From Variovorax sp. dw_308 (lineage in GTDB: Bacteria > Pseudomonadota > Gammaproteobacteria > Burkholderiales > Burkholderiaceae_C): DNA of 64,000 nt. Under the pieces are notes generated by a model that ran no database searches, was not told the DNA's origin, and saw only the letters and a program-made list of their open reading frames with translations. Shown here in pieces: positions 1-64,000 of the stretch. The translations under genes and the position numbers were made by a program. The DNA lies in contig NZ_JAATOM010000011.1 of the NCBI RefSeq assembly GCF_019207085.1, forward strand, positions 124,001 through 188,000, read 5' to 3'. Every line of letters begins with the position of its first letter. Within the stretch, counting starts at the first letter, position 1.

Positions 1-501
1 GTACCGGGCGCACAGATCGGCAATGGCCGCGTTGCTCGAGCTTTCGATCGCCGCCGCCAGCCCATCGCACGGCACCAGGCTGAAGTTCGCCTGGTCCGCC
101 AGGCTGGCGTGGAGCTTCTTGAACTTGAGGCTGTCGAGGGTGCCGCGGGTGGCGAGCACGGCGATGTTCCGGGTGCCGCTCAGCGACACCGCGGGCTTGA
201 GCGCGGGCTCCAGGCCCACGACGGGCAGGTCGGGGTACGTCTCTCGCACGAGATGAATGGCCGCGGCGGTCGCGGTGTTGCATGCCACCACCAGCGCCTT
301 GATGCGATGCCGCTCGACCAGGTCGACCGCGATCGCGAGCGTGCGCTGCGTGACGAAGTCCTCGCCGCGCTCGCCGTAGGGTGCATTCGCGGTGTCGGCA
401 AAGTACACGAAGCGCTCGTGCGGCAATTCGGCGCGCAGCGCATTGAGGACGCTCAATCCGCCCACGCCGCTGTCGAACACGCCGACGGGCGATGCGCTCA
501 A
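1..501 (-). CDS. murI: Glutamate racemase (3' end cut by window edge)
   Basis: Interconverts L- and D-glutamate to supply D-Glu for peptidoglycan in the cytoplasm. The first 167 codons are visible. The N-terminus reads SPVGVFDSGVGGLSVL, the family's opening motif. VVACNTATAAA follows about residue 75 and carries the first catalytic Cys. The second catalytic Cys would lie beyond position 1. The proposed start is TTG at 501, which overlaps the fumA stop codon (TTGA), so translation is probably coupled to fumA. No in-frame ATG lies nearby. A GTG ten residues from the window's motif start is possible but would cut into the motif. Confidence 0.88.
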   Translation of the reverse strand, partial: MSASPVGVFDSGVGGLSVLNALRAELPHERFVYFADTANAPYGERGEDFVTQRTLAIAVDLVERHRIKALVVACNTATAAAIHLVRETYPDLPVVGLEPALKPAVSLSGTRNIAVLATRGTLDSLKFKKLHASLADQANFSLVPCDGLAAAIESSSNAAIADLCARY

Positions 502-2051
502 GCGGGTTCCAGCGTGATGGTCTTGAATTCGCCCGAGGCGATGCGCTTCTGCCATTCGGCGGGGCCGGTAATGTGGGCGCTGGTGCCGCCGGAATCGACT
601 GCCACCGTCACGGGCATGTCGACCACGTCGAACTCGTAGATGGCTTCCATGCCCAGGTCCTCGAAGCCGATGATCTTCGCGGTCTTGATGGCCTTGCTGA
701 CCAGGTAGGCCGCGCCGCCCACGGCCATGAGGTAGGCGCTCTTGTGCTTCTTGATCGCCTCGATCGCCACCGGGCCGCGCTCGGCCTTGCCGATCATCGC
801 GATGAGGCCGGTTTCGGCCAGCATCATCTCGGTGAAGCCGTCCATGCGCGTGGCGGTGGTCGGGCCGGCCGGACCGACCGCCTCGCCCTTGACCGGGTCG
901 ACCGGGCCGACGTAGTAGATGACGCGGTTGGTGAAGTCGACCGGCAGTTTCTCGCCCTTGGCCAGCATGCCCTGGATGCGCTTGTGTGCGGCGTCGCGGC
1001 CGGTGAGCATCTTGCCGTTGAGCAGCAGCGTGTCGCCGGGTTTCCAGCTCGCGACTTCTTCGGGTGTGAGCGTGTCGAGGTTGACCTTCTTGCTCTTGTT
1101 GTAGTCGGGCGCCCAGTTGACGTCGGGCCACAGGTCGAGCGAGGGCGGCGTGAGGTAGACGGCGCCGCTGCCGTCCAGCACGAAGTGCGCATGGCGCGTG
1201 GCCGCGCAGTTGGGGATCATCGCCACGGGCTTGCTGGCCGCGTGCGTGGGGTACATCTTGATCTTGATGTCGAGCACGGTCGACAGGCCGCCCAGGCCCT
1301 GCGCACCGATGCCCAGCGCATTGACCTTCTCGTACAGCTCGATGCGCAGGGCCTCGACCTTCGTCAGCTCGGCGCCCGATGCCTTCTTGGCCTGCAGCTC
1401 GTGCATGTCCAGGTCGTCCATCAGGCTTTCCTTGGCCATCAGCGCGGCCTTCTCTGCCGTGCCGCCAATGCCGATGCCCAGCATGCCGGGCGGGCACCAG
1501 CCGGCGCCCATGGTCGGCACGGTCTTGAGCACCCAGTCGACCACGCTGTCGCCGGGGTTCAGCATGACCAGCTTGCTCTTGTTCTCGCTGCCGCCGCCCT
1601 TGGCCGCGACGGTGACTTCGACGGTGTTGCCGGGGACGATCTCCGTGAAGATGACAGCCGGCGTGTTGTCCTTGGTGTTCTTGCGGTCGAACTGCGGATC
1701 GGCCACGACCGAGGCACGCAGCGTGTTGTCCGGGTGGTTGTAGCCACGGCGCACGCCTTCGTTGATGGCGTCGTCGAGCGAGCCGGTGAAGCCGCCCCAG
1801 CGCACGTCCATGCCCACCTTGAGGAACACGTTGACGATGCCGGTGTCCTGGCAGATCGGGCGCTGGCCGGTCGCGCTCATCTTGCTGTTGGTGAGGATCT
1901 GCGCGATGGCGTCCTTGGCGGCGGCGCTCTGCTCGCGCTCGTAGGCCTTGGCCAGGTGCGCGATGTAGTCGGTCGGGTGGTAGTAGCTGATGTACTGCAA
2001 TGCCGCAGCGACGGATTCGATCAGATCGGCTTGCTGGATTGTCGTGGTCAT
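498..2051 (-). CDS. fumA: Class I fumarate hydratase (iron-sulfur, FumA/FumB type)
   Basis: Catalyses fumarate to malate in the TCA cycle using an oxygen-sensitive [4Fe-4S] cluster. The protein has 517 residues, normal for the single-chain class I enzyme. Cys67 (RPICQDTG), Cys186 (AGWCPPGM) and Cys282 (IPNCAATRHAHF) are the conserved cluster-region cysteines, and GIGIGGTAEKA lies between them. The C-terminal beta half contains MAVGGAAYL and AVDSGGTSAH. The ATG at 2051 starts the gene. It is divergent from fumC, with 60 bp between the two starts, and its stop overlaps the murI start. Class I and class II fumarases back to back suggests oxygen- or iron-dependent switching, which is inference. 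Confidence 0.95.
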   Translation of the reverse strand: MTTTIQQADLIESVAAALQYISYYHPTDYIAHLAKAYEREQSAAAKDAIAQILTNSKMSATGQRPICQDTGIVNVFLKVGMDVRWGGFTGSLDDAINEGVRRGYNHPDNTLRASVVADPQFDRKNTKDNTPAVIFTEIVPGNTVEVTVAAKGGGSENKSKLVMLNPGDSVVDWVLKTVPTMGAGWCPPGMLGIGIGGTAEKAALMAKESLMDDLDMHELQAKKASGAELTKVEALRIELYEKVNALGIGAQGLGGLSTVLDIKIKMYPTHAASKPVAMIPNCAATRHAHFVLDGSGAVYLTPPSLDLWPDVNWAPDYNKSKKVNLDTLTPEEVASWKPGDTLLLNGKMLTGRDAAHKRIQGMLAKGEKLPVDFTNRVIYYVGPVDPVKGEAVGPAGPTTATRMDGFTEMMLAETGLIAMIGKAERGPVAIEAIKKHKSAYLMAVGGAAYLVSKAIKTAKIIGFEDLGMEAIYEFDVVDMPVTVAVDSGGTSAHITGPAEWQKRIASGEFKTITLEPA

Positions 2052-2111
2052 GGTGGGGCTTTATAGGGTTATGCGGCTGGCGCGATACTGGCCAGCCCTC
2101 CATTTTCGCAG

Positions 2112-3509
2112 ATGAGCACCATGACCGCGACCCGTATCGAACGAGACACTTTTGGACCGATCGAGGTGCCTGCCCACAAGCTCTGGGGCGCGCAGACTCA
2201 GCGTTCCCTGCAAAACTTCGACATCTCGGGCGAGCAGCAGCCGCGCGAGATCATCAAGGCGCTTGCGCAGGTGAAGCGGGCCTCGGCGGTGGTCAACCAT
2301 GCGCTCGGCCTGCAGGAAGAGAAGAAGACTGGCGCCATCGTTGCCGCAGCCGACGAGGTCATCGCCGGAAAGCATACGGATGAGTTTCCTTTGGTCGTCT
2401 GGCAAACCGGCTCTGGCACACAGACCAACATGAACGTCAATGAGGTGCTGGCCAACCGCGCGAGCGAACTGCTGGGCGGCGAGCGTGGCGAGGCGCGGAT
2501 GGTGCATCCGAACGACGACGTGAACCGCAGCCAGTCGAGCAACGACGTCTTCCCGACCGCGATGCACGTGGCGGCCGTGGAGGCGCTCGTCCACAAGCTG
2601 CTGCCGGCCATCGCGAAGTTGCGCGGCACGCTGGCGCAGAAGTCGGCCGACTTCATGGACATCGTCAAGATCGGCCGCACCCACCTGCAGGATGCGACGC
2701 CGCTCACGCTGGGCCAGGAGTTCTCCGGTTACGCGGCGCAACTGGCGCACGGCGAGGCGCACGTCCGTGCCGCCTTGCCGCACTTGTGCGAACTGGCGCT
2801 GGGCGGCACGGCTGTCGGCACGGGGCTCAATGCGCCCAAGGGCTATGCGGAGCAGGTGGCGGTCGAGCTGGCCAGGCTCACCGGACTGCCGTTCATCACC
2901 GCGCCGAACAAGTTCGAAGCGATGGCCAGCGTCGACGCGCTGGTGCATGCCCACGGCGCGCTCAAGACCCTTGCCGCCAGCATGACCAAGATCGCCAACG
3001 ACGTGCGCTGGCTGGCCAGCGGACCGCGCAGCGGCATCGGCGAACTGAGCATTCCAGAGAACGAACCCGGCTCGTCGATCATGCCGGGCAAGGTCAACCC
3101 GACGCAGAGCGAGGCGGTCACGATGCTGGCGGCACAGGTATTCGGCAATGACGTCGCCATCAACATCGGTGGCGCCTCGGGCAACTTCGAACTCAACGTG
3201 TTCCGCCCGATGGTGGCCCACAACTTCCTGCAGAGCGTGCGTCTGCTGGCCGACGGCATGGTGAGCTTCAACGACCACTGCGCGGTCGGCATCGAGCCGA
3301 ACCGCGAACGCATCACGGAACTCGTGCAACGGTCGCTGATGCTGGTGACCGCGCTCAACACGCACATCGGCTATGACAAGTCGGCCTACATCGCCAAGAA
3401 GGCGCACAAGGAAGGGACCAGCCTGCGCGAGGCGGCCGTGGCCTCGGGTCACCTGACCGGCGAGCAGTTCGACCAGTGGGTGATCCCGGAGAACATGACC
3501 GGTCGCTGA
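2112..3509 (+). CDS. fumC: Class II fumarate hydratase
   Basis: Iron-independent fumarase of the TCA cycle, in the aspartase/fumarase superfamily and active as a homotetramer. It has 465 residues, the family's usual length. The family signature [11 protein letters not shown] is at about residue 318, with [11 protein letters not shown] near 140 and [10 protein letters not shown] near 187. The start could be ATG 2112 ([10 protein letters not shown]) or ATG 2121. Neither has a strong Shine-Dalgarno sequence, so the first is kept. The gene is divergent from the class I fumarase, and its stop is 4 bp from the stop of the convergent UPF0114 gene. Confidence 0.96.
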
Positions 3510-3513
3510 AACC

Positions 3514-4131
3514 TCAGTGCCGGTTTTCCGCGATCGCCGACATGATCTTGTCGGTGTAGGCGATCGCCATCGCGGACAGCAGGAAGGTGATGTGGATGGC
3601 GGTCTGCGCGATCAGCACCTTGTCGGTGTAGTTCTCGGCGTTGATGAAGGTCTTGAGCAGGTGGATCGAGCTGATGCCAATGATCGACATCGCCAGCTTC
3701 ACCTTCAGTACTGACGCGTTCACGTGGCTGAGCCATTCGGGCTGGTCGGGATGGCCTTCGAGGTCCATGCGGCTGATGAAGGTCTCGTAGCCGCCCACGA
3801 TCACCATGATGAGCAGGTTCGAGATCATCACCACGTCGATCAGCGCGAGCACCACCAGCATGATCACCGTTTCGTTCAGCGTGGTGATCGGCGCGCTGGT
3901 CTTGTAGCCGATGCCGGTGATCAGCGCCTGCAGGGCCTGGTCGCTTCCAAGCGCGGCCTGCACCAGGTGCGTCAGTTCGACCAGGAAATGGATGACGTAC
4001 ATGCCCTGCGCAACGATAAGCCCGAGGTACAGGGGCAATTGCAGCCAGCGGCTCGCGAAGATGAGCTTGGGCAGGGGCCGCAGCGGGGATCCCGTTCGGG
4101 GGGCGACGGAAGACGGATCAGGAAGTGACAT
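3514..4131 (-). CDS. UPF0114 / YqhA-type inner-membrane protein
   Basis: A 205-residue integral membrane protein of the UPF0114 (TIGR00645) family, whose function is not established. There are hydrophobic segments near residues 30-50 ([20 protein letters not shown]), 90-125 ([20 protein letters not shown]), 140-160 and 175-195. The family-typical stretch [13 protein letters not shown] sits in the middle, followed by [22 protein letters not shown]. Length and layout fit the family. It is convergent with fumC and divergent from acs (154 bp between starts). I infer no function beyond membrane location. Confidence 0.85.
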
Positions 4132-4285
4132 CGGATGCTGTGAGGGACGAAGGCGCGAATTCTAGGAGCGCCTGCTCCGCGAACGCGGGATGCCCTTACG
4201 CCGTAGGATGTGAACGTCAGTGGCCCGTAAGTGCCACCATCGACATTACGCCCGATCCACACCAAGGCCGAGGAGACATCCAGAC

Positions 4286-6289
<2,004 letters not shown>

Positions 6290-6368
6290 CGTTGAAGCGA
6301 TCGTCGGACGGCGTTCTGGCCGGCGTGAGTTACAAACGGACCTCTAGCAACAGACGGGGGACGAAATC

Positions 6369-6866
6369 ATGGGTGTCAGATCGGGTATTTTGATTTTGCT
6401 GGTGGTGCTCATCGCGGCACTGGCCACGTTGAACTGGGGCATCCTCATTCAACCGACCTTGATGTCGGTCGGCTTCATGCAGGTCACTGCGCCCTTCGGC
6501 GTGATCATGCTGGGGCTGACTTCGCTGCTCGGCGTGTTTTTCCTGGCCTACGTGTTCTACCTGCAGAGCTCAGTGATGCTGGAGACGCGTCGCCACACAA
6601 AGGAATTGCAATCGCAGCGCGAACTGGCCGACAAGGCCGAACTGTCGCGCTTCACCGAACTGCGCAGCTTCCTCGAAGCCCAGGAACTCACGCGGGTGAC
6701 GCAGGCCAATCAGCGGCAGGAGGTGCTGCTGGCCCGCGTGCAGCAACTGGAAGCGTCATTGCGCCAGCGCGTGGATGAGTCGGACAACACGACGGCCGCG
6801 CATGTCGGCCAACTTGAAGACCGCTTCCGCCCGGCCATTGGCGAGGTCGTTCCGCAGCGCGGCTGA
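6369..6866 (+). CDS. LapA-like membrane protein with cytoplasmic coiled coil
   Basis: A 165-residue protein. Two hydrophobic segments at about residues 6-28 and 38-64 are followed by a long charged helix (about 75-140) rich in Glu, Gln and Arg with heptad-like spacing. This is the layout of the LapA/DUF1049 family, of which E. coli LapA takes part in LPS assembly control. Residue similarity cannot be measured here, so the role stays open. ATG 6369 is preceded by a purine-rich stretch (gacgggggacgaaatc). The stop codon abuts the stop of the convergent cytochrome c gene with no spacer. Confidence 0.6.
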   Translation: MGVRSGILILLVVLIAALATLNWGILIQPTLMSVGFMQVTAPFGVIMLGLTSLLGVFFLAYVFYLQSSVMLETRRHTKELQSQRELADKAELSRFTELRSFLEAQELTRVTQANQRQEVLLARVQQLEASLRQRVDESDNTTAAHVGQLEDRFRPAIGEVVPQRG

Positions 6867-7172
6867 TTACTTGGTGGAGAGCACCCAGGCCGCCAGGCGG
6901 GCGGCTTCGCTCTCGCTGACCTGCGGATTGGCGGGCATTGCCAGGGTGCCCCACACACCGCTGCCGCCCTTGATGATCTTGGCCGCGAGCTTGTCTGCCG
7001 CGGTCTTGTCATCCTTGTACCTGGCGGCGACGTCCTTGAAGGCGGGGCCGAGGACCTTGCGCTCCACGGTGTGGCAGGCCATGCAATTCTTCGACGTGGC
7101 AAGCGCGAGGTCGGCCATGGCGGGGCCGGACGCAGCCATTGCGAGGGTCGTCAGCAGGAGGGTTCTTCTCAT
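6867..7172 (-). CDS. Small class I cytochrome c (c551-like), periplasmic
   Basis: A 101-residue monohaem electron carrier. Residues 1-20 form a cleavable signal peptide ending PAMA. The haem motif is C30-M-A-C33-H34. The likely sixth ligand is Met79 in TLAMPANPQV, as in cytochromes c551/c5. The C-terminal helix ARLAAWVLS fits the fold. The mature protein is about 81 residues, normal for c551. It probably shuttles electrons in respiration. Its neighbours (acs/LapA-like upstream, a Trp-rich protein divergently) do not name a specific partner. Confidence 0.9.
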   Translation of the reverse strand: MRRTLLLTTLAMAASGPAMADLALATSKNCMACHTVERKVLGPAFKDVAARYKDDKTAADKLAAKIIKGGSGVWGTLAMPANPQVSESEAARLAAWVLSTK

Positions 7173-7277
7173 GGGGAAATCGTATCCGTTGCGTTACAGT
7201 CGGTCCGATGAGATTGTAGGGAGCGCGGTGCGCGGCGAGGTGTGGCGCACCAATCAACTTTCCCGAGGGTTTGCGCC

Positions 7278-7541
7278 ATGTGGTTTCTTCTATTGGGTGT
7301 GCTCGGTGTCGCTCTCAAGTTTTTCGAGATGGGTCCGGTCGCCACGCTGAGCTGGTGGATCGTGCTGATTCCCTTTGCGCTGGCCGTGGTCTGGTGGGCC
7401 TGGGCCGATTGGTCGGGCTACACCAAGTCCCAGGTCATCAAGAAGGAAAACGAGCGCAAGTCGGAGCGCATCGATCGGCAGCGCAGCCGGCTCGGGATGC
7501 TGAACAGTCCGTCCAACCGCAAGCGCCGCGGCAAGGGCTGA
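7278..7541 (+). CDS. Small Trp-rich membrane protein (TIGR04438-like)
   Basis: An 87-residue protein starting MWFLLLGVLGVALKFFEMG. It has two hydrophobic segments (about 2-15 and 24-45), the second containing the Trp cluster VVWWAWADW, and then a very basic tail ending RKRRGKG. This matches the betaproteobacterial 'small Trp-rich protein' family, whose function is unknown. The ATG at 7278 is preceded by cgagggt. An in-frame upstream start at 7242 would add 12 polar residues and is less likely. It is divergent from the cytochrome c gene and convergent with ilvD (21 bp between ends). Confidence 0.75.
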   Translation: MWFLLLGVLGVALKFFEMGPVATLSWWIVLIPFALAVVWWAWADWSGYTKSQVIKKENERKSERIDRQRSRLGMLNSPSNRKRRGKG

Positions 7542-7562
7542 GCCCCCGCCGGGTCTTCAGCT

Positions 7563-9251
7563 TCAGTACTTGTCGAGCACCGCGCCCGAGCTGGCGCTGG
7601 AGGCATTGAACGCGAACTTGGCCTGCACGCCGCGCGTGTAGCGCGGTGCCGGTGGCTTCCAGCCTTCCTTGCGCTTCGCGATTTCCGCTTCCGGCACGTT
7701 GAGTTCGAGCACCAGCTTGTGGGCGTCGATGGTGATCGAGTCGCCTTCGTTGACGAACGCGATGGTGCCGCCGGCATAGGCTTCGGGTGCCACGTGGCCG
7801 ACCACCATGCCCCAGGTGCCGCCGGAGAATCGGCCGTCGGTGATGAGGCCGACGGATTCACCCAGCCCAGCGCCGATCAGCGCGCCCGTCGGCGCCAGCA
7901 TTTCCGGCATGCCCGGGCCGCCCTTGGGGCCAAGATAACGCAGCACCATCACGTCCCCGGCCTTGATCTTGCCGGCGAGGATCGCGGCAAGCGCCGATTG
8001 CTCGTCGTCGAACACGCGCGCCGGGCCGGTGATGACCGGGTTCTTCAGGCCGGTGATCTTTGCGACCGCGCCTTCGGGCGAGAGGTTGCCCTTGAGGATC
8101 GCGAGATGGCCTTCGGCGTACATCGGCTTGTCGATCGGGCGGATCACGTCCTGGTCGGCGCGCGGCGTGTCGGGCACGTCCTTGAGCACTTCCTCGATGG
8201 TCTGGCCGGTGATGGTGACGCAGTCGCCGTGCAGGAGGCCGGCCTTCAGAAGAATCTTCATGACCTGCGGAATGCCGCCGGCCTGGTGCAGGTCGACCGC
8301 GAGGTACTTGCCCGAGGGCTTGAGGTCGCACAGCACCGGCACCTTCTTGCGCATGCGCTCGAAGTCGTCGATGGTCCAGTCGACCTGGGCGGCGTGCGCG
8401 ATGGCCAGGAAGTGCAGCACCGCGTTGGTCGAGCCGCCCGTGGCCATGATTACGGCGACGGCGTTCTCGATGGCCTTCTTCGTCACGATGTCGCGCGGCT
8501 TCAGGTCCTTCTTGATCGCCTCGATCAGCACCTTGGCCGACTCCTTGGCCGAGTTCTGCTTCTCGTCGTGCGGGTTCGCCATGGTGGACGAGTAGGGCAG
8601 CGACAGGCCCAGCGCCTCGAACGAACTCGACATGGTGTTGGCCGTGTACATGCCGCCGCAGGAGCCGGTGCCGGGAATGGCGCGCTTCTCGATCTGCAGC
8701 AGGTCCTCGTCGCTCATGTTGCCGGCGGCGTTCTGGCCCACGGCCTCGAACACGCTGACGATGTTCAGGTCCTGGCCCTTGTAGCGGCCCGGCAGGATGG
8801 TGCCGCCGTAGACGTAGATGGCCGGCACGTTGGCGCGCAGCATGCCCATCATGCCGCCCGGCATGTTCTTGTCGCAGCCGCCGACGACAAGCACGCCGTC
8901 CATCCACTGGCCGCCGACGCAGGTCTCGATGCAGTCCGAGATGACTTCGCGGCTGACCAGCGAGTACTTCATGCCTTCGGTGCCCATGGCCATGCCGTCC
9001 GAGATGGTCGGCGTACCGAACACTTGCGCGTTGCCGCCGGCTTCCTCGATGCCTTCGATGGCGGCATCGGTGAGCTTTTGCAGGCCGGAGTTGCAGGGCG
9101 TGATGGTGCTGTGGCCATTGGCCACGCCGACCATCGGCTTCTTGAAGTCGCTCTCTTCGTAGCCCATCGCGTAGAACATCGAGCGGTTGGGCGCGCGCGA
9201 CTTGCCGTCGACGATGTTGATGCTGCGGCGGTTGATCGGGGTGTCAGCCAT
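7563..9251 (-). CDS. ilvD: Dihydroxy-acid dehydratase
   Basis: Dehydrates 2,3-dihydroxy-isovalerate and -methylvalerate in valine, isoleucine and leucine synthesis, using an Fe-S cluster. It has 562 residues. Visible signatures are [12 protein letters not shown] with the preceding cluster region, and [14 protein letters not shown], both with family cysteines, plus [22 protein letters not shown] near the C-terminus. The ATG at 9251 has a gagagg sequence upstream and starts [11 protein letters not shown] longer in-frame start at 9320 has no ribosome site. It is divergent from a LysR regulator, with 103 bp between starts, so that protein may control it (inference). Confidence 0.96.
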
Positions 9252-9354
9252 GTGGTGTGCCTCTCTCAGGGAATATCTCGTGGGGCGCCAAGTATCGGCC
9301 GCTTCTGTGATTGCCGCCAATCCATTTCAAAGCGACTATTGATATGCTGCATGA

Positions 9355-10296
9355 ATGACAGCATTGATCGATCTGCGCGTCTGGCGGCAGTTCCTGGCGG
9401 TGGCCGAGGAACTCCATTTCGGCCGCGCCGCCACGCGCCTGCACATGACGCAGCCGCCGGTGACGCAGGCCATCGCGCAATTGGAGAAAGCGATCGGTGC
9501 GCGACTGTTCGACCGTACGCGCCGCAGCGTCGCGTTGACGCCCGCTGGCGCTGCGCTGGTGCCGGAAGTGCGCGAATTGCTTGCGCGAGCCCAGGCGCTG
9601 CCGGCACGGGCGCGGGCGGCCGCGGCGGGCGAAGTGGGGCGGGTGCGGCTGGCCTTTGTCTCGACCATCGGCTTTGAGCGGCTGCCGGCGTGGGTGCGTG
9701 AATTTCGCGCGCTGTGTCCGGCGGTGGCGCTGGAACTCGTCGAGGCCACCGGGGACGTGCAACTGGAGGCGTTGGCGCGCGGCGAGATCGATGCGGGCCT
9801 GGTGCTGCATTCGCCAGGCGCCGCGCCTGCGGGGTTGGCTCGACTGGCGGTGGCATCGGAACAGCTGGTGCTGGCCGTGCCGTCGCAGCACGTGCTCGCG
9901 GGCGTCGCGCAGCTCGCGCTCGAAGCGGTGCTGGCCGAGCCGCTGGTCGCGTTCCCGCGCCGCATCCTGCCCTCGGTGCACGACGCGATCCTGGCGCTGT
10001 ACCACGGGGTCGGGCGCGTGCCCGAGGTGGCGCAGGAGGCGATCCAGATGCAGACCATCGTCAACCTGGTGTCGGGCGGCCTCGGCGTGGCCTGGGTGCC
10101 GGAGAGCGTCACGCAATTCCGGCGGGCGGGCGTGGTCTATCGCACGGCTGCCGAGTTTGCCGCGCCGCCCGGTCGTCGTCGCGCGGCGCTGGCGCTGCCC
10201 GGGTGCGAAACCAGCCTGGTCTGGCCGGCGGCCAGCGACAACCCGGCGCTCGCTCGCTTCATCGAATTTGTGCGGGAACGTGGCTTGGCACAATAG
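9355..10296 (+). CDS. LysR-family transcriptional regulator
   Basis: A 313-residue LysR-type regulator. The winged helix-turn-helix spans about residues 5-65 ([27 protein letters not shown]), followed by a linker helix and a two-lobed effector domain (about 95-300) with the [13 protein letters not shown] segment. The ATG at 9355 overlaps an out-of-frame ATG at 9351. The gene is divergent from ilvD. The sequence attgatatgctgcatgaat just over its start is an imperfect dyad of the kind LysR proteins bind. lgt follows after 4 bp. The effector is unknown; ilvD or its own gene are the natural targets to suspect. Confidence 0.9.
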
Positions 10297-10300
10297 CCGG

Positions 10301-11128
10301 ATGCTCATGTATCCCCACATCGACCCCGTTGCGCTGCAACTCGGGCCGATCGCCATTCATTGGTATGGCCTGACCTATCTGGCTGCCTTCGGTTTGTTCT
10401 GGTTCCTCGGCACGCGGCGCTTGCAGCACGAGCCGTTTCGCTCGCTAGGCGGCCCAGGCGGCTGGGAGCGCAAGGACGTGGAGGACATCCTGTTCCTCGG
10501 TGTCGCTGGCGTCATCATCGGCGGCCGGCTGGGCTATTGCCTGTTCTACAAGCCGGGCTACTACCTGTCGCATCCGTTGGAGATCTTCATGGTGTGGCAG
10601 GGCGGCATGAGTTTCCATGGCGGCTTCCTCGGCGTCATCGCCTCGATGGTCTGGTTCGCGCATTCGCGCAGACGGCCGTTCTGGCAGGTGATGGATTTCG
10701 TCGCGCCCTGCGTGCCGACCGGCCTTGCGGCGGGGCGGGTGGGCAACTTCATCAACGGGGAGCTTTGGGGGCGTTTCTCGAGCCCCGATCTCCCCTGGGG
10801 CATGGTGTTTCCGCAAAGCGGATCGATGCTGCCGCGCCATCCGTCGCAGGTCTACCAGTTCCTGCTGGAAGGCCTGCTGCTGTTCGTGCTGCTCTGGGTG
10901 TATGCGCGCAAGGAGCGCAAGCAGGGACAGGTGGCGGCGGTGTTCACCATCGGCTATGGCGTGTTCCGCTTCATCGCCGAATTCTTCCGCGAGCCGGACG
11001 ACTTCCTCGGCCTGCAGGCGCTCAACCTGAGCCAGGGACAGTGGCTCAGCCTGCCGATGATCGTGTTCGGCATCGGGTTGTGGATCTGGGCGGCGCGTCG
11101 GCCGGCGGTGAGGGTCGCAACCCGCTGA
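10301..11128 (+). CDS. lgt: Prolipoprotein diacylglyceryl transferase
   Basis: Transfers a diacylglyceryl group from phosphatidylglycerol to the lipobox cysteine of prolipoproteins at the inner membrane, the first step of lipoprotein maturation. It has 275 residues with about seven hydrophobic segments. The Lgt signature [14 protein letters not shown] is at about residues 144-157, and the FHGGFLGV segment contains the conserved His. The C-terminal [15 protein letters not shown] is a final membrane span. The start is ATG 10301 (MLMYPHIDP) or ATG 10307. It follows the LysR gene by 4 bp and may be cotranscribed with it. Confidence 0.95.
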
Positions 11129-11212
11129 GCCGGCGCCGTCGGCTCGCGTCGAAGCCCAAGTGCCGCGCGCGGTTCGAGTGGACATTCAATCCGTAAGGCT
11201 TAGGGCAGGTGG

Positions 11213-11241
11213 TTGTGAGTTGCGTGCGCGAGCTTTCACAA
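11213..11241 (+). promoter_or_regulatory. Inverted repeat TTGTGA-N17-TCACAA upstream of the malonate operon
   Basis: TTGTGA (11213-11218) and TCACAA (11236-11241) form an inverted repeat 60 bp before the decarboxylase start. The 17-base spacer means the same bases could act as a -35 element with a poor -10, or as a dimer operator for an unseen regulator. No regulator gene adjoins the operon, so the role is inferred. Confidence 0.3.
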
Positions 11242-11301
11242 TGAAGGCGTTTCTCGTTTCGGCGAGATGGCATGGCGTCAACCGCAATCAGAGAGGACAT
11301 C

Positions 11302-12744
11302 GTGAGCGCAACGGAATGGTTCAAGTCGAAAGTGCCCATGGCACTCACCCTGCCGCGCTGGCCGGCTGCGAAGTCGCTCGCGAAGCCGAGCGCGCGTTCA
11401 ACCCATGAGCGCCTGCAGGCGACGCTTCGCAAGTCCGACGAGGTGATGTCGCCGCGCGTGCTGCGCAAGGTGCTCACGGCCCTGGAGGCGGTGATCGACC
11501 CGCGCGTCAGCGAGGTCGAGGGCGGGCGCCGCGCGCATGCCGTGGCGCAGGAGTACCTGGCGGCCGGGCCCACCGAGCGCCGCGACCACTGGGCGTTGAT
11601 GAGCGAGCACTTCGCCGCCGACGCGGAGACGCTCAAGGCCGCGCGCGACCAGCACCAGGCGGCTGTCGGCACACCCGAGGAAGGCCAGGCCGAGATGCGC
11701 TTGCGCCGTGCGCTGGTGTCGCCGCGCATGCGCCTGCTGCAGCGCTTCGCGGTCGAGCCGGCGGGCATGCGCTTCCTGGTCGACCTGCGCGCTGACCTGT
11801 TGCCGCACCTGAAGGCGGACCATCGCCTGCTCGCGCTCGATGGGGAACTGGAGCATCTGTTCTCCACCTGGTTCGACGTAGCCTTCCTTGAGTTGCGCCG
11901 CATCGACTGGGACTCGCCCGCGTCGCTGATCGAGAAGCTGATCCGCTACGAGGCGGTGCATGACATCAAGGGCTGGGACGACGTGAAGAACCGGCTCGAC
12001 CACCAGGACCGGCGCTGCTACGGCTTCTTCCATCCGCGCCTGCCGAACGAGCCGCTGATCTTCGTCGAGGTGGCGCTGGTCGACCGCATCAGCGACGGCA
12101 TCACGCCGCTGCTGGACGAAGCCGCGGTCCCGGTGCAACCCGCGAAGGCGACCACCGCGATCTTCTATTCGATCAGCAACACGCAGAACGGCCTGCGCGG
12201 CGTGAGCTTCGGGGATTCGCTGATCAAGCGCGTGGTCGAAACGCTGCAGGACGAACTGCCGCGCCTGAAGGTGTTCGCCACGCTGTCGCCGATCCCGGGC
12301 TTTCGCCACTGGCTGGTGAAGAACGCGGCCACGCTGGTGCCGCTGCTGGATGAGAAGCGGGCCAACGAACTCGGCCGGCTGATCGGCTCGTTGCCCCCCA
12401 CCACGGAGCGCTTGCTGGCCGCGGTGGAGGCGCCCGGTGCGCTCGCCGATCCGAAGTCGCCGCTGCGCCAGTGGCTGACGCAGTGCGCGGCGGAATACCT
12501 CGGTCGCGCCGTGACGCAGGGCAAGCCCGTCGATCCGGTGGCGCGCTTCCACCTGGGAAATGGAGCGCGCGTGGAGCGGCTCAACTGGGCCGGCGACCCG
12601 TCGGCCAAGGGACAGAAGCAGTCGTGGGGCCTCATGGTTAACTACCTGTACGACCTCAAGCGTCTCGATAAACATCGAGCCTGGCTGGCCAATGGCAGAG
12701 TGGCCGTCTCAGGCGACATAGAAGGCCTGTATTTCAAGAACTGA
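11302..12744 (+). CDS. matA: Malonyl-CoA decarboxylase
   Basis: Decarboxylates malonyl-CoA to acetyl-CoA. It has 480 residues, close to other bacterial and mitochondrial-type MCD proteins. The N-terminal half is helical. The catalytic C-terminal domain carries FYSISNTQNGLRGVSFG (about residues 285-301) and FHLGNGARVERLNW (about 415), which hold the conserved Ser/His region of this family. GTG 11302 is preferred because GAGAGGA sits 5 bases upstream; an in-frame ATG at 11272 lacks as good a site. First gene of a four-gene cluster that ends with malonyl-CoA synthetase, which together convert malonate to acetyl-CoA. Confidence 0.92.
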   Translation: MSATEWFKSKVPMALTLPRWPAAKSLAKPSARSTHERLQATLRKSDEVMSPRVLRKVLTALEAVIDPRVSEVEGGRRAHAVAQEYLAAGPTERRDHWALMSEHFAADAETLKAARDQHQAAVGTPEEGQAEMRLRRALVSPRMRLLQRFAVEPAGMRFLVDLRADLLPHLKADHRLLALDGELEHLFSTWFDVAFLELRRIDWDSPASLIEKLIRYEAVHDIKGWDDVKNRLDHQDRRCYGFFHPRLPNEPLIFVEVALVDRISDGITPLLDEAAVPVQPAKATTAIFYSISNTQNGLRGVSFGDSLIKRVVETLQDELPRLKVFATLSPIPGFRHWLVKNAATLVPLLDEKRANELGRLIGSLPPTTERLLAAVEAPGALADPKSPLRQWLTQCAAEYLGRAVTQGKPVDPVARFHLGNGARVERLNWAGDPSAKGQKQSWGLMVNYLYDLKRLDKHRAWLANGRVAVSGDIEGLYFKN

Positions 12745-12772
12745 TCAAGACGCGACGACAGGAGACACCAGG

Positions 12773-13759
12773 ATGACCGAGAACTTTCGACGGCGGGACG
12801 TATTGCGATGGGCTGCGAGCGGCGCAGCCGTGTTGTGCGGCGGCGCGCGCGCCCAGTCCGCATGGCCCACCAAGGCGGTCACGCTGATCGTGCCGTTTCC
12901 AGCGGGCGGTGGTACTGACGCTTTCGCACGCCCGCTCTCGGCGCAGTTCACCAAGGTCGCAGGCCAGACGCTCGTCATCGACAACCGAGGCGGCGCCGGC
13001 GGCACGCTGGGCGCGAGCATCGCGGCCCGGGCACCGGCCGATGGCTACACGCTGTTCATGGGCGCGGTGCACCATGCGATCGCACCGTCGATCTACCCCA
13101 AGCTCGACTACGACATCGAGAAGGATTTCGTCCCGCTGATGCTGCTGGCCAATGCGCCGCAAGTGGTGGTGGTCAATCCGAAGCGGGTGCCGCAGAACAC
13201 CATCCAGGAGTTCATCGCCCACGTGAAGAAGAACCCCGCCAGGATCAACTACGGCTCGGCCGGCGCGGGCACCTCGCACCATCTTGCGGGCGAACTCTTC
13301 AAGCAGCAGACCGGCACCTTCATCACCCATATTCCGTACCGCGGCGCCGGTCCGATGCTGCAGGACCTGATCTCCGGCAACGTGGACGTGTGCTTCGACG
13401 GCCTGGGCTCGTCGTCGACGCACATCAAGGGCGGTCGCATCAAGGCGCTGATGGTCGCGGGCGCCAAGCGCAACCCGGCATTCCCCGACGTGCCGTGCGC
13501 GGCCGAGGTCGGCCTGCCCGACTACACGGTCACCACCTGGTACGGGCTGTGGACGCCGAAGGGCACGCCGGCAGACGTGCAGGCGCGCATCATCGAGGAC
13601 GTGAAGAAGTCGTGGGCTTCCGATGAGCTCAAGTCCATCTGGGCCGCCAACGGTTCCGAAATTCCCAACCTCACGAATGCCGCCTACGGCAACTTCGTCA
13701 GCGGGGAAATCAAGCGCTGGGCCGTGGTGGTCAAGGCCTCCGGCGCCAAGCTGGAATGA
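12773..13759 (+). CDS. Bug/TctC-family periplasmic solute-binding protein (probably malonate)
   Basis: A 328-residue tripartite tricarboxylate transporter receptor of the Bug family, abundant in betaproteobacteria. The N-terminus has a twin-Arg-like RRRDVLRW followed by a hydrophobic stretch ending GARAQS, so it is exported. Family motifs include TLIVPFPAGGGTDAFAR, NRGGAGGTLGA and HIPYRGAGPMLQDL. An aggagacaccagg sequence precedes the ATG. It lies 28 bp behind the decarboxylase and overlaps the next gene. The TctA/TctB membrane partners are not in this window. Malonate or a related dicarboxylate is the suggested ligand from context only. Confidence 0.88.
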   Translation: MTENFRRRDVLRWAASGAAVLCGGARAQSAWPTKAVTLIVPFPAGGGTDAFARPLSAQFTKVAGQTLVIDNRGGAGGTLGASIAARAPADGYTLFMGAVHHAIAPSIYPKLDYDIEKDFVPLMLLANAPQVVVVNPKRVPQNTIQEFIAHVKKNPARINYGSAGAGTSHHLAGELFKQQTGTFITHIPYRGAGPMLQDLISGNVDVCFDGLGSSSTHIKGGRIKALMVAGAKRNPAFPDVPCAAEVGLPDYTVTTWYGLWTPKGTPADVQARIIEDVKKSWASDELKSIWAANGSEIPNLTNAAYGNFVSGEIKRWAVVVKASGAKLE

Positions 13760-14520
13760 GCGGATTGGTCCGGGTCGTGCGCGAAGGCGCCATGGCCTTC
13801 GTCACGCTCTCACATCCCGGTCGCCTCAATGCCATGTCGCGCGCGATGTGGCTCGCGCTGCGCGCTGCCTTCGAGGCCTTGTCGGCGGAGGAGGCATTGC
13901 GTTGCATCGTGGTGCGCGGCGAGGGCGGCGCCTTCTGCGCGGGCGGCGACATTTCGGAGTACCCGTCGTTCCGTTTCGAGGAACGCAGCCTGCGTGCCTT
14001 TCATGAAGACGAGGTGTGGGCCGGCTTGCAGGCCATGCTCGATTGCCCGGTGCCCATCGTCGCGCAGATCGAGGGCGCCTGCATGGGCGCGGGCATCGAG
14101 ATCGCAAGCTGTTGCGACATTCGCCTGGCCGCCGGTTCCGCGAAGTTTGGCGCGCCCATTGCCAAGCTTGGTTTTCCGATGGCGCCGCGCGAAGCCGAGT
14201 TGGTGCAACGCGCCATCGGCGACGTGCTGGCGCGCGACATGCTGCTGGCCGCCGGCGTCCACGGCGCGCAACGCCTCTACGATGCCGGCTTTCTCCTGCA
14301 GGTGCTGCCCGACGATGCCGTGGCTGCCGCCGTGCTGGCCCATGCAGCCCGCATCGTCGCGCTCGCGCCCGCGGCGGCCCGCCTCAACAAGGCCACCTTT
14401 CTCGCATTGAACCGCTGCGCCGCGTCCGATCTGGTTCCAACTGCCTACCGCTACGCCGACTCGCCCGAACATCGCGAAGGCATCGACGCTTTCCTTGCCA
14501 AACGCCCTGCCGTTTTCTGA
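13756..14520 (+). CDS. Enoyl-CoA hydratase/isomerase-family protein
   Basis: A 254-residue crotonase-fold protein. The oxyanion-hole segments are visible: GGAFCAGGDISEY (about residue 56) and IEGACMGAGIEIASCCD (about 105). The ATG overlaps the stop of the binding protein (ATGA), so the genes are translationally linked. Within a malonate operon the substrate may be a malonyl-CoA or methylmalonyl-type thioester, but nothing in the sequence fixes this. Several crotonase activities (hydratase, isomerase, decarboxylase) remain possible. The synthetase matB follows after 7 bp. Confidence 0.85.
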   Translation: MSGLVRVVREGAMAFVTLSHPGRLNAMSRAMWLALRAAFEALSAEEALRCIVVRGEGGAFCAGGDISEYPSFRFEERSLRAFHEDEVWAGLQAMLDCPVPIVAQIEGACMGAGIEIASCCDIRLAAGSAKFGAPIAKLGFPMAPREAELVQRAIGDVLARDMLLAAGVHGAQRLYDAGFLLQVLPDDAVAAAVLAHAARIVALAPAAARLNKATFLALNRCAASDLVPTAYRYADSPEHREGIDAFLAKRPAVF

Positions 14521-14527
14521 GACAACC

Positions 14528-16078
14528 ATGACAACGACCAACGCCAATCTCTTCTCGGCCCTGCGCGCCGCGTTTCCGGCCAACCTCGACCAGGTGGCCA
14601 TCGAAACCGACAACGGACTTCTCTATTCGTGGCGCGACCTGGACCGCGCCAGCGCGATGATCGCCAACCTGCTGGATGCGCTGAAGCTCGAGCCCGGCGC
14701 GCGCATCGCGGTGCAGGTCGAGAAGTCGGTCGAGGCGATCGCGCTCTACCTGGGCACGCTGCGCGCCGGCTACGTGTTCCTGCCGCTCAATACGGCCTAC
14801 CAGAGTGCCGAGATCGAGTACTTCATCGGCAACGCGGAGCCGGCGGTGGTGGTGTGCACCAGCGACAACGCCGGCTGGGTCGGCGCGATCGCGCAGGCCG
14901 CCGGCACGCACCATGTGTTCACGCTCAACGACGACCGCACCGGCTCGCTGCTCGACCTTGCCGTGCAATGCAGCGACCAGCACACGGTCGCGCAGATGGC
15001 GGAAGACGACATGGCCGCCATCCTCTACACCAGTGGCACCACGGGCCGCAGCAAGGGCGCGATGCTGACGCACCGCAACCTGCTGTCCAACGCCGAGGTG
15101 CTCAAGGACTATTGGGGCTGGACCGAGGGCGACGTGCTGATCCATGCGCTGCCCATCTTCCACGTGCACGGCTTGTTCGTCGCGCTGCATGGTGCGCTGC
15201 TCAACGGCAGCAAGATGCTGTGGTTCGGCAAGTTCGACCCGAAGGGCGTGATCGCCAGGCTGCCCGAGGCGACCGTGTTCATGGGCGTGCCGACCTTGTA
15301 TGTGCGCATGCTGGCGGAACCTTCGCTGACGAAGGAGGCGGTGCGCAACATGCGCCTGTTCATTTCCGGCTCGGCGCCCTTGTTGATCGAGACCTTCAAC
15401 GATTGGCGCGAGCGCACCGGCCACACCATCCTCGAGCGCTACGGCATGAGCGAGACGGCCATGCTCACCTCCAACCCGTACAACCCGGTGCAGGGCGAGC
15501 GTCGCGGCGGCACGGTTGGCTTCCCGCTGCCGGGCGTGCAGCTGCGCGTGATGTCGACGGAAGAGGGCGCCGAAGGCCGCGAATGCACCACCGACGAAAT
15601 CGGCGCCATCGAAGTCAGTGGCCCCAACGTCTTCATCGGCTACTGGCGCATGCCCGAGAAGACGCGCGAGGAATTCACCCACGACGGATTCTTCAAGACA
15701 GGCGACGTCGGCATGACCGATGGCCTGGGCTACGTCACCATCGTCGGCCGCAGCAAGGACCTGATCATCAGCGGCGGCTACAACGTCTATCCCGCCGAGA
15801 TCGAGGGCTACATCAACGAGCAGCCCGGCGTGGCCGAGAGCGCCGTCGTCGGCGTTCCGCATTCGGACTTCGGCGAGGTCGGCGTGGCCATCGTCATTGC
15901 GAAATCCGGCGCCACGGTGGATGGCGATGCGGTGCTGGCCACGCTGAAATCGCAGTTGGCCAATTTCAAGATTCCGAAGCGCTGCTTCGTTGTGCCCGAG
16001 TTGCCGCGCAACACCATGGGCAAGGTGCAGAAGGCGCTCCTGCGCGAGCAGCACAAGGGCCTGTTCGGGCCGCGCTGA
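14528..16078 (+). CDS. matB: Malonyl-CoA synthetase (AMP-forming)
   Basis: Activates malonate to malonyl-CoA at the cost of ATP to AMP. It has 516 residues. Adenylate-forming motifs are YTSGTTGRSKGAML (about residue 168), RYGMSETAM (about 310), GRSKDLIISGGYNVYP (about 420) and the C-terminal PRNTMGKVQK with the catalytic Lys. Length and the SGGYNVYPAEIE pattern fit MatB better than long-chain acyl ligases. The ATG at 14528 starts MTTTNANLF; an in-frame ATG 33 bp earlier lies inside the hydratase gene. It pairs with the malonyl-CoA decarboxylase at the start of the operon. It is convergent with uspA, 10 bp between ends. Confidence 0.9.
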   Translation: MTTTNANLFSALRAAFPANLDQVAIETDNGLLYSWRDLDRASAMIANLLDALKLEPGARIAVQVEKSVEAIALYLGTLRAGYVFLPLNTAYQSAEIEYFIGNAEPAVVVCTSDNAGWVGAIAQAAGTHHVFTLNDDRTGSLLDLAVQCSDQHTVAQMAEDDMAAILYTSGTTGRSKGAMLTHRNLLSNAEVLKDYWGWTEGDVLIHALPIFHVHGLFVALHGALLNGSKMLWFGKFDPKGVIARLPEATVFMGVPTLYVRMLAEPSLTKEAVRNMRLFISGSAPLLIETFNDWRERTGHTILERYGMSETAMLTSNPYNPVQGERRGGTVGFPLPGVQLRVMSTEEGAEGRECTTDEIGAIEVSGPNVFIGYWRMPEKTREEFTHDGFFKTGDVGMTDGLGYVTIVGRSKDLIISGGYNVYPAEIEGYINEQPGVAESAVVGVPHSDFGEVGVAIVIAKSGATVDGDAVLATLKSQLANFKIPKRCFVVPELPRNTMGKVQKALLREQHKGLFGPR

Positions 16079-16088
16079 CGCAACCGTA

Positions 16089-16514
16089 CTACTGCACCAG
16101 CAGCACGGAGATATCGGTCTCTGCAATCACCTTCGTGGTGACGGAGCCCATCAGCGCGCGGCCGAAGATGCCGTGGCCGTGGGTGCCCATCACGATGAGT
16201 TCGGCATTTACCTTGGTGGCAACCTTGAGGATTTCCTCGGCCGCGTTGCCGTGGCGCTGCTCGAGCGCGTAGCCGGTGATGCCGCGAGCGGCAAGTCCGT
16301 CCTTGACCGGCCCGACCACCTTGCTGTTTTCCTCGGCGTAGTAACCCTCCAGCACTTCCCTCCCCACATGGCGTGCCGCGTGATTCGGGATGCCGCTGCA
16401 GACATGCACCACTACGAGCTCGTGGCCGTCGACAAAGCTGGCACGGTGCCGGGCCAGGTAGTCCATCGCCTTTTGGGTGTGCTTGCTGCCATCGACCGCG
16501 ATCACGATTTTCAT
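16089..16514 (-). CDS. Universal stress protein, UspA family
   Basis: A 141-residue single-domain Usp. It starts MKIVIAVDGSKHTQKAM. The ATP-binding signature GTHGHG(9)GSVTTKVI is present near the C-terminus, so it belongs to the nucleotide-binding subgroup. The ATG at 16514 has gaaagagg upstream. A much longer in-frame reading back to 16796 runs through the 6S RNA gene and is rejected. It lies downstream of the 6S RNA terminator on the same strand. Usp proteins act in the cytoplasm during growth arrest; the specific role here is unknown. Confidence 0.92.
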   Translation of the reverse strand: MKIVIAVDGSKHTQKAMDYLARHRASFVDGHELVVVHVCSGIPNHAARHVGREVLEGYYAEENSKVVGPVKDGLAARGITGYALEQRHGNAAEEILKVATKVNAELIVMGTHGHGIFGRALMGSVTTKVIAETDISVLLVQ

Positions 16515-16600
16515 GACGTACCTCTTTCGATCTGGACACTCGCTTATACGCGGCGAGTCCACCGGATGAACAGAGGGGTCGAACCCGCATGCAGATCGGT

Positions 16601-16633
16601 TGTAAAAAAACCAACGGCCCTGCGATGAGGGCC
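16601..16633 (-). terminator. Rho-independent terminator of 6S RNA
   Basis: On the minus strand GGCCCT-catcgc-AGGGCC (16616-16633) is followed by GTTGG and seven T residues (16603-16609). It stands directly behind the 6S RNA and ahead of uspA. Confidence 0.75.
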
Positions 16634-16650
16634 GCTGATCTTTCGGAATA

Positions 16651-16829
16651 GGTGTCTGCAGTAGGGGGCACCGGACCCGCATCCTGAACCAGGGTTCAGG
16701 TGGGCGAGGGCAGCAAGACTTCGGGTTCATCTGACGCGAGATGATCACGCCCGTCAAGCGATGTACCAAGCCCTGCTCCGTAGAGCATTGGAACAAGGAA
16801 ATATTAGGCCCGGCGCGTACTGCAGACGG
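16651..16829 (-). ncRNA. ssrS: 6S RNA
   Basis: About 179 nt. The ends pair through GTCTGCAGTA (5' side) and TACTGCAGAC (3' side), a 10 bp closing stem. The 3' half contains ACCTGAACCCTGGTTCAGG, matching the CCTTGAACCAAGGGTTCAAGG-type hairpin of E. coli 6S RNA. A TAAAAT -10 hexamer at 16840-16835 sits just before the 5' end, and a T-run terminator follows. Location downstream of zapA is the conserved genomic context. 6S RNA binds the sigma-70 holoenzyme as an open-promoter mimic in stationary phase. The exact ends are estimates. Confidence 0.85.
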
Positions 16830-16872
16830 TGTCGATTTTACGCCCCCGACGCCGTCGCGTAAGCCCTAAATT

Positions 16873-17217
16873 TCAGAGCAGATGGCCATCGCCGGCCAGT
16901 GCCTGATCCAGCCTCTGGATGAGTTGCGGCAAGCGCTGATCGGTGGTAACGGATTCTTCCGGTGCGGCGGTGGTCGTGACCGCGAGCAGTGCTGCCGCTG
17001 CGGCGGAGGTTGCGGCCTCGGACTGCACCAGGTCGAAGGCCAGGTTCAGCGATGCCAGCACCGCGATGCGATCGCGCGCCTTGACCTTGCCGGCATCGCG
17101 GATCTTGCACATGGCGGCATCGACCCGTTCGACTGCGCTGCGCAATTGCGCTTCTCCACCTTCGGGGCAGCCGAGCAGGTAGCTCTGGCCCATGATCTGA
17201 ACTTCGATCTGCTTCAT
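16873..17217 (-). CDS. zapA: Cell division protein ZapA
   Basis: A 114-residue FtsZ-ring-associated protein. The N-terminal globular part KQIEVQIMGQSYLLGCPEGGEAQLRSAVERVD is typical of ZapA, and the C-terminal half forms a helix, interrupted here by an Ala/Thr-rich stretch (about 70-90). It crosslinks FtsZ filaments at mid-cell. It lies 14 bp behind the zapB-like gene and directly upstream of 6S RNA, the usual zapA-ssrS pairing. Confidence 0.9.
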   Translation of the reverse strand: MKQIEVQIMGQSYLLGCPEGGEAQLRSAVERVDAAMCKIRDAGKVKARDRIAVLASLNLAFDLVQSEAATSAAAAALLAVTTTAAPEESVTTDQRLPQLIQRLDQALAGDGHLL

Positions 17218-17231
17218 CGTCTCGACTGGAA

Positions 17232-17447
17232 TTATTCGGTGGCGGGTGGTTCTTCGGGCAGGCGCTCGAGCATGGCGTCGATACGGGTGCGTGCCGCCGT
17301 GAGCCGCGCCTTGAGCGCATCGCGTTCGCGCGTCAGCGCGTCGACCTGTTCCTGCAATAGCGCGTTGGTGCGTTGCACCTCTTCATGGCGCACGAGCAAA
17401 CGTTCGACTCGCTCGGCGATCTGGTCGATGGGGCTGGGGGCGGGCAT
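17232..17447 (-). CDS. Small coiled-coil protein upstream of zapA (ZapB-like)
   Basis: A 71-residue protein, almost entirely predicted coiled coil: IDQIAERVERLLVRHEEVQRTN... with heptads from about residue 6 to 62. It resembles the TIGR02449/ZapB-like proteins often found before zapA. The ATG at 17447 (MPAPSPIDQIA) is chosen. A start at 17498 would add a non-helical 17-residue leader. A role in the Z-ring with ZapA is inferred from position and shape only. Confidence 0.7.
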   Translation of the reverse strand: MPAPSPIDQIAERVERLLVRHEEVQRTNALLQEQVDALTRERDALKARLTAARTRIDAMLERLPEEPPATE

Positions 17448-17568
17448 GGCTGGGGATTGTATGTGGGGCCCGGCGAGCCGCCCTGTGTGCTTTGTCACCC
17501 AGGCAAGGGGAAAACACTGCCCCTCCGCAGCCGTGCAGCAGCGGCCGCCGTGCGCCTAAAATCCGGGC

Positions 17569-17795
17569 CGTTGGTGCTCGGGTCGTGGTTCACGCGGCCC
17601 AGTTCAACGGGAAGCAGGAGTCGACGCCGTGTCACCGGCCGACGCCACCTGCGCTGCCCCCGCAACGGTCAAGCAGACGGCGCCCGAAGCCCAGGCTTCT
17701 GGCGCCACTTTCATCCCACAAAGCCACTGGGCGCCCTGAAACAGGCGCCTGGGAAGGCGGGTGAAGGACGCACTGCCAGCCCGGATACCGGCCAA
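17569..17795 (+). promoter_or_regulatory. Cobalamin (B12) riboswitch
   Basis: The leader of btuB holds the aptamer landmarks in order: GGTGCTCGGG, then GTTCAACGGGAAGC (17602-17615), the core GCTGCCCCCGCAACGGT (17653-17669), GCCACTGGGC with CTGGGAAGGCGGGTGAAGG, and the 3' B12 box TGCCAGCCCGGATACCGG (17774-17791). Downstream are two hairpins, GCCTGC-GCAA-GCAGGC (17806-17821) and CACCGGC-ggggaa-GCCGGTG (17837-17856), the likely expression platform. No T-run follows them, so control of translation is more likely than termination. Adenosylcobalamin binding would lower expression of the uptake operon. Confidence 0.88.
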
Positions 17796-17887
17796 CGAGG
17801 CGGCTGCCTGCGCAAGCAGGCGACCATACGCCCAAGCACCGGCGGGGAAGCCGGTGACGGGCATTTGTCTGCGACTCTTTTCTCACC

Positions 17888-19747
17888 ATGACTTCCTGCG
17901 ATACCACCCCCCGGGCCACCACGCGTCTCCCGGCGGTCACGCTTGCGCTCGGCGCATTCGCGATCCTGCCTGCGCACGCGCAATCGGAGCCCCCGACCCT
18001 GCGCGAGACCGTGGTCACCGCCACCCGTACGCCGACGCGCGCCGACGAACTGGTGTCCGACGTCGTCGTCATCGACCGCGCGCAGATCGAGCAACTGGGC
18101 GAGCGCACTTTGCCCGAACTGCTGGCCCGCACGGCAGGCGTTCAGGTGTCATCGAATGGCGGCTCCGGCAAGCTCAGCAGCGTGTTCATCCGTGGCACCG
18201 AGGCACGCCACACCATCCTGCTGATCGACGGTGTGCGCTACGGCTCGGCCACGGCGGGCACGCCGATCTGGGACAACATCCCGGTCGACCTGATCGACCA
18301 CATCGAAGTGGTGAAGGGGCCGGCATCGGCGCTCTACGGCAGCGACGGCGTGGGCGGCGTGGTGCAGGTGTTCATGCGCAAGGGCCAGCCGGGCGATCCG
18401 GCCTTCGTGCCGCGCGCGTCGGTCACCATCGGCAGCCAGGGCTATTCGCAGGAGGGGCTGGGCTTCAGCGGCGCCGATGGGGGCTTCACCTATTCGCTGG
18501 ATCTGCAGCACACGCGCGACAAGGGCTTCTCAGCCACCAACCCACGCGTGCCCTTTGGCCAGTTCAACCCCGACCGCGATCCTTTCACGCAGGACGCCGG
18601 CACCCTCTCGCTCGGCTACCAGGTCAACAACGACTGGAAGCTCAGCGCGGGCGTGGTCTACGCCAACGGCGAGAACCACTATGACGACGGCCCCAACCGC
18701 GATACCTTCGGCGTCGTGCGCACTGAAACGGAATACGTTGGCCTGCAGGGCAGGGTGATGGACAACTGGACCACGCAGTTCCGCGTGGCGCAGGGCGTCG
18801 ACCTGACGCAGGCAAAGGTGGCCGACGCCTTCAGCCTGCCGGGTCTCTTCCGGACCACACAGAGCCAGTTCAGCTGGCAGAACAACGTGACGACGCCAAT
18901 CGGCATCGTGATCGCGGGGCTCGAGCGAAACGTGCAGAGCGTGGACAGCGACACCGCCTACGACGTCACCAGCCGCTCGATCAACTCCGCCTTCGTCGGG
19001 TTGAACGGCAACGCCGGCGCGCACAGCTGGCAGCTCAATGCGCGGCGTGACGAAAACTCGCAGTTCGGCAATCACGACACCTGGTTTGCCGGCTATGGCT
19101 ACCGCATTTCGCCGAACTGGCGCGTCAATGCGTCCTATGGCACGAGCTTCGTGGCGCCTTCGTTCAACCAGCTCTACTACCCCTTCTTCAGCAACCCGCG
19201 GCTGCAGCCCGAGGAAGGCAAGAACATCGACGTCGGCATCACCTGGACCGAGGGCGCGCACAGCGTGAAGCTGGTCGGCTTCGACAACAAGATCACCGGC
19301 TTCATCACGAACACCACCACTCCGGAGAACATTCCGCGCGCCCGCATCCAGGGCTGGACGCTGGGCTACGACGGCGCCTTCGATGCGCTCGGCGTGCATG
19401 CCAGCTACGACAAGCTGGATCCGCAGAACGAACTCACCGGCAAGATGCTGCCGCGCCGCGCGAAGGACCAGGTCAACCTGGGTGTCGACTATTCGACCGG
19501 GCAATGGAAGTTCGGCGTGACGGCGCTCTATGTCGGCCAGCGCTATGACGACGTTGCCAACACGCTTTCCACGCGCCTGGGGAGCTTCACGACCGTCGAC
19601 CTGTTCGGCGAGTACAAGCTGACGCCGGAATGGACCGTGCAGGCCCGCGTCGCCAACCTGTTCGACGCCACCTATGAGACCGCCTATGGCTACAACCAGC
19701 GCGGGCTCAGCGGCTTCCTGACGATGAAGTGGGCGCCACGCCGATGA
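17888..19747 (+). CDS. btuB: TonB-dependent vitamin B12 outer-membrane receptor
   Basis: A 619-residue outer-membrane transporter. A signal peptide ends at about residue 32 (AHAQ), followed by the TonB box region LRETVVTATR. The plug domain carries VFIRGTEARHTILLIDGVRYG and VVKGPASALYGSDGVGG (about 95-155). The beta-barrel ends with an aromatic C-terminal strand (GFLTMKW). The length matches BtuB. It sits behind a cobalamin riboswitch and before btuF-btuC-btuD, so corrinoid uptake is well supported. Its stop overlaps the btuF start. Confidence 0.95.
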   Translation: MTSCDTTPRATTRLPAVTLALGAFAILPAHAQSEPPTLRETVVTATRTPTRADELVSDVVVIDRAQIEQLGERTLPELLARTAGVQVSSNGGSGKLSSVFIRGTEARHTILLIDGVRYGSATAGTPIWDNIPVDLIDHIEVVKGPASALYGSDGVGGVVQVFMRKGQPGDPAFVPRASVTIGSQGYSQEGLGFSGADGGFTYSLDLQHTRDKGFSATNPRVPFGQFNPDRDPFTQDAGTLSLGYQVNNDWKLSAGVVYANGENHYDDGPNRDTFGVVRTETEYVGLQGRVMDNWTTQFRVAQGVDLTQAKVADAFSLPGLFRTTQSQFSWQNNVTTPIGIVIAGLERNVQSVDSDTAYDVTSRSINSAFVGLNGNAGAHSWQLNARRDENSQFGNHDTWFAGYGYRISPNWRVNASYGTSFVAPSFNQLYYPFFSNPRLQPEEGKNIDVGITWTEGAHSVKLVGFDNKITGFITNTTTPENIPRARIQGWTLGYDGAFDALGVHASYDKLDPQNELTGKMLPRRAKDQVNLGVDYSTGQWKFGVTALYVGQRYDDVANTLSTRLGSFTTVDLFGEYKLTPEWTVQARVANLFDATYETAYGYNQRGLSGFLTMKWAPRR

Positions 19748-20616
19748 GGATGTCGAGGCTGCTGTGTCTCATGGCCTTGTGCTGGCTGGCGGGGCCGGCG
19801 CAGGCGCGGGGCGCGGTCAGCCTGGTCGACGATCGCGGCGTGGAGGTCACGCTGGCGCAATCGCCGCGGCGCATCGTGTCGATGCTGCCGTCGTTGACGG
19901 AGACCGTCTGCGCGCTGCAGGCGTGCGAGCGGCTGGTCGGCGTCGACAGCTATTCGAACTGGCCCGCGGCTGTGCAGGCATTGCCGCGCGTGGGCGGCCT
20001 GGAGGACGCGAACGTCGAGCGCATCGTGGCACTCAAGCCGGACCTGGTGTTGCTGGCCAAGGCCGCGCGCGTGACGGACAGGCTGGAGGCGCTCGGCCTC
20101 AAGGTGCTGACGCTGGAACCACGCTCGATGAAGGACATGGAGCGGGTGCTGGGCCAACTCGGCCGCGTGCTCGACCGCGAGGCCGAGGCTGCGGCGATGT
20201 GGCTGCAGATCGATGGCGGCGTCAACCGCGTCGCCGCCGCGCTGCCTGCGAGCGCGCGTGGCAAGCGGGTGTACTTCGAGGTCAGCAGCGGGCCGTATGC
20301 GGCCAGCGAGTCGTCGTTCATCGGCGAGACGCTGGCACGGCTGGGTGCTGTCAATGTCGTGCCCGGGTCGCTCGGGCCCTTTCCCAAGCTCAATCCCGAG
20401 TTCGTGGTGCGTGCGGATCCGCAGGTCATCATGGTGGGGGACCGCAACGCGGTGGCCTTGGCCGGGCGGCCAGGGTGGGGGCGCATCGATGCGCTGCAGG
20501 CGGGGCGCATCTGCGTGTTCACGCCCGCGCAAGGCGATGTGCTCGCGCGCCCCGGTCCACGCATGGCCGAGGGCGCCGGCATCATGGCCGATTGCCTGAA
20601 AGACAAGTTCAAGTGA
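19744..20616 (+). CDS. btuF: Periplasmic cobalamin-binding protein
   Basis: A 290-residue helical-backbone (cluster A-II) binding protein. Residues 1-20 are a signal peptide (ending AQA). The core has RRIVSMLPSLTETVCAL, VGVDSYSNWPAAV and LKPDLVLL, typical of BtuF/FhuD-like receptors. The ATG overlaps the btuB stop (ATGA). The stop overlaps the GTG of the permease gene (GTGA). It delivers cobalamin or cobinamide from BtuB to BtuCD. Confidence 0.9.
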   Translation: MRMSRLLCLMALCWLAGPAQARGAVSLVDDRGVEVTLAQSPRRIVSMLPSLTETVCALQACERLVGVDSYSNWPAAVQALPRVGGLEDANVERIVALKPDLVLLAKAARVTDRLEALGLKVLTLEPRSMKDMERVLGQLGRVLDREAEAAAMWLQIDGGVNRVAAALPASARGKRVYFEVSSGPYAASESSFIGETLARLGAVNVVPGSLGPFPKLNPEFVVRADPQVIMVGDRNAVALAGRPGWGRIDALQAGRICVFTPAQGDVLARPGPRMAEGAGIMADCLKDKFK

Positions 20617-21602
20617 CCAAGCCCGGGTTTGCCGTTGCGATCGTCGTCGTGAGCCTCGTGCTGGGGCTGGTGGGGGCGAGCATCGGCAGCACCGGATTCG
20701 AGAGCGTGTGGAGCGCCGCCAGCGACGCGACCGCGCTGCAGATCGTGCGCGACATCCGGCTGCCGCGCACGCTCGGCGCCTGGTTCGCAGGCGCGCTGCT
20801 GGGCCTGGGCGGCGCGCTGGCGCAGGGGCTGTTTCGCAACCCGCTGGCCGACCCGTACCTGTTGGGCAGTGCGTCGGGTGCGAACTTCGGTGTGTGCCTG
20901 CTGCTCGTGGCATTGGGCACGTCCTCCGCGCTCGGGCCGGCGGCGGGGGGATGGGCCGCGCGCCTGGGCATGACGGGCGCCGCCTTCATGGGCGCGGTGG
21001 CGGCCGTGCTGGTCACGCTGAGCCTGGCGCGCGGCGTGCAGCAGACGCTGCGCCTGCTGCTGGCGGGCGTCGTGGTCGGCATGGTGCTGGGCGCTGCGAG
21101 TGCGTTGGTCGTGCTGTGGGTGCCCGACATCATGCGAGCCATGCAGGCCTTCATGCTGGGCACCACCGGCTTCCTCGGCTGGCCGAACGTGACCTTGCTG
21201 GCCGGCGCGCTGGTGCTGTGTCTGCTGCCTGCGCTGGGGCTGGCGCGCGCGCTGGACGCACTCACGCTGGGCGAGGCCAGCGCGTCGAGCCTGGGCATTG
21301 CCCTGCCGCGCGTGCGCGTGGTGCTGGTGGCGGCGCTGGCGCTGGCCACGGGCACGGCGGTCGCGCAGGTCGGGCTGGTGGCATTTGTCGGGCTGGTCGC
21401 GCCGCACCTGGTGCGCGGCGTGGTCAAGCCGACGCACGGATGGCTTGTGGGCCTGGCCTCGTTGATGGGAGGTGCGTTGCTGCTCGCGGCCGACGTGGTC
21501 GCGCGTTGGCTTGTCGCGCCGCAGGAGTTGCCGGTGGGCGTGGTGACGGCCCTGCTGGGCGGCGGCTACCTGTTGTGGCTGATGCACAGGAGGTCGCTGT
21601 GA
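20613..21602 (+). CDS. btuC: ABC transporter permease for cobalamin
   Basis: A 329-residue FecCD-family permease with about ten hydrophobic segments. Visible family motifs include LRLPRTL-like IRLPRTLGAWFAGALLG, NPLADPYLLGSASGA and FVGLVAPHLVR near residue 265. The start is GTG 20613, overlapping the btuF stop (GTGA). The stop overlaps the GTG of the ATPase gene. All four uptake genes are tightly coupled, so they form one transcript under the riboswitch. Confidence 0.92.
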   Translation: MTKPGFAVAIVVVSLVLGLVGASIGSTGFESVWSAASDATALQIVRDIRLPRTLGAWFAGALLGLGGALAQGLFRNPLADPYLLGSASGANFGVCLLLVALGTSSALGPAAGGWAARLGMTGAAFMGAVAAVLVTLSLARGVQQTLRLLLAGVVVGMVLGAASALVVLWVPDIMRAMQAFMLGTTGFLGWPNVTLLAGALVLCLLPALGLARALDALTLGEASASSLGIALPRVRVVLVAALALATGTAVAQVGLVAFVGLVAPHLVRGVVKPTHGWLVGLASLMGGALLLAADVVARWLVAPQELPVGVVTALLGGGYLLWLMHRRSL

Positions 21603-22366
21603 CCGCGGTTGCGGCGCTGGCTGCGCAGCGACTGCAGGTCTCGCTCGGCGGAAGGCTCATCGTGGACGTTCCGCAACTCGCCTTGCCCAGGGGACGCTGG
21701 ACAGCGGTGGTCGGGCCCAACGGCGCCGGCAAGACCACCTTGCTGAAGGCATTGGCGCGCTTGCTGCCGATGCAAGGCAGCGTGCAGTTGCTGGGCCGTC
21801 GCATGGAGGAGTGGCCGGCCAAGGCCCGCGCCTGCACGCTCGCCTGGCTGGGCCAGGGCGAGCCGGGCGCCGACGACCTGTTGGCGCACGATGTCGCGAT
21901 GCTCGGGCGCTTGCCGCACCAGGCGTGGCTTGCCGCGCCGAGCGCGGCAGACCGTGCGGCGGTCGAGCGTGCGATGCGCAGGACGCAATGCTGGGAATGG
22001 CGGGATCGGCCGTTGGGCCAGTTGTCGGGCGGGGAGCGCCAGCGTGTGTTGCTGGCCCGCGCGTTTGCGGTTGAGGCCCAAGTGCTGCTGATGGACGAGC
22101 CGCTTGCCAATCTCGATGCGCCGCATCAGGCGGACTGGTTGCTGGCGGTGAGGGAATTCGTTTCAGCGGGTCGAACGGTCGTGAGCGTCCTGCATGAACT
22201 GGGCATGGCGCTGCATGCCGACGAAATCCTCGTGCTGCGACGAGGTCGAGTGGTGCATCAGGGCGCTGTCGACGAGTCCGTCATGCATGCCGCGCTTCGG
22301 GATGTGTTCGACAACCGGATCGAAATCCACAGGGTCGCAGACCAATGGGTGGTGCTGCCTCGATGA
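21599..22366 (+). CDS. btuD: ABC transporter ATP-binding protein for cobalamin
   Basis: A 255-residue ATPase. Walker A GPNGAGKTT starts at residue 39. The signature LSGGERQRVLLARA is at about residue 141 and Walker B VLLMDEPLANLD follows near 162. SVLHELGMAL holds the switch His. The start is GTG 21599, overlapping the btuC stop. It energises BtuC. Last gene of the uptake operon. Confidence 0.92.
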   Translation: MTAVAALAAQRLQVSLGGRLIVDVPQLALPRGRWTAVVGPNGAGKTTLLKALARLLPMQGSVQLLGRRMEEWPAKARACTLAWLGQGEPGADDLLAHDVAMLGRLPHQAWLAAPSAADRAAVERAMRRTQCWEWRDRPLGQLSGGERQRVLLARAFAVEAQVLLMDEPLANLDAPHQADWLLAVREFVSAGRTVVSVLHELGMALHADEILVLRRGRVVHQGAVDESVMHAALRDVFDNRIEIHRVADQWVVLPR

Positions 22367-22411
22367 AGGCGCAAGAGCAGCCGCCCCCGGCCGCCCCCGC
22401 TGCGAGATGGG

Positions 22412-22489
22412 TCAATAAACCCCGAAGACCTTCAGCAGGATGATCACACCGAGCGGCACGCCGCAGATCCAGAGAATGACGCTTTTCAT
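22412..22489 (-). CDS. 25-residue hydrophobic small protein
   Basis: The ORF reads MKSVILWICGVPLGVIILLKVFGVY, shown here as two halves: MKSVILWICGVPL and GVIILLKVFGVY. It has one membrane-spanning segment with a basic N-terminus and an aromatic C-terminus. GGAG lies 6 bases before the ATG on the minus strand (ctggagcacctc). It stands alone between btuD and cobQ on the opposite strand. Such tiny hydrophobic ORFs are usually missed by gene callers. Function unknown; that it is translated is inferred from its ribosome site and composition. Confidence 0.55.
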   Translation of the reverse strand: MKSVILWICGVPLGVIILLKVFGVY

Positions 22490-22614
22490 GAGGTGCTCCA
22501 GGTGAGTTTGAGTGCATGCACTGTGGCTTGCGACGTATGCCTTTGGTGCAGGATGGCGCACGCGTTCGGGGTGAGAGGGGGACTACATTGGTCCTCCGTA
22601 AGACATTGACTCTA

Positions 22615-22650
22615 TTGGCGCAATGAATGCGCGCGTACGATGATTGCGCC
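22615..22650. repeat. Inverted repeat upstream of cobQ
   Basis: TTGGCGCAAT (22615-22624) and ATTGCGCC (22643-22650, followed by ccaa) face each other across 18 bases, about 75 bp before the cobQ start. It could be an operator or a leader hairpin. No matching regulator is visible. Confidence 0.35.
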
Positions 22651-22722
22651 CCAACCCAACATGCACGCCAGCCCCATGTTTCCCCCGTTGTCGTTCGCGT
22701 CCCGGCGTGCCGGGGGCGTGCC

Positions 22723-24195
22723 GTGAACGCGCGCTGCGTCATGGTGCTCGGCACGACCAGCGGCGCCGGCAAGAGCTGGCTGACCACTGCCCTGTGCCGC
22801 TGGCATGCACGCCAGGGCCTCAAGGTCGCGCCCTTCAAGGCGCAGAACATGAGCAACAACGCGCGCGTGGTGGAGGGCGGCGAGATTGGCAGCGCCCAAT
22901 ACTTCCAGGCGCTGGCCGCAAACGCCACGCCGGACGTGCGGATGAATCCCTTGCTGCTCAAGCCCGAGCGCGACACCCACAGCCAGGTCGTGCTGATGGG
23001 CAAGGTGAGCGAATCGCTTTCTGCATTGCCGTGGCGGGGCCGCAGCGAAAAGGTCTGGCCGCAAGTTGCGCAGGCGCTGGACGGACTTCGCGCGGAGAAC
23101 GATGTGGTCGTCATCGAAGGCGCGGGCTCGCCGGCCGAGATCAACCTGATGGGCAGCGACATCGTCAACCTGCGCGTGGCGCGGCATGCCGACGCGCGCT
23201 GCCTGCTCGTCACCGATATTGATCGCGGCGGTGCGTTTGCGCACCTGTATGGCACCTGGGCCTTGCTGCCCGTGGAGGATCGGGCGCGGCTGGCGGGCTT
23301 CGTGCTGAACAAGTTCAGGGGTGATGCCGCATTGCTGGCCCCTGCGCCCGAGATGCTGAAGGACATGACCGGCATCCCGACCGTAGCGACGCTGCCGATG
23401 TGGTGGCAACATGGACTTCCGGAGGAAGATGGCTTGTTCGATGACCGCATGTCCCCAACCCAGCCGTTGCCCACAGGGGCAAGGCGCGAAGATGTCACGG
23501 TCGTGGTCTATCCGCGCATCAGCAACCTCGATGAGTTCCAGCCGCTGAAGAACATTTCCGGTGTGCGCCTGCGCTGGGCGCGCAGCGCGGCCGACCTGGC
23601 CGATGCCGGCACGCTGATCCTGCCCGGCTCCAAGCACACCAGCAGCGACCTCGCCTGGCTGCGCGCGCAGGGCCTGGATCAGGCCATTGCCGCACATGCC
23701 GCAAGAGGCGGTCGGGTGCTGGGTGTGTGCGGCGGCTTGCAGATGCTCGGCGAGGCCTTGATCGATCCGCATGGCGTCGATGGCAACGCTCCGGGCCTGG
23801 GCCTGCTGCCGGTGGTCACGCGCTTCGAGCGCGACAAGACCGTGCGCCATCGCACCGCCAGCTTCGGCGCGCTGCGCGGGCCGTGGAGCGCGCTGTCGGG
23901 CATTGCGGTGCAGGGATACGAGATCCACCACGGCCAGACGCTCGCGCACACGGCGATGGCCGCGGCAGGCGCCCATGCGCACGCGGTGATGGACGACGGG
24001 TTGGCCTGGCAGAACGATGCGGGCAACGTGCTCGGCATCTACCTGCACGGCCTGTTCGAGGATGCCGCCGCGTTGCATGCGCTGTTCGGCGCCGCGTCCC
24101 CGACGCTGGACAGCGTGTTCGATGGCCTCGCCGACTACATCGAGCGTCATTTCGACGCGGGCGTCCTGCGCTCGCTCGCGCTGCAAGCACCATGA
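22723..24195 (+). CDS. cobQ: Cobyric acid synthase
   Basis: Amidates four side chains of adenosylcobyrinic a,c-diamide using glutamine and ATP, in late cobalamin synthesis. It has 490 residues. The N-terminal synthetase domain starts MVLGTTSGAGKSWL with the P-loop-like motif, then FKAQNMSNNARV. The C-terminal glutamine amidotransferase domain has LGVCGGLQMLGE with the nucleophile Cys and YEIHHGQT. GTG 22723 gives the family-like N-terminus NARCVMVLGTTSG. An ATG 96 bases upstream would add an unrelated leader. It overlaps cobC. Only these two late-pathway genes are here, so other cob genes must lie elsewhere if the pathway is complete. Confidence 0.94.
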   Translation: MNARCVMVLGTTSGAGKSWLTTALCRWHARQGLKVAPFKAQNMSNNARVVEGGEIGSAQYFQALAANATPDVRMNPLLLKPERDTHSQVVLMGKVSESLSALPWRGRSEKVWPQVAQALDGLRAENDVVVIEGAGSPAEINLMGSDIVNLRVARHADARCLLVTDIDRGGAFAHLYGTWALLPVEDRARLAGFVLNKFRGDAALLAPAPEMLKDMTGIPTVATLPMWWQHGLPEEDGLFDDRMSPTQPLPTGARREDVTVVVYPRISNLDEFQPLKNISGVRLRWARSAADLADAGTLILPGSKHTSSDLAWLRAQGLDQAIAAHAARGGRVLGVCGGLQMLGEALIDPHGVDGNAPGLGLLPVVTRFERDKTVRHRTASFGALRGPWSALSGIAVQGYEIHHGQTLAHTAMAAAGAHAHAVMDDGLAWQNDAGNVLGIYLHGLFEDAAALHALFGAASPTLDSVFDGLADYIERHFDAGVLRSLALQAP

Positions 24196-24740
24196 GGCTC
24201 TGGTTGCTGCGCCATGCCCAGACCGACGCCGACCCGGGCGTGTGCTTCGGCTCGACCGATATCAGCGTGTCCGTGGAGGCCACGCAGGCGCTGGCCCGCC
24301 AGATCGCGCCGCTGATTCCCGCCGACGCGGTGGTGAGTTGTTCACCGCTGCAGCGCTGCGCCGAACTGGCGCTGGCCATCGAAGCCATCCGGCCCGAGCT
24401 GGCCGCCAGCGCCGACACCCGATTGGCGGAGATGGACTTCGGCGCCTGGGAGGGACGCGAATGGTCCGCCATCTCGCGCGCGGAGTTCGATGGCTGGATC
24501 GGCAACTTCGCCGATGCCCATCCCGGTGGCACCGGCGAGAGCACCCGCCAGTTCATGCGGCGCGTGGGCGACGCGTTCGACGAATGGCAAATCTCGGAGC
24601 GCGACGGTTTCTGGATCACCCACGCGGGCGTCATCCGGGCGACGCAGTTGCTCGCGCGCGGGGTGCGAGTGGCAATGCGTGCCGAGCACTGGCCGCAAGC
24701 GCCGATCGAGTTCGGCGAGTGCATCCTGATCGAGGTCTGA
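24192..24740 (+). CDS. cobC: Alpha-ribazole phosphatase-like histidine phosphatase
   Basis: A 182-residue histidine phosphatase. The N-terminal RHAQTD motif (Arg7-His8) holds the phosphorylated His. LAEMDFGAWEGREW supplies the catalytic Glu region, and WITHAGVIRA the second His. It dephosphorylates alpha-ribazole-5'-phosphate during assembly of the lower ligand. The ATG overlaps the cobQ stop (ATGA), which supports the cobalamin role over a general phosphoglycerate mutase. Its stop codon touches the 161 bp palindromic element that follows. Confidence 0.85.
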   Translation: MRLWLLRHAQTDADPGVCFGSTDISVSVEATQALARQIAPLIPADAVVSCSPLQRCAELALAIEAIRPELAASADTRLAEMDFGAWEGREWSAISRAEFDGWIGNFADAHPGGTGESTRQFMRRVGDAFDEWQISERDGFWITHAGVIRATQLLARGVRVAMRAEHWPQAPIEFGECILIEV

Positions 24741-24900
24741 GAACCTGTGAATAAATCGGCCATGCACGCTCAGCCCGCCCAAACACACCCACCCGTCGTT
24801 GCAAATGCTCGCCGTAGCCCAAGCTACGGCTGTGCTTTGCGCCTAGATTGGGCGCGTTTGGACGAGCTGCTCGCGCACGTCCAATTCATTCACAGGTTCT
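24740..24900. repeat. 161 bp imperfect palindromic intergenic element
   Basis: Two arms of 78-79 bp face each other around GCCGTAGC-CCAA-GCTACGGC (24811-24830). Both ends carry AGAACCTGTGAAT as terminal inverted repeats. The outer 50 positions of the arms match at 39 sites. Of the 11 mismatches, 8 are transitions, and all 8 would be G-U pairs in a minus-strand transcript. It fills the gap between the convergent cobC and Ivy-domain genes. It looks like a MITE- or REP-type repeat, or the 3' hairpin of the minus-strand gene. Copies elsewhere cannot be checked here. Confidence 0.75.
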
Positions 24901-24911
24901 GACCGGGCGCT

Positions 24912-25754
24912 TCAGCGACTTTGCTGCCGCCACTCGGCTTTCCACATCCGTTGCAACTCTGACGCGACGGGTGGCGGCGGGTTGCCCACCAGCATGTCGC
25001 GGTTCACGCGATGCACCAGTGCGTAGACCACCCCCGTCTCGGGCGCGTAGAGCTGCACGGCGTTGTTGTCGAAGCAGTCGTGATCCTTGCAGAAGGCGTT
25101 GAATGCATAGCGTGAGCCGGCCACGTTGACCCAGCGCGGTGGTGGCGCCGGTCCGTTCATCTGCGCCAGCCACGGCTCACGGGCGTCCGCGCCGAGCGCC
25201 TTGCGCCAGGTCGCCCTGAAGCTCGGCGAGGCGATGACCATGTCGACGTTGCCGCCGGTTGTCACGGGCGGTGCGGGTGGGGGTGCGGGTCGCGCTGCGG
25301 CATTCGGCTGCTGCCCCGCGGCGGGATTGCATGCGCGATAACGCAACTGCTGCAAGCCTGGACCGAGCGCGGCGGCCGTCTTCCCGCTCGCGTTGATCTC
25401 GATGAAGCGGCCGCGCGGGTCGCGGTAGATGATGAACAGCAGTTCCGAGCCGCCCCGCACCTCGCTCATCAAGGTCATTTCGTAGTTGCGCGGTGGCGAG
25501 TTGCCGAAGTAGGAGGCGGCGGCCTGCGCCTTGCTGCCCGTGAGCCGTTGTCCGTCGCGTTCGACCAGCAGTCCGTCAGGTTCGACCCTCAGCCTCGGCG
25601 CAGCGGGGTTCGCGCAATCGGCCGACCAGATGCCGCCGTAGAGGGCCATCACATCCGGCGGCAGGCGTTGTGCCTGCGCTGGCGATGCAGCCAGGACACC
25701 GAGCAGGCTGGTTGCCACGGCGATGAATGCACGGTGCGTCGGGAAGGAAGCCAC
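24912..25754 (-). CDS. Exported protein with C-terminal Ivy-type lysozyme-inhibitor domain
   Basis: A 280-residue protein. The signal peptide is about residues 1-29 (LAASPAQAQ). Residues 30-145 form a domain I do not recognise. A Pro/Ala-rich linker (about 150-166) leads to an Ivy-like domain (about 170-280) with the loop C222-K-D-H-D-C227. E. coli Ivy has CKPHDC at the loop that plugs the lysozyme active site, and its context YxxxxxCKxHDCxxN is matched here. GTG 25754 is chosen because AGGAG lies 7 bases before it and the signal peptide then starts cleanly. An ATG at 25787 is weaker. The likely role is protecting the cell wall from lysozyme. Confidence 0.75.
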   Translation of the reverse strand: MASFPTHRAFIAVATSLLGVLAASPAQAQRLPPDVMALYGGIWSADCANPAAPRLRVEPDGLLVERDGQRLTGSKAQAAASYFGNSPPRNYEMTLMSEVRGGSELLFIIYRDPRGRFIEINASGKTAAALGPGLQQLRYRACNPAAGQQPNAAARPAPPPAPPVTTGGNVDMVIASPSFRATWRKALGADAREPWLAQMNGPAPPPRWVNVAGSRYAFNAFCKDHDCFDNNAVQLYAPETGVVYALVHRVNRDMLVGNPPPPVASELQRMWKAEWRQQSR

Positions 25755-25805
25755 AGGGTTCTCCTGAAATGCCTCCCTGAAGTGCATGCGAACGCAGCCT
25801 TGAAG

Positions 25806-26453
25806 TCAACCGGCTTTTGGCGCTGGCGTCTTCGGCTTGAAGTCGCAATAGGCCGCCACCGCGCACTGCCAGCACTGCGGCTTGCGCGCGATGCACACGT
25901 AGCGGCCGTGCAGGATCAGCCAGTGGTGCGCATGCAGGCGGTACTCGAGTGGCACGCGCTTCTCCAGCTTCAGTTCGACCTCGAGCGGCGTCTTGCCGGG
26001 GGCCAGTCCGGTGCGGTTGCTGACGCGGAAGATGTGCGTGTCGACCGCCATCGTTGGCTCGCCGAAGGCGACGTTGAGCACCACGTTGGCCGTCTTGCGG
26101 CCGACGCCGGGCAGGGCCTCCAGTTCCGCCCGTGTGCGCGGCACCTTGCCGCCATGCTGCTCGACGAGCATGCGGCAGGCCTCGATGAGGTGCTTCGCCT
26201 TGCTGCGGTAGAGGCCGATCGTCTTGATGTAGCTCTCCAGCCCTTCCACGCCGAGGTCGAGGATGGCCTGCGGCGTGTTCGCGACCGGATAGAGCTTGCG
26301 CGTGGCCTTGTTGACGCCGACGTCGGTGGCTTGCGCGGACAGCAGCACAGCGGCCAGCAGTTCGAACGGCGTTGTGTATTCGAGCTCGGTTTCCGGCGTC
26401 GGGTTGGCGGCTTGCAGGATGGCGAAGAAGGGGGCGATGTTGTCTTTTTTCAT
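25806..26453 (-). CDS. nth: Endonuclease III (DNA glycosylase/AP lyase)
   Basis: Removes oxidised pyrimidines from DNA and cleaves the abasic site. It has 215 residues. The helix-hairpin-helix LPGVGRKTANVV contains catalytic Lys120, and VDTH contains Asp138, the same positions as in E. coli Nth. Four cysteines, C187, C194, C197 and C203 (C-X6-C-X2-C-X5-C), hold the [4Fe-4S] cluster. The ATG at 26453 overlaps the end of hipA (ATGA-type overlap). A much longer in-frame reading upstream is an artefact of GC-rich sequence. Confidence 0.96.
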   Translation of the reverse strand: MKKDNIAPFFAILQAANPTPETELEYTTPFELLAAVLLSAQATDVGVNKATRKLYPVANTPQAILDLGVEGLESYIKTIGLYRSKAKHLIEACRMLVEQHGGKVPRTRAELEALPGVGRKTANVVLNVAFGEPTMAVDTHIFRVSNRTGLAPGKTPLEVELKLEKRVPLEYRLHAHHWLILHGRYVCIARKPQCWQCAVAAYCDFKPKTPAPKAG

Positions 26454-27793
26454 GGCGTGGGGCGGGCGTTCGGCAGGCCGGATTCGAAGCGTTGGCACTG
26501 GGCGCGAACCCCGGCGTCCACCGCGCGCCAGACGCGCTCGGGAAAATCTGGCGGCAGTTCGCGCTCGACGCGTTGCAGTGCGGCCGGGGCGTTGTGCACG
26601 AGGTCGCACATGCGCTCGAAGGTGCCGTCCACGCCCGCCTGGGTCGCCAGCGCCTGCCAATGGCGGGTCTGGATGCTCGCCAGGTTGTAGTGCGCGCTTT
26701 TCGATCGGAGCGCCATCGCGAGTCTTGCCTTTTGCCACGGCACCTGGCTGGCGCCTTTGCCGATGATGGGCCACGCCGAAATCACGTCGTACAAGGGCGT
26801 CATGTCGTAGCCGCCGCCACGGCGCAGGAAGATGGAGTGGTTCTTGGCATGGCCATCGGTCGCGGCCAGCAGCCAGAACGCGAGTTGCGTGAGCACGAAG
26901 CGCAGGCGGTCGGCTTGCGCCTCGTCGCTGGCCGCGAGCAGCGACAGGCATTCGCGCATGCCCGGTCCGCCGTCGCTTTCATATTTGCGTTGCGCGGGCG
27001 TGCCGGTGGCCTGGCAGAAGTCTTCCTGCGGCAGTCGTGCGATCCAGCGGCCGGCATCCATCCAGCGCCGGTCGAAACGCTCCACGATGAGCGCCTTCTG
27101 GTTGTCGAAGTGTCCGATCTCCGTGCCGGCCACCGGAAAACCCAGGGCTGCCAGCAGGCGAGCGCACAGCCACTCGTTTTCGACGGAGTCGGTCATGTTC
27201 GCCCGCATGTTGCCGACAAGCCCCAGCGGCAGCTTGAAGATGTGCGTGGTCGGCGTCGCGCCGTGAGGGCGGTGCCAACGGTCGCCCAGGCGCAGCAAGG
27301 CGGTCTTCTCCTGCGCGCCGGCGATGGAGATGCGAAGGTCGTCCTCGTCGGCGGCGAGTTGGCCGAGCACCGGATCAGCCGTGACGTTGCGCAGCGTCTG
27401 GGCGACCTGGGCATCGCTCAGTGGCTCGCTGTCGATCCGGTCGACGGGACCCGGCGCCTGGCCTGCGGGGAGTAACTGGACCGCGCCCACGCAATCGCGG
27501 CCGATGGCCGCCAGCAATTCGGCGGCTTCGATGCTGGCGGCATGAAAGCGCCGGCGCAGGCGCTCGCGGATGCGGTCGCTGTCGGGCAGCAGGTTGTCGA
27601 AATAGTCTTCGACGGCAGGCCCGCGCAGTTCCTTCGTGCCTGCCGGGATGGGCAGCGACAGGGACAAGGCCCGGACGTTCGGTGAGCGCAGCCATCCGTC
27701 GTCGTAGCGCAGCGCCGGCACGCCGGTACGCGACCAGAACCACGCGCCGACGTATTCGCCGTTCATCCATATGTCGAGTTCGGGGTGTGCCAC
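26450..27793 (-). CDS. hipA: Type II toxin HipA, serine/threonine kinase
   Basis: A 447-residue kinase; E. coli HipA has 440 and phosphorylates glutamyl-tRNA synthetase to halt translation. Colinear matches include LSLSLPIPAG, YFDNLLPDS, ISIAGAQEKTALLR with Ser156 (the E. coli autophosphorylation Ser150), TPTTHIFKLP, VERFDRRW and KYESDGGPG. ATDGHAKN carries catalytic Asp313, and YDMTPLYD the metal-binding Asp336. All key residues are present, so the toxin should be active. It lies 3 bp behind hipB, and its stop overlaps nth. It belongs to the E. coli-type HipA group rather than short HipT forms. Confidence 0.94.
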   Translation of the reverse strand: MAHPELDIWMNGEYVGAWFWSRTGVPALRYDDGWLRSPNVRALSLSLPIPAGTKELRGPAVEDYFDNLLPDSDRIRERLRRRFHAASIEAAELLAAIGRDCVGAVQLLPAGQAPGPVDRIDSEPLSDAQVAQTLRNVTADPVLGQLAADEDDLRISIAGAQEKTALLRLGDRWHRPHGATPTTHIFKLPLGLVGNMRANMTDSVENEWLCARLLAALGFPVAGTEIGHFDNQKALIVERFDRRWMDAGRWIARLPQEDFCQATGTPAQRKYESDGGPGMRECLSLLAASDEAQADRLRFVLTQLAFWLLAATDGHAKNHSIFLRRGGGYDMTPLYDVISAWPIIGKGASQVPWQKARLAMALRSKSAHYNLASIQTRHWQALATQAGVDGTFERMCDLVHNAPAALQRVERELPPDFPERVWRAVDAGVRAQCQRFESGLPNARPTP

Positions 27794-27796
27794 GCC

Positions 27797-28060
27797 CTAC
27801 CAATCCGCCGTTGGCATCTGCGCGGTGACGACCGTCGCGGGCGGGGAGGGCGGCGCCAGCAGCAGGCGTGTGTCGAGCGCGTGCAGTATCTGCATCAGTT
27901 GCGCGACGCTGACGGCGCCGGGATCCTTTTCAATGTCGGCGATGCGTGTTTGCTTGACGCCGATCCGCGCGCCCAGTTGCGTCTGCGTCAGCTTTTGCGC
28001 CTTGCGCAGCGATTTGAGATGCGTCGACAACTGCGAAGGTGAGTGGACAGGGATTTGCAT
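27797..28060 (-). CDS. hipB: Antitoxin HipB, XRE-type repressor
   Basis: An 87-residue antitoxin. The helix-turn-helix is at about residues 24-50 (LTQTQLGARIGVKQTRIADIEK). The flexible C-terminus ends in Trp87, matching the C-terminal Trp of E. coli HipB that inserts into a HipA pocket. It is the first gene of the hipBA operon and probably binds the TACC-N10-GGTA dyad just upstream of its start to repress it. The order antitoxin then toxin is the standard one. Confidence 0.93.
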   Translation of the reverse strand: MQIPVHSPSQLSTHLKSLRKAQKLTQTQLGARIGVKQTRIADIEKDPGAVSVAQLMQILHALDTRLLLAPPSPPATVVTAQMPTADW

Positions 28061-28063
28061 GGA

Positions 28064-28081
28064 TACCGCTTACGGGTGGTA
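28064..28081. promoter_or_regulatory. Candidate HipB operator
   Basis: TACC-N10-GGTA, with further inner C/G symmetry, lies 4-21 bases upstream of the hipB ATG and just after the expected transcription start. E. coli HipB uses TATCC-N8-GGATA dyads, so a related but not identical site is plausible. Confidence 0.45.
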
Positions 28082-28086
28082 AATGC

Positions 28087-28115
28087 ACAATATCTCTTCA
28101 AGGCGATTTTGTCAA
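28087..28115 (-). promoter_or_regulatory. hipBA promoter (sigma-70 type)
   Basis: On the minus strand a perfect -35 TTGACA (28115-28110) is followed after 17 bases by TATTGT as -10 (28092-28087). The surrounding bases are AT-rich, unlike the rest of the window. The expected start site falls next to the candidate operator. Confidence 0.75.
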
Positions 28116-28189
28116 AATATCACTTTTGAGCGATTTACCTTGGATCTGGGATTTCGCCACAATGGCGGACCCTCCAGCGAGAACCTTCC

Positions 28190-29377
28190 ATGCAATTCGC
28201 CACCCGCCTCGACAACGTCGAAACCTCCGCCATCCGCGAACTCTTCAAGCTGCTGGGCACGCCCGGCATCATCAGCTTTGCCGGGGGCTTTCCGGACAGT
28301 GCGATGTTCGACGTCGAGGGCCTGAAGGAGGCCAGTTCCAAGGCGCTGAACGAGGAAGCGGGCGGGGCGCTGCAATACGGCGCCACCGAGGGCTACGAGC
28401 CGCTGCGCACCCAACTGAGCGCCTTCATGAAGACCAAGGGTGTCGAGGTCGACCCCACCGGCCTGATCGTCACCACCGGTAGCCAGCAGGCGCTCGACCT
28501 GCTCGGCAAGACGATGATCTCGCCCGGCGACAAGGTCATCGTCGAAGGCCCGACCTTCCTGGCCACGATCCAGTGCTTCCGCCTCTACGGCGCCGAACTC
28601 GTCAGCGCGCCCATCGACGCCAACGGCGTGAAGACGGATGAACTCGAAAAGCTGATCGCCGAGCACAAGCCCAAGTTCGTCTACCTGATCCCGACCTTCG
28701 GCAACCCGAGCGGCGCGATGCTGAGCCTGGAGCGCCGCAAGAAGGTGCTTGAGCTTGCCGTGAAGTACCAGACGCTGGTGGTGGAAGATGACCCGTACGG
28801 CGACCTGTACTTCGGCGAAGCGCCGCCGCCGTCGATCATGGCGCTGACAAAGGACGTGCCGGGCAGTCGCGAACTCGTTGCGCATTGCGGCTCGCTCAGC
28901 AAGGTGCTGAGCCCCGGCCTGCGCATCGGCTGGATGATCGCGCCGGCCGAGTTGCTGGCCAAGGCCACGATGTGCAAGCAGTTCAGCGACGCGCACACCA
29001 GCACCTTCGCGCAGGCGACCGCCGCGCAATATCTCAAGAGCGGCCGCATGCCGGGCACGCTGGCCCATGTGCGCAAGGTCTACGGGGAACGTGCTGCCGC
29101 CATGGGCGCGGCGCTGAAGCGTGAACTCGGCGATGCGATCTCGTTCGAGCAACCCGGCGGCGGCCTGTTCTTCTGGGCACGGCTCACGGGCGCCAACGGC
29201 AAGCTGGCGGACGCGAACGTGCTCGCGAAAAGGGCCATCGAAAAGCTCGTGGCTTTCGTGCCCGGCGCGCCCTTCTTTGCCGCGAACCCCGATGTGTCGA
29301 CGCTGCGCCTGAGCTTTGCCACGGCCAATGTCGAGAAGATCGAGGAAGGCATCGCGCGCCTCGGCAAGGCTCTTTGA
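28190..29377 (+). CDS. PLP-dependent aminotransferase (class I/II, LysN/MSAT-like)
   Basis: A 395-residue fold-type I aminotransferase. Visible are ISFAGGFPDSAMF (about residue 27), the Gly-rich TTGSQQALDL, YLIPTFGNPSGAM, VEDDPYGDLYF (Asp holding the PLP nitrogen) and CGSLSKVLSPGLRIGW with the Schiff-base Lys. The C-terminal RLSFA contains the substrate-binding Arg. It resembles 2-aminoadipate and multi-substrate aminotransferases without the MocR DNA-binding part. The exact substrate is not decided by sequence. It is divergent from hipBA. Confidence 0.88.
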   Translation: MQFATRLDNVETSAIRELFKLLGTPGIISFAGGFPDSAMFDVEGLKEASSKALNEEAGGALQYGATEGYEPLRTQLSAFMKTKGVEVDPTGLIVTTGSQQALDLLGKTMISPGDKVIVEGPTFLATIQCFRLYGAELVSAPIDANGVKTDELEKLIAEHKPKFVYLIPTFGNPSGAMLSLERRKKVLELAVKYQTLVVEDDPYGDLYFGEAPPPSIMALTKDVPGSRELVAHCGSLSKVLSPGLRIGWMIAPAELLAKATMCKQFSDAHTSTFAQATAAQYLKSGRMPGTLAHVRKVYGERAAAMGAALKRELGDAISFEQPGGGLFFWARLTGANGKLADANVLAKRAIEKLVAFVPGAPFFAANPDVSTLRLSFATANVEKIEEGIARLGKAL

Positions 29378-29378
29378 T

Positions 29379-29606
29379 TCAGGGCGAGCGGTGCAGGCGC
29401 GGTGCTGACAACAAGGCCAGGTTGTCGGTGATCGCTGTGTCGACCTGGCGGTATTTGCCCGTCATCTTCGACAGCGTCATGATGGTCTGAAGCGCCTTCA
29501 GGTCCTTCACCGTGGGCGCCACCTTGATCTGCGCGATGGCCGCCGCCGCGTTGCCGCCATTGATCAGCGCCATCACCTTGCCAGCCCAGTCGTTTGCGCG
29601 CGCCAT
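29379..29606 (-). CDS. Small conserved-looking protein of unknown function
   Basis: A 75-residue protein beginning MARANDWAGKVMALING, with an Ala-rich helix and a basic C-terminus (APRLHRSP). The ATG at 29606 has caggtga upstream. An in-frame start at 29657 is also open but would reach almost to the divergent gene. No signal peptide, metal motif or membrane segment is seen. It is tail-to-tail with the aminotransferase gene (1 bp apart). I do not recognise the family. Confidence 0.55.
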   Translation of the reverse strand: MARANDWAGKVMALINGGNAAAAIAQIKVAPTVKDLKALQTIMTLSKMTGKYRQVDTAITDNLALLSAPRLHRSP

Positions 29607-29662
29607 GTGTTCACCTGCTTTCTGAAACAACGCCGACTTTACGCGCGGCGTTAGCATGCCCC

Positions 29663-29968
29663 ATGAGAAAAACCTTTCAGCTGCGCCCCGAAGGCAAGCA
29701 CCCCGACCGCGTCCTCGACGCCGTCAAGCACGAAATCCGCAAGTACATCAAGCGCGAGCGCCGCCGCGAACTGCCCGAAGGCGTCGACTTCTGGGACTTC
29801 GACTGCAAGTTCGGCACTGCGCAAGACACCGCCGCCACGGTGCACCTGGCCGAACTCACCGGCCTGATCGACGGCATTGCCAAGGCGGAAGGCCCGCAGT
29901 TCTACGTCGAGATCCTGGCGAAGCACGGCCAGCGCACGGCCCGGCCGGCGCCACCGGACACCGAATAG
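29663..29968 (+). CDS. DUF6172-like small protein
   Basis: A 101-residue protein. It starts MRKTFQLRPEGKHPDRVLD and continues with the strongly basic EIRKYIKRERRRELPEG, then VDFWDFDCKFG, and near the end FYVEILAKHGQR. The pattern fits a family of about 100 residues of unknown function, DUF6172 as far as I recall. The basic helix suggests nucleic-acid or ribosome contact, which is inference. ATG 29663 is chosen because an upstream in-frame extension is not basic or conserved-looking. A Dps gene follows. Confidence 0.6.
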   Translation: MRKTFQLRPEGKHPDRVLDAVKHEIRKYIKRERRRELPEGVDFWDFDCKFGTAQDTAATVHLAELTGLIDGIAKAEGPQFYVEILAKHGQRTARPAPPDTE

Positions 29969-30045
29969 ACAGACGCGACAACGGCCGACATACAAATCCG
30001 GGCATGTCGGCCTACAGTGAAGCCCCCCAACCACAGGCTTCATCC

Positions 30046-30585
30046 ATGGCGAAATCCGACAAGAGCAAGAAGACCGAACTCATCCAGCGCCGCAAGGCCC
30101 CGCTGACCACGCCCAGTGACCTGAAGGCCGGCGCAACGGCCGACATCGCCGCCGCGCTCAACGGCGTGCTGGCCGATGTGTTCGCGCTGTACCTCAAGAC
30201 CAAGAACTTCCACTGGCACATGAGCGGGCCGCACTTCCGCGACTACCACCTGCTGCTCGACGAGCAGGGTGACCAGCTCTACGCCATGACCGACCCGCTG
30301 GCCGAGCGCATCCGCAAGGTGGGCGGTACCACGCTGCGATCGATCGGCCACATCGCGCGCATGCAGCGCATCAGCGACAACGACGCCGACTACGTCGACC
30401 CGCTCGACATGCTGGCCGAACTGCGCGAGGACAACAAGACGCTGGCCGCCCGCCTGCGCGAAGCGCACAACGTGACCGACGAGCACCGCGACATCGCGTC
30501 GTCGAGCCTGCTCGAGAACTGGATCGACGAGACCGAGCGCCGCACCTGGTTCCTGTTCGAGTCGAGCCGCGCCGGCGTGGCCTGA
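30046..30585 (+). CDS. dps: Dps-family ferritin-like protein
   Basis: A 179-residue protein that stores iron and protects DNA in stationary phase. The inter-subunit ferroxidase ligands of Dps are all present: His56 (NFHWH), His68, Asp72, Asp83 and Glu87 (TDPLAERI). The basic Lys-rich N-terminus (about residues 1-20) could contact DNA. ATG 30046 is chosen; an ATG at 30004 would add 14 residues and cannot be excluded. The C-terminal RRTWFLFESS is typical. It assembles into dodecamers in the cytoplasm. Confidence 0.9.
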   Translation: MAKSDKSKKTELIQRRKAPLTTPSDLKAGATADIAAALNGVLADVFALYLKTKNFHWHMSGPHFRDYHLLLDEQGDQLYAMTDPLAERIRKVGGTTLRSIGHIARMQRISDNDADYVDPLDMLAELREDNKTLAARLREAHNVTDEHRDIASSSLLENWIDETERRTWFLFESSRAGVA

Positions 30586-30592
30586 CGAAAAG

Positions 30593-31657
30593 CTACAGGC
30601 GCGCGTCGGCCAGCGCGAGGCCGTGGCGTGCCTCGACCGGCTGGAGCGCCGCGGCGATCGACGGATGCAGGCGCACACCGTTGCGCATCTGCGATTCCCG
30701 CCGTGCAAGGCCACCCTGACCCGGCAGTCGCACCGGCTTCGAGGAGTCAACCGGGGCGTTGTCGCGGCATTGCTGCGCGACATGGTCCATCTGGCGCAGG
30801 AACGCATCCTTGCCGCCGAATGCGTTCAGGTCGTGCATCGTGACGTAGACGGTGGCGCCCCAGCCTTCCGCCGGGTCGGCGCGGCCGTGGCCCGCGAGGC
30901 CGGCCGTGAGCGTCTCGACGAGCAGGGCCATGCCGTAGCCCTTGTGCCCGTGGCTGAGTCCGCCCACCGGAAGCAGCGTGCCCGGCGGCTGATCGAACAG
31001 GGCCTGCGGGTTGTTTGTCGGCTTGCCGGTGGCGTCGATCAGCCAGTCCTCGGCAAAGGTCTCGCCGGCCGCGCGCTTGCGATTGCTCGTGCCGTTGGTC
31101 GTGATGGAGGCCGAGATGTCGACCATCACGCCGCCCTGCGTCAGCGGAAAGCCCATCGCCAGCGGATTGGGCGTGAACACGGCCCGGGTTCCGCCGAAGG
31201 GCGCGACGCTCGCCGTGTTCGGGTCGGAGCAGGCCAGCACCATCAGCATGTCTTCTTCGAGCGCGCGCAGCATGTAGACGGCGAGGCAGGCGATGTGGTG
31301 GCTGCGACGGATCACGAGCGAGGCGGTGCCGAGTTGGCGGGCACGCGGCACGAGCAGGTCCATGCCCTGGTCCATGAGCCACGGGCCGGGCAGGCGCATG
31401 CCGTCCCACAGCACCGCAGCGGGGCGATCGGACAGGACTGTCGGCGCGCCATCGCGCGTCATGCCACCGGATTCGACTTCCTTCACGTACCCGACGAGCA
31501 GTGCGAGGCCGTGCGTGTCGTGGCCGAGCAGGTCGCCTTCGACCAGCGTTCGCGCGACCACGGCGGCCATCGGCGCGGCAAGGCCGGCCTTCTGCAGCAG
31601 GGTGTCGGCAAAGGCGGTCAGCGCATCGGCGCGGTAGAGGGGGTTGTTCTCGTTCAT
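30593..31657 (-). CDS. Ldh2/malate-lactate-type NAD(P)-dependent oxidoreductase
   Basis: A 354-residue protein of the YlbC/Ldh2 family, which is distinct from Rossmann malate dehydrogenases. Visible are LLGHDTHGLALL near residue 44 with the catalytic His, IRRSHHIACLAVY, FGGTRAVFTPNPLAMGFP (about 150) and LSHGHKGYGMALLVE (about 235). Members reduce 2-oxo acids such as oxaloacetate, ureidoglycolate or pyruvate analogues; the substrate here is open. It lies downstream of serB on the same strand, 43 bp apart. Confidence 0.85.
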   Translation of the reverse strand: MNENNPLYRADALTAFADTLLQKAGLAAPMAAVVARTLVEGDLLGHDTHGLALLVGYVKEVESGGMTRDGAPTVLSDRPAAVLWDGMRLPGPWLMDQGMDLLVPRARQLGTASLVIRRSHHIACLAVYMLRALEEDMLMVLACSDPNTASVAPFGGTRAVFTPNPLAMGFPLTQGGVMVDISASITTNGTSNRKRAAGETFAEDWLIDATGKPTNNPQALFDQPPGTLLPVGGLSHGHKGYGMALLVETLTAGLAGHGRADPAEGWGATVYVTMHDLNAFGGKDAFLRQMDHVAQQCRDNAPVDSSKPVRLPGQGGLARRESQMRNGVRLHPSIAAALQPVEARHGLALADARL

Positions 31658-31700
31658 TCGGGCTTTCAGATGTGCGAAGCGCCTGGAGGGCAGCGCGGCC

Positions 31701-32414
31701 TCAGCGGCAGATTTCCAGCAAGCGGTCGAGCCCGCCCTCGTTGATGGCCACCATGGCCTGTTCGCGGACCTTCGGCTTGGCGTGATAGGCGACCGACAGG
31801 CCGGCCTCGCCCATCATCGGCAGGTCGTTGGCGCCATCGCCGACGGCGATCGTCTCGGCCGGCGAAATGCCCAGCAGCGAGGCCACTTCGAGCAGCGTGC
31901 GGCGCTTCTCCGCGCCGTCGCAGATGTCACCCCACGACTGCGTGACGACGCGGCCGGTGAGCTTGCCGTCGGCTTCGTCGAGCAGGTTGGAGCGTGCGAA
32001 GTCGATGCCCAGGCGCTCCTTCACGCGGTTGGCGAAGAAGGTGAAGCCGCCGGAGACCAGCAGCACTTTCATGCCCACGGCCTTGCACGCGTTCACGAGT
32101 TCAGCGGCGCCGGGGTTCAGCCTCAGGCGCTCGTCATAGACCTGCTGGAGCGAGGTGACCGGCACGCCTTCGAGCAGCGCGACGCGGCGACGCAGGCTTT
32201 CCTTGAAGTCCTTGATCTCGCCGCGCATCGTCGCCTCGGTGATCGCGGCCACCTCGGCCTTCTTGCCGACCGCATCGGCAATCTCGTCGATGCACTCGAT
32301 GTTGATCAGCGTCGAGTCCATGTCGAAGGCGATCAGCTTGTAGTCGGCCAGTTGCAGGGGCGGGGTGAGGCGCTGGAGGACCAGGCCTGGCGCGGTATTC
32401 AGGGTCGTTGTCAT
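31701..32414 (-). CDS. serB: Phosphoserine phosphatase
   Basis: Last step of serine synthesis. A 237-residue HAD enzyme. Motif I is AFDMDSTLINIECIDEIAD (about residue 29), motif II LLVSGGFTFFANRV, and motif III-IV VGDGANDLPMM. It lacks the long N-terminal extension of E. coli SerB (322 residues), as is usual in related bacteria. The ATG is at 32414. It lies 39 bp behind mfd on the same strand. Confidence 0.94.
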   Translation of the reverse strand: MTTTLNTAPGLVLQRLTPPLQLADYKLIAFDMDSTLINIECIDEIADAVGKKAEVAAITEATMRGEIKDFKESLRRRVALLEGVPVTSLQQVYDERLRLNPGAAELVNACKAVGMKVLLVSGGFTFFANRVKERLGIDFARSNLLDEADGKLTGRVVTQSWGDICDGAEKRRTLLEVASLLGISPAETIAVGDGANDLPMMGEAGLSVAYHAKPKVREQAMVAINEGGLDRLLEICR

Positions 32415-32453
32415 TCAGTCGTACCAGTCTTCGAATAAATACGTGTGCGGCAC

Positions 32454-35400
32454 TTATGCCGTCGCCACTTCCGCCTTCTTCGGCTGCCCCAGGCTGCGCA
32501 ACACATCCCGCACCAATTGCGCCCGGTCCTTCGGCTCCTTCAGCTCTCGCTCGATGCGCAGCTTCTCATTGCCGGCCAGCTTGATGTGCTTGTTCTTCTG
32601 GATCAGCTGGATGATCGCGAGCGACTCCACCGGCGGGTCTTTCTTGAAGGTGATGTGGATGACGCCAGGCGCCGCATCGACCTTGACCACGCCATAAGGC
32701 CGCGCCAGCACGCGCAAGCGGTGCACGTCGATCAGCGTCTGCGCCTGCGGCGGCAGCTTGCCGAAGCGGTCGACGATTTCCTCCAGCAGGATGTCGATCT
32801 GTTCCGAGGTCTTCGCAGTCGCCAGCTTCTTGTAGAACGACAGCCGCAGGTGCACGTCGCCGCAATAGTCGTCCGGCAGCAGGGCAGGGGCGTGCAGATT
32901 GATCTCGGTGGTCGCGCTGAGCGGCGAGAGCAAGTCAGGCTCCTGGCCGGCCTTCAGCGCGCGAACGGCTTCGCTCAGCATCTCGTTGTAGAGCTGGAAG
33001 CCGATCTCCATCATGTTGCCGCTCTGGTTGTCGCCGAGCACCTCGCCGGCGCCGCGGATCTCCAGGTCGTGCATCGCGAGATAAAAGCCTGAGCCCAGTT
33101 CCTCCATCTGCTGGATCGCATCGAGCCGCTGCGAGGCCTGCTTGGTCAGGCCCTCGATGTCCGGCACCATCAGGTAGGCATAGGCCTGGTGGTGGCTGCG
33201 GCCCACGCGACCGCGCAACTGGTGCAACTGCGCCAGGCCGAACTTGTCGGCGCGGCTCATCACGATGGTGTTGGCGGTCGGCACGTCGATGCCGGTCTCG
33301 ATGATGGTCGAGCACAAGAGGATGTTGTAGCGCTGCGCCACGAAGTCGCGCATCACGCGCTCCAGGTCGCGCTCGGGCATCTGGCCGTGGGCGACGGCGA
33401 TGCGGGCCTCGGGCAGGATCTCCTCGAGCTTCTGGCGGCGGTTCTCGATGGTCTCGACCTCGTTGTGCAGGAAGTAGACCTGTCCGCCGCGCTTCAGTTC
33501 GCGCAACACGGCTTCGCGGATCACACCGTTGCCCTCGGTGCGCACGAAGGTCTTGATGGCCAGTCGGCGCTGCGGCGCGGTGGCAATCACGCTGAGGTCG
33601 CGCAGGCCTTCGAGCGCCATGCCCAGCGTGCGCGGGATCGGCGTCGCGGTTAGCGTGAGCACGTCGACCTCGGCGCGCATCGCTTTCATCGCCTCCTTGT
33701 GGCGCACGCCGAAGCGGTGTTCCTCGTCGATGATGAGCAGGCCCAGGTTCTTGAACTGAACCGATTGCGAGAGCAGCTTGTGCGTGCCGACCACGATGTC
33801 GACGGTGCCGTCAGCCAGGCCCTTGGCGGCAGTGTTGATCTCCTTGGTCGAGCGGAAGCGGCTCATCTCCGCGACTTTCACCGGCCACTTGCCGAAGCGG
33901 TCGACCAGCGTCTGGTAGTGCTGCTCGGCGAGCAGCGTGGTCGGCGCGAGGAAGGCGACCTGCTTGCCGCCGGTCACTGCGACGAAGGCTGCGCGCAAGG
34001 CCACCTCGGTCTTGCCGAAGCCGACGTCGCCGCAGACCAGCCGGTCCATCGGCTGCGGCGAGATCATGTCCTGGATCACCGCGTGGATCGCGGCCTTCTG
34101 GTCGGCCGTCTCCTCGAAGCCGAAGTCGTTGGCGAAAGTCTCGTAGTCGCCCGCCGAGAAGCGGAAGGCATGGCCCTGGCGCGCGGCGCGGCGGGCGTAG
34201 ATGTTGAGCAGTTCGGCAGCGGAGTCGCGCACCTGCTCGGCCGCCTTGCGCTTGGCCTTTTCCCATTGGCCGGAGCCCAGCTTGTGCAGCGGCGCCTCGT
34301 CCGCGCTCACGCCGGTGTAGCGGCTCACCAGGTGCAGTTGCGACACGGGAACGTACAGCGTCGCCTTGTCCGCGTATTCGAGGTGCAGCATCTCCTGCAG
34401 CACCGGTGAGCCATCGGGGTTCTTGCCCTGGCCCAGATCCATGTTGACCAGGCCGCGATAGCGCCCGATGCCGTGCGCCGAATGCACGATCGGGTCGCCG
34501 ATGTTCAGCTCGCTCAGGTCCTTGATCAGCGCCTCGACATCGCTGACCTGTTCCTGCTTCTTGTTGCGGCGGCGCGTGGTCGGCGCGCTGGCGAACAACT
34601 CGGTTTCAGTGACGAGGTCGATGCCGGCTTCGAGCCAGGCGAAGCCCGACGCCAGCGCGGCAGTCGCGATGCCGATGCGCTCGCCGGTGTCGGCCTGGAA
34701 CTCGGCCAGCGTGTCGAAGGCCGGCGGGTTCACGCCGCTGGCGCGCAGGAAGTCGAGCAGGCTCTCGCGCCGGCCGGCGCTCTCGGCCAGGATCAGCACG
34801 CGCTGCTGCGTGTTGCGCAGGTGGGTTTGCAGCCGCTGCAAGGGCTCTTCCGCACCGCGCACCACCGACAACGGCGGCAGCACTTCGAACTCGGCGAAGG
34901 GCGTGACCTCGCCGTCGCCGCTGCGCAGCGCCAACTGCGCATGCGGTTTGGCCCGCGAGTAGAACTGTTCCGCGTTCAGGAACAGGGCTTCCGGCGGCAG
35001 CGCCGGTCGCTCGGGGTCGCCTTGCACCAGCCGGTAGCGCTCGCGCGTGTCGGTCCAGAAATGCTGGAACGCCGGCTCCATGTCGCCGTGGAGGACCACG
35101 GTGGCGTCGGTGCCGAGGTAGTCGAACACCGTCGCCGTCTCCTCGAAGAACAGCGGCAGGTAGTACTCGATGCCGGCGGTCGCGACGCCGTTGCCCATGT
35201 CCTTGTAGATGCGGCTCTTGGTGGGATCGCCTTCGAGCAACTCGCGCCAGCGGCTGCGAAAGCGCGCGCGCGCATCGTCGTCCATCGGGAACTCGCGGCC
35301 GGGCAGCAGGCGCACTTCCGGCACAGGGTAGAGGCTGCGTTGCGTGTCGGGGTCGAAGGTGCGGATCGAGTCGATCTCGTCGTCGAACAGGTCGACGCGG

Positions 35401-35936
35401 AACGGCTGGCTCGACCCCATCGGGAACAGGTCGATCAGCCCACCGCGCACCGCGTATTCGCCCGGTCTCACCACCTGCGTCACATGGCTGTAGCCGGCCA
35501 GCGTGAGCTGCGCCTTGAGCTTGGACTCCTGCAGCTTCTGCTTCGTCTTGAAATGGAAGGTGTAGCCGGCCAGGAAGGCCGGCGGCGCGAGGCGATAGAG
35601 CGCGGTGGTCGCGGGCACCAGCACCAGGTCGGCCTCGCGCTGGCTGATGCGCCACAGCGTGGCAAGACGCTCGCTGATCAGGTCCTGGTGCGGGGAGAAG
35701 CTGTCATACGGCAGCGTCTCCCAATCGGGGAACAGCGCGCAGCGCAGGCCGGGCGCGAAGAACACCAGTTCGTCGATGAGCCGCTGCGCGTCATTGGCGT
35801 CGGCGGTGAACACGGCGACGGCGCGGCCGGCCGCTTTCTCGCGTTCGGCTAACCGTGCAATCAGCAGCGCGTCGGCGGAGGAGGGCGGCCGAGGCAGCGT
35901 GAAGCGCTTGCCGGCGACGAGGGCGGGGAGATCCAT
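32454..35936 (-). CDS. mfd: Transcription-repair coupling factor
   Basis: Removes stalled RNA polymerase and recruits UvrA to damaged template strands. It has 1160 residues. The N-terminal UvrB-like region (ALFPDWETLPYDSFSPHQD) is followed by the RNA polymerase-interacting domain (about 470-540, HSAHGIGRYRGLVNMDLG). The RecG-like translocase has Walker A GDVGFGKTEVALR and Walker B IDEEHRFGVRHK, with TATPIPRTL. A C-terminal TRCF domain follows. The ATG at 35936 starts MDLPALVAGKRF. An open frame continues upstream to 36686 but lies antisense to ispD and is rejected. Confidence 0.97.
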   Translation of the reverse strand: MDLPALVAGKRFTLPRPPSSADALLIARLAEREKAAGRAVAVFTADANDAQRLIDELVFFAPGLRCALFPDWETLPYDSFSPHQDLISERLATLWRISQREADLVLVPATTALYRLAPPAFLAGYTFHFKTKQKLQESKLKAQLTLAGYSHVTQVVRPGEYAVRGGLIDLFPMGSSQPFRVDLFDDEIDSIRTFDPDTQRSLYPVPEVRLLPGREFPMDDDARARFRSRWRELLEGDPTKSRIYKDMGNGVATAGIEYYLPLFFEETATVFDYLGTDATVVLHGDMEPAFQHFWTDTRERYRLVQGDPERPALPPEALFLNAEQFYSRAKPHAQLALRSGDGEVTPFAEFEVLPPLSVVRGAEEPLQRLQTHLRNTQQRVLILAESAGRRESLLDFLRASGVNPPAFDTLAEFQADTGERIGIATAALASGFAWLEAGIDLVTETELFASAPTTRRRNKKQEQVSDVEALIKDLSELNIGDPIVHSAHGIGRYRGLVNMDLGQGKNPDGSPVLQEMLHLEYADKATLYVPVSQLHLVSRYTGVSADEAPLHKLGSGQWEKAKRKAAEQVRDSAAELLNIYARRAARQGHAFRFSAGDYETFANDFGFEETADQKAAIHAVIQDMISPQPMDRLVCGDVGFGKTEVALRAAFVAVTGGKQVAFLAPTTLLAEQHYQTLVDRFGKWPVKVAEMSRFRSTKEINTAAKGLADGTVDIVVGTHKLLSQSVQFKNLGLLIIDEEHRFGVRHKEAMKAMRAEVDVLTLTATPIPRTLGMALEGLRDLSVIATAPQRRLAIKTFVRTEGNGVIREAVLRELKRGGQVYFLHNEVETIENRRQKLEEILPEARIAVAHGQMPERDLERVMRDFVAQRYNILLCSTIIETGIDVPTANTIVMSRADKFGLAQLHQLRGRVGRSHHQAYAYLMVPDIEGLTKQASQRLDAIQQMEELGSGFYLAMHDLEIRGAGEVLGDNQSGNMMEIGFQLYNEMLSEAVRALKAGQEPDLLSPLSATTEINLHAPALLPDDYCGDVHLRLSFYKKLATAKTSEQIDILLEEIVDRFGKLPPQAQTLIDVHRLRVLARPYGVVKVDAAPGVIHITFKKDPPVESLAIIQLIQKNKHIKLAGNEKLRIERELKEPKDRAQLVRDVLRSLGQPKKAEVATA

Positions 35937-36030
35937 GGCGTAGTGCGAACAATGCAGAACACCCCGCGCCAACGGGCGAGGGGTGTGCGGGGGCAATTCT
36001 AGAATGGCGGCCCTTTTGCTGCCGTGCCCC

Positions 36031-36744
36031 ATGTCCCAATCCCCTGAGCGCCTGTTTGTCGTCATTCCCTGTGCGGGCACGGGCAGCCGTGCGGGCGGCG
36101 CGGGGCCCAAGCAGTACCGGCCGATTGCGGGGCAGCCGATGGTCGGGCGCACCGTGGATGTCTTTCGCGCCATGGGGGACCGTCTCGCGGGCCTGATGCT
36201 CGTGGTCTCGCCGGGAGATGGAGCCGTCCGTGCGGCGCTGCCCGACTTTCCGCGCGACGGCGAGTGGTTGTTGGCCAAGGGTGGCGCGACCCGGGCGGCG
36301 ACTGTCCTGGCGGGATTGCGCGGGTTGCTGGCGGTCGGCGCCACGCTGCGCGACTGGGCGTTGGTCCACGATGCGGCCCGGTGCCTGTTGACGCCCGCGC
36401 AGGTCGAAGCGCTGATCGCCGCCTGCCGGGGCGATGCCGTGGGTGGCTTGCTTGCGCATCGTCTGGCCGACACGCTCAAGGTCGCGGACAGCGGCCAACG
36501 CGTGAAGGACACGCTGGAGCGCAGCGACAAATGGCTGGCACAAACGCCGCAGATGTTTCGCATCGGCATGCTGATCGATGCGCTGGAGATGGCGGGCGAC
36601 AGCGTCACCGATGAAGCCGGCGCCGTCGAGGCGCTCGGGCTGGCGCCGCTGCTGGTCCCGGCCAGTGCGCAGAATTTCAAACTCACCTACCCGGAGGACT
36701 TCGCGCTGGCCGAAGCGATCCTGAAAGGGCGCGACGCATCATGA
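36031..36744 (+). CDS. ispD: 2-C-methyl-D-erythritol 4-phosphate cytidylyltransferase
   Basis: Third step of the MEP isoprenoid pathway, making CDP-ME. It has 237 residues. The nucleotide-binding [17 protein letters not shown] is at about residue 12, [10 protein letters not shown] near 112 and the C-terminal [17 protein letters not shown] closes the fold. ATG 36031 ([10 protein letters not shown]) is chosen over an in-frame ATG 48 bases earlier. The stop overlaps ispF (ATGA), the common ispDF arrangement. It is divergent from mfd. Confidence 0.95.
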
Positions 36745-37229
36745 CCGCAGGCTTTCCGTTCCGCATCGGCGAGGGTTGGGACGTTCATCAGCTCGTCGCA
36801 GGTCGCAAGCTGTTTCTCGGCGGCGTGGAGATTCCGCACATCACCGGCCTGCTCGGCCATTCGGACGCGGACGTGCTGCTGCATGCCATCACCGACGCGC
36901 TGCTCGGCGCCGCGGCCCTGGGCGACATCGGGCGGCACTTTCCCGACACCGACGCCCAGTTCCGGGGTGCCGACTCGATCGTCCTGCTGGCCGAGGCGGC
37001 ACGCCGCGTTCGCGCCGAGGGTTGGCAGATCGGCAACGTCGACAGCACCGTGATTGCGCAGGCACCGAAGCTGGCCCCTCACATCGCCGCCATGTGCGCG
37101 CGCATTGCGCAAGCGCTGGCGATCGAGCCCGGCCAGGTCAACGTGAAAGCCAAGACGGCGGAGAAACTCGGACCGGTCGGCGAAGGCCGCGCGATGGAAG
37201 CTCGCGCGACCGTGCTCGTGCACCGTTGA
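36741..37229 (+). CDS. ispF: 2-C-methyl-D-erythritol 2,4-cyclodiphosphate synthase
   Basis: Cyclises CDP-ME-2P in the MEP pathway. It has 162 residues. The metal ligands lie in GEGWDVHQL (Asp and His) and in [20 protein letters not shown]. The C-terminal [21 protein letters not shown] is the family signature. The ATG overlaps the ispD stop. A third gene of the pathway, dxr, is also in this window at 60350. Confidence 0.97.
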
Positions 37230-37248
37230 TCAGCCGCTCTGAATAGAC

Positions 37249-38724
37249 CTAAGCGGCTTGCTTCGGCACCGACGGCTTGACGCCGGCGGCCGCGCGCGGC
37301 ATCCGGATATGCGCCGCCAACCCGCGCCCCGGCGTACTGGTGAGCGCAAAGGTCCCGCCCATGCGATCGATGTTCTTCGCCACGATCGACAGGCCCAGCC
37401 CCGCCCCCGCAGCCGAGGTCCGCGCTGCATCGCCCCGGAAGAACGGCTTGGTCAACTGCGACAGCAGTGCGGGCGCCACGCCCGCACCATGGTCGCGCAC
37501 CTTGATCAGCACCGCGTCGTTGTGCGCCTGCGCCTGGATGTTGATGTCCGCCACGCCGCTGGCCGGCGACTTGCCGTAGCGCCGCGCGTTCTCCACCAGG
37601 TTCGAGATCACCCGCGTCAGCTCCACTTCGTCCGCCATCACCGCGAGGTCGGGCGCCACGTCGACCTTGATCTTCACGTCCTCATGGTCCTGCACGGCAT
37701 AGGTGCAGGCGTCGATCACGTCGCGCAGCATCACCGGCTTGAAGTCCACATGGTCCGGCCGCGCGTAGTCCAGGAACTTGTCGATGATCGAATCGAGCTG
37801 GGCGATGTCGGCGGCCATGTGCGCACGCGCGTCCTCGTCTTCCACGCTCATCTCGGTCTCGAGCCGCAGGCGCGCCAGCGGCGTGCGCAGGTCGTGCGAA
37901 ATGCCGGCCAGCATTACCGCGCGGTCCTGCTCGATCTTGGCCAGCTGGTCGGCCATGCGGTTGAAGCCGATGTTCACCGCGCGGATCTCGTTGGTGCGGG
38001 CGCGCTCGTCGAGCCGGTGCGCCTCGTACTCGCCGTCGCGCACCTCGCGCGCCGCCCGCGACAACTGGCTCAGCGGCCGGTTGATGAATCGCGTGATCAA
38101 GGCGGCGCCGGCCAGCGACAGGGCCATCGCCGTGATCAGCCAGACCAGCCAGGTGCGCCCGCCAACCCGGCTGAAGCGCGTCGGGTCGAGCAGCAGCCAG
38201 TAGTTGTCCGTCTCGATCGTGAAGCCGATCCACAGTCCCGCCTGGTTGTTGACCTGGCTCGCGACCACCGTTCCTTCGCCGAGCCGGTCGATCAGTTCCT
38301 CCGTCACGCGCTCGTCCAGCGTGCCGCTGGTGTAGGGCTCGAAGCGATCGACGGGTTCGCGCGGCAGGATGCGTACGCCTTCCTGGTCGGCCAGGGTCTT
38401 GATCAGCGACACGCGCGTGATCGCGTCCGAATACACCAGCGCCGCCCGCGTCAGGTTGACCAGCGAGGCGATCTGGTGCGCCGTCTGGATGGCGCGCGGC
38501 TCGTACTCGAGTTGCCGGAAGGTCTGCAGCCAGGCCACGGTGCTGCCGACGAGCAACAGCGCCAGCAGGAAGAATGTGCGCCAGAACAGGCTGAAGCCGA
38601 CCTTCAGCCGCGCGCCGCGCGAAGCCGACCCGACGCTCTCGAGCGGGCTCGGCAGGGTCAGCTGCGAGCTGTCTTCGGGCAGCGGGGCGCCTTGTGTGGT
38701 CCGGGGTCCGGTGGGTGGAGGCAC
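37249..38724 (-). CDS. envZ: EnvZ-like sensor histidine kinase
   Basis: A 491-residue inner-membrane kinase. Transmembrane segments are at about residues 46-66 and 191-211, bounding a periplasmic sensor region. A HAMP domain (212-265) follows. The phosphorylated His277 is in ISHDLRTPLARLRLE. ATP-binding boxes NLVENARRYG, RDHGAG and GAGLGLSIV complete the catalytic domain. It is 5 bp behind the ompR gene on the same strand. It probably responds to osmotic or envelope conditions by analogy with EnvZ; the signal itself is inferred. Confidence 0.9.
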   Translation of the reverse strand: MPPPTGPRTTQGAPLPEDSSQLTLPSPLESVGSASRGARLKVGFSLFWRTFFLLALLLVGSTVAWLQTFRQLEYEPRAIQTAHQIASLVNLTRAALVYSDAITRVSLIKTLADQEGVRILPREPVDRFEPYTSGTLDERVTEELIDRLGEGTVVASQVNNQAGLWIGFTIETDNYWLLLDPTRFSRVGGRTWLVWLITAMALSLAGAALITRFINRPLSQLSRAAREVRDGEYEAHRLDERARTNEIRAVNIGFNRMADQLAKIEQDRAVMLAGISHDLRTPLARLRLETEMSVEDEDARAHMAADIAQLDSIIDKFLDYARPDHVDFKPVMLRDVIDACTYAVQDHEDVKIKVDVAPDLAVMADEVELTRVISNLVENARRYGKSPASGVADINIQAQAHNDAVLIKVRDHGAGVAPALLSQLTKPFFRGDAARTSAAGAGLGLSIVAKNIDRMGGTFALTSTPGRGLAAHIRMPRAAAGVKPSVPKQAA

Positions 38725-38729
38725 GCTGC

Positions 38730-39461
38730 TCAGGTCGTGCCGTCCGGCACGAAGACGTAGCCGACGCCCCAGACCGTCTGGATATAGCGTGGCGCCGCGG
38801 CGTCGGATTCAACCAGCTTGCGCAAGCGCGAGATCTGCACGTCCAGGCTGCGGTCGAAAGGCTCGAACTCGCGGCCGCGCGCCAGCTGGGCCAGCTTTTC
38901 ACGCGACAGCGGCTGGCGCGGATGGCGCACCAGTGCCTTGAGCATGGCGAACTCGCCGGTGGTGAGGGAGAGTTCCTCGCCGTCCTTGCGCAGCGTGCGC
39001 GAACCGAGGTCGAAGCTGAAGGGGCCGAAATTCACCGTCTCGTTGTCGGTCGAAGGCGCACCGGGCGCTTCCAGCGGCGGCCGCCGACGCAGCACCGCGT
39101 GCACGCGCGCCAGCAGTTCGCGCGGATTGAAAGGCTTGCCCAGGTAATCGTCCGCGCCGACTTCCAGGCCGACGATGCGGTCCACGTCCTCGCCCTTGGC
39201 GGTCAGCATGATGATGGGCGTGCGGTCGTTGGCGGCGCGCAGGCGGCGGCAGACCGAGAGGCCGTCTTCGCCCGGCATCATCAAGTCCAGCACGATCAGA
39301 TCCACGGTGTCGCGCAACAGGATTCGATTCAGCGCCTTGCCGTCCTCCGCGACGATCACTTCGAACCCTTCTTGCGTCAGGTACCGGCGCAGCAGATCTC
39401 GGATGCGGGCGTCGTCGTCGACGATGACGATCTTGTCGGTGCGGGCAGGAACTTGAGTCAT
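38730..39461 (-). CDS. ompR: OmpR-type response regulator
   Basis: A 243-residue regulator. The receiver domain has the acidic pair DDD (15-17), phosphoacceptor Asp59 (VLDLMMPG), MLTAKG and KPFNPRELLARV. The C-terminal winged helix (about 145-238) has REKLAQLARGREFEPFDRSLDVQISRLR and YIQTVWGVGYVF, very close to E. coli OmpR. It probably controls porin or envelope genes with its adjacent kinase. The intergenic region upstream carries TTTGTAAC and GTTACAAA boxes that could be OmpR sites. Confidence 0.93.
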   Translation of the reverse strand: MTQVPARTDKIVIVDDDARIRDLLRRYLTQEGFEVIVAEDGKALNRILLRDTVDLIVLDLMMPGEDGLSVCRRLRAANDRTPIIMLTAKGEDVDRIVGLEVGADDYLGKPFNPRELLARVHAVLRRRPPLEAPGAPSTDNETVNFGPFSFDLGSRTLRKDGEELSLTTGEFAMLKALVRHPRQPLSREKLAQLARGREFEPFDRSLDVQISRLRKLVESDAAAPRYIQTVWGVGYVFVPDGTT

Positions 39462-39476
39462 TTCAGCAACGGTGAA

Positions 39477-39554
39477 TTTGTAACAACGCTGATTCTGTAT
39501 GCGTTGTCACCCCATTGAGGTAGTTTTGGCATTTGTCTGACACTAAGTTACAAA
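39477..39554. promoter_or_regulatory. Paired TTTGTAAC / GTTACAAA boxes upstream of ompR
   Basis: TTTGTAAC (39477-39484) and GTTACAAA (39547-39554) form an inverted pair 62 bases apart in the divergent region between ompR and a small exported protein gene. OmpR recognises TGTAAC/GTTACA-like half sites, so autoregulation is plausible. Confidence 0.35.
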
Positions 39555-39634
39555 ACTTGCGGAAGCATGCTTTACCTCTCCCAGCTTGGCCGTTGACGGT
39601 GGCAGAGTGGGTCTGTTACGACTTTTGGCACCCA

Positions 39635-40024
39635 ATGCAGCCCGTCCTCAGAACCTTGTCCCTGGTCCTCGTCGCCGTCTGTGCGCACGCGCATGCGACG
39701 CACGAAGTGGTCGTCGGCGAAAGCGCCCACCGCAGCGAATTGCGCACTGCAGTCCAGTTGAACCGCGCCGCCCAGGTGGCCCAGGTCCAACGCGAGGACG
39801 CGATGGCGGGGCGCCATCTCAACCCCGCCGAGCGCCTCGAACTGCGGCAACAAGTGCGACGGCAGTGGTCCGAATCCGCCAATGCATCTCCACCCCGCCC
39901 GGCCGAATCGCAATCGGCCGGGCGCATCATTCCCGCGCCCGCTCTTGCGCCCACCGCGACTCCGATCGCCGACGCCCAGCCCACCCGTACGCTCCCGGGC
40001 ACGGAGCGAAACCAGCGGCCCTGA
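39635..40024 (+). CDS. Small exported protein of unknown function
   Basis: A 129-residue protein. ATG 39635 opens a signal peptide (MQPVLRTLSLVLVAVCAHAHA). The mature part is hydrophilic, has a Gln/Arg-rich helix (AERLELRQQVRRQWSE) and a Pro/Ala/Thr-rich tail. There are no cysteines in the mature part. An in-frame reading from 39533 is possible but would bury the signal peptide. It is divergent from ompR and followed by a SIMPL-domain gene 35 bp later. Family not recognised; periplasmic location is well supported, function is not. Confidence 0.6.
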   Translation: MQPVLRTLSLVLVAVCAHAHATHEVVVGESAHRSELRTAVQLNRAAQVAQVQREDAMAGRHLNPAERLELRQQVRRQWSESANASPPRPAESQSAGRIIPAPALAPTATPIADAQPTRTLPGTERNQRP

Positions 40025-40059
40025 TTGGGCACCTGCGCCTCCCACTCGAAAGTCCCTCC

Positions 40060-40755
40060 TTGAACGCCATTCGATGGATCGCGGCCTGTGCCGTGCTGGC
40101 CGGCGCCAGCGCGGCCTCCGCGCAGACCCCGCCGCCCCAGAACGTCCTGCAGTTGTCCGCCAGCGGCACGGTCGAAGTGCAGCAAGACCTGCTGAGCATG
40201 ACGCTGTCCACCACGCGTGACGGCGCCGACGCCGCCGCCATCCAGGGACAGCTCAAGAGCGCGCTCGACGCCGCGCTGGTGGAAGCGCGCAAGAACGCGC
40301 AGCCCGGGCAACTCGATGTCCGCACCGGGAACTTCAACCTGGCCCCCCGCTACACGCGCGACGGCAAGATCAGCGGCTGGGCCGGCTATGCCGAACTCGT
40401 GCTCGAAGGGCGCGACTTTCCCCGCATCACCCAGGTGGCAGGCCGGATCACCACGCTCACGGTGGGCAACGTCGGATTCGCGCTGAGCCGCGAACAGCGC
40501 ACCAAGGTGGAGGCCGAAGCCCAGACGCTCGCCATCAACGCCTTCAAGCAGAAGGCCGACGAACTCGCGAAGGGTTTCGGCTTCGCCGGCTACACGCTGC
40601 GTGAGGTGTCGGTCAACGCGAGCAGCGGCGACCCGATTCGCCCGCGCATGATGGCCGCGCAGGCCAAGTCGATGGCGTCTGATTCGGCGGTGCCGATCGA
40701 GGCCGGCAAGACCAGCGTCGTGGTCAACGTGTCCGGCTCCGTGCAGTTGAAGTGA
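40060..40755 (+). CDS. Periplasmic SIMPL-domain (DUF541) protein
   Basis: A 231-residue exported protein. A signal peptide ends ASAASAQ. The mature part has the DUF541/SIMPL pattern: LQLSASGTVEVQQDLLSMTLST near the start, a central helix-strand repeat, and AKGFGFAGYTLREVSV before the C-terminal VVVNVSGSVQLK. E. coli YggE is the best-studied relative and is linked to oxidative stress. TTG 40060 gives a complete signal peptide; no ATG or GTG in this frame is better placed. Confidence 0.8.
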   Translation: MNAIRWIAACAVLAGASAASAQTPPPQNVLQLSASGTVEVQQDLLSMTLSTTRDGADAAAIQGQLKSALDAALVEARKNAQPGQLDVRTGNFNLAPRYTRDGKISGWAGYAELVLEGRDFPRITQVAGRITTLTVGNVGFALSREQRTKVEAEAQTLAINAFKQKADELAKGFGFAGYTLREVSVNASSGDPIRPRMMAAQAKSMASDSAVPIEAGKTSVVVNVSGSVQLK

Positions 40756-40854
40756 CCGACGCTGCGGTTGATGCGGCTTGAGCTTCGATCCCGCGAGGGC
40801 CGGCGCGGCCTGACCTTGGGGACCGTCGGCGCTTCGCAGGGCGCGGTCGCCCTG

Positions 40855-41625
40855 CTACTGCGCCGTCCAGCCGCCGTCCATCTGCCAGGCCACGCCGCGC
40901 ACCTGATCGGCCGCCGGAGAGCACAGGAACACAGCGAGCCCGCCGAGCTGATCGACCGTCGTGAACTGCAGCGATGGCTGCTTCTCGCCCAGAAGTTCTT
41001 CCTGCGCCTGGCTCACCGAAATACCTTCGCGCGCGGCGCGGTCGTCTATCTGCTTCTGGACCAGTGGCGTCAGCACCCAGCCGGGGCAGATCGCATTGCA
41101 GGTCACCCCGGTCCTGGCCGTTTCCAGCGCCACCGACTTGGTGAAGCCGACGATCCCGTGCTTGGACGCCACGTAGGCCGACTTCTGTGCCGAAGCCACC
41201 AGGCCATGTGCGGAGGCGATGTTCACGATGCGCCCCCAGTTGGCCTGGCGCATGGCCGGCACGGCAAGACGCGTGGTGTGGAAGGCGCTCGTCAGGTTGA
41301 TGGCGATGATGGCGTCCCAGCGCTCCGCCGGAAAGTCCTCGACATTGGCGACGTACTGGATGCCGGCGTTGTTCACCAGGATGTCGACCCGGCCGAACTT
41401 CGACGCGGCGAACTTCATCATGTCCTCGATCTGGTCCGGCTTGCTCATGTCCGCGCCGTGGTACTCGACTTGCACGCCCAGCGCGGCAACTTGCGACCGC
41501 GGTCCTTCCGCGTCACCGAAACCGTTGAGCACGATGTTCGCGCCTTGTTGCGCGAATGCTTTCGCGATACCCAGTCCGATACCACTGGTGGACCCCGTCA
41601 CGAGGGCGGTCTTGCCTTTGAGCAT
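40855..41625 (-). CDS. hbdH: 3-Hydroxybutyrate dehydrogenase
   Basis: Oxidises D-3-hydroxybutyrate to acetoacetate with NAD during polyhydroxybutyrate use. A 256-residue short-chain dehydrogenase. It starts MLKGKTALVTGSTSGIG with the TGxxxGIG motif, and has NNAGIQYV, the catalytic Ser region NIASAHG and YVASK. GWVLTPLVQKQID and the C-terminal GVAWQMDGGWTAQ are characteristic of this enzyme. ATG 41625 has cggag 10 bases upstream; a TTG at 41634 is the only longer option. PhaR at 45669 points to the same polymer. Confidence 0.92.
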   Translation of the reverse strand: MLKGKTALVTGSTSGIGLGIAKAFAQQGANIVLNGFGDAEGPRSQVAALGVQVEYHGADMSKPDQIEDMMKFAASKFGRVDILVNNAGIQYVANVEDFPAERWDAIIAINLTSAFHTTRLAVPAMRQANWGRIVNIASAHGLVASAQKSAYVASKHGIVGFTKSVALETARTGVTCNAICPGWVLTPLVQKQIDDRAAREGISVSQAQEELLGEKQPSLQFTTVDQLGGLAVFLCSPAADQVRGVAWQMDGGWTAQ

Positions 41626-41693
41626 GTTGATCAATCTCCGGATGAATTAGGATGCATCGACAAGATTACCAGCAGCCGCAGCGGCCTCTTTTC

Positions 41694-42650
41694 ATGACCG
41701 AACCCACCCTCCATTTCATCCCCTGCAACGACGCGGCAGGCGGCCACCGCATGGCTTGGTGGCAATGGGGAAATCCCGCAAGTCCGCACCTCGTGATGTG
41801 CGTGCATGGCCTCACCCGGCAAGGGCGAGATTTAGATGAACTCGTCAAGGCTTTGCTCGCGCGCGCCGATGGCAACGTGCGCGTGGTTTGCCCCGATGTC
41901 GTGGGCCGCGGCGCGAGCGACTGGCTGCGCGACCCCAACGAGTACCAGCTTCCGCTGTATGCGGCCGACATGCTCGCGCTGCTCGCGCAATTGCAGCGCG
42001 AACAACCCATCGCCACCTTCGACTACGTCGGCACCAGCATGGGCGGCCTGATCGGCATGGTGCTCACGGGCAATCATGAACTGCCATTGCCGGCGCCGAT
42101 CCGTCGCCTGGTGCTCAACGACGTCGGCCCGGTCATCAATCCGGAGGCGATCAAGCGCATCAGCGCCTACGTGGGCCAGAGCGGGCGATTCGCCTCGGTG
42201 GCCGACGCTGCTGCCGCGATGTGGTCCATCTCGACGACATTCGGCCCGCACACGCCGTCACAGTGGATGGAGCTGTCCCGCCACATGGTGGTGCCGGCCT
42301 CGCAGCGCAGCGCCGACGGGCGCGCCAAGGTCACGCCCGAAGCCGGCCCCGAGGACCATGCCTTCCTGCTGCACTACGACCCGTCGATCGGCGCGCCCCT
42401 GCGCGCGCTCACGCCGGAAGGCATCGCTCACTCCGAAGCCGTCATGTGGTCTCTCTATGACGGCATCACCGCGCAAACCCTGTTGCTGCGCGGCGCGGTG
42501 TCGGATCTGCTCTCTCCTGCGACGGCGGAAGCCATGACGCAGCGCGGCCCTCGCGCCAAGCTCGTCGAATTCGAGGGTATCGGACATGCACCGACCCTCG
42601 TGGCGCCGGATCAGCACGACGCGGTCAATTCGTTCCTGCTTTCCCCGTGA
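41694..42650 (+). CDS. Alpha/beta hydrolase
   Basis: A 318-residue hydrolase. The nucleophile elbow is GTSMGGLIG (about residue 113), the catalytic Asp lies in RGAVSDLL (about 272) and the His in GIGHAP (about 301). HGLTRQGRDLD provides the oxyanion region. No signal peptide. ATG 41694 (MTEPTLHF) is favoured; ATG 41652 would add 14 residues. It is divergent from the 3-hydroxybutyrate dehydrogenase and its stop overlaps the relA GTG. Esterase or hydroxybutyrate-oligomer hydrolase are possible; the substrate is unknown. Confidence 0.8.
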   Translation: MTEPTLHFIPCNDAAGGHRMAWWQWGNPASPHLVMCVHGLTRQGRDLDELVKALLARADGNVRVVCPDVVGRGASDWLRDPNEYQLPLYAADMLALLAQLQREQPIATFDYVGTSMGGLIGMVLTGNHELPLPAPIRRLVLNDVGPVINPEAIKRISAYVGQSGRFASVADAAAAMWSISTTFGPHTPSQWMELSRHMVVPASQRSADGRAKVTPEAGPEDHAFLLHYDPSIGAPLRALTPEGIAHSEAVMWSLYDGITAQTLLLRGAVSDLLSPATAEAMTQRGPRAKLVEFEGIGHAPTLVAPDQHDAVNSFLLSP

Positions 42651-44884
42651 AGCGCGAACTCGGCAGTCCTGTCCCCGGAAAATCATCGGAGTCGATGGTC
42701 GTCGACTACCCCCTGTCCGCCGCCACGGCCGACAAGACGCCCGTGCAAGCCAACATGCTGGCGCGCGCCCGCGCGTTCGCCGAACCGCTGATCGCCGACG
42801 AGACGCTCGACACCGGCGAGAACACGATGGCCCATGCCGACGCCGTCGCGGCCATCGTCGCCGCGATGGGCGGCTCGGAGGCGATGCAGGCGGCCAGTTA
42901 CCTGGTCTATTCGTGCCAGCACCTGAACCGTCCGCTCGAAGTGATCGCCAAGGTGTTCGGCGACAACTTTGCCGCGCTGGCGGTCGAGACGACCAAGCTG
43001 GTCCATGTCCAGAAGCAGACCCGTTCGGCCGCCGTCGGCGCGCACACCGACGGCGCCAGCAACCAGACGGAAAACGTGCGCAAGATGCTGCTCGCGTTCT
43101 CACGCGACCTGCGCGTGGTGATGCTGCGGCTCGCCTCGCGGCTGCAGACGCTGCGCTACGCCGCGGCCAGCAAGCGGCCCGTGGCGGAAAGCGTGGCGCG
43201 CGAGTCGTTGCAGGTGTTTGCGCCATTGGCCAACCGCCTGGGCATCTGGCAGGTCAAGTGGGAAATCGAGGACCTGTCGTTTCGCTTTCTCGAACCCGAG
43301 ACGTACAAGCTCATCGCGCGCCTGCTCGACGAAAAGCGTCGTGAGCGCGAAGGCTACGTCGAGCAGTTGCGCCTTCGACTCGAAGCGGACCTGCAGTCGC
43401 AAGGCGTGCCGGCCAAGGTGCAAGGCCGCCCGAAGAACATCTTCAGCATCGTCAAGAAGATGCGCGGCAAGTCGCTCGATTTTGCGCAGGTGTTCGACAT
43501 CCTCGCCCTCCGCGTGGTGGTGAAGGACGTGAAGGACTGCTACGCCGCACTGGCCTGGGTGCATTCGCACTTCCAGCCGATCGATGCCGAGTTCGACGAC
43601 TACATCGCGCGCCCGAAGGCGAACGGGTACCAGTCGCTGCACACGGTGGTGCGTGAGGTGGTGGACGGCGTCGCGGGCAAGCCGATCGAGATCCAGATCC
43701 GCACGGAGGAAATGCACGACCATGCCGAACATGGCGTCGCCGCGCACTGGGCCTACAAGGAGGCCGGTCCAAAGGGCTATGTCGGCGTGTGGGCCGGCGG
43801 CGAGTACGACGCCAAGATCGCCGTGCTGCGCCAGCTGCTGGCATGGGAGCGCGACCTGTCCGGCGGCCAGCAAGGGCAGGGCCTGTTCGACGACCGCATC
43901 TACGTGCTGACGCCCGACGCCGCCATAGTCGAATTGCCGCAAGGCGCGACGGCGGTCGATTTCGCATACACGGTGCATACCAGCCTGGGCCACCGTTGCC
44001 GCGGCGCGCGCATCGACGGCGCGATGGTGCCGCTCAACACGCCGCTGCAGAACGGCCAGACGGTCGAGATCATCGCGGCCAAGGAGGGTGGCCCTTCGCG
44101 CGACTGGCTCAACGCCGAACTCGGGTACCTGGCCAGCCATCGGGCGCGTGCCAAGGTTCGCGCCTGGTTCAATGCCCAGGTCACGCACGAGACCGTGGCG
44201 CGCGGACGCGAGGCTGTCGAAAAACTGCTTCAGCGTGAGGGCAAGACCGCGCTCAAGCTGGAAGACCTGGCGTCCCGGCTCGGCTTCAAGTCGGCAGATC
44301 ACCTGTTCGAGGTCGTTGGCAAGGATGAGTTCTCTTTGCGCACCATCGAGACCCTCCTGCGCCCGCCCGAACCGCCGCCGAGCCCCGACGACGGAGTGCA
44401 AATCCGCAAGCCGCGCGCCAATGAAAAGGCCGTGCAGGGCGGCGTGCTGGTGGTCGGCGTGTCGTCGCTCATGACCCAGCTTGCCAAATGCTGTCGGCCG
44501 GCACCGCCGGATGCCATCAGCGGATTCGTCACGCGCGGACACGGAGTCAGCATCCATCGTTCGGATTGCAGCAACTTCCGCACGATGCGCACCCAGAATC
44601 CCGAGCGCGTGATCGAGGTCGAGTGGGGCGCGAAGAAGGGGGAGGAGGGCGCCGTCTACGCCGTCGACGTGGCCGTGGAGGCGTCGGACCGCCAGGGTCT
44701 GCTGCGGGACATCTCGGAGGTCTTTGCGCGGGAGAAGATGAATGTGATCGGCGTGCAGACCCAGTCGATCAAGGGCACTGCGTGGATGACCTTCACCGTC
44801 GAGATTCCAGACGCCGCGCGCCTCGCGCAAGTCCTGGGCGTCGTCGGCATGGTCGACGGGGTGCGTCACGCGCGCCGTCGTTGA
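42647..44884 (+). CDS. relA: RelA-type (p)ppGpp synthetase
   Basis: Makes (p)ppGpp on starved ribosomes. It has 745 residues, as in E. coli RelA (744). The hydrolase-like domain is degenerate: the HDxxED motif of SpoT is replaced by YSCQHLNR (about 88-95). The synthetase domain has RPKNIFSIVKKMRGKSLDF and ANGYQSLHTVV. A TGS domain (IYVLTPDAAIVELPQGATAVDFAY) and a C-terminal ACT domain (about 665-745) follow. GTG 42647 overlaps the preceding stop; ATG 42695, with cggag nearby, is an alternative. Loss of the HD motif marks it as a monofunctional synthetase. Confidence 0.92.
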   Translation: MKRELGSPVPGKSSESMVVDYPLSAATADKTPVQANMLARARAFAEPLIADETLDTGENTMAHADAVAAIVAAMGGSEAMQAASYLVYSCQHLNRPLEVIAKVFGDNFAALAVETTKLVHVQKQTRSAAVGAHTDGASNQTENVRKMLLAFSRDLRVVMLRLASRLQTLRYAAASKRPVAESVARESLQVFAPLANRLGIWQVKWEIEDLSFRFLEPETYKLIARLLDEKRREREGYVEQLRLRLEADLQSQGVPAKVQGRPKNIFSIVKKMRGKSLDFAQVFDILALRVVVKDVKDCYAALAWVHSHFQPIDAEFDDYIARPKANGYQSLHTVVREVVDGVAGKPIEIQIRTEEMHDHAEHGVAAHWAYKEAGPKGYVGVWAGGEYDAKIAVLRQLLAWERDLSGGQQGQGLFDDRIYVLTPDAAIVELPQGATAVDFAYTVHTSLGHRCRGARIDGAMVPLNTPLQNGQTVEIIAAKEGGPSRDWLNAELGYLASHRARAKVRAWFNAQVTHETVARGREAVEKLLQREGKTALKLEDLASRLGFKSADHLFEVVGKDEFSLRTIETLLRPPEPPPSPDDGVQIRKPRANEKAVQGGVLVVGVSSLMTQLAKCCRPAPPDAISGFVTRGHGVSIHRSDCSNFRTMRTQNPERVIEVEWGAKKGEEGAVYAVDVAVEASDRQGLLRDISEVFAREKMNVIGVQTQSIKGTAWMTFTVEIPDAARLAQVLGVVGMVDGVRHARRR

Positions 44885-44940
44885 CGGCACGGGCTAGGCT
44901 GGCGCAAAAACCCATGCTATAATCGATGGCTTCACACATC

Positions 44941-45017
44941 AGGCCCATAGCTCAGCTGGTTAGAGCGCTTCCTTGACATGGAAGAGGTCGGCGATTCGAA
45001 TTCGTCTGGGCCTACCA
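44941..45017 (+). tRNA. tRNA-Val (anticodon GAC)
   Basis: 77 nt with encoded CCA. Acceptor stem AGGCCCA/TGGGCCT, D-arm GCTC...GAGC, anticodon stem CTTCC/GGAAG with loop TTGACAT (anticodon at 44975-44977) and T-loop TTCGAAT. A T-run terminator follows 25 bp later. Confidence 0.96.
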
Positions 45018-45041
45018 AATTTCTCGGTGTTGAACGGATCA

Positions 45042-45066
45042 AAGCCACTCGGTCGAGTGGCTTTTT
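45042..45066 (+). terminator. Rho-independent terminator behind tRNA-Val
   Basis: AAGCCACTCG-gt-CGAGTGGCTT is a perfect 10 bp stem ending in TTTTT. It ends the relA/tRNA transcript. Confidence 0.85.
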
Positions 45067-45189
45067 CCTTTGGCGGATCATTCGATCCTCCACCTCACGA
45101 GGTAGTTAACCCATTAGCTCAGTGGCGTTTGCAGCACTGGTTGTGTTAGCTTTGGTGTCTCTCGTGACAACCCGGAAACCAAGCGAATC

Positions 45190-45552
45190 ATGCCCTCGAC
45201 GCCGCCTTATCCGGCGACCGAAGAACTTCGGCTCGCTTCCCTGCTGCGACAGGCCCCGCTTGAATTTGCACGCGTGGTGTATGGCCTGAATGACCGGGCC
45301 AGTGGCCGTGCCGGCACCATGGCGGCTGAAGAAGTCGCCCGCACCGTGCGCCAGGGCGTGCCGGTCACGCGCGAACGTGCCGAGCAACGAGCCCGCGCCT
45401 ACCTTCCCGTCGCAGGCCACGAGCACTGCCCGCGCTGCTGGGTTTTCAATGGCATCAAGAGCCCTTTGCACTTCCGCGAGGCCAGTGAAGACCGCCCTGA
45501 AACCGCGATCTGCAAGGTCTGCGGCGCGGAGTACACCAGCTCCCTCGAATAG
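45190..45552 (+). CDS. Small zinc-ribbon protein of unknown function
   Basis: A 120-residue protein. The N-terminal part is helical (LRLASLLRQAPLEFARVVYGL). The C-terminus has two Cys pairs, CPRCW (about residue 79) and CKVCG (about 108), separated by 26 residues, a zinc-ribbon arrangement. No signal peptide. Family not recognised. It lies between tRNA-Val and phaR, 117 bp from phaR. A cytoplasmic nucleic-acid- or protein-binding role is guessed from the zinc ribbon only. Confidence 0.65.
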   Translation: MPSTPPYPATEELRLASLLRQAPLEFARVVYGLNDRASGRAGTMAAEEVARTVRQGVPVTRERAEQRARAYLPVAGHEHCPRCWVFNGIKSPLHFREASEDRPETAICKVCGAEYTSSLE

Positions 45553-45668
45553 CCTCGCAACCCTCGAAACTCACGACGCTGTCCGTCAGGGTAAACCTTG
45601 GCGCAGTGCAGCAAACCCGCTCCCTAGAATGCCTTGGGCGTGGTCGCTTCCGACCTCAAGGAGATCTA

Positions 45669-46202
45669 GTGCAGAGTAAGAAAGTCGGTGGAAAGCCGGC
45701 CATACGGGTCATCAAGAAGTACCCGAATCGGCGGCTCTATGACACTGACACCTCCACCTACATCACGTTGGCGGAGGTCAAGCAACTTGTCATGTCAAAG
45801 GCATCATTCGTGGTGCGCGACGCCAAGAGCGGTGACGACCTGACGCGCAGCATCCTGCTGCAGATCATCCTGGAAGAGGAGGCCGGCGGCGCACCGATGT
45901 TCACAGAGCAGGTGCTCGCCAGCATCATCCGTTTCTACGGCCAGGCCATGCAGGGATACATGGGCCCCTACCTGGAGAAGAACATCCAGGCCATGACCGA
46001 GATGCAGGCGCTGCTCAAGGAAAAGGCCCAAGGGCTCACCCCCGAGATGTGGGCCAACTTCATGAGCATGCAGTCGCCGATGCTGCAGGGCCTCATGGGC
46101 AACTACGTCGAGCAGTCCAAGAATGTCTTCCTGCAGATGCAGGAGCAGATGCAGAAGAACACCGAGCAGGTCCTGGGCGCCTTTGGCATCAAGCGTCCCT
46201 GA
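45669..46202 (+). CDS. phaR: Polyhydroxyalkanoate synthesis repressor PhaR
   Basis: Represses phasin and PHA genes and binds both DNA and the polymer. A 177-residue protein. The N-terminal DNA-binding domain has IRVIKKYPNRRLYDTDTSTYITL (here residues about 13-35). The accumulation-associated domain follows (SFVVRDAKSGDDLTRSILLQIILEEE). A Met/Gln-rich helix (about 100-170) is the polymer-contact part. GTG 45669 is chosen for its AAGGAGATCTA ribosome site. TGCAGCA near 45606 resembles PhaR targets, so autoregulation is possible. Confidence 0.93.
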   Translation: MQSKKVGGKPAIRVIKKYPNRRLYDTDTSTYITLAEVKQLVMSKASFVVRDAKSGDDLTRSILLQIILEEEAGGAPMFTEQVLASIIRFYGQAMQGYMGPYLEKNIQAMTEMQALLKEKAQGLTPEMWANFMSMQSPMLQGLMGNYVEQSKNVFLQMQEQMQKNTEQVLGAFGIKRP

Positions 46203-46241
46203 AACTGGCACGACCGGCGATAGCTGGGACAATACGGGGTT

Positions 46242-47648
46242 ATGAGCGAAGTTGCACTCCCCGAACGCGCGGCCACGTCCGCCGCACCCAAGGTCGGCTT
46301 TGTCAGCCTTGGATGCCCCAAGGCCCTGACCGATTCCGAACTGATCCTGACCCAACTGAGCGCAGAAGGCTACGAGACCTCGAAGACTTTCGAGGGCGCT
46401 GACATCGTCATCGTGAACACCTGCGGCTTCATCGATGACGCGGTGAAGGAGAGCCTCGACACCATCGGCGAAGCGCTGGCCGCCAACGGCCGCGTCATCG
46501 TCACCGGCTGCCTCGGCGCCAAGTCCGGTGCCGACGGCGGCAACATGGTGCGCCAGATGCACCCCAGCGTGCTCGCAGTCACCGGTCCGCATGCGACGCA
46601 GGAGGTGATGGATGCGGTCCATGCCAACCTGCCGAAGCCGCACGACCCTTTCATCGACCTTGTGCCGAACACCTTCGGCATCGCGGGCCTCAAGCTCACC
46701 CCGCGGCACTACGCCTATCTGAAGATCAGCGAAGGCTGCAACCATCGTTGTACCTTCTGCATCATCCCGTCGATGCGCGGCGATCTGGTCTCGCGTCCTA
46801 TTGGTGATGTGCTGAACGAGGCCAAGGCCTTGTTCGAAGGCGGCGTGAAGGAACTGCTGGTGATCAGCCAGGACACCTCGGCCTACGGTGTCGACACCAA
46901 ATACCGCATGGGCTTCTGGAACGGCAAGCCGGTGAAGACGCGCATGCTCGACCTTGTGAAATCGCTGGGCGAGATTGCGGAGCCTTATGGCGCCTGGGTG
47001 CGGCTGCACTACGTGTATCCGTATCCGAGCGTCGACGAGGTCATCCCGCTGATGGCCAGCGGGCAGGTCCTGCCGTACCTCGATGTGCCGCTGCAGCACA
47101 GCCATCCGGCAGTGCTCAAGCGCATGAAGCGGCCAGCGAGCGGCGAACGCAACCTGGAGCGCATCGCCCGGTGGCGCGAAATCTGCCCCGAGTTGGTGAT
47201 CCGCAGCACTTTCATTGCAGGTTTTCCTGGCGAGACCGAAGAGGAATTCGAACACCTCCTCGACTTCATTCGCGAGGCCGAGATCGACCGCGCGGGTTGC
47301 TTTGCCTACAGCCCGGTGGCGGGTGCGGCGGCGAACGAGATTCCCGGCATGCTGCCGGAGGCCGAACGCGAGGCGCGCCGTGCGCGGTTCATGGAGGTGG
47401 CGGAGTCGGTGTCGATCACGCGCCTGCGCCGCCGCATCGGCGCGAGCATGCAGGTGTTGGTCGATTCGGCGCCCGGCATGGGCCGCAAGGGCGGGGTGGG
47501 TCGCAGTTACGCGGATGCGCCGGAGATCGACGGCGTCGTGCGCCTATTGCCGCCCGAGAAGATCAGCAAGACGCTGAAGGTCGGTGAGTTCACCCGTGCC
47601 CGCATCGTCGGCGCCGAGGGCCACGACCTGGTGGCGGTGCCTGTATGA
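46242..47648 (+). CDS. rimO: Ribosomal protein uS12 methylthiotransferase
   Basis: A radical-SAM enzyme that methylthiolates Asp88 of ribosomal protein S12. It has 468 residues. The N-terminal UPF0004 domain ([18 protein letters not shown]) carries cluster cysteines, including NTCGF and GCLGA. The radical-SAM motif [15 protein letters not shown] is at about residue 166. A C-terminal TRAM domain ends the protein (residues about 395-465). The ATG is 39 bp behind phaR. Its downstream region faces tRNA-Leu. Confidence 0.96.
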
Positions 47649-47689
47649 GGGCGCTGTAAAAATGCGCCGAGGCGCTGCCGTTCAGGCAA

Positions 47690-47717
47690 CAAAAAAGCCA
47701 CCGGAGACCGGTGGCTT
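47690..47717 (-). terminator. Terminator behind tRNA-Leu (possibly also used by rimO)
   Basis: AAGCCACCGG-aga/tct-CCGGTGGCTT (47695-47717) is a 10 bp stem. The T-run is on the minus strand (47690-47696), so it serves the tRNA-Leu transcript best. On the plus strand it ends in TTCATTT and may work weakly for rimO. Confidence 0.75.
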
Positions 47718-47752
47718 CATTTGCAAGATCCTGGTAGGGGATCTTTTTAACT

Positions 47753-47837
<85 letters not shown>

Positions 47838-47920
47838 CCACATGACTGCATAAGCAGTTATGTTTTGATTTCAGTGTAGAAAGAGATTGTATCATCAAAA
47901 ATAGCACCCATTCCAGCGGC

Positions 47921-50212
47921 TTGCTGGATGAAGTTGAAGGAACTGTCCAAGGCCATCGTGACGGGCACGGATTCGTGCAGCGCGACGACGGCGAAGCTGA
48001 CATCTACCTCCCCCCGAACGAGATGCGCGCGGTGCTGCACAAGGACCGCGTCAAGGCGCGTGTCGTGCGGCAAGACCGACGCGGGCGTCCGGAGGGGCGG
48101 GTCGTTGAAATCGTCGAGCGGCCGGAGCAACCCATCATCGGACGCCTGCTGCATGAAGGCGGCATCTGGCTCGTCGCGCCGGAAGACAAACGCTACGGCC
48201 AGGATGTACTTATTCCGAAGGGCGCGACCGGCACGGCCAAGACCGGGCAGGTCGTGGTCGTGCAACTGACGGAACCGCCTGCGCTGTTCGGCCAGCCCGT
48301 GGGACGCGTCAAGGAAGTGCTCGGCGAGATCGACGATCCGGGCATGGAGATCGAGATTGCGGTGCGCAAGTACGGCGTGCCGCATGAATTCTCCGAAGCC
48401 TGCATCGCTGCCGCGAAGGCGCTGCCCGACAAGGTTCGTCCCGCCGACAAGAAGGGCCGCATCGACCTCACCGACGTGCCGCTCGTCACCATCGATGGCG
48501 AGGATGCACGCGACTTCGACGATGCCGTCTACTGCGAGCCCGCGAAGGTCGGCCGCGCGAAGGGCTGGCGCCTGCTGGTGGCCATTGCCGATGTCAGTGC
48601 CTATGTGCAGACCGGCTCGGCCATCGACATCGATGCCTACGATCGCGCGACCAGCGTCTACTTCCCGCGCCGCGTCATTCCGATGCTGCCGGAGAAGTTG
48701 TCCAACGGCCTCTGCTCGCTCAACCCGGAAGTCGAGCGCCTGTGCATGGTCTGCGACATGCTGGTCGCGGCCGATGGCGAGATCTACGCCTACCAGTTCT
48801 ACCCGGCCGTGATGTTCAGCCACGCCCGCTTCACCTACACGGAAGTGGCGGCCATTCTCGCCAACACACGCGGCCCGGAAGCGGCCAAGCGCAAGGACCG
48901 GGTCAAGGACCTACTCAACCTGTCCGACGTCTACAAGGCCCTGCTCAAGCAGCGCGGCAAGCGCGGCGCCGTGGACTTCGAAACGACAGAGACGCAGATC
49001 GTCTGCGACGACGCGGGCCGCATCGAGAAGATCGTGCCGCGCACGCGCAACGAGGCGCACCGGCTCATCGAGGAGGCGATGCTCGCGGCCAATGTCTGCA
49101 GCGCCGACTTCATCGCCGAAGGCAAGCATCCGGGTCTGTACCGCGTGCACGAAGGGCCGACGCCGGAGAAGAAGGAAATCCTGCGTGGCTACCTGAAGGC
49201 GATGGGCGTGGGCCTGTCGATCACCGACGATCCGAAGCCCGGCGAGTTCCAGGCGATCGCCGACGCCACCAAGGAGCGCCCCGACGCGCAGCAGATCCAC
49301 ACCATGCTGCTTCGCTCGATGCAGCAGGCGATCTACACGCCGATCAACAGCGGCCACTTCGGCCTCGCCTACGAGGCCTACACGCACTTCACCAGCCCGA
49401 TCCGGCGCTACCCGGATTTGCTGGTGCACCGCGTGATCAAGGCAATTTTGAGCAAGAGCCGCTACCAGTTGCCGATGTTGCCCACGCCCGGCGAGGCGCA
49501 TGCCAAGCTGGCCAAGCGCCTTGCATCGCGCGTGAAGGCGCCGACCGCCAAGCCGGCCAAGGCCACCGTCGCGCCGACCAAGGAAGTGCAGGCGTGGGAG
49601 GCTGCAGGCCTGCATTGCAGCGCCAACGAGCGGCGCGCCGACGAAGCGAGCCGCGACGTCGAGGCCTGGCTCAAGTGCAAGTACATGCGCGAGCACCTGG
49701 GCGAGGAATACGGCGGCGTGGTGAGCGCGGCCACGACCTTCGGCATCTTCGTCACGCTCGATGCGATGTATGTGGAAGGCCTCGTGCATATCACCGAACT
49801 CGGCGGCGAGTATTTCAAGTTCGACGAGCAGCGCCAGGAACTGCGCGGAGAGCGCACCGGCATCCGCTATGCCATCGGCACGCGCGTGCGGGTGCAGGTC
49901 AGCCGCGTCGACCTCGACGGCCGCAAGATCGACTTCCGCCTGATCCGTGAAGGCGAGGACCTCGTCGCGCGGGCGATGAAGGAAAAGGGCGTGAAGGAAA
50001 AGTCCGGCCCCGGCGGCGGCTCGACCTCCAGGTCCTCTGCCCGGGCTTCGTCGCGCCAGCCACGTTCGCACGGCGACAGCAAGGCCGAGGCCGCTGCCGC
50101 TGTGATGGCGGGCACCGATCGCCCCGCGCAGCAAAGCGCCATGCAGGCGTTCAAGTCGGCGGTGAAGAAGGCCGCCAACAAGATGAAAGGGCGCAAGCCG
50201 CGCCGTCCTTGA
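47921..50212 (+). CDS. rnr: Ribonuclease R
   Basis: A processive 3'-to-5' exoribonuclease for structured RNA. 763 residues from TTG 47921. The cold-shock domain starts at once (EGTVQGHRDGHGFV). The RNB catalytic domain has DGEDARDFDDAVYC (about residue 190) with the metal-binding Asp residues, and HFTSPIRRYPDLLVHR. An S1 domain (GVVSAATTFGIFVTLDAMYVEGLVHI) and a Lys/Arg/Ser-rich tail close it. The E. coli N-terminal helix-turn-helix is absent. The start is uncertain: the frame is open upstream to a stop at 47843 with no ATG or GTG, and TTG has no clear ribosome site. Confidence 0.93.
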   Translation: MLDEVEGTVQGHRDGHGFVQRDDGEADIYLPPNEMRAVLHKDRVKARVVRQDRRGRPEGRVVEIVERPEQPIIGRLLHEGGIWLVAPEDKRYGQDVLIPKGATGTAKTGQVVVVQLTEPPALFGQPVGRVKEVLGEIDDPGMEIEIAVRKYGVPHEFSEACIAAAKALPDKVRPADKKGRIDLTDVPLVTIDGEDARDFDDAVYCEPAKVGRAKGWRLLVAIADVSAYVQTGSAIDIDAYDRATSVYFPRRVIPMLPEKLSNGLCSLNPEVERLCMVCDMLVAADGEIYAYQFYPAVMFSHARFTYTEVAAILANTRGPEAAKRKDRVKDLLNLSDVYKALLKQRGKRGAVDFETTETQIVCDDAGRIEKIVPRTRNEAHRLIEEAMLAANVCSADFIAEGKHPGLYRVHEGPTPEKKEILRGYLKAMGVGLSITDDPKPGEFQAIADATKERPDAQQIHTMLLRSMQQAIYTPINSGHFGLAYEAYTHFTSPIRRYPDLLVHRVIKAILSKSRYQLPMLPTPGEAHAKLAKRLASRVKAPTAKPAKATVAPTKEVQAWEAAGLHCSANERRADEASRDVEAWLKCKYMREHLGEEYGGVVSAATTFGIFVTLDAMYVEGLVHITELGGEYFKFDEQRQELRGERTGIRYAIGTRVRVQVSRVDLDGRKIDFRLIREGEDLVARAMKEKGVKEKSGPGGGSTSRSSARASSRQPRSHGDSKAEAAAAVMAGTDRPAQQSAMQAFKSAVKKAANKMKGRKPRRP

Positions 50213-50249
50213 CCGATCCACACCCAACCAAGAAGAAAGTGATGACTGA

Positions 50250-51017
50250 ATGACTGCAGAGACAACCTCGACCTCGCGCATCGCTGTCGTGACCGGCGCC
50301 GGCACCGGCATCGGGCGCGCCGCCGCACTGGCCCTGCTGGGCGACGGCTGGAGCGTCGCGTTGGCCGGGCGCCGGGCCGAGACCTTGCAAGCCGTTGCCG
50401 ACGAGTCCGGCGCCGGTTCGCGCGTGATCGCGGTGCCGACCGACGTGGCCGATCCGCAATCCGTCGAGGCGCTGTTCGCAACGGCGGTGAAGCAATTCGG
50501 CCGTGTCGACCTGCTGTTCAACAATGCCGGCACCGGCAACCCGCCCGGCCCGTTCGAGGACTGGACCGCGCAACAGTGGAAGGGTGTCGTGGACATCAAC
50601 CTGAACGGCATGTTCTATTGCATCCAGCAGGCGTTTCGGACGATGAAGGCACAGTCGCCGCGCGGTGGGCGGATCATCAACAACGGCTCGATCTCGGCGA
50701 CGACGCCGCGTCCCAATTCGATCGCCTACACCGCCACCAAGCACGCGGTGCAGGGCCTGACCAAGACGGCGTCGCTGGACGGCCGCAAGTACGACATCGC
50801 CGTGGGCCAGGTCGATGTGGGCAATGCGATGACTGCGATGGGCGGGCGCATGGCGAACGGCGTGCCTCAGGCCAATGGAGAGATCGCGGTGGAGCCTGTG
50901 ATCGACGTGGACATCGTCGGACGTTCGGTGCTCTACATGGCCAACCTGCCCCTGGAAGCCAACGTGTTGTTCCACACGATCATGGCGACCAAGATGCCCT
51001 TCGTGGGACGCGGCTGA
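50250..51017 (+). CDS. Short-chain dehydrogenase/reductase
   Basis: A 255-residue [18 protein letters not shown] is the cofactor motif, NNAGTG follows, and INNGSISA with YTATK supplies the Ser-Tyr-Lys set. Basic residues after the second strand (AGRRAETL) suggest NADP preference. It lies 37 bp behind rnr. The substrate is unknown. Confidence 0.85.
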
Positions 51018-51025
51018 TCCCCGTT

Positions 51026-52483
51026 CTAGCGTGCGCCGCCGCGTGCCAGGGCGCCGGCGGTGAGCGGCACCTCGGCAGGCCAACGGTCGGCCAGGTGGCC
51101 GTGCAGCCAAACCGCTTCGCGTGCGGCTGGCAGCGCCGGCAGGCCGCTCGCCAAGGCGGCGCCAACCATGCCGGCGAGCACGTCGCCGGTGCCTGCTGAA
51201 GCCAGGCGGGCATTGCCGGTCAGGTTGATGGAGGGTCGTTCGCCCGGCGCGGCGATCACCGTGCCCGACCCCTTGAGTACGACCGTGGAGCCGAAGCGAT
51301 CCGCCAACTGTTGCGCAGCGCGGAGGCGGTCGGCCTGGACCGTGGACGTGTCGGCGCCCAGCAGGCGCGCGGCCTCCAGTGGATGCGGGGTGAGCACGGT
51401 CGGCTGACCCCGGCGGCCGCGCGCTTCCAGCAACCGCTGCAACGCGGAATCCGATGCGATGGCATTCAATGCGTCGGCGTCGATCACCGCCTGTCGCGCC
51501 GTCGACAACACACGGGGCAGCAAGGCGCGTATGGCATCCCCGCCGCCGCATCCCACGACGGCAGTCATCCGACCCAGGTCCAGCGAAGCGGGGTCGCGCA
51601 GCATCAGTTCGGGTTGGGACGTATCCAATGCCGCGCGGCCATCGAGCAGGCCCGCAAAGACCCGTCCCGCCCCGGCATGCAATGCCGCGGAAGCCGCCAT
51701 CAATGCCGCACCCGCCATGCCGGCTGCGCCGCCGATCACGGCAACGTCGCCGTAGCTGCCCTTGTGCGAGGCCTGCAAGCGTTGACGAGGAGGAGGCGCG
51801 CCGGCGAGCCGGGCCGCTGGCGTCGCGGCGGAAGCATCGCAAGCCAGGTCGTCGAGCCACACTTCGCCGGCGGCATCCCGGCCCTGGGCGGTGAACAGGC
51901 CGGGCTTCAGGGTCAGGAGGCTGAGGCAGACGCGCGCAGCGCCGTGGACGCCTGGCGGCATCGTGTCCGCTGCAAGGCAGCCCGTGCCGGCGTCCAGACC
52001 GGACGGTACGTCGACGCTGAGGACCGGTGCTGGCCCGGCGTGCATCTGGCGAAGCCATTGCGCCATCGCGCCGTCCGGCGGGCGACTGGCGCCGATGCCG
52101 AGCAGTGCATCGATCGCGAGATCCCAGGTGGCTGGCGGCAAATCCGTGAACGCCACGCCCGCGGTCTGGGCACGTTGGAACGAGGCCCGGGCATCCGGTG
52201 GCGCGCGTTCCGGATGGCCAAGCCAGGTGACGACCGGCGCAAAGCCGCGCTGCGCCAGCTGCGCGGCCGCTTCCAGCCCATCGCCCCCGTTGTTGCCGGG
52301 GCCGCAGGCAATCCAGACCGTGCCCGCGTGCGGCGTGATCGCCATCGCCAGCCGGGCGACGGCGAGGCCAGCCCGCTGCATCAGCGTGTGGGGTGCCAGC
52401 GTCGCAGCCGCGGCCTGCTCCAGACTGCGCGTGCCCGCCACGTCGAACAGGTCTGCAACGGTCGATGAAGTGATGTGCAGCAC
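51026..52483 (-). CDS. nnrDE: Bifunctional NAD(P)HX epimerase/dehydratase
   Basis: Repairs hydrated NAD(P)H: the N-terminal YjeF domain epimerises and the C-terminal domain is an ADP-dependent dehydratase. It has 485 residues. Epimerase motifs are ACGPGNNGGDGLEAA (about residue 55) and SVDVPSGLDAGTG. Dehydratase motifs are HKGSYGDVAVIGGAAGMAGA (about 258) and the catalytic NARLASAGTGDVLAGM (about 415). GTG 52483 has GGAG 6 bases upstream and is preferred; the frame runs open further up antisense to nothing useful. It is tail-to-tail with the SDR (8 bp) and 17 bp behind dadA on the same strand. Confidence 0.92.
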   Translation of the reverse strand: MLHITSSTVADLFDVAGTRSLEQAAAATLAPHTLMQRAGLAVARLAMAITPHAGTVWIACGPGNNGGDGLEAAAQLAQRGFAPVVTWLGHPERAPPDARASFQRAQTAGVAFTDLPPATWDLAIDALLGIGASRPPDGAMAQWLRQMHAGPAPVLSVDVPSGLDAGTGCLAADTMPPGVHGAARVCLSLLTLKPGLFTAQGRDAAGEVWLDDLACDASAATPAARLAGAPPPRQRLQASHKGSYGDVAVIGGAAGMAGAALMAASAALHAGAGRVFAGLLDGRAALDTSQPELMLRDPASLDLGRMTAVVGCGGGDAIRALLPRVLSTARQAVIDADALNAIASDSALQRLLEARGRRGQPTVLTPHPLEAARLLGADTSTVQADRLRAAQQLADRFGSTVVLKGSGTVIAAPGERPSINLTGNARLASAGTGDVLAGMVGAALASGLPALPAAREAVWLHGHLADRWPAEVPLTAGALARGGAR

Positions 52484-52500
52484 CCGATGCTCCGCGCGGA

Positions 52501-53757
52501 TCAGTGCACCAGCAGGCGTTCGACGCCCAAGCCTTCGAGGTCGACGCCGGGATCGTTGCCGCCGATCAGGTCGGCCGTCACGCGCGCACTCCCGCAGGAC
52601 AACGCCCAGCCGCTGGAGCCGTGCCCCAGGTTGAGCCAGACGCCGGGTGTGCCGCTGGGTCCGAGGATCGGCGGACCGTCGGGCAGCATTGGGCGCGCAC
52701 CTTTCCATTGCTGCACGCCGGCCTGCAGCGTCACCGCGCCGGGAAACCAGTCGTGCAGCACCTTGTACAGCGTTCGCAGGGCGGCCGGATTGACCTGGTC
52801 GCGCGCGCCGCCGAGTTCGGCGCTGCCAGCCACGCGCACGCGCAAGCCGAGCCGCGAGATGGCGACCTTGTAGCGCTCGTCCATCACTGCGCTGCGCGGG
52901 GCGTTGAGCGGCTCGCGGATGTTGGCGCTGATCGAGTGGCCATAGACAGGCGCGAGCGGGATGCGCAAGCCGAGGGGCTTCAGCATGCGGGCCGAGTCGA
53001 CCCCGGCGCACATCACGATGGCGTCGAACTCATGCGCCTCGGAGCCGCCGGCGAGCGAGATGGCCCGCGGCGTGGCGCGCGACAGCGGTGCGATGTCGCA
53101 GCCGAAATGGAACTGAACGCCGAGCGCCTCTGCCTCGCGCTTGAGCAGCAGCGCGAACTGGCGGCAGTTGCCGACCTCGTCGTCGGGCAGGTGAATGGCG
53201 CCGCTGAGCGAGGTCTCGGTGCTCAGTGCGGGCTCGATGTTGCGGGCCTCGTCGGCATCGAGCTGCTGGAACTTGGTGCCCACGGCACGCAGGACGTCGA
53301 GGCCGGGCTGCACCATCTTGAGGTCTCGCTTGGAACGCAACAGCACCATGTAGCCGTCGCTGCGTTCGTAGCTCAGTTCGCAGGCCTCGGTGACCTCGTG
53401 CAGGCGGGTGCGGCTGTAGAAAGCCAGCCGTTGCATGCGGGTGCGATTGGCCAGGTAGGTTTCGAGCTTGCAAGCGCGCTGCCAACGGCTCATGAATGCG
53501 AAGTCGCGCATGGCGAGCGGCCAGCGCACCTTGACGGCGCCGTGCCTTGACAGCAGCGAGCGCAGCACCTTCGCGCGCATGCCAGGCGCGGCCCAAGGGG
53601 TGATGTAGCCGGGCGCAACCACGCCCGCGTTGGCAAAGCTGGATTCTTCCGCGACGGCGCCACGGCGCTCGAACACCATGACTTCGTGACCGTCGCAGGC
53701 CAATTCCCAGGCAGTGGTGACACCGATGATGCCGGCGCCCACGATTGCGATTTTCAT
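52501..53757 (-). CDS. dadA: D-amino acid dehydrogenase, small subunit type
   Basis: Oxidatively deaminates D-amino acids (D-Ala in the DadAX pathway) and passes electrons to the membrane. It has 418 residues. The FAD motif IVGAGIIGVTTAWELA is at residues 4-19, FANAGVVAPGYITPWAAPG near 50, YGHSISANI near 300 and LNLGHGSSGWALS at the C-terminal FAD-contact region. ATG 53757 starts MKIAIVGAG. The open frame to 53871 upstream is not needed. No alr/dadX gene adjoins it. It may be cotranscribed with nnrDE behind it. Confidence 0.92.
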   Translation of the reverse strand: MKIAIVGAGIIGVTTAWELACDGHEVMVFERRGAVAEESSFANAGVVAPGYITPWAAPGMRAKVLRSLLSRHGAVKVRWPLAMRDFAFMSRWQRACKLETYLANRTRMQRLAFYSRTRLHEVTEACELSYERSDGYMVLLRSKRDLKMVQPGLDVLRAVGTKFQQLDADEARNIEPALSTETSLSGAIHLPDDEVGNCRQFALLLKREAEALGVQFHFGCDIAPLSRATPRAISLAGGSEAHEFDAIVMCAGVDSARMLKPLGLRIPLAPVYGHSISANIREPLNAPRSAVMDERYKVAISRLGLRVRVAGSAELGGARDQVNPAALRTLYKVLHDWFPGAVTLQAGVQQWKGARPMLPDGPPILGPSGTPGVWLNLGHGSSGWALSCGSARVTADLIGGNDPGVDLEGLGVERLLVH

Positions 53758-53927
53758 TGGATTCGAAAATTCAGAAGAGGGCGCGGCGTTGCGCGCCAAG
53801 CGCCGAGGATAGACGACGCGAGGGGCGCTGCGGTGGACGGCGGGGGCGGATTCGATGCGGCGTTGTGCCATCGCCGCAACGGGGGGGCGGCGTTGACCAC
53901 TCGCGATTGGACCTATGCCGATGCGCG

Positions 53928-55253
53928 CTACGCCGCTTGCAGTGCCTGCTCGGCCTGGGCGGCGATCGCCAGCACGGCGTCGTCATGCAAGGCGGCGTGC
54001 CAGATCATCAAGCCGACAGGCAAGCCCCCGCCCACGGGGCAGGGGATCGAGATCGCGCAGCCGTCAAGCATGTTGATGATGGACGGGTTGCGCAGCAGCA
54101 AGCCGTTGATGCGGAAGAACTCGTCGTCCCGCTCGGCGCCGGGCGCCACGCTGGCGATGGTCGGCGCCGTGATCGGCACGGTGGGGGAAAGCAGGGCGTC
54201 GAACGGCGACAGCAAGCCTTCCATCCGTTCGATCCAGGCGCGCCGTGCATGGACCAGCTCTATGTATTCGTGCGCCTTCATGTGGGCGCCATTCACGATG
54301 CGCCTGGCGACCCGAGGGTCGTAGCCGGCCGCGCTGCGCTCGAGCAGCAGGCGATGCCAGGCATAGGCCTCGGCGGCCGAGAAGCCGCCCGTCGCGTTGA
54401 TGGAGGGCAGGTCGGCCAGCGGCGGCAGGCTGATCTCCTCGACCCGGGCGCCGGCTGTACGCAGGCGAACCAGGGCGCCGTCGAAGGCGGCGGCGACCGC
54501 CGGTTCAAGGCCATCCAGGAACACGTTGGTGGGAACGGCGAGGCGGTAGGCGGCCAGCGGCGCGTTGCCGCGCGTGACGCCGCGCGCAGCCAGGACCTCG
54601 TGGGCGATGACCGCATCGCGCACCGAGCGCGTCATCGCGCACACGGTGTCGAGCGTGGTCGACAGCGGCAGCGCGCCATCGGCCGGCACGAGCCGGGCGG
54701 TGCTCTTGAAGCCGACGATGCCATTGAGCGCGGCCGGAATGCGGATCGAGCCGCCGGTGTCCGAGCCCAGGCCGATGAAGGCCGCCCCAGTGGCCACGGA
54801 GATGGCGGCGCCGGAGGACGATCCGCCCGGAATGCGCGGCGTGGCCGCATCGCTCGCATTGGCGGGAGTTCCATGGTGCGGGTTCACGCCCACGCCCGAA
54901 AAGGCGAACTCGGTCATGTTGGTGCGGCCCACGAGGGCCGCGCCGGCTGCACGCAGGCGGGCGACGGCAGGCGCATCGGCCTTCGCCGCCGGCGCGTGAG
55001 CCAGCACCTTGGACCCGGCCGGCGTCGCCTGCCCCTCGATGTCGAACAGGTCCTTGGCCGAAAAGGCGAGCCCGGCGAGAGGCTGTTCAGGTCGGGCGCG
55101 AGCCGCGTCTTCGCGCGCCTGGTCGAACATCGGGCGCGTGAAGACATGGGCGCAGGCCGGCGATCCGGCGGCTGCGATGGCGCGCTCGATCTCGGCGCGC
55201 GCGTCGGTCCTGCCCGCGCGCAGCGCGAGGCGTGTGGCATGAAGGTCGTGCAT
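53928..55253 (-). CDS. Amidase (amidase-signature family)
   Basis: A 441-residue hydrolase. The catalytic triad is Lys67 (FSAKDLFD), cis-Ser145 (PGGSSSGAA) and Ser169 (GSDTGGSIRIPA). The family's NPHHGTPANAS and the C-terminal ISIPCPVGGGLPVGLMIW are present. It resembles AtzF/GatA-like stand-alone amidases rather than GatA itself, as no gatB or gatC is near. Substrate unknown. Its start region overlaps the -10 element of the divergent rpsB promoter. Confidence 0.88.
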   Translation of the reverse strand: MHDLHATRLALRAGRTDARAEIERAIAAAGSPACAHVFTRPMFDQAREDAARARPEQPLAGLAFSAKDLFDIEGQATPAGSKVLAHAPAAKADAPAVARLRAAGAALVGRTNMTEFAFSGVGVNPHHGTPANASDAATPRIPGGSSSGAAISVATGAAFIGLGSDTGGSIRIPAALNGIVGFKSTARLVPADGALPLSTTLDTVCAMTRSVRDAVIAHEVLAARGVTRGNAPLAAYRLAVPTNVFLDGLEPAVAAAFDGALVRLRTAGARVEEISLPPLADLPSINATGGFSAAEAYAWHRLLLERSAAGYDPRVARRIVNGAHMKAHEYIELVHARRAWIERMEGLLSPFDALLSPTVPITAPTIASVAPGAERDDEFFRINGLLLRNPSIINMLDGCAISIPCPVGGGLPVGLMIWHAALHDDAVLAIAAQAEQALQAA

Positions 55254-55260
55254 GCCCCCA

Positions 55261-55269
55261 TGCTATACT
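55261..55269 (+). promoter_or_regulatory. rpsB promoter (extended -10)
   Basis: TGCTATACT is an extended -10 element. The -35 region 17 bases upstream (gaaggt) is weak. The expected start near 55276 gives a leader of about 158 nt before rpsB. The site lies 8 bp outside the divergent amidase start. Confidence 0.55.
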
Positions 55270-55350
55270 CCTTGGGTTTCGCTGAGAGGGCGCCATCCGG
55301 ATCTACCCGGACAATTCAGGCAACCTTCGGTTTAGAAACACATCCGCAAA

Positions 55351-55403
55351 CCAGCCCACTCAAGGTGTTGCCGTCATTCGCAAGTGACAGCAAAACGGGC
55401 TGG
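55351..55403 (+). promoter_or_regulatory. Structured rpsB leader, candidate S2 autoregulatory RNA
   Basis: CCAGCCC (55351-55357) pairs with GGGCTGG (55397-55403). Inside, TTGC-c-GTCA (55368-55376) pairs with TGAC-a-GCAA (55385-55393). The two stacked stems lie about 30 nt before the rpsB start. S2 is known to repress its own operon through its leader in other proteobacteria; that this structure is the site is inference. Confidence 0.5.
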
Positions 55404-55433
55404 ATTTAAGACACAACCTTTGGAGTTATTCCT

Positions 55434-56189
55434 ATGTCGACCACCATGCGCGAAATGCTGGAAGCCGGTGTCCACTTCGGTCACCAAACCCGCTTCTGGA
55501 ACCCCAAGATGGCCCCGTACATCTTCGGCCATCGCAACAAGATCCACATCATCAACCTGGAAAAGTCGCTTCCGATGTTCCAGGACGCGATGAAGTACGC
55601 CAAGCAACTCACCGCCAACCGCGGCACCATCCTGATGGTCGGCACCAAGCGCCAGGCCCGTGAGATCGTGGCAGCCGAAGCCCGCCGCGCCGGCGTGCCT
55701 TTCGTCGACACCCGCTGGCTCGGCGGCATGCTGACCAACTTCAAGACGGTCAAGACTTCGATCAAGCGCCTGAAGGACATGAAGGCCCAGCAGGAAGCCG
55801 GTCTCGATTCGCTGAGCAAGAAGGAGCAACTAACTTTCTCGCGCGAAATCGCCAAGCTCGAAAAGGACATCGGCGGCATCCAGGACATGGCTGCACTGCC
55901 GGACGCGATCTTCGTGATCGACGTGGGCTTCCACAAGATCGCCGTTGCCGAAGCCAAGAAGCTCGGCATCCCGCTGATCGGCGTGGTCGACTCGAACCAC
56001 TCGCCTGAAGGCATCGACTACGTGATTCCCGGCAACGACGACTCGTCGAAGGCCGTCACGCTGTACGCCCGCGGCATCGCCGACGCGATCATCGAAGGCC
56101 GCAACAGCGCCACCGGCGACGTGGTCAAGGCCATCGCCGAAGGCAACAGCGACGAGTTCGTTGAAGTCGAAGAAGGCGCCTCCGCCTGA
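55434..56189 (+). CDS. rpsB: 30S ribosomal protein uS2
   Basis: A 251-residue small-subunit protein. It starts [26 protein letters not shown], the family N-terminus (shown to residue 26 in parts: [13 protein letters not shown], then QTRFWNPKM). [23 protein letters not shown] is the conserved C-terminal signature. A tggagtt sequence precedes the ATG. It is first in the rpsB-tsf-pyrH-frr operon, with a hairpin and T-run between it and tsf. Confidence 0.98.
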
Positions 56190-56215
56190 TAAGGCGCTCA
56201 CGCGCGCCTGAAGAA

Positions 56216-56238
56216 GGGGCTTTGTGGCCCCTTTTTTT
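56216..56238 (+). terminator. Terminator or attenuator between rpsB and tsf
   Basis: GGGGC-tttgtg-GCCCC followed by seven T residues. In the same place other bacteria have a partial terminator that sets the S2 to EF-Ts ratio. Confidence 0.8.
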
Positions 56239-56270
56239 AATCTGAATACTGAGAAAACCGGAGAAATCAA

Positions 56271-57203
56271 ATGGCTGCAATCACCGCAAGCATGGTCGGC
56301 GAACTTCGCGCAAAGACCGACGCGCCCATGATGGAATGCAAGAAGGCCCTGACCGAGGCCGAAGGCAACATGGAAAAGGCCGAAGAACTGCTGCGCATCA
56401 AGCTGGGCAACAAGGCTGGCAAGGCCTCGGCTCGCGTGACCGCTGAAGGCGTGGTGACCGCCTACGTCGACGGCACCTCCGGCGGCATGATCGAGATCAA
56501 CTGCGAAACCGACTTCGTCACCAAGAACGACAGCTTCCTGGCCATGGCCAAGGCGGCCGCCGAACTGGTTGCCAAGAACAACCCGGCCGACGTCGCCGCG
56601 CTGGGCGCAGTTGCCTATGAGCAGGACGGCTTCGGCCCGACGCTCGAGGACGTGCGCAAGGGCCTGATCGGCAAGATCGGCGAGAACATGACGTTCCGCC
56701 GCTTCAAGCACTTCAATTCCGGCGCCAAGCTGGCTTCGTACCTGCACGGCACCCGCATCGGCGTGCTGGTCGAGTTCGAAGGCGACGACACGGCTGCCAA
56801 GGACGTCGCGATGCACATCGCCGCCATGAAGCCGGTCGCGCTGTCGACCGCCGACGTGCCTGCCGACCTGATCGAGAAAGAGCGCGCCGTTGCCATGGGC
56901 AAGGCCGAGGAAGACCGCAAGGTCGCCGAAGCTGCCGGCAAGCCGACGCAATCGGCCGAGATCGTTGCCAAGCGCGTCGAAGGCGGCGTGCAGAAGTTCC
57001 TGAAGGAAGTCTCGCTGCACAACCAGCCTTTCGTGAAGAACGACAAGCAGACCGTCGAGCAGATGCTCAAGGCCGCCAGCACCTCGATCAAGGGCTTCAC
57101 GATGTTCATCGTCGGCGAAGGCATCGAGAAGAAGGTCGACGACTTCGCCGCCGAAGTGGCTGCCCAGGTGGCTGCCGCCAAGGGCGAAAAGCCTGCCGCC
57201 TGA
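56271..57203 (+). CDS. tsf: Elongation factor Ts
   Basis: Nucleotide exchange factor for EF-Tu. It has 310 residues. The N-terminal UBA-like domain is followed by the signature [19 protein letters not shown] (about residues 11-29), then [11 protein letters not shown] (about 78). The C-terminal EF-Tu contact region and dimerisation helices follow. An agaaaaccggagaaatca ribosome region precedes the ATG. Behind it, GGCGCCGCAC/GTGCGGTGCC (57218-57237) can form a hairpin without a T-run. Confidence 0.98.
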
Positions 57204-57291
57204 CCGCCGTGACCGATGGCGCCGCACGTGCGGTGCCGTCACTCTCCCCCCGCTTAAACTCCCCCCGCCAACCACTTCAAGGAATCTCTTC

Positions 57292-58014
57292 ATGCCCAAT
57301 GCCCGCCCAGCCCACAAGCGCATCTTGTTGAAGCTGTCGGGAGAGGCGCTGATGGGAGATGATGCCTTCGGCATCAACCGCGCGACGATCGTCCGCATGG
57401 TGGAGGAAGTGGCCGAGGTGGTGAACATGGGCGTGGAAGTCGCCGTGGTCATCGGCGGCGGCAACATCTTCCGCGGTGTGGCCGGCGGCTCGGTCGGCAT
57501 GGACCGCGCGACGGCCGACTACATGGGCATGCTGGCCACCGTGATGAACGCGCTGGCATTGGCCGACGCGATGAACAAGCAGGGGCTGACCGCACGCGTG
57601 ATGTCGGCGATCGCCATCGAGCAGGTGGTCGAGCCCTACGTGCGTCCCAAGGCCCTGCAGTACCTCGAAGAGGGCAAGGTCGTGATCTTCGCGGCGGGCA
57701 CCGGCAATCCCTTCTTCACCACCGACACCGCGGCCGCGTTGCGCGGCGCCGAGATCGGTGCCGAACTGGTGCTGAAGGCCACCAAGGTCGACGGCGTCTA
57801 CACCGCCGACCCCAAGAAAGACCCGAGCGCCACGCGATATGCGACGCTCAGCTTTGACGAAGCGATCGCGCAGAATCTTGGCATCATGGACGCCACCGCT
57901 TTCGCGCTGTGCCGCGACCAGAAATTGCCGATCAAGGTGTTCTCGATTTTCAAGAATGGCGCGCTCAAGCGCGTCGTGATGGGCGAGGACGAAGGCACGC
58001 TGGTCCATGCTTGA
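57292..58014 (+). CDS. pyrH: Uridylate kinase
   Basis: Phosphorylates UMP to UDP; hexameric and GTP-regulated in the family. It has 240 residues. [15 protein letters not shown] opens the protein, [10 protein letters not shown] is at about residue 56, and [30 protein letters not shown] holds the UMP and ATP contacts (residues about 140-168). An aaggaatc sequence precedes the ATG. It lies 88 bp behind tsf and 19 bp before frr. Confidence 0.98.
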
Positions 58015-58033
58015 GGCTTGAGGAGTAATTGAA

Positions 58034-58594
58034 GTGACCATTGCAGACATCCGCAAGGCGACCGACACCAAGATGGATCAGTCGCTTGCAGCATTCCAGA
58101 ACAACCTGACGAAGATCCGCACCGGCCGCGCCAATCCGGCGCTGCTCGATTCGATCCATATCGATTACTACGGCTCTCAGGTGCCGCTGAGCCAGGTCGC
58201 CAACGTGGCGCTGCTCGACGCACGGACCATCAGCATCCAGCCGTGGGAAAAGGGCATGGGTGCCAAGATCGAAAAGGCCATTCGCGAGAGTGACCTCGGC
58301 CTCAACCCGGCGTCGATGGGCGACCTGATCCGCGTGCCGATGCCCCCGATGAGCGAAGAGCGCCGCAAGGAAATGACCAAACTCGTGCGCAACGAAGGCG
58401 AGGCCGCCAAGATCGCCACGCGCAACCTGCGCCGTGACGCCAATGAAGCGGTCAAGAAGCTGGTCAAGGACAAGGCTGCGTCGGAAGACGACCAGAAGCG
58501 CGCCGAAGCCGACATCCAGAAAGTGACCGACCGCCACATCGCGGAAATCGACAAGCTGATCGCGGCCAAAGAGGCCGAGATCATGGCTGTTTAA
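58034..58594 (+). CDS. frr: Ribosome recycling factor
   Basis: Splits post-termination ribosomes with EF-G. It has 186 residues with the typical three-helix-bundle sequence, including [19 protein letters not shown] (about 20-38) and the C-terminal [22 protein letters not shown] 58034 is preceded by gaggagtaattga. The tandem 84 bp repeat begins right after its stop. Confidence 0.97.
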
Positions 58595-58762
58595 ATGGCC
58601 CCCACGCTCGGCACTGTCGTGTCCTCGCTGCCCCCCAAGGGGGCTCTCGCAGCTTGGGGCGGCCCGGCGCTGCTCGGTATGGCCCCCACGCTCGGCACTG
58701 TCGTGTCCTCGCTGCCCCCCGAGGGGGCTTTCGCAGCTTGGGGCGGCCCGGCGCTGCTCCTG
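58595..58762. repeat. Two tandem copies of an 84 bp intergenic repeat
   Basis: Copy 1 is 58595-58678 and copy 2 is 58679-58762. In the first 81 bases they differ only twice (aag/gag and ctc/ttt-type changes near the CCCCC-AGGGGG core); the last three bases also differ. Each copy has GCCCCCC(A/G)AGGGGGC, able to form a hairpin. The block fills the whole space between the frr stop and the uppS start. It looks like a genus-wide intergenic palindromic repeat; copies elsewhere were not testable here. Confidence 0.9.
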
Positions 58763-58764
58763 AC

Positions 58765-59502
58765 ATGACGCCTTCACCCGCCGTCCCCCATCACATCGCC
58801 ATCGTGATGGACGGCAACGGTCGCTGGGCGACGCGGCGCTTCCTGCCGCGCGTGGCCGGCCACAAGCAGGGCGTGGAATCGCTGCGGCGTTGCGTGCGCG
58901 CCTGCGCGGATCGCGGCGTCCGCGTGCTGACCGTCTTTGCCTTCTCGTCGGAGAACTGGAATCGACCGGTCGAAGAAGTGTCCGGGCTCATGGACCTGAT
59001 GGTCGGCTCGCTCGGCCGGGAAGTGCCCCGGCTCCGCGACGACGGCGTGCAGCTTCATTTCATCGGCGAGCGGGGCGGCCTGTCCGACAAGATGATCGCC
59101 GGCCTGGTGCAAGCCGAGGCCGCTACGGCCCACAACACACGGCTTGTCTTCAACGTCTGCTTCAACTATGGCGGCCGCTGGGACATCGCCCGTGCCGCCG
59201 CGCAATTGGCCGCGCGTGGCGAGCCCTTGACCGAGGCGAACCTCGACCGTGCGATGGCGCTGGCCCATGTGCCCGACCCGGACCTTTTCATCCGCACCGG
59301 TGGTGAGCAACGGCTGTCGAATTTCCTGCTCTGGCAGAGTGCCTACGCGGAGCTGGTATTCAGCGACAAGCTGTGGCCTGAGTTCGACGAGGCCGCGCTG
59401 GACGCAGCCATCGCCGCGTTCAGCAATCGCGAACGCCGCTTCGGCAAGACCTCGGCGCAGATCGCCGGTGGCGCGCCGAAATCGCCGCGGCAAACGGCCT
59501 GA
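58765..59502 (+). CDS. uppS: Undecaprenyl diphosphate synthase
   Basis: Makes the C55 lipid carrier for cell-wall synthesis by cis-prenyl transfer. It has 245 residues. [14 protein letters not shown] contains the catalytic Asp; [20 protein letters not shown] and [17 protein letters not shown] follow in order. ATG 58765 is directly behind the 84 bp repeat, and no Shine-Dalgarno sequence is visible in the 20 bases before it (gcggcccggcgctgctcctgac), which is unusual for an essential gene. cdsA follows after 5 bp. Confidence 0.97.
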
Positions 59503-59507
59503 GGCGC

Positions 59508-60353
59508 ATGCTCAAGCAACGAATCATCACCGCGCTGGCGCTTCTGGCGGTCTTGCTGCCGGCCCTGTTCTACAAGTCGTACGAGCCCTTTGCGGTCGTC
59601 ATGCTGGTGCTGATCGGCGCCGCTGCCTGGGAGTGGGGTCGGCTCAACGGCTACGGGCCGCGCCTGTCGCTCATGCTGGGCGCCGAGATGGTGCTGCTGT
59701 GCGCGCTGTCCTGGTGGGGCGGCCTGCTCGATCAGTCCCTGAACCTGGTCTGGATCATTGCGGGCGCGGCATGGGTGCTCGGAGGTGCGGCGCTGTTGCG
59801 CGTGGCCGTGCCGGGCTGGCCGAAGATTCCGCGTGCGGTTCGCCTCGTCGGCGGTCTGCTGGCCTTGTGGGTCGCGTGGCTGGCGGCCGTGCAGGCGCGC
59901 ATCGAAGGCATCAATTTCCTGCTGTCGATCCTCTTGCTCGTCTGGGTGGCCGACGTGTTCGCCTATTTCGCGGGGCGCGCGTTTGGACTCAAGTTCACGA
60001 CGGGCAAGCTCGCGCCGTCGATCAGCCCCGGCAAGAGCTGGGAAGGCGTGTGGGGCGGCATGGCGGGCGTGGTGGTGCTGGCCTTTGCCTGGGTCTGGTC
60101 GGATCGACGGCTGGATGCGTCGGTGCAGAGCCTCTACTCGCGCCTGGATGCGCGTGGCTGGTGGTTGCTCTTGATCGGCGTGGTGTTCCTGGCTGCGATG
60201 AGCGTGGTCGGCGACCTCGTCGAGTCCCTCATCAAGCGCGCCGCGGGGGCCAAGGACAGCAGCAACCTGCTGCCAGGCCATGGCGGGGTGCTGGACCGGG
60301 TCGATGCGCTGCTGCCGGTGCTCCCGCTTGCGATGATGCTGGTGTCGCTGTGA
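59508..60353 (+). CDS. cdsA: Phosphatidate cytidylyltransferase
   Basis: Makes CDP-diacylglycerol for phospholipid synthesis at the inner membrane. It has 281 residues with about eight hydrophobic segments. The family signature [21 protein letters not shown] (first 20 residues: [20 protein letters not shown]) lies near the C-terminus, followed by [10 protein letters not shown]. It lies 5 bp behind uppS, and its stop overlaps the dxr GTG. Confidence 0.96.
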
Positions 60354-61540
60354 CGGAGGGACGGAAACTTCGCTTGACGGTGCTCGGGTCGACCGGTTCG
60401 GTCGGCGTCAGCACCTTGGACGTGATCTCGCGCCATCCGGAGCGATTCGAGGTGTTCGCGCTCTCGGCCGCCACGAAAGTGGATGAATTGCTGGCCCAGT
60501 GCGCGCGCTACAAGCCGCGCTACGCCGCGATGGCGAGCGCGCCACACGCTGCCCAGTTGGCCGAGAAGCTCAAGCAGAACGGCCTCGGAACGACCGTGTT
60601 AACCGCACAGGGCGCCCTGGAAATGATCGCCTCGCATGAAGAGGTGGATGCCGTGATGGCCGCCATCGTGGGTGCGGCCGGCCTCGGGCCGTGCCTGGCC
60701 GCGGCGCGCGCCGGCAAGCGCCTGATGCTGGCCAACAAGGAAGCCATCGTCGTGGGCGGCGAGCTGTTCATGCGCACGGTGCGCGACGGCGGCGCCAACC
60801 TGATGCCCATCGACAGCGAGCATTCGGCCATCTTCCAGTGCCTTCCGGAAGACCGCAGTACCTGGGCCGAGCGCGTCGATCATGTGTTGCTGACGGCTTC
60901 AGGCGGCCCCTTCAGGCTGCGCGACCCGAAGACGCTCGGTGCCATCACGCCCGAGGAGGCATGCGCGCATCCGAACTTCTCGATGGGCCGGAAGATCTCC
61001 GTCGACTCCGCCACCATGATGAACAAGGCGCTCGAGGTGATCGAGGCCAGGTGGCTGTTCGACCTGACGCCCGAACAGGTCAAGGTGGTGATCCACCCGC
61101 AGCAGATCATCCATTCCATGGTGCAGTTCCAGGACTCGTCCGTCATCGCGCAACTCGGCACGCCTGACATGCGGGTGCCGATCGCTTGCGGCCTGGCCTG
61201 GCCGGAACGGATCGCGAGCGGCGCGGGTCGCCTGGATTTCGCCGCGTTGTCTGCCCTGACTTTCGAAGAGGCGGATGCTGCGCGCTTTCCAGGCTTGCAC
61301 CTGGCGTGGCACGCACTGCGCGCCTTGCCCGGCACCACGGCGGTGTTGAATGCGGCCAATGAAGTCGCCGTCGAGGCCTTCCTGGCGCAGCGGCTGCGCT
61401 TCGACCGTATCCACGCGGTGAATCTTGAAACTTTGGAGACGGTCAAGCCGTCCAAGCCTGCATCGCTGGCCGATCTGCTGGCGCTCGACGCCGAGGCGCG
61501 CGCCGCCGCGAACGCCGCAGCGCAACGCTTCGCCCACTGA
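60350..61540 (+). CDS. dxr: 1-Deoxy-D-xylulose 5-phosphate reductoisomerase
   Basis: Commits DXP to the MEP isoprenoid pathway. It has 396 residues. [18 protein letters not shown] is the NADPH motif, [13 protein letters not shown] and [13 protein letters not shown] hold metal and substrate contacts, and [19 protein letters not shown] (about 230) is the conserved core. GTG 60350 overlaps the cdsA stop. ispD and ispF of the same pathway are at 36-37 kb. Confidence 0.97.
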
Positions 61541-61570
61541 CGCGCGGCATCGCACTACAGAGGAATCCCG

Positions 61571-63001
61571 ATGCTCACCCTCGTTGCCTTTGTCGTCGCG
61601 CTCGGCTTGCTGATCACGGTGCACGAATACGGCCACTACCGGGTGGCGGTGGCGTGCGGCGTGAAGGTCAAGCGCTTCGGTATTGCCACTTTGCCGTTCG
61701 GCGACCCCGACAGCCCCAACATCGCCTCGCGCTTCCTCTGGCGCATCAGCAAGCCGGTGTGGACCTACAAGCCGAAGCGGCAGCATCCAGGGCAGGACAC
61801 GGAGTTTGCCTTTGGCGTGTTTCCCTTCGGCGGCTATGTCCAGATGCTGGACGAGCGCGAAGGCGACGTCGCGCCCGAGGAATTGCACCTTGCGCTCAAC
61901 AACCAGCCCTTGCGCTCGCGCGTGGCCATCGTGGCCGCCGGCCCGATCGCCAACCTGCTGCTCGCGGTGCTGCTCTACACGCTGGTCAACTGGATCGGCG
62001 TGCTGGAGCCGGTGGCGCGACTGGGGCGGCCGGCGGTGGCGTCGATCGCCGAGCAGGCCGGCTTGCGCGGCGGTGAACTCATCGGCGCCGCTGCCTATGC
62101 CGGCGATGCACTGGAGCCGGTGAAGTCTTTCGAAGACCTGCGCTGGCGCATGACGCGCGCTGCGCTGGACGGTCACGACCTCGAACTCGAAATCGCGGGT
62201 GAGCGGGGGCGGCCGTCGCGCATGCTGATGCTCCCGCTGAGCCGCATCGAAGCCAAGGATGCCGATGCGCAGATGTTCCGCAAGATTGGCGTGCTCGCAC
62301 CCCTGACCCGGCCGGAGATCGGTGACGTGGTAGCGGGTGGCCCTGGCGCCAAGTCCGGCCTGCAACGTGGCGATGTAGTGCAGATGGTTGGCAGCGAAGC
62401 GATTGTCGACGGGCAGCAGCTGAGAGACGCCATTCGCGCGTCTGTCGACGTTGACAAGCCGCGCACGCAGCCCTGGCGCATCGAGCGGGGCGGCCGCAGC
62501 ATGACGCTGGATGTCACGCCCGAGGTGCGCGAAGAAGGCAAGCTCAAGGTCGGACGGATCGGCGCCTATGTGGGCACCGCTCCCGACATGGTCACGGTGC
62601 GGCAGGGCCTCGTCGATGGCGCGTGGCACGGCGTGGTGCGAACCTGGGAAGTGTCCGCGCTGACCGTGCGAATGATGGGCAAGATGGTCATCGGCGAGGC
62701 GTCGCTGAAGAACCTCAGCGGACCGCTCACGATCGCCGACTACGCTGGCAAGTCCGCCAGCATAGGCTTCACGCAATACCTGCTGTTCCTGGCCCTGATC
62801 AGCGTGAGCCTGGGCGTGCTGAACCTGATGCCGTTGCCGGTCCTCGATGGAGGACACCTGATGTATTATCTTTGGGAGGGGCTGACTGGCAAGGGCGTCT
62901 CCACGGCATGGATGAACGGGCTTCAGAATGGCGGGCTCGTTTTGTTGCTGGTCATGATGTCGATCGCACTCTTCAACGACGTCTCACGGCTCTTTGGTTA
63001 A
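61571..63001 (+). CDS. rseP: Site-2 intramembrane metalloprotease RseP
   Basis: Cleaves anti-sigma factor RseA within the membrane in the envelope-stress response. It has 476 residues. The zinc motif HEYGH is at residues 18-22 in the first membrane segment. PDZ regions span about 120-310, including a GLQRGDVVQMVGSEAIVDGQQL segment. The third zinc ligand is in LMPLPVLDGGHL near the C-terminus. A gaggaatc sequence precedes the ATG. bamA follows after 37 bp. Confidence 0.96.
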   Translation: MLTLVAFVVALGLLITVHEYGHYRVAVACGVKVKRFGIATLPFGDPDSPNIASRFLWRISKPVWTYKPKRQHPGQDTEFAFGVFPFGGYVQMLDEREGDVAPEELHLALNNQPLRSRVAIVAAGPIANLLLAVLLYTLVNWIGVLEPVARLGRPAVASIAEQAGLRGGELIGAAAYAGDALEPVKSFEDLRWRMTRAALDGHDLELEIAGERGRPSRMLMLPLSRIEAKDADAQMFRKIGVLAPLTRPEIGDVVAGGPGAKSGLQRGDVVQMVGSEAIVDGQQLRDAIRASVDVDKPRTQPWRIERGGRSMTLDVTPEVREEGKLKVGRIGAYVGTAPDMVTVRQGLVDGAWHGVVRTWEVSALTVRMMGKMVIGEASLKNLSGPLTIADYAGKSASIGFTQYLLFLALISVSLGVLNLMPLPVLDGGHLMYYLWEGLTGKGVSTAWMNGLQNGGLVLLLVMMSIALFNDVSRLFG

Positions 63002-63038
63002 CTTTCCACCGGCCCTTTCCGCGCCGGTTACTTCTCAG

Positions 63039-64000
63039 ATGAATAAGTCAAACAGTCGCTTTCGTATGCGCAGCGTGGTCGCTTTGGTTGCGGGCGCGCT
63101 GGCCGCCACCGCCGCCTGGGCCGTTGAGCCTTTCACGGTGCGCGACATCCGCGTCGAAGGGCTGCAGCGCGTCGAACCCGGCACCATCTTCGCTTCGCTG
63201 CCGTTTCGGGTGGGCGATACCTACAGCGACGAGCGCGGCTCCGCTGCGATCCGCGCACTGTTCGACCTGGGCTTGTTCAAGGATGTGCGCATCGACGTGA
63301 ACGGCAACGTGCTGGTGGTCATCGTCGAGGAGCGGCCTACCATTGCCAGTGTTGATTTCGCCGGCGCCAAGGAATTTGACAAGGCGGCCCTGACCAAGGC
63401 GCTGCGCGAGATCGGCCTGGCCGAAGGCCGGCCGTTCGACAAGGCGCTGGCGGACCGCGCGGAGCAGGAACTCAAGCGCCAGTACATCAGCCGCAGCCTC
63501 TACAACGCAACCATCATCACCACGGTCACGCCGACCGAGCGCAATCGGGTGAACCTGACCTTCTCGGTGAACGAAGGCGATTCCGCCCGCATCAGGGAAG
63601 TCCGGATCGTCGGCAACAAGGAGTACAGCGAGTCGACCCTGCTGGGCCTGTTCGACCAGGACAGCGGTGGCTGGCTCTCGTGGTACACCAAGTCGAACCA
63701 GTACTCGCGGGCCAAGCTCAACGCCGACCTCGAGACGCTGCGCTCCTACTACATCACGCGCGGCTACCTCGAATTCCGCATCGATTCGACGCAGGTCGCC
63801 ATCTCGCCCGATCGGCAGGATCTCTCCATCACGGTCAACATCACCGAGGGTGAGAAGTTCACGGTTGCGGGCGTCAAGCTTGCGGGCAACTACCTGGGCC
63901 GCGACGACGAGTTCAAGTCGCTCGTGACGATCAAGCCTGGCGAGCCCTACAACGGCGAGGCGGTGGCCCAGACCACCAAGGCCTTCACGGACTACTTCGG
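63039..64000 (+). CDS. bamA: Outer-membrane protein assembly factor BamA (3' end cut by window edge)
   Basis: Core of the BAM complex that inserts beta-barrel proteins. The first 320 codons are visible. The signal peptide ends AATAAWA (about residue 30). Successive POTRA domains follow: FTVRDIRVEGLQRVEPGTIF (first about 33), IASVDFAGAKEF, IREVRIVGNKEYSESTL and FTVAGVKLAGNYLG. The barrel lies beyond the window. ATG 63039 (MNKSNSRF) is used; an ATG at 63066 would still keep the signal peptide. Confidence 0.97.
   Translation, partial: MNKSNSRFRMRSVVALVAGALAATAAWAVEPFTVRDIRVEGLQRVEPGTIFASLPFRVGDTYSDERGSAAIRALFDLGLFKDVRIDVNGNVLVVIVEERPTIASVDFAGAKEFDKAALTKALREIGLAEGRPFDKALADRAEQELKRQYISRSLYNATIITTVTPTERNRVNLTFSVNEGDSARIREVRIVGNKEYSESTLLGLFDQDSGGWLSWYTKSNQYSRAKLNADLETLRSYYITRGYLEFRIDSTQVAISPDRQDLSITVNITEGEKFTVAGVKLAGNYLGRDDEFKSLVTIKPGEPYNGEAVAQTTKAFTDYF

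Follow-up and report, generated by a model that had tools for sequence, protein, structure and literature searches.

The element and its surroundings

The palindrome lying between two convergent genes of Variovorax sp. dw_308 raises the question of what kind of element it is, and why most of the differences between its arms are of a type that leaves one strand, and not the other, able to pair. It was studied in a window (the whole stretch of DNA analysed) of 64,000 nucleotides. The preliminary description had placed a palindrome at 24740-24900, with AGAACCTGTGAAT and ATTCACAGGTTCT at its ends and a GCCGTAGC-CCAA-GCTACGGC centre, and it was found there as described. The element unit itself ends in GAACCTGTGAAT and ATTCACAGGTTC and has a TGA on either side (24738-24740 and 24900-24902). 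The features of the locus are the following:

23727..24740, plus strand: ORF terminating at the element and containing the upstream gene (cobC in the preliminary description); ORF call
24738..24740, plus strand: left word TGA, at which the upstream ORF stops; sequence and ORF call
24741..24899, minus strand (the better-folding one): palindromic element GAACC...GGTTC, 159 bp; sequence, folding and covariance model R1
24741..24791, no strand: left outer arm, whose positions 0-50 entered the wobble count
24794..24844, minus strand: conserved asymmetric core (plus-strand pattern GTTGCAAATGCTCGC ... GCTTTGCGCC); alignment
24849..24899, no strand: right outer arm, pairing with the left arm
24900..24902, plus strand: right word TGA, where the target word is repeated; sequence, and the single TGA in the empty site of genome G058
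24912..25787, minus strand: convergent downstream ORF of 291 aa (Ivy-domain gene in the preliminary description); ORF call

RNA folding of 24720-24920 yielded −123.7 kcal/mol (z −11.4) for the minus strand and −90.0 kcal/mol (z −6.8) for the plus strand, and none of 200 shuffles was as stable on either strand. The first 51 arm positions comprised 40 Watson-Crick pairs, 8 A·C combinations on the plus strand (which are G·U on the minus strand), no plus-strand G·T and 3 other mismatches; the 11 mismatches counted previously had been divided in the same manner. Covariance model R1, which was built from 37 sequences including the window copy and has 60 pairs, scored this copy at 165.6 bits on the minus strand and 77.0 bits on the plus strand. 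The core includes a tip hairpin that is variable and covarying, and it is common to elements with otherwise unlike arms.

Rfam had no match over the element at the gathering score and, below it, two chance-level matches (E 0.81 and 2.4); at eight other loci no match was obtained at E 0.5. A literature search of partial coverage retrieved no publication on the family, and the exact core word appeared in none of the papers that it reached. Other structured RNAs of the window were a cobalamin riboswitch (Rfam RF00174, 60.9 bits) at 17555-17810 on the plus strand and two tRNA genes (Rfam RF00005) at 44941-45014 (plus) and 47756-47837 (minus).

Distribution of the family

The element belongs to a family dispersed in Variovorax and in the wider Burkholderiales. 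A search for copies elsewhere had been proposed in the preliminary description, and both BLAST and covariance-model searches found them, with the same direction of G-U change. A second full copy in the same genome (contig C28) differs at 13 of 159 positions, and at least six places in this genome match R1 at E 1e-5. Within the genus, 31 of 101 Variovorax genomes had a BLAST match, in part of them to the core only, with at most eight candidates scored per genome. In the order, at least 53 of 399 genomes, spread over 31 of 158 genera, matched R1 when up to seven candidates were scored per genome. The core pattern, a regular expression that leaves out copies with a departing core (e.g., L013), was present in at least 117 stretches of a genome collection. 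Among the 80 matches listed there were Burkholderiales such as Rhizobacter, Massilia, Ideonella, Acidovorax, Ramlibacter, Alcaligenaceae, Thiomonas and other groups, together with an Azonexus MAG, a MAG carrying the label Pseudomonadales, and further MAGs labelled Pseudomonadota or Proteobacteria only. Viral contigs had no exact match to the core and phages had no BLAST match.

Pairing is preserved on the minus strand

The outer arms were compared in 113 copies of exactly 159 bp out of 146 delimited ones, the 33 copies of other lengths being dropped, and at 48 positions, with two loop positions and one fixed wobble excluded. There were 4517 Watson-Crick pairs, 533 G-U pairs on the minus strand, 29 G-T pairs on the plus strand and 345 other combinations. 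The one-way G-U bias that had been pointed out in a single copy is therefore far stronger in the family as a whole. A clear wobble excess was present in 29 columns for the minus strand and in none for the plus strand; by copies, the excess was on the minus strand in 111, on the plus strand in none, and two were ties. By source, the 66 copies from the genus search gave 326 vs. 16 and the 47 from the collection scan, mostly of other genera, gave 207 vs. 13. In all of the 131 copies folded, the minus strand also had the lower energy, with means of −113.0 and −88.2 kcal/mol.

In the minus-strand alignment, 97.2% of the cells were paired and changes on both sides were observed in 37 of the 60 pairs, arm positions 2-4 being among those that covary. 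The covariation score was 0.444, above all of 500 shuffles (0.177 ± 0.007), and it fell to at most 0.102 when the partners were slid. It must be noted that the copies are related and hence that neither wobble nor covariation events are independent, but the sliding control and the spread of the events over the columns make a mere effect of inheritance unlikely. Minus-strand deamination, as a mutation bias from C to T or from A to G, was considered as a cause of the wobble excess and rejected, given that the unpaired letters of the minus strand are A in 34%, G in 41%, C in 20% and T in only 5% (75% purine). This scarcity of T, together with the presence of both kinds of minus-strand wobble (295 C/A cells and 238 A/C cells), indicates that it is the pairing that is selected. 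Strand-specific wobble of this type can show on which of its two strands a mobile palindrome is active.

The element lands mostly on stop codons

By a simple ORF caller, 87 of 125 copies started exactly at the stop codon of an upstream gene in the same orientation, and 98 started there or within two bases of it (of 131 copies, those with less than 400 bases of flank were dropped). With the same caller, such an ORF was ended by 746 of 11,868 random TGA words (6.3%) and by 195 of 773 CTGAG words from the same loci. Of the 110 copies flanked by a stop word, 70 passed a stricter test, vs. 1,081 of 19,903 random TGA words, and the random-TGA controls retain the insertion sites themselves. In 127 copies, the left word was TGA in 100 and TAA in 10, and the right word was TGA in 100 and TAA in 6. 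The consensus of the target was C-TRA-G, with C at −4 in 110 of 137 copies and G at +4 in 76 of 137. Insertion thus takes place mostly at a stop codon, (C)TRA(G), in such a way that the host gene retains its stop codon. Landing there is a way for the element to enter a compact genome leaving the host gene unharmed.

The orientation of the element with respect to the target word is nearly fixed, although not absolute. The left word, readable in 128 copies, was TGA or TAA in 113 of them and TCA in 1; the right word was TGA or TAA in 114 of 137 and TCA in 6. The opposite polarity, with TCA-type words, was found in 8 of 150 copies (7 TCA and 1 CCA; L129, L139, L142, L200, L209, L210, L213, and L221), of which at least four (L129, L139, L142, and L200) are in the Rhizobacter MAG JAJKJU01, alongside TGA copies.

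These data bear on the strand preference. The preliminary description had noticed that the minus-strand neighbour ends 12 bases from the palindrome, which is correct for its ORF, and had assigned the element to the 3′ untranslated region of that gene. In the family, the association is with the gene on the opposite side of the element (the 98 copies mentioned above), and downstream of these 98 there are 53 convergent and 45 co-directional genes. The neighbour's transcript was accordingly discarded as the reason for the preference. As the favoured strand is antisense to the stop-codon gene, whatever the other neighbour may be, structure in the host mRNA is unlikely to be the target of selection.

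Empty sites and mobility

Empty sites were located by searching for the joined flanks, that is, for sister genomes having the same genes without the element. Filled sites have two words and empty sites have a single TGA or TAA, and therefore the element is mobile. For the window locus, the empty counterpart is in genome G058 (L512), where the gene end and the neighbour are the same, the TGA is single and the element is missing; identity over both flanks is 70%. A copy with 67% of the query aligned was found in the mobilizable plasmid NZ_LR594692, where its start coincides with the end annotated for an acyl-CoA dehydrogenase gene. In addition, L133:5750-6067 has two head-to-tail copies with one common TGA, as if the right word of one copy had served as the landing site of the second.

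Where the two words are unequal and the empty site is readable, the right word equalled the target at 7 of 7 sites. Five of them (L016, L044, L062, L066, and L071) have TAA on the left, TGA on the right and TGA in the empty site, and two (L041 and L082) have TGA on the left, TAA on the right and TAA in the empty site, the relatives of L041 having TAA in three of four cases and CGA in one. In L017 and L029 the target of the empty site matches neither flanking word. Identity of the right word with the target fits an insertion of the minus strand 3′ of TYA, but this result is suggestive only, because the sites were picked for unequal or odd words and the left word is free to change only as far as it remains a stop codon; a change of the left word from TGA to TAA after insertion could yield part of it. 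Inheritance of the left word as a lineage was tried as an explanation and rejected (TAA-left nearest neighbours in 7 of 45 vs. a shuffled mean of 5.3, p 0.30). As a separate observation, TATGAA replaces TGTGAA in the left arm of 5 of 15 TAA-left copies (L016, L029, L044, L047, and L066) and of 2 of 105 others (p 0.0003).

A folded single strand as the proposed mobile form

Taken together, the element is real, widespread and mobile, with an exceptional structural signature on one strand and a stop-codon target. What its copies have as a common requirement is mobilisation. The preservation of shape on one strand suggests that the element is folded and single-stranded when it moves or acts, and that an enzyme handles it in this state. 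We lean towards the view, based on sequence comparison, that this is a non-autonomous element family of the Burkholderiales mobilised through its folded single minus strand, either as ssDNA or as RNA. The element would be recognised and inserted in that form by an enzyme acting in trans, the recognised object being presumably the hairpin with its bulged asymmetric core. The cut would be made beside 5′-TYA-3′, on the complement of the strand that carries the stop codon, in a single-strand transposition of peel-and-paste type or by an RNA route. If it is the shape of the hairpin that is recognised, arm sequences can drift for as long as the minus strand continues to pair. The reading of one folded strand and a cut beside a short word on that strand would jointly explain the rule followed by the wobble pairs, the covariation of the arms, the constancy of the bulged core and the nearly fixed orientation. 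The strength of the wobble here makes the transposition route of miniature elements directly testable.

With regard to the enzyme, 97 of the 101 Variovorax genomes had a Y1_Tnp gene (PF01797), with or without the element, and the 30 loci searched with R1 near Y1_Tnp genes gave one match only, at E 0.5. As to a replication-strand bias, which would be expected for insertion of ssDNA, the genomes gave no consistent signal (7 of 7 copies in G023, 2 of 7 in G063, and no clear reading in G047).

A small but appreciable chance is left to an ordinary MITE moved by a DDE double-strand transposase, for instance of IS5 type, which would make the 3-bp TNA duplication, the minus strand having an unrelated function as RNA that maintains the fold. 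IS5-type MITEs have inverted arms, a short target word and a similar size, and words like YTAR or CTAG are typical of IS5 subgroups. A short target duplication of this TNA/YTAR kind is found here, with a 3-bp word on both sides and a single word in the empty sites, the target C-TNA-G is symmetric, and relatives with other arms lie by eye at YTAR/CTAG-like words. A 3-bp duplication would indeed be made by a DDE enzyme too, and this, together with the eight reversed copies, speaks against the single-strand reading. The DDE explanation is opposed by the outer arm, which covaries and does not look like a fixed terminal repeat, and by the near-fixed orientation at the target, unexpected with near-identical ends; moreover, the strand bias would require a separate second cause. 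Among the matches listed in the 101 genomes of the genus, no full-length partner IS with the end patterns of the element was found, and one locus, L473, has a weak inverted end 2.3 kb away.

It is quite unlikely that the element is a hairpin useful to the host, stabilising or terminating transcripts at the 3′ end of the mRNA, as has been proposed for YPAL of Yersinia, which is reportedly close to stop codons. The position directly after stop codons and the stability of the window copy, beyond its shuffles on both strands, would agree with such a role. Nevertheless, the favoured strand is antisense to the stop-codon gene and the other neighbour is convergent in little more than half of the copies, relatives do without the element at the sites examined, and no T-run was seen by eye 3′ of the stem of the window copy.

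A SINE-like retroelement, whose minus-strand RNA would be inserted by target-primed reverse transcription from a nick at the stop codon, seems very unlikely. The RNA-like pairing rule, the purine-rich unpaired positions and the near-fixed orientation are consistent with it, as is the occurrence of solo left ends (L458-L477, a set that also holds short, internally deleted copies with both ends kept), which directly follow stop-type words and then give way to unrelated DNA. Eight solo left ends were queried; four of them matched only themselves among the fetched loci, and L469 gave no clear picture. Those that could be compared look like deletions: host bases have been lost in L461 and L474, the end points of L465 differ between two genomes, and the junction of L463, compared with L077, lies at a short repeat. 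Target-primed 5′ truncation was consequently rejected for them. Solo right ends seem to be present too, although their coordinates were not paired with a full copy. In addition, target priming predicts that the left word is the target, against the right-word result described above.

Finally, a small conserved protein encoded by the plus strand, open from stop to stop over 53 codons, is hardly conceivable: frame 0 is open in 109 of 113 copies, with 3 stop changes vs. a rough relative expectation of 9.9, but the substitution pattern (synonymous share of 0.292 vs. 0.283 expected, and arms without codon-position pattern) and the lengths (18 of 131 copies depart from the common one, none by a multiple of three) largely rule out a coding microprotein.

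Relation to known systems

Integron attC sites follow stop codons, are imperfect and variable palindromes, and function as a folded bottom strand. They differ from the present element in their R-box consensus, which was not seen by eye at its ends, and in that this element is itself inserted at chromosomal genes. REP sequences with their RAYT enzymes provide an example of a single-strand mechanism. The preliminary description had suggested a MITE/REP-type mobile element, a structured RNA, or both; mobility, dispersal and structure selected on the minus strand were borne out, whereas a plain REP/RAYT label is not supported, the Y1 genes being there regardless of the element, as indicated above. 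Its feet are GA...TC beside TRA words and lack the GTAG/CGTC tag of REP. In the portions of the sources available, REP and REPIN are described as palindromic hairpins with a mobility tied to RAYT genes (PMC2817692) and with a size of 20-40 bp (PMC3733652), vs. 159 bp here.

Among published elements, and as far as the available parts of the papers go, the one that comes closest in size and behaviour is YPAL or RU-2 of Yersinia, a mobile, intergenic palindrome of about 168 bp with empty sites, an open frame of 56 codons and target duplications of 3-26 bp (PMC2229807; PMC2759123). The element described here is likewise a mobile palindrome with empty sites, with 159 bp plus 3-bp words. A strand-specific wobble rule such as the one found here is not described in those parts of the two papers. 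The single RU-2 copy printed in PMC2759123 has, by eye, no sequence in common with the element; its fold is branched and its strands are alike (−68.1 and −59.4 kcal/mol), unlike those of the element (−110.0 and −76.8). From the same order, Bor-2 of Bordetella bronchiseptica is a structured intergenic family of similar size (167 bp; 17 sequences, 6 of them complete), which, by the part of its description consulted, is a possible relative (PMC2267715).

Related elements

The asymmetric core is also found in elements with unlike arms, located by eye at CTAG/TTAA-like words. Twenty-five of them were hand-picked from 57 rows as complete-looking, and 24 of these 25 folded better on the same (minus) strand. 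The reverse situation occurs in family F (L438-L457, 20 Variovorax loci), which was found by its end pattern and has the ends of the window element (GAAGGTGTGAA...TTCACACCTTC) around an unlike core with a repeated CGGTCCTC. With the same ORF caller, family F started exactly at a stop codon in 20 of 20 loci, a count in which the left TGA had already been required by the search pattern, and in which three or more pairs of loci represent one and the same site in sister genomes. Its 17 full copies are 120-122 bp long, the right word being TGA in 16 and TAA in 1, and all 17 fold better on the minus strand (the three loci left out have shorter or cut copies).

These relatives raise a broader idea, rather doubtful for the moment and drawn from sequence patterns, namely that there may be a class of elements existing in a folded, single-stranded state, whether RNA or ssDNA, that are recognised by their shape instead of their sequence and use stop codons as safe harbours, with at least two families that have unlike cores but the same ends and target. 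If this were true and the strand were RNA, such elements would be the bacterial equivalent of SINEs.

Lastly, eight core-bearing loci (L128, L153, L160, L183, L194, L197, L205, and L237) share a stretch resembling GGCAACGACGAGTGG ... CCC-AAGGGT on the left, where the matching outer arm would otherwise be.
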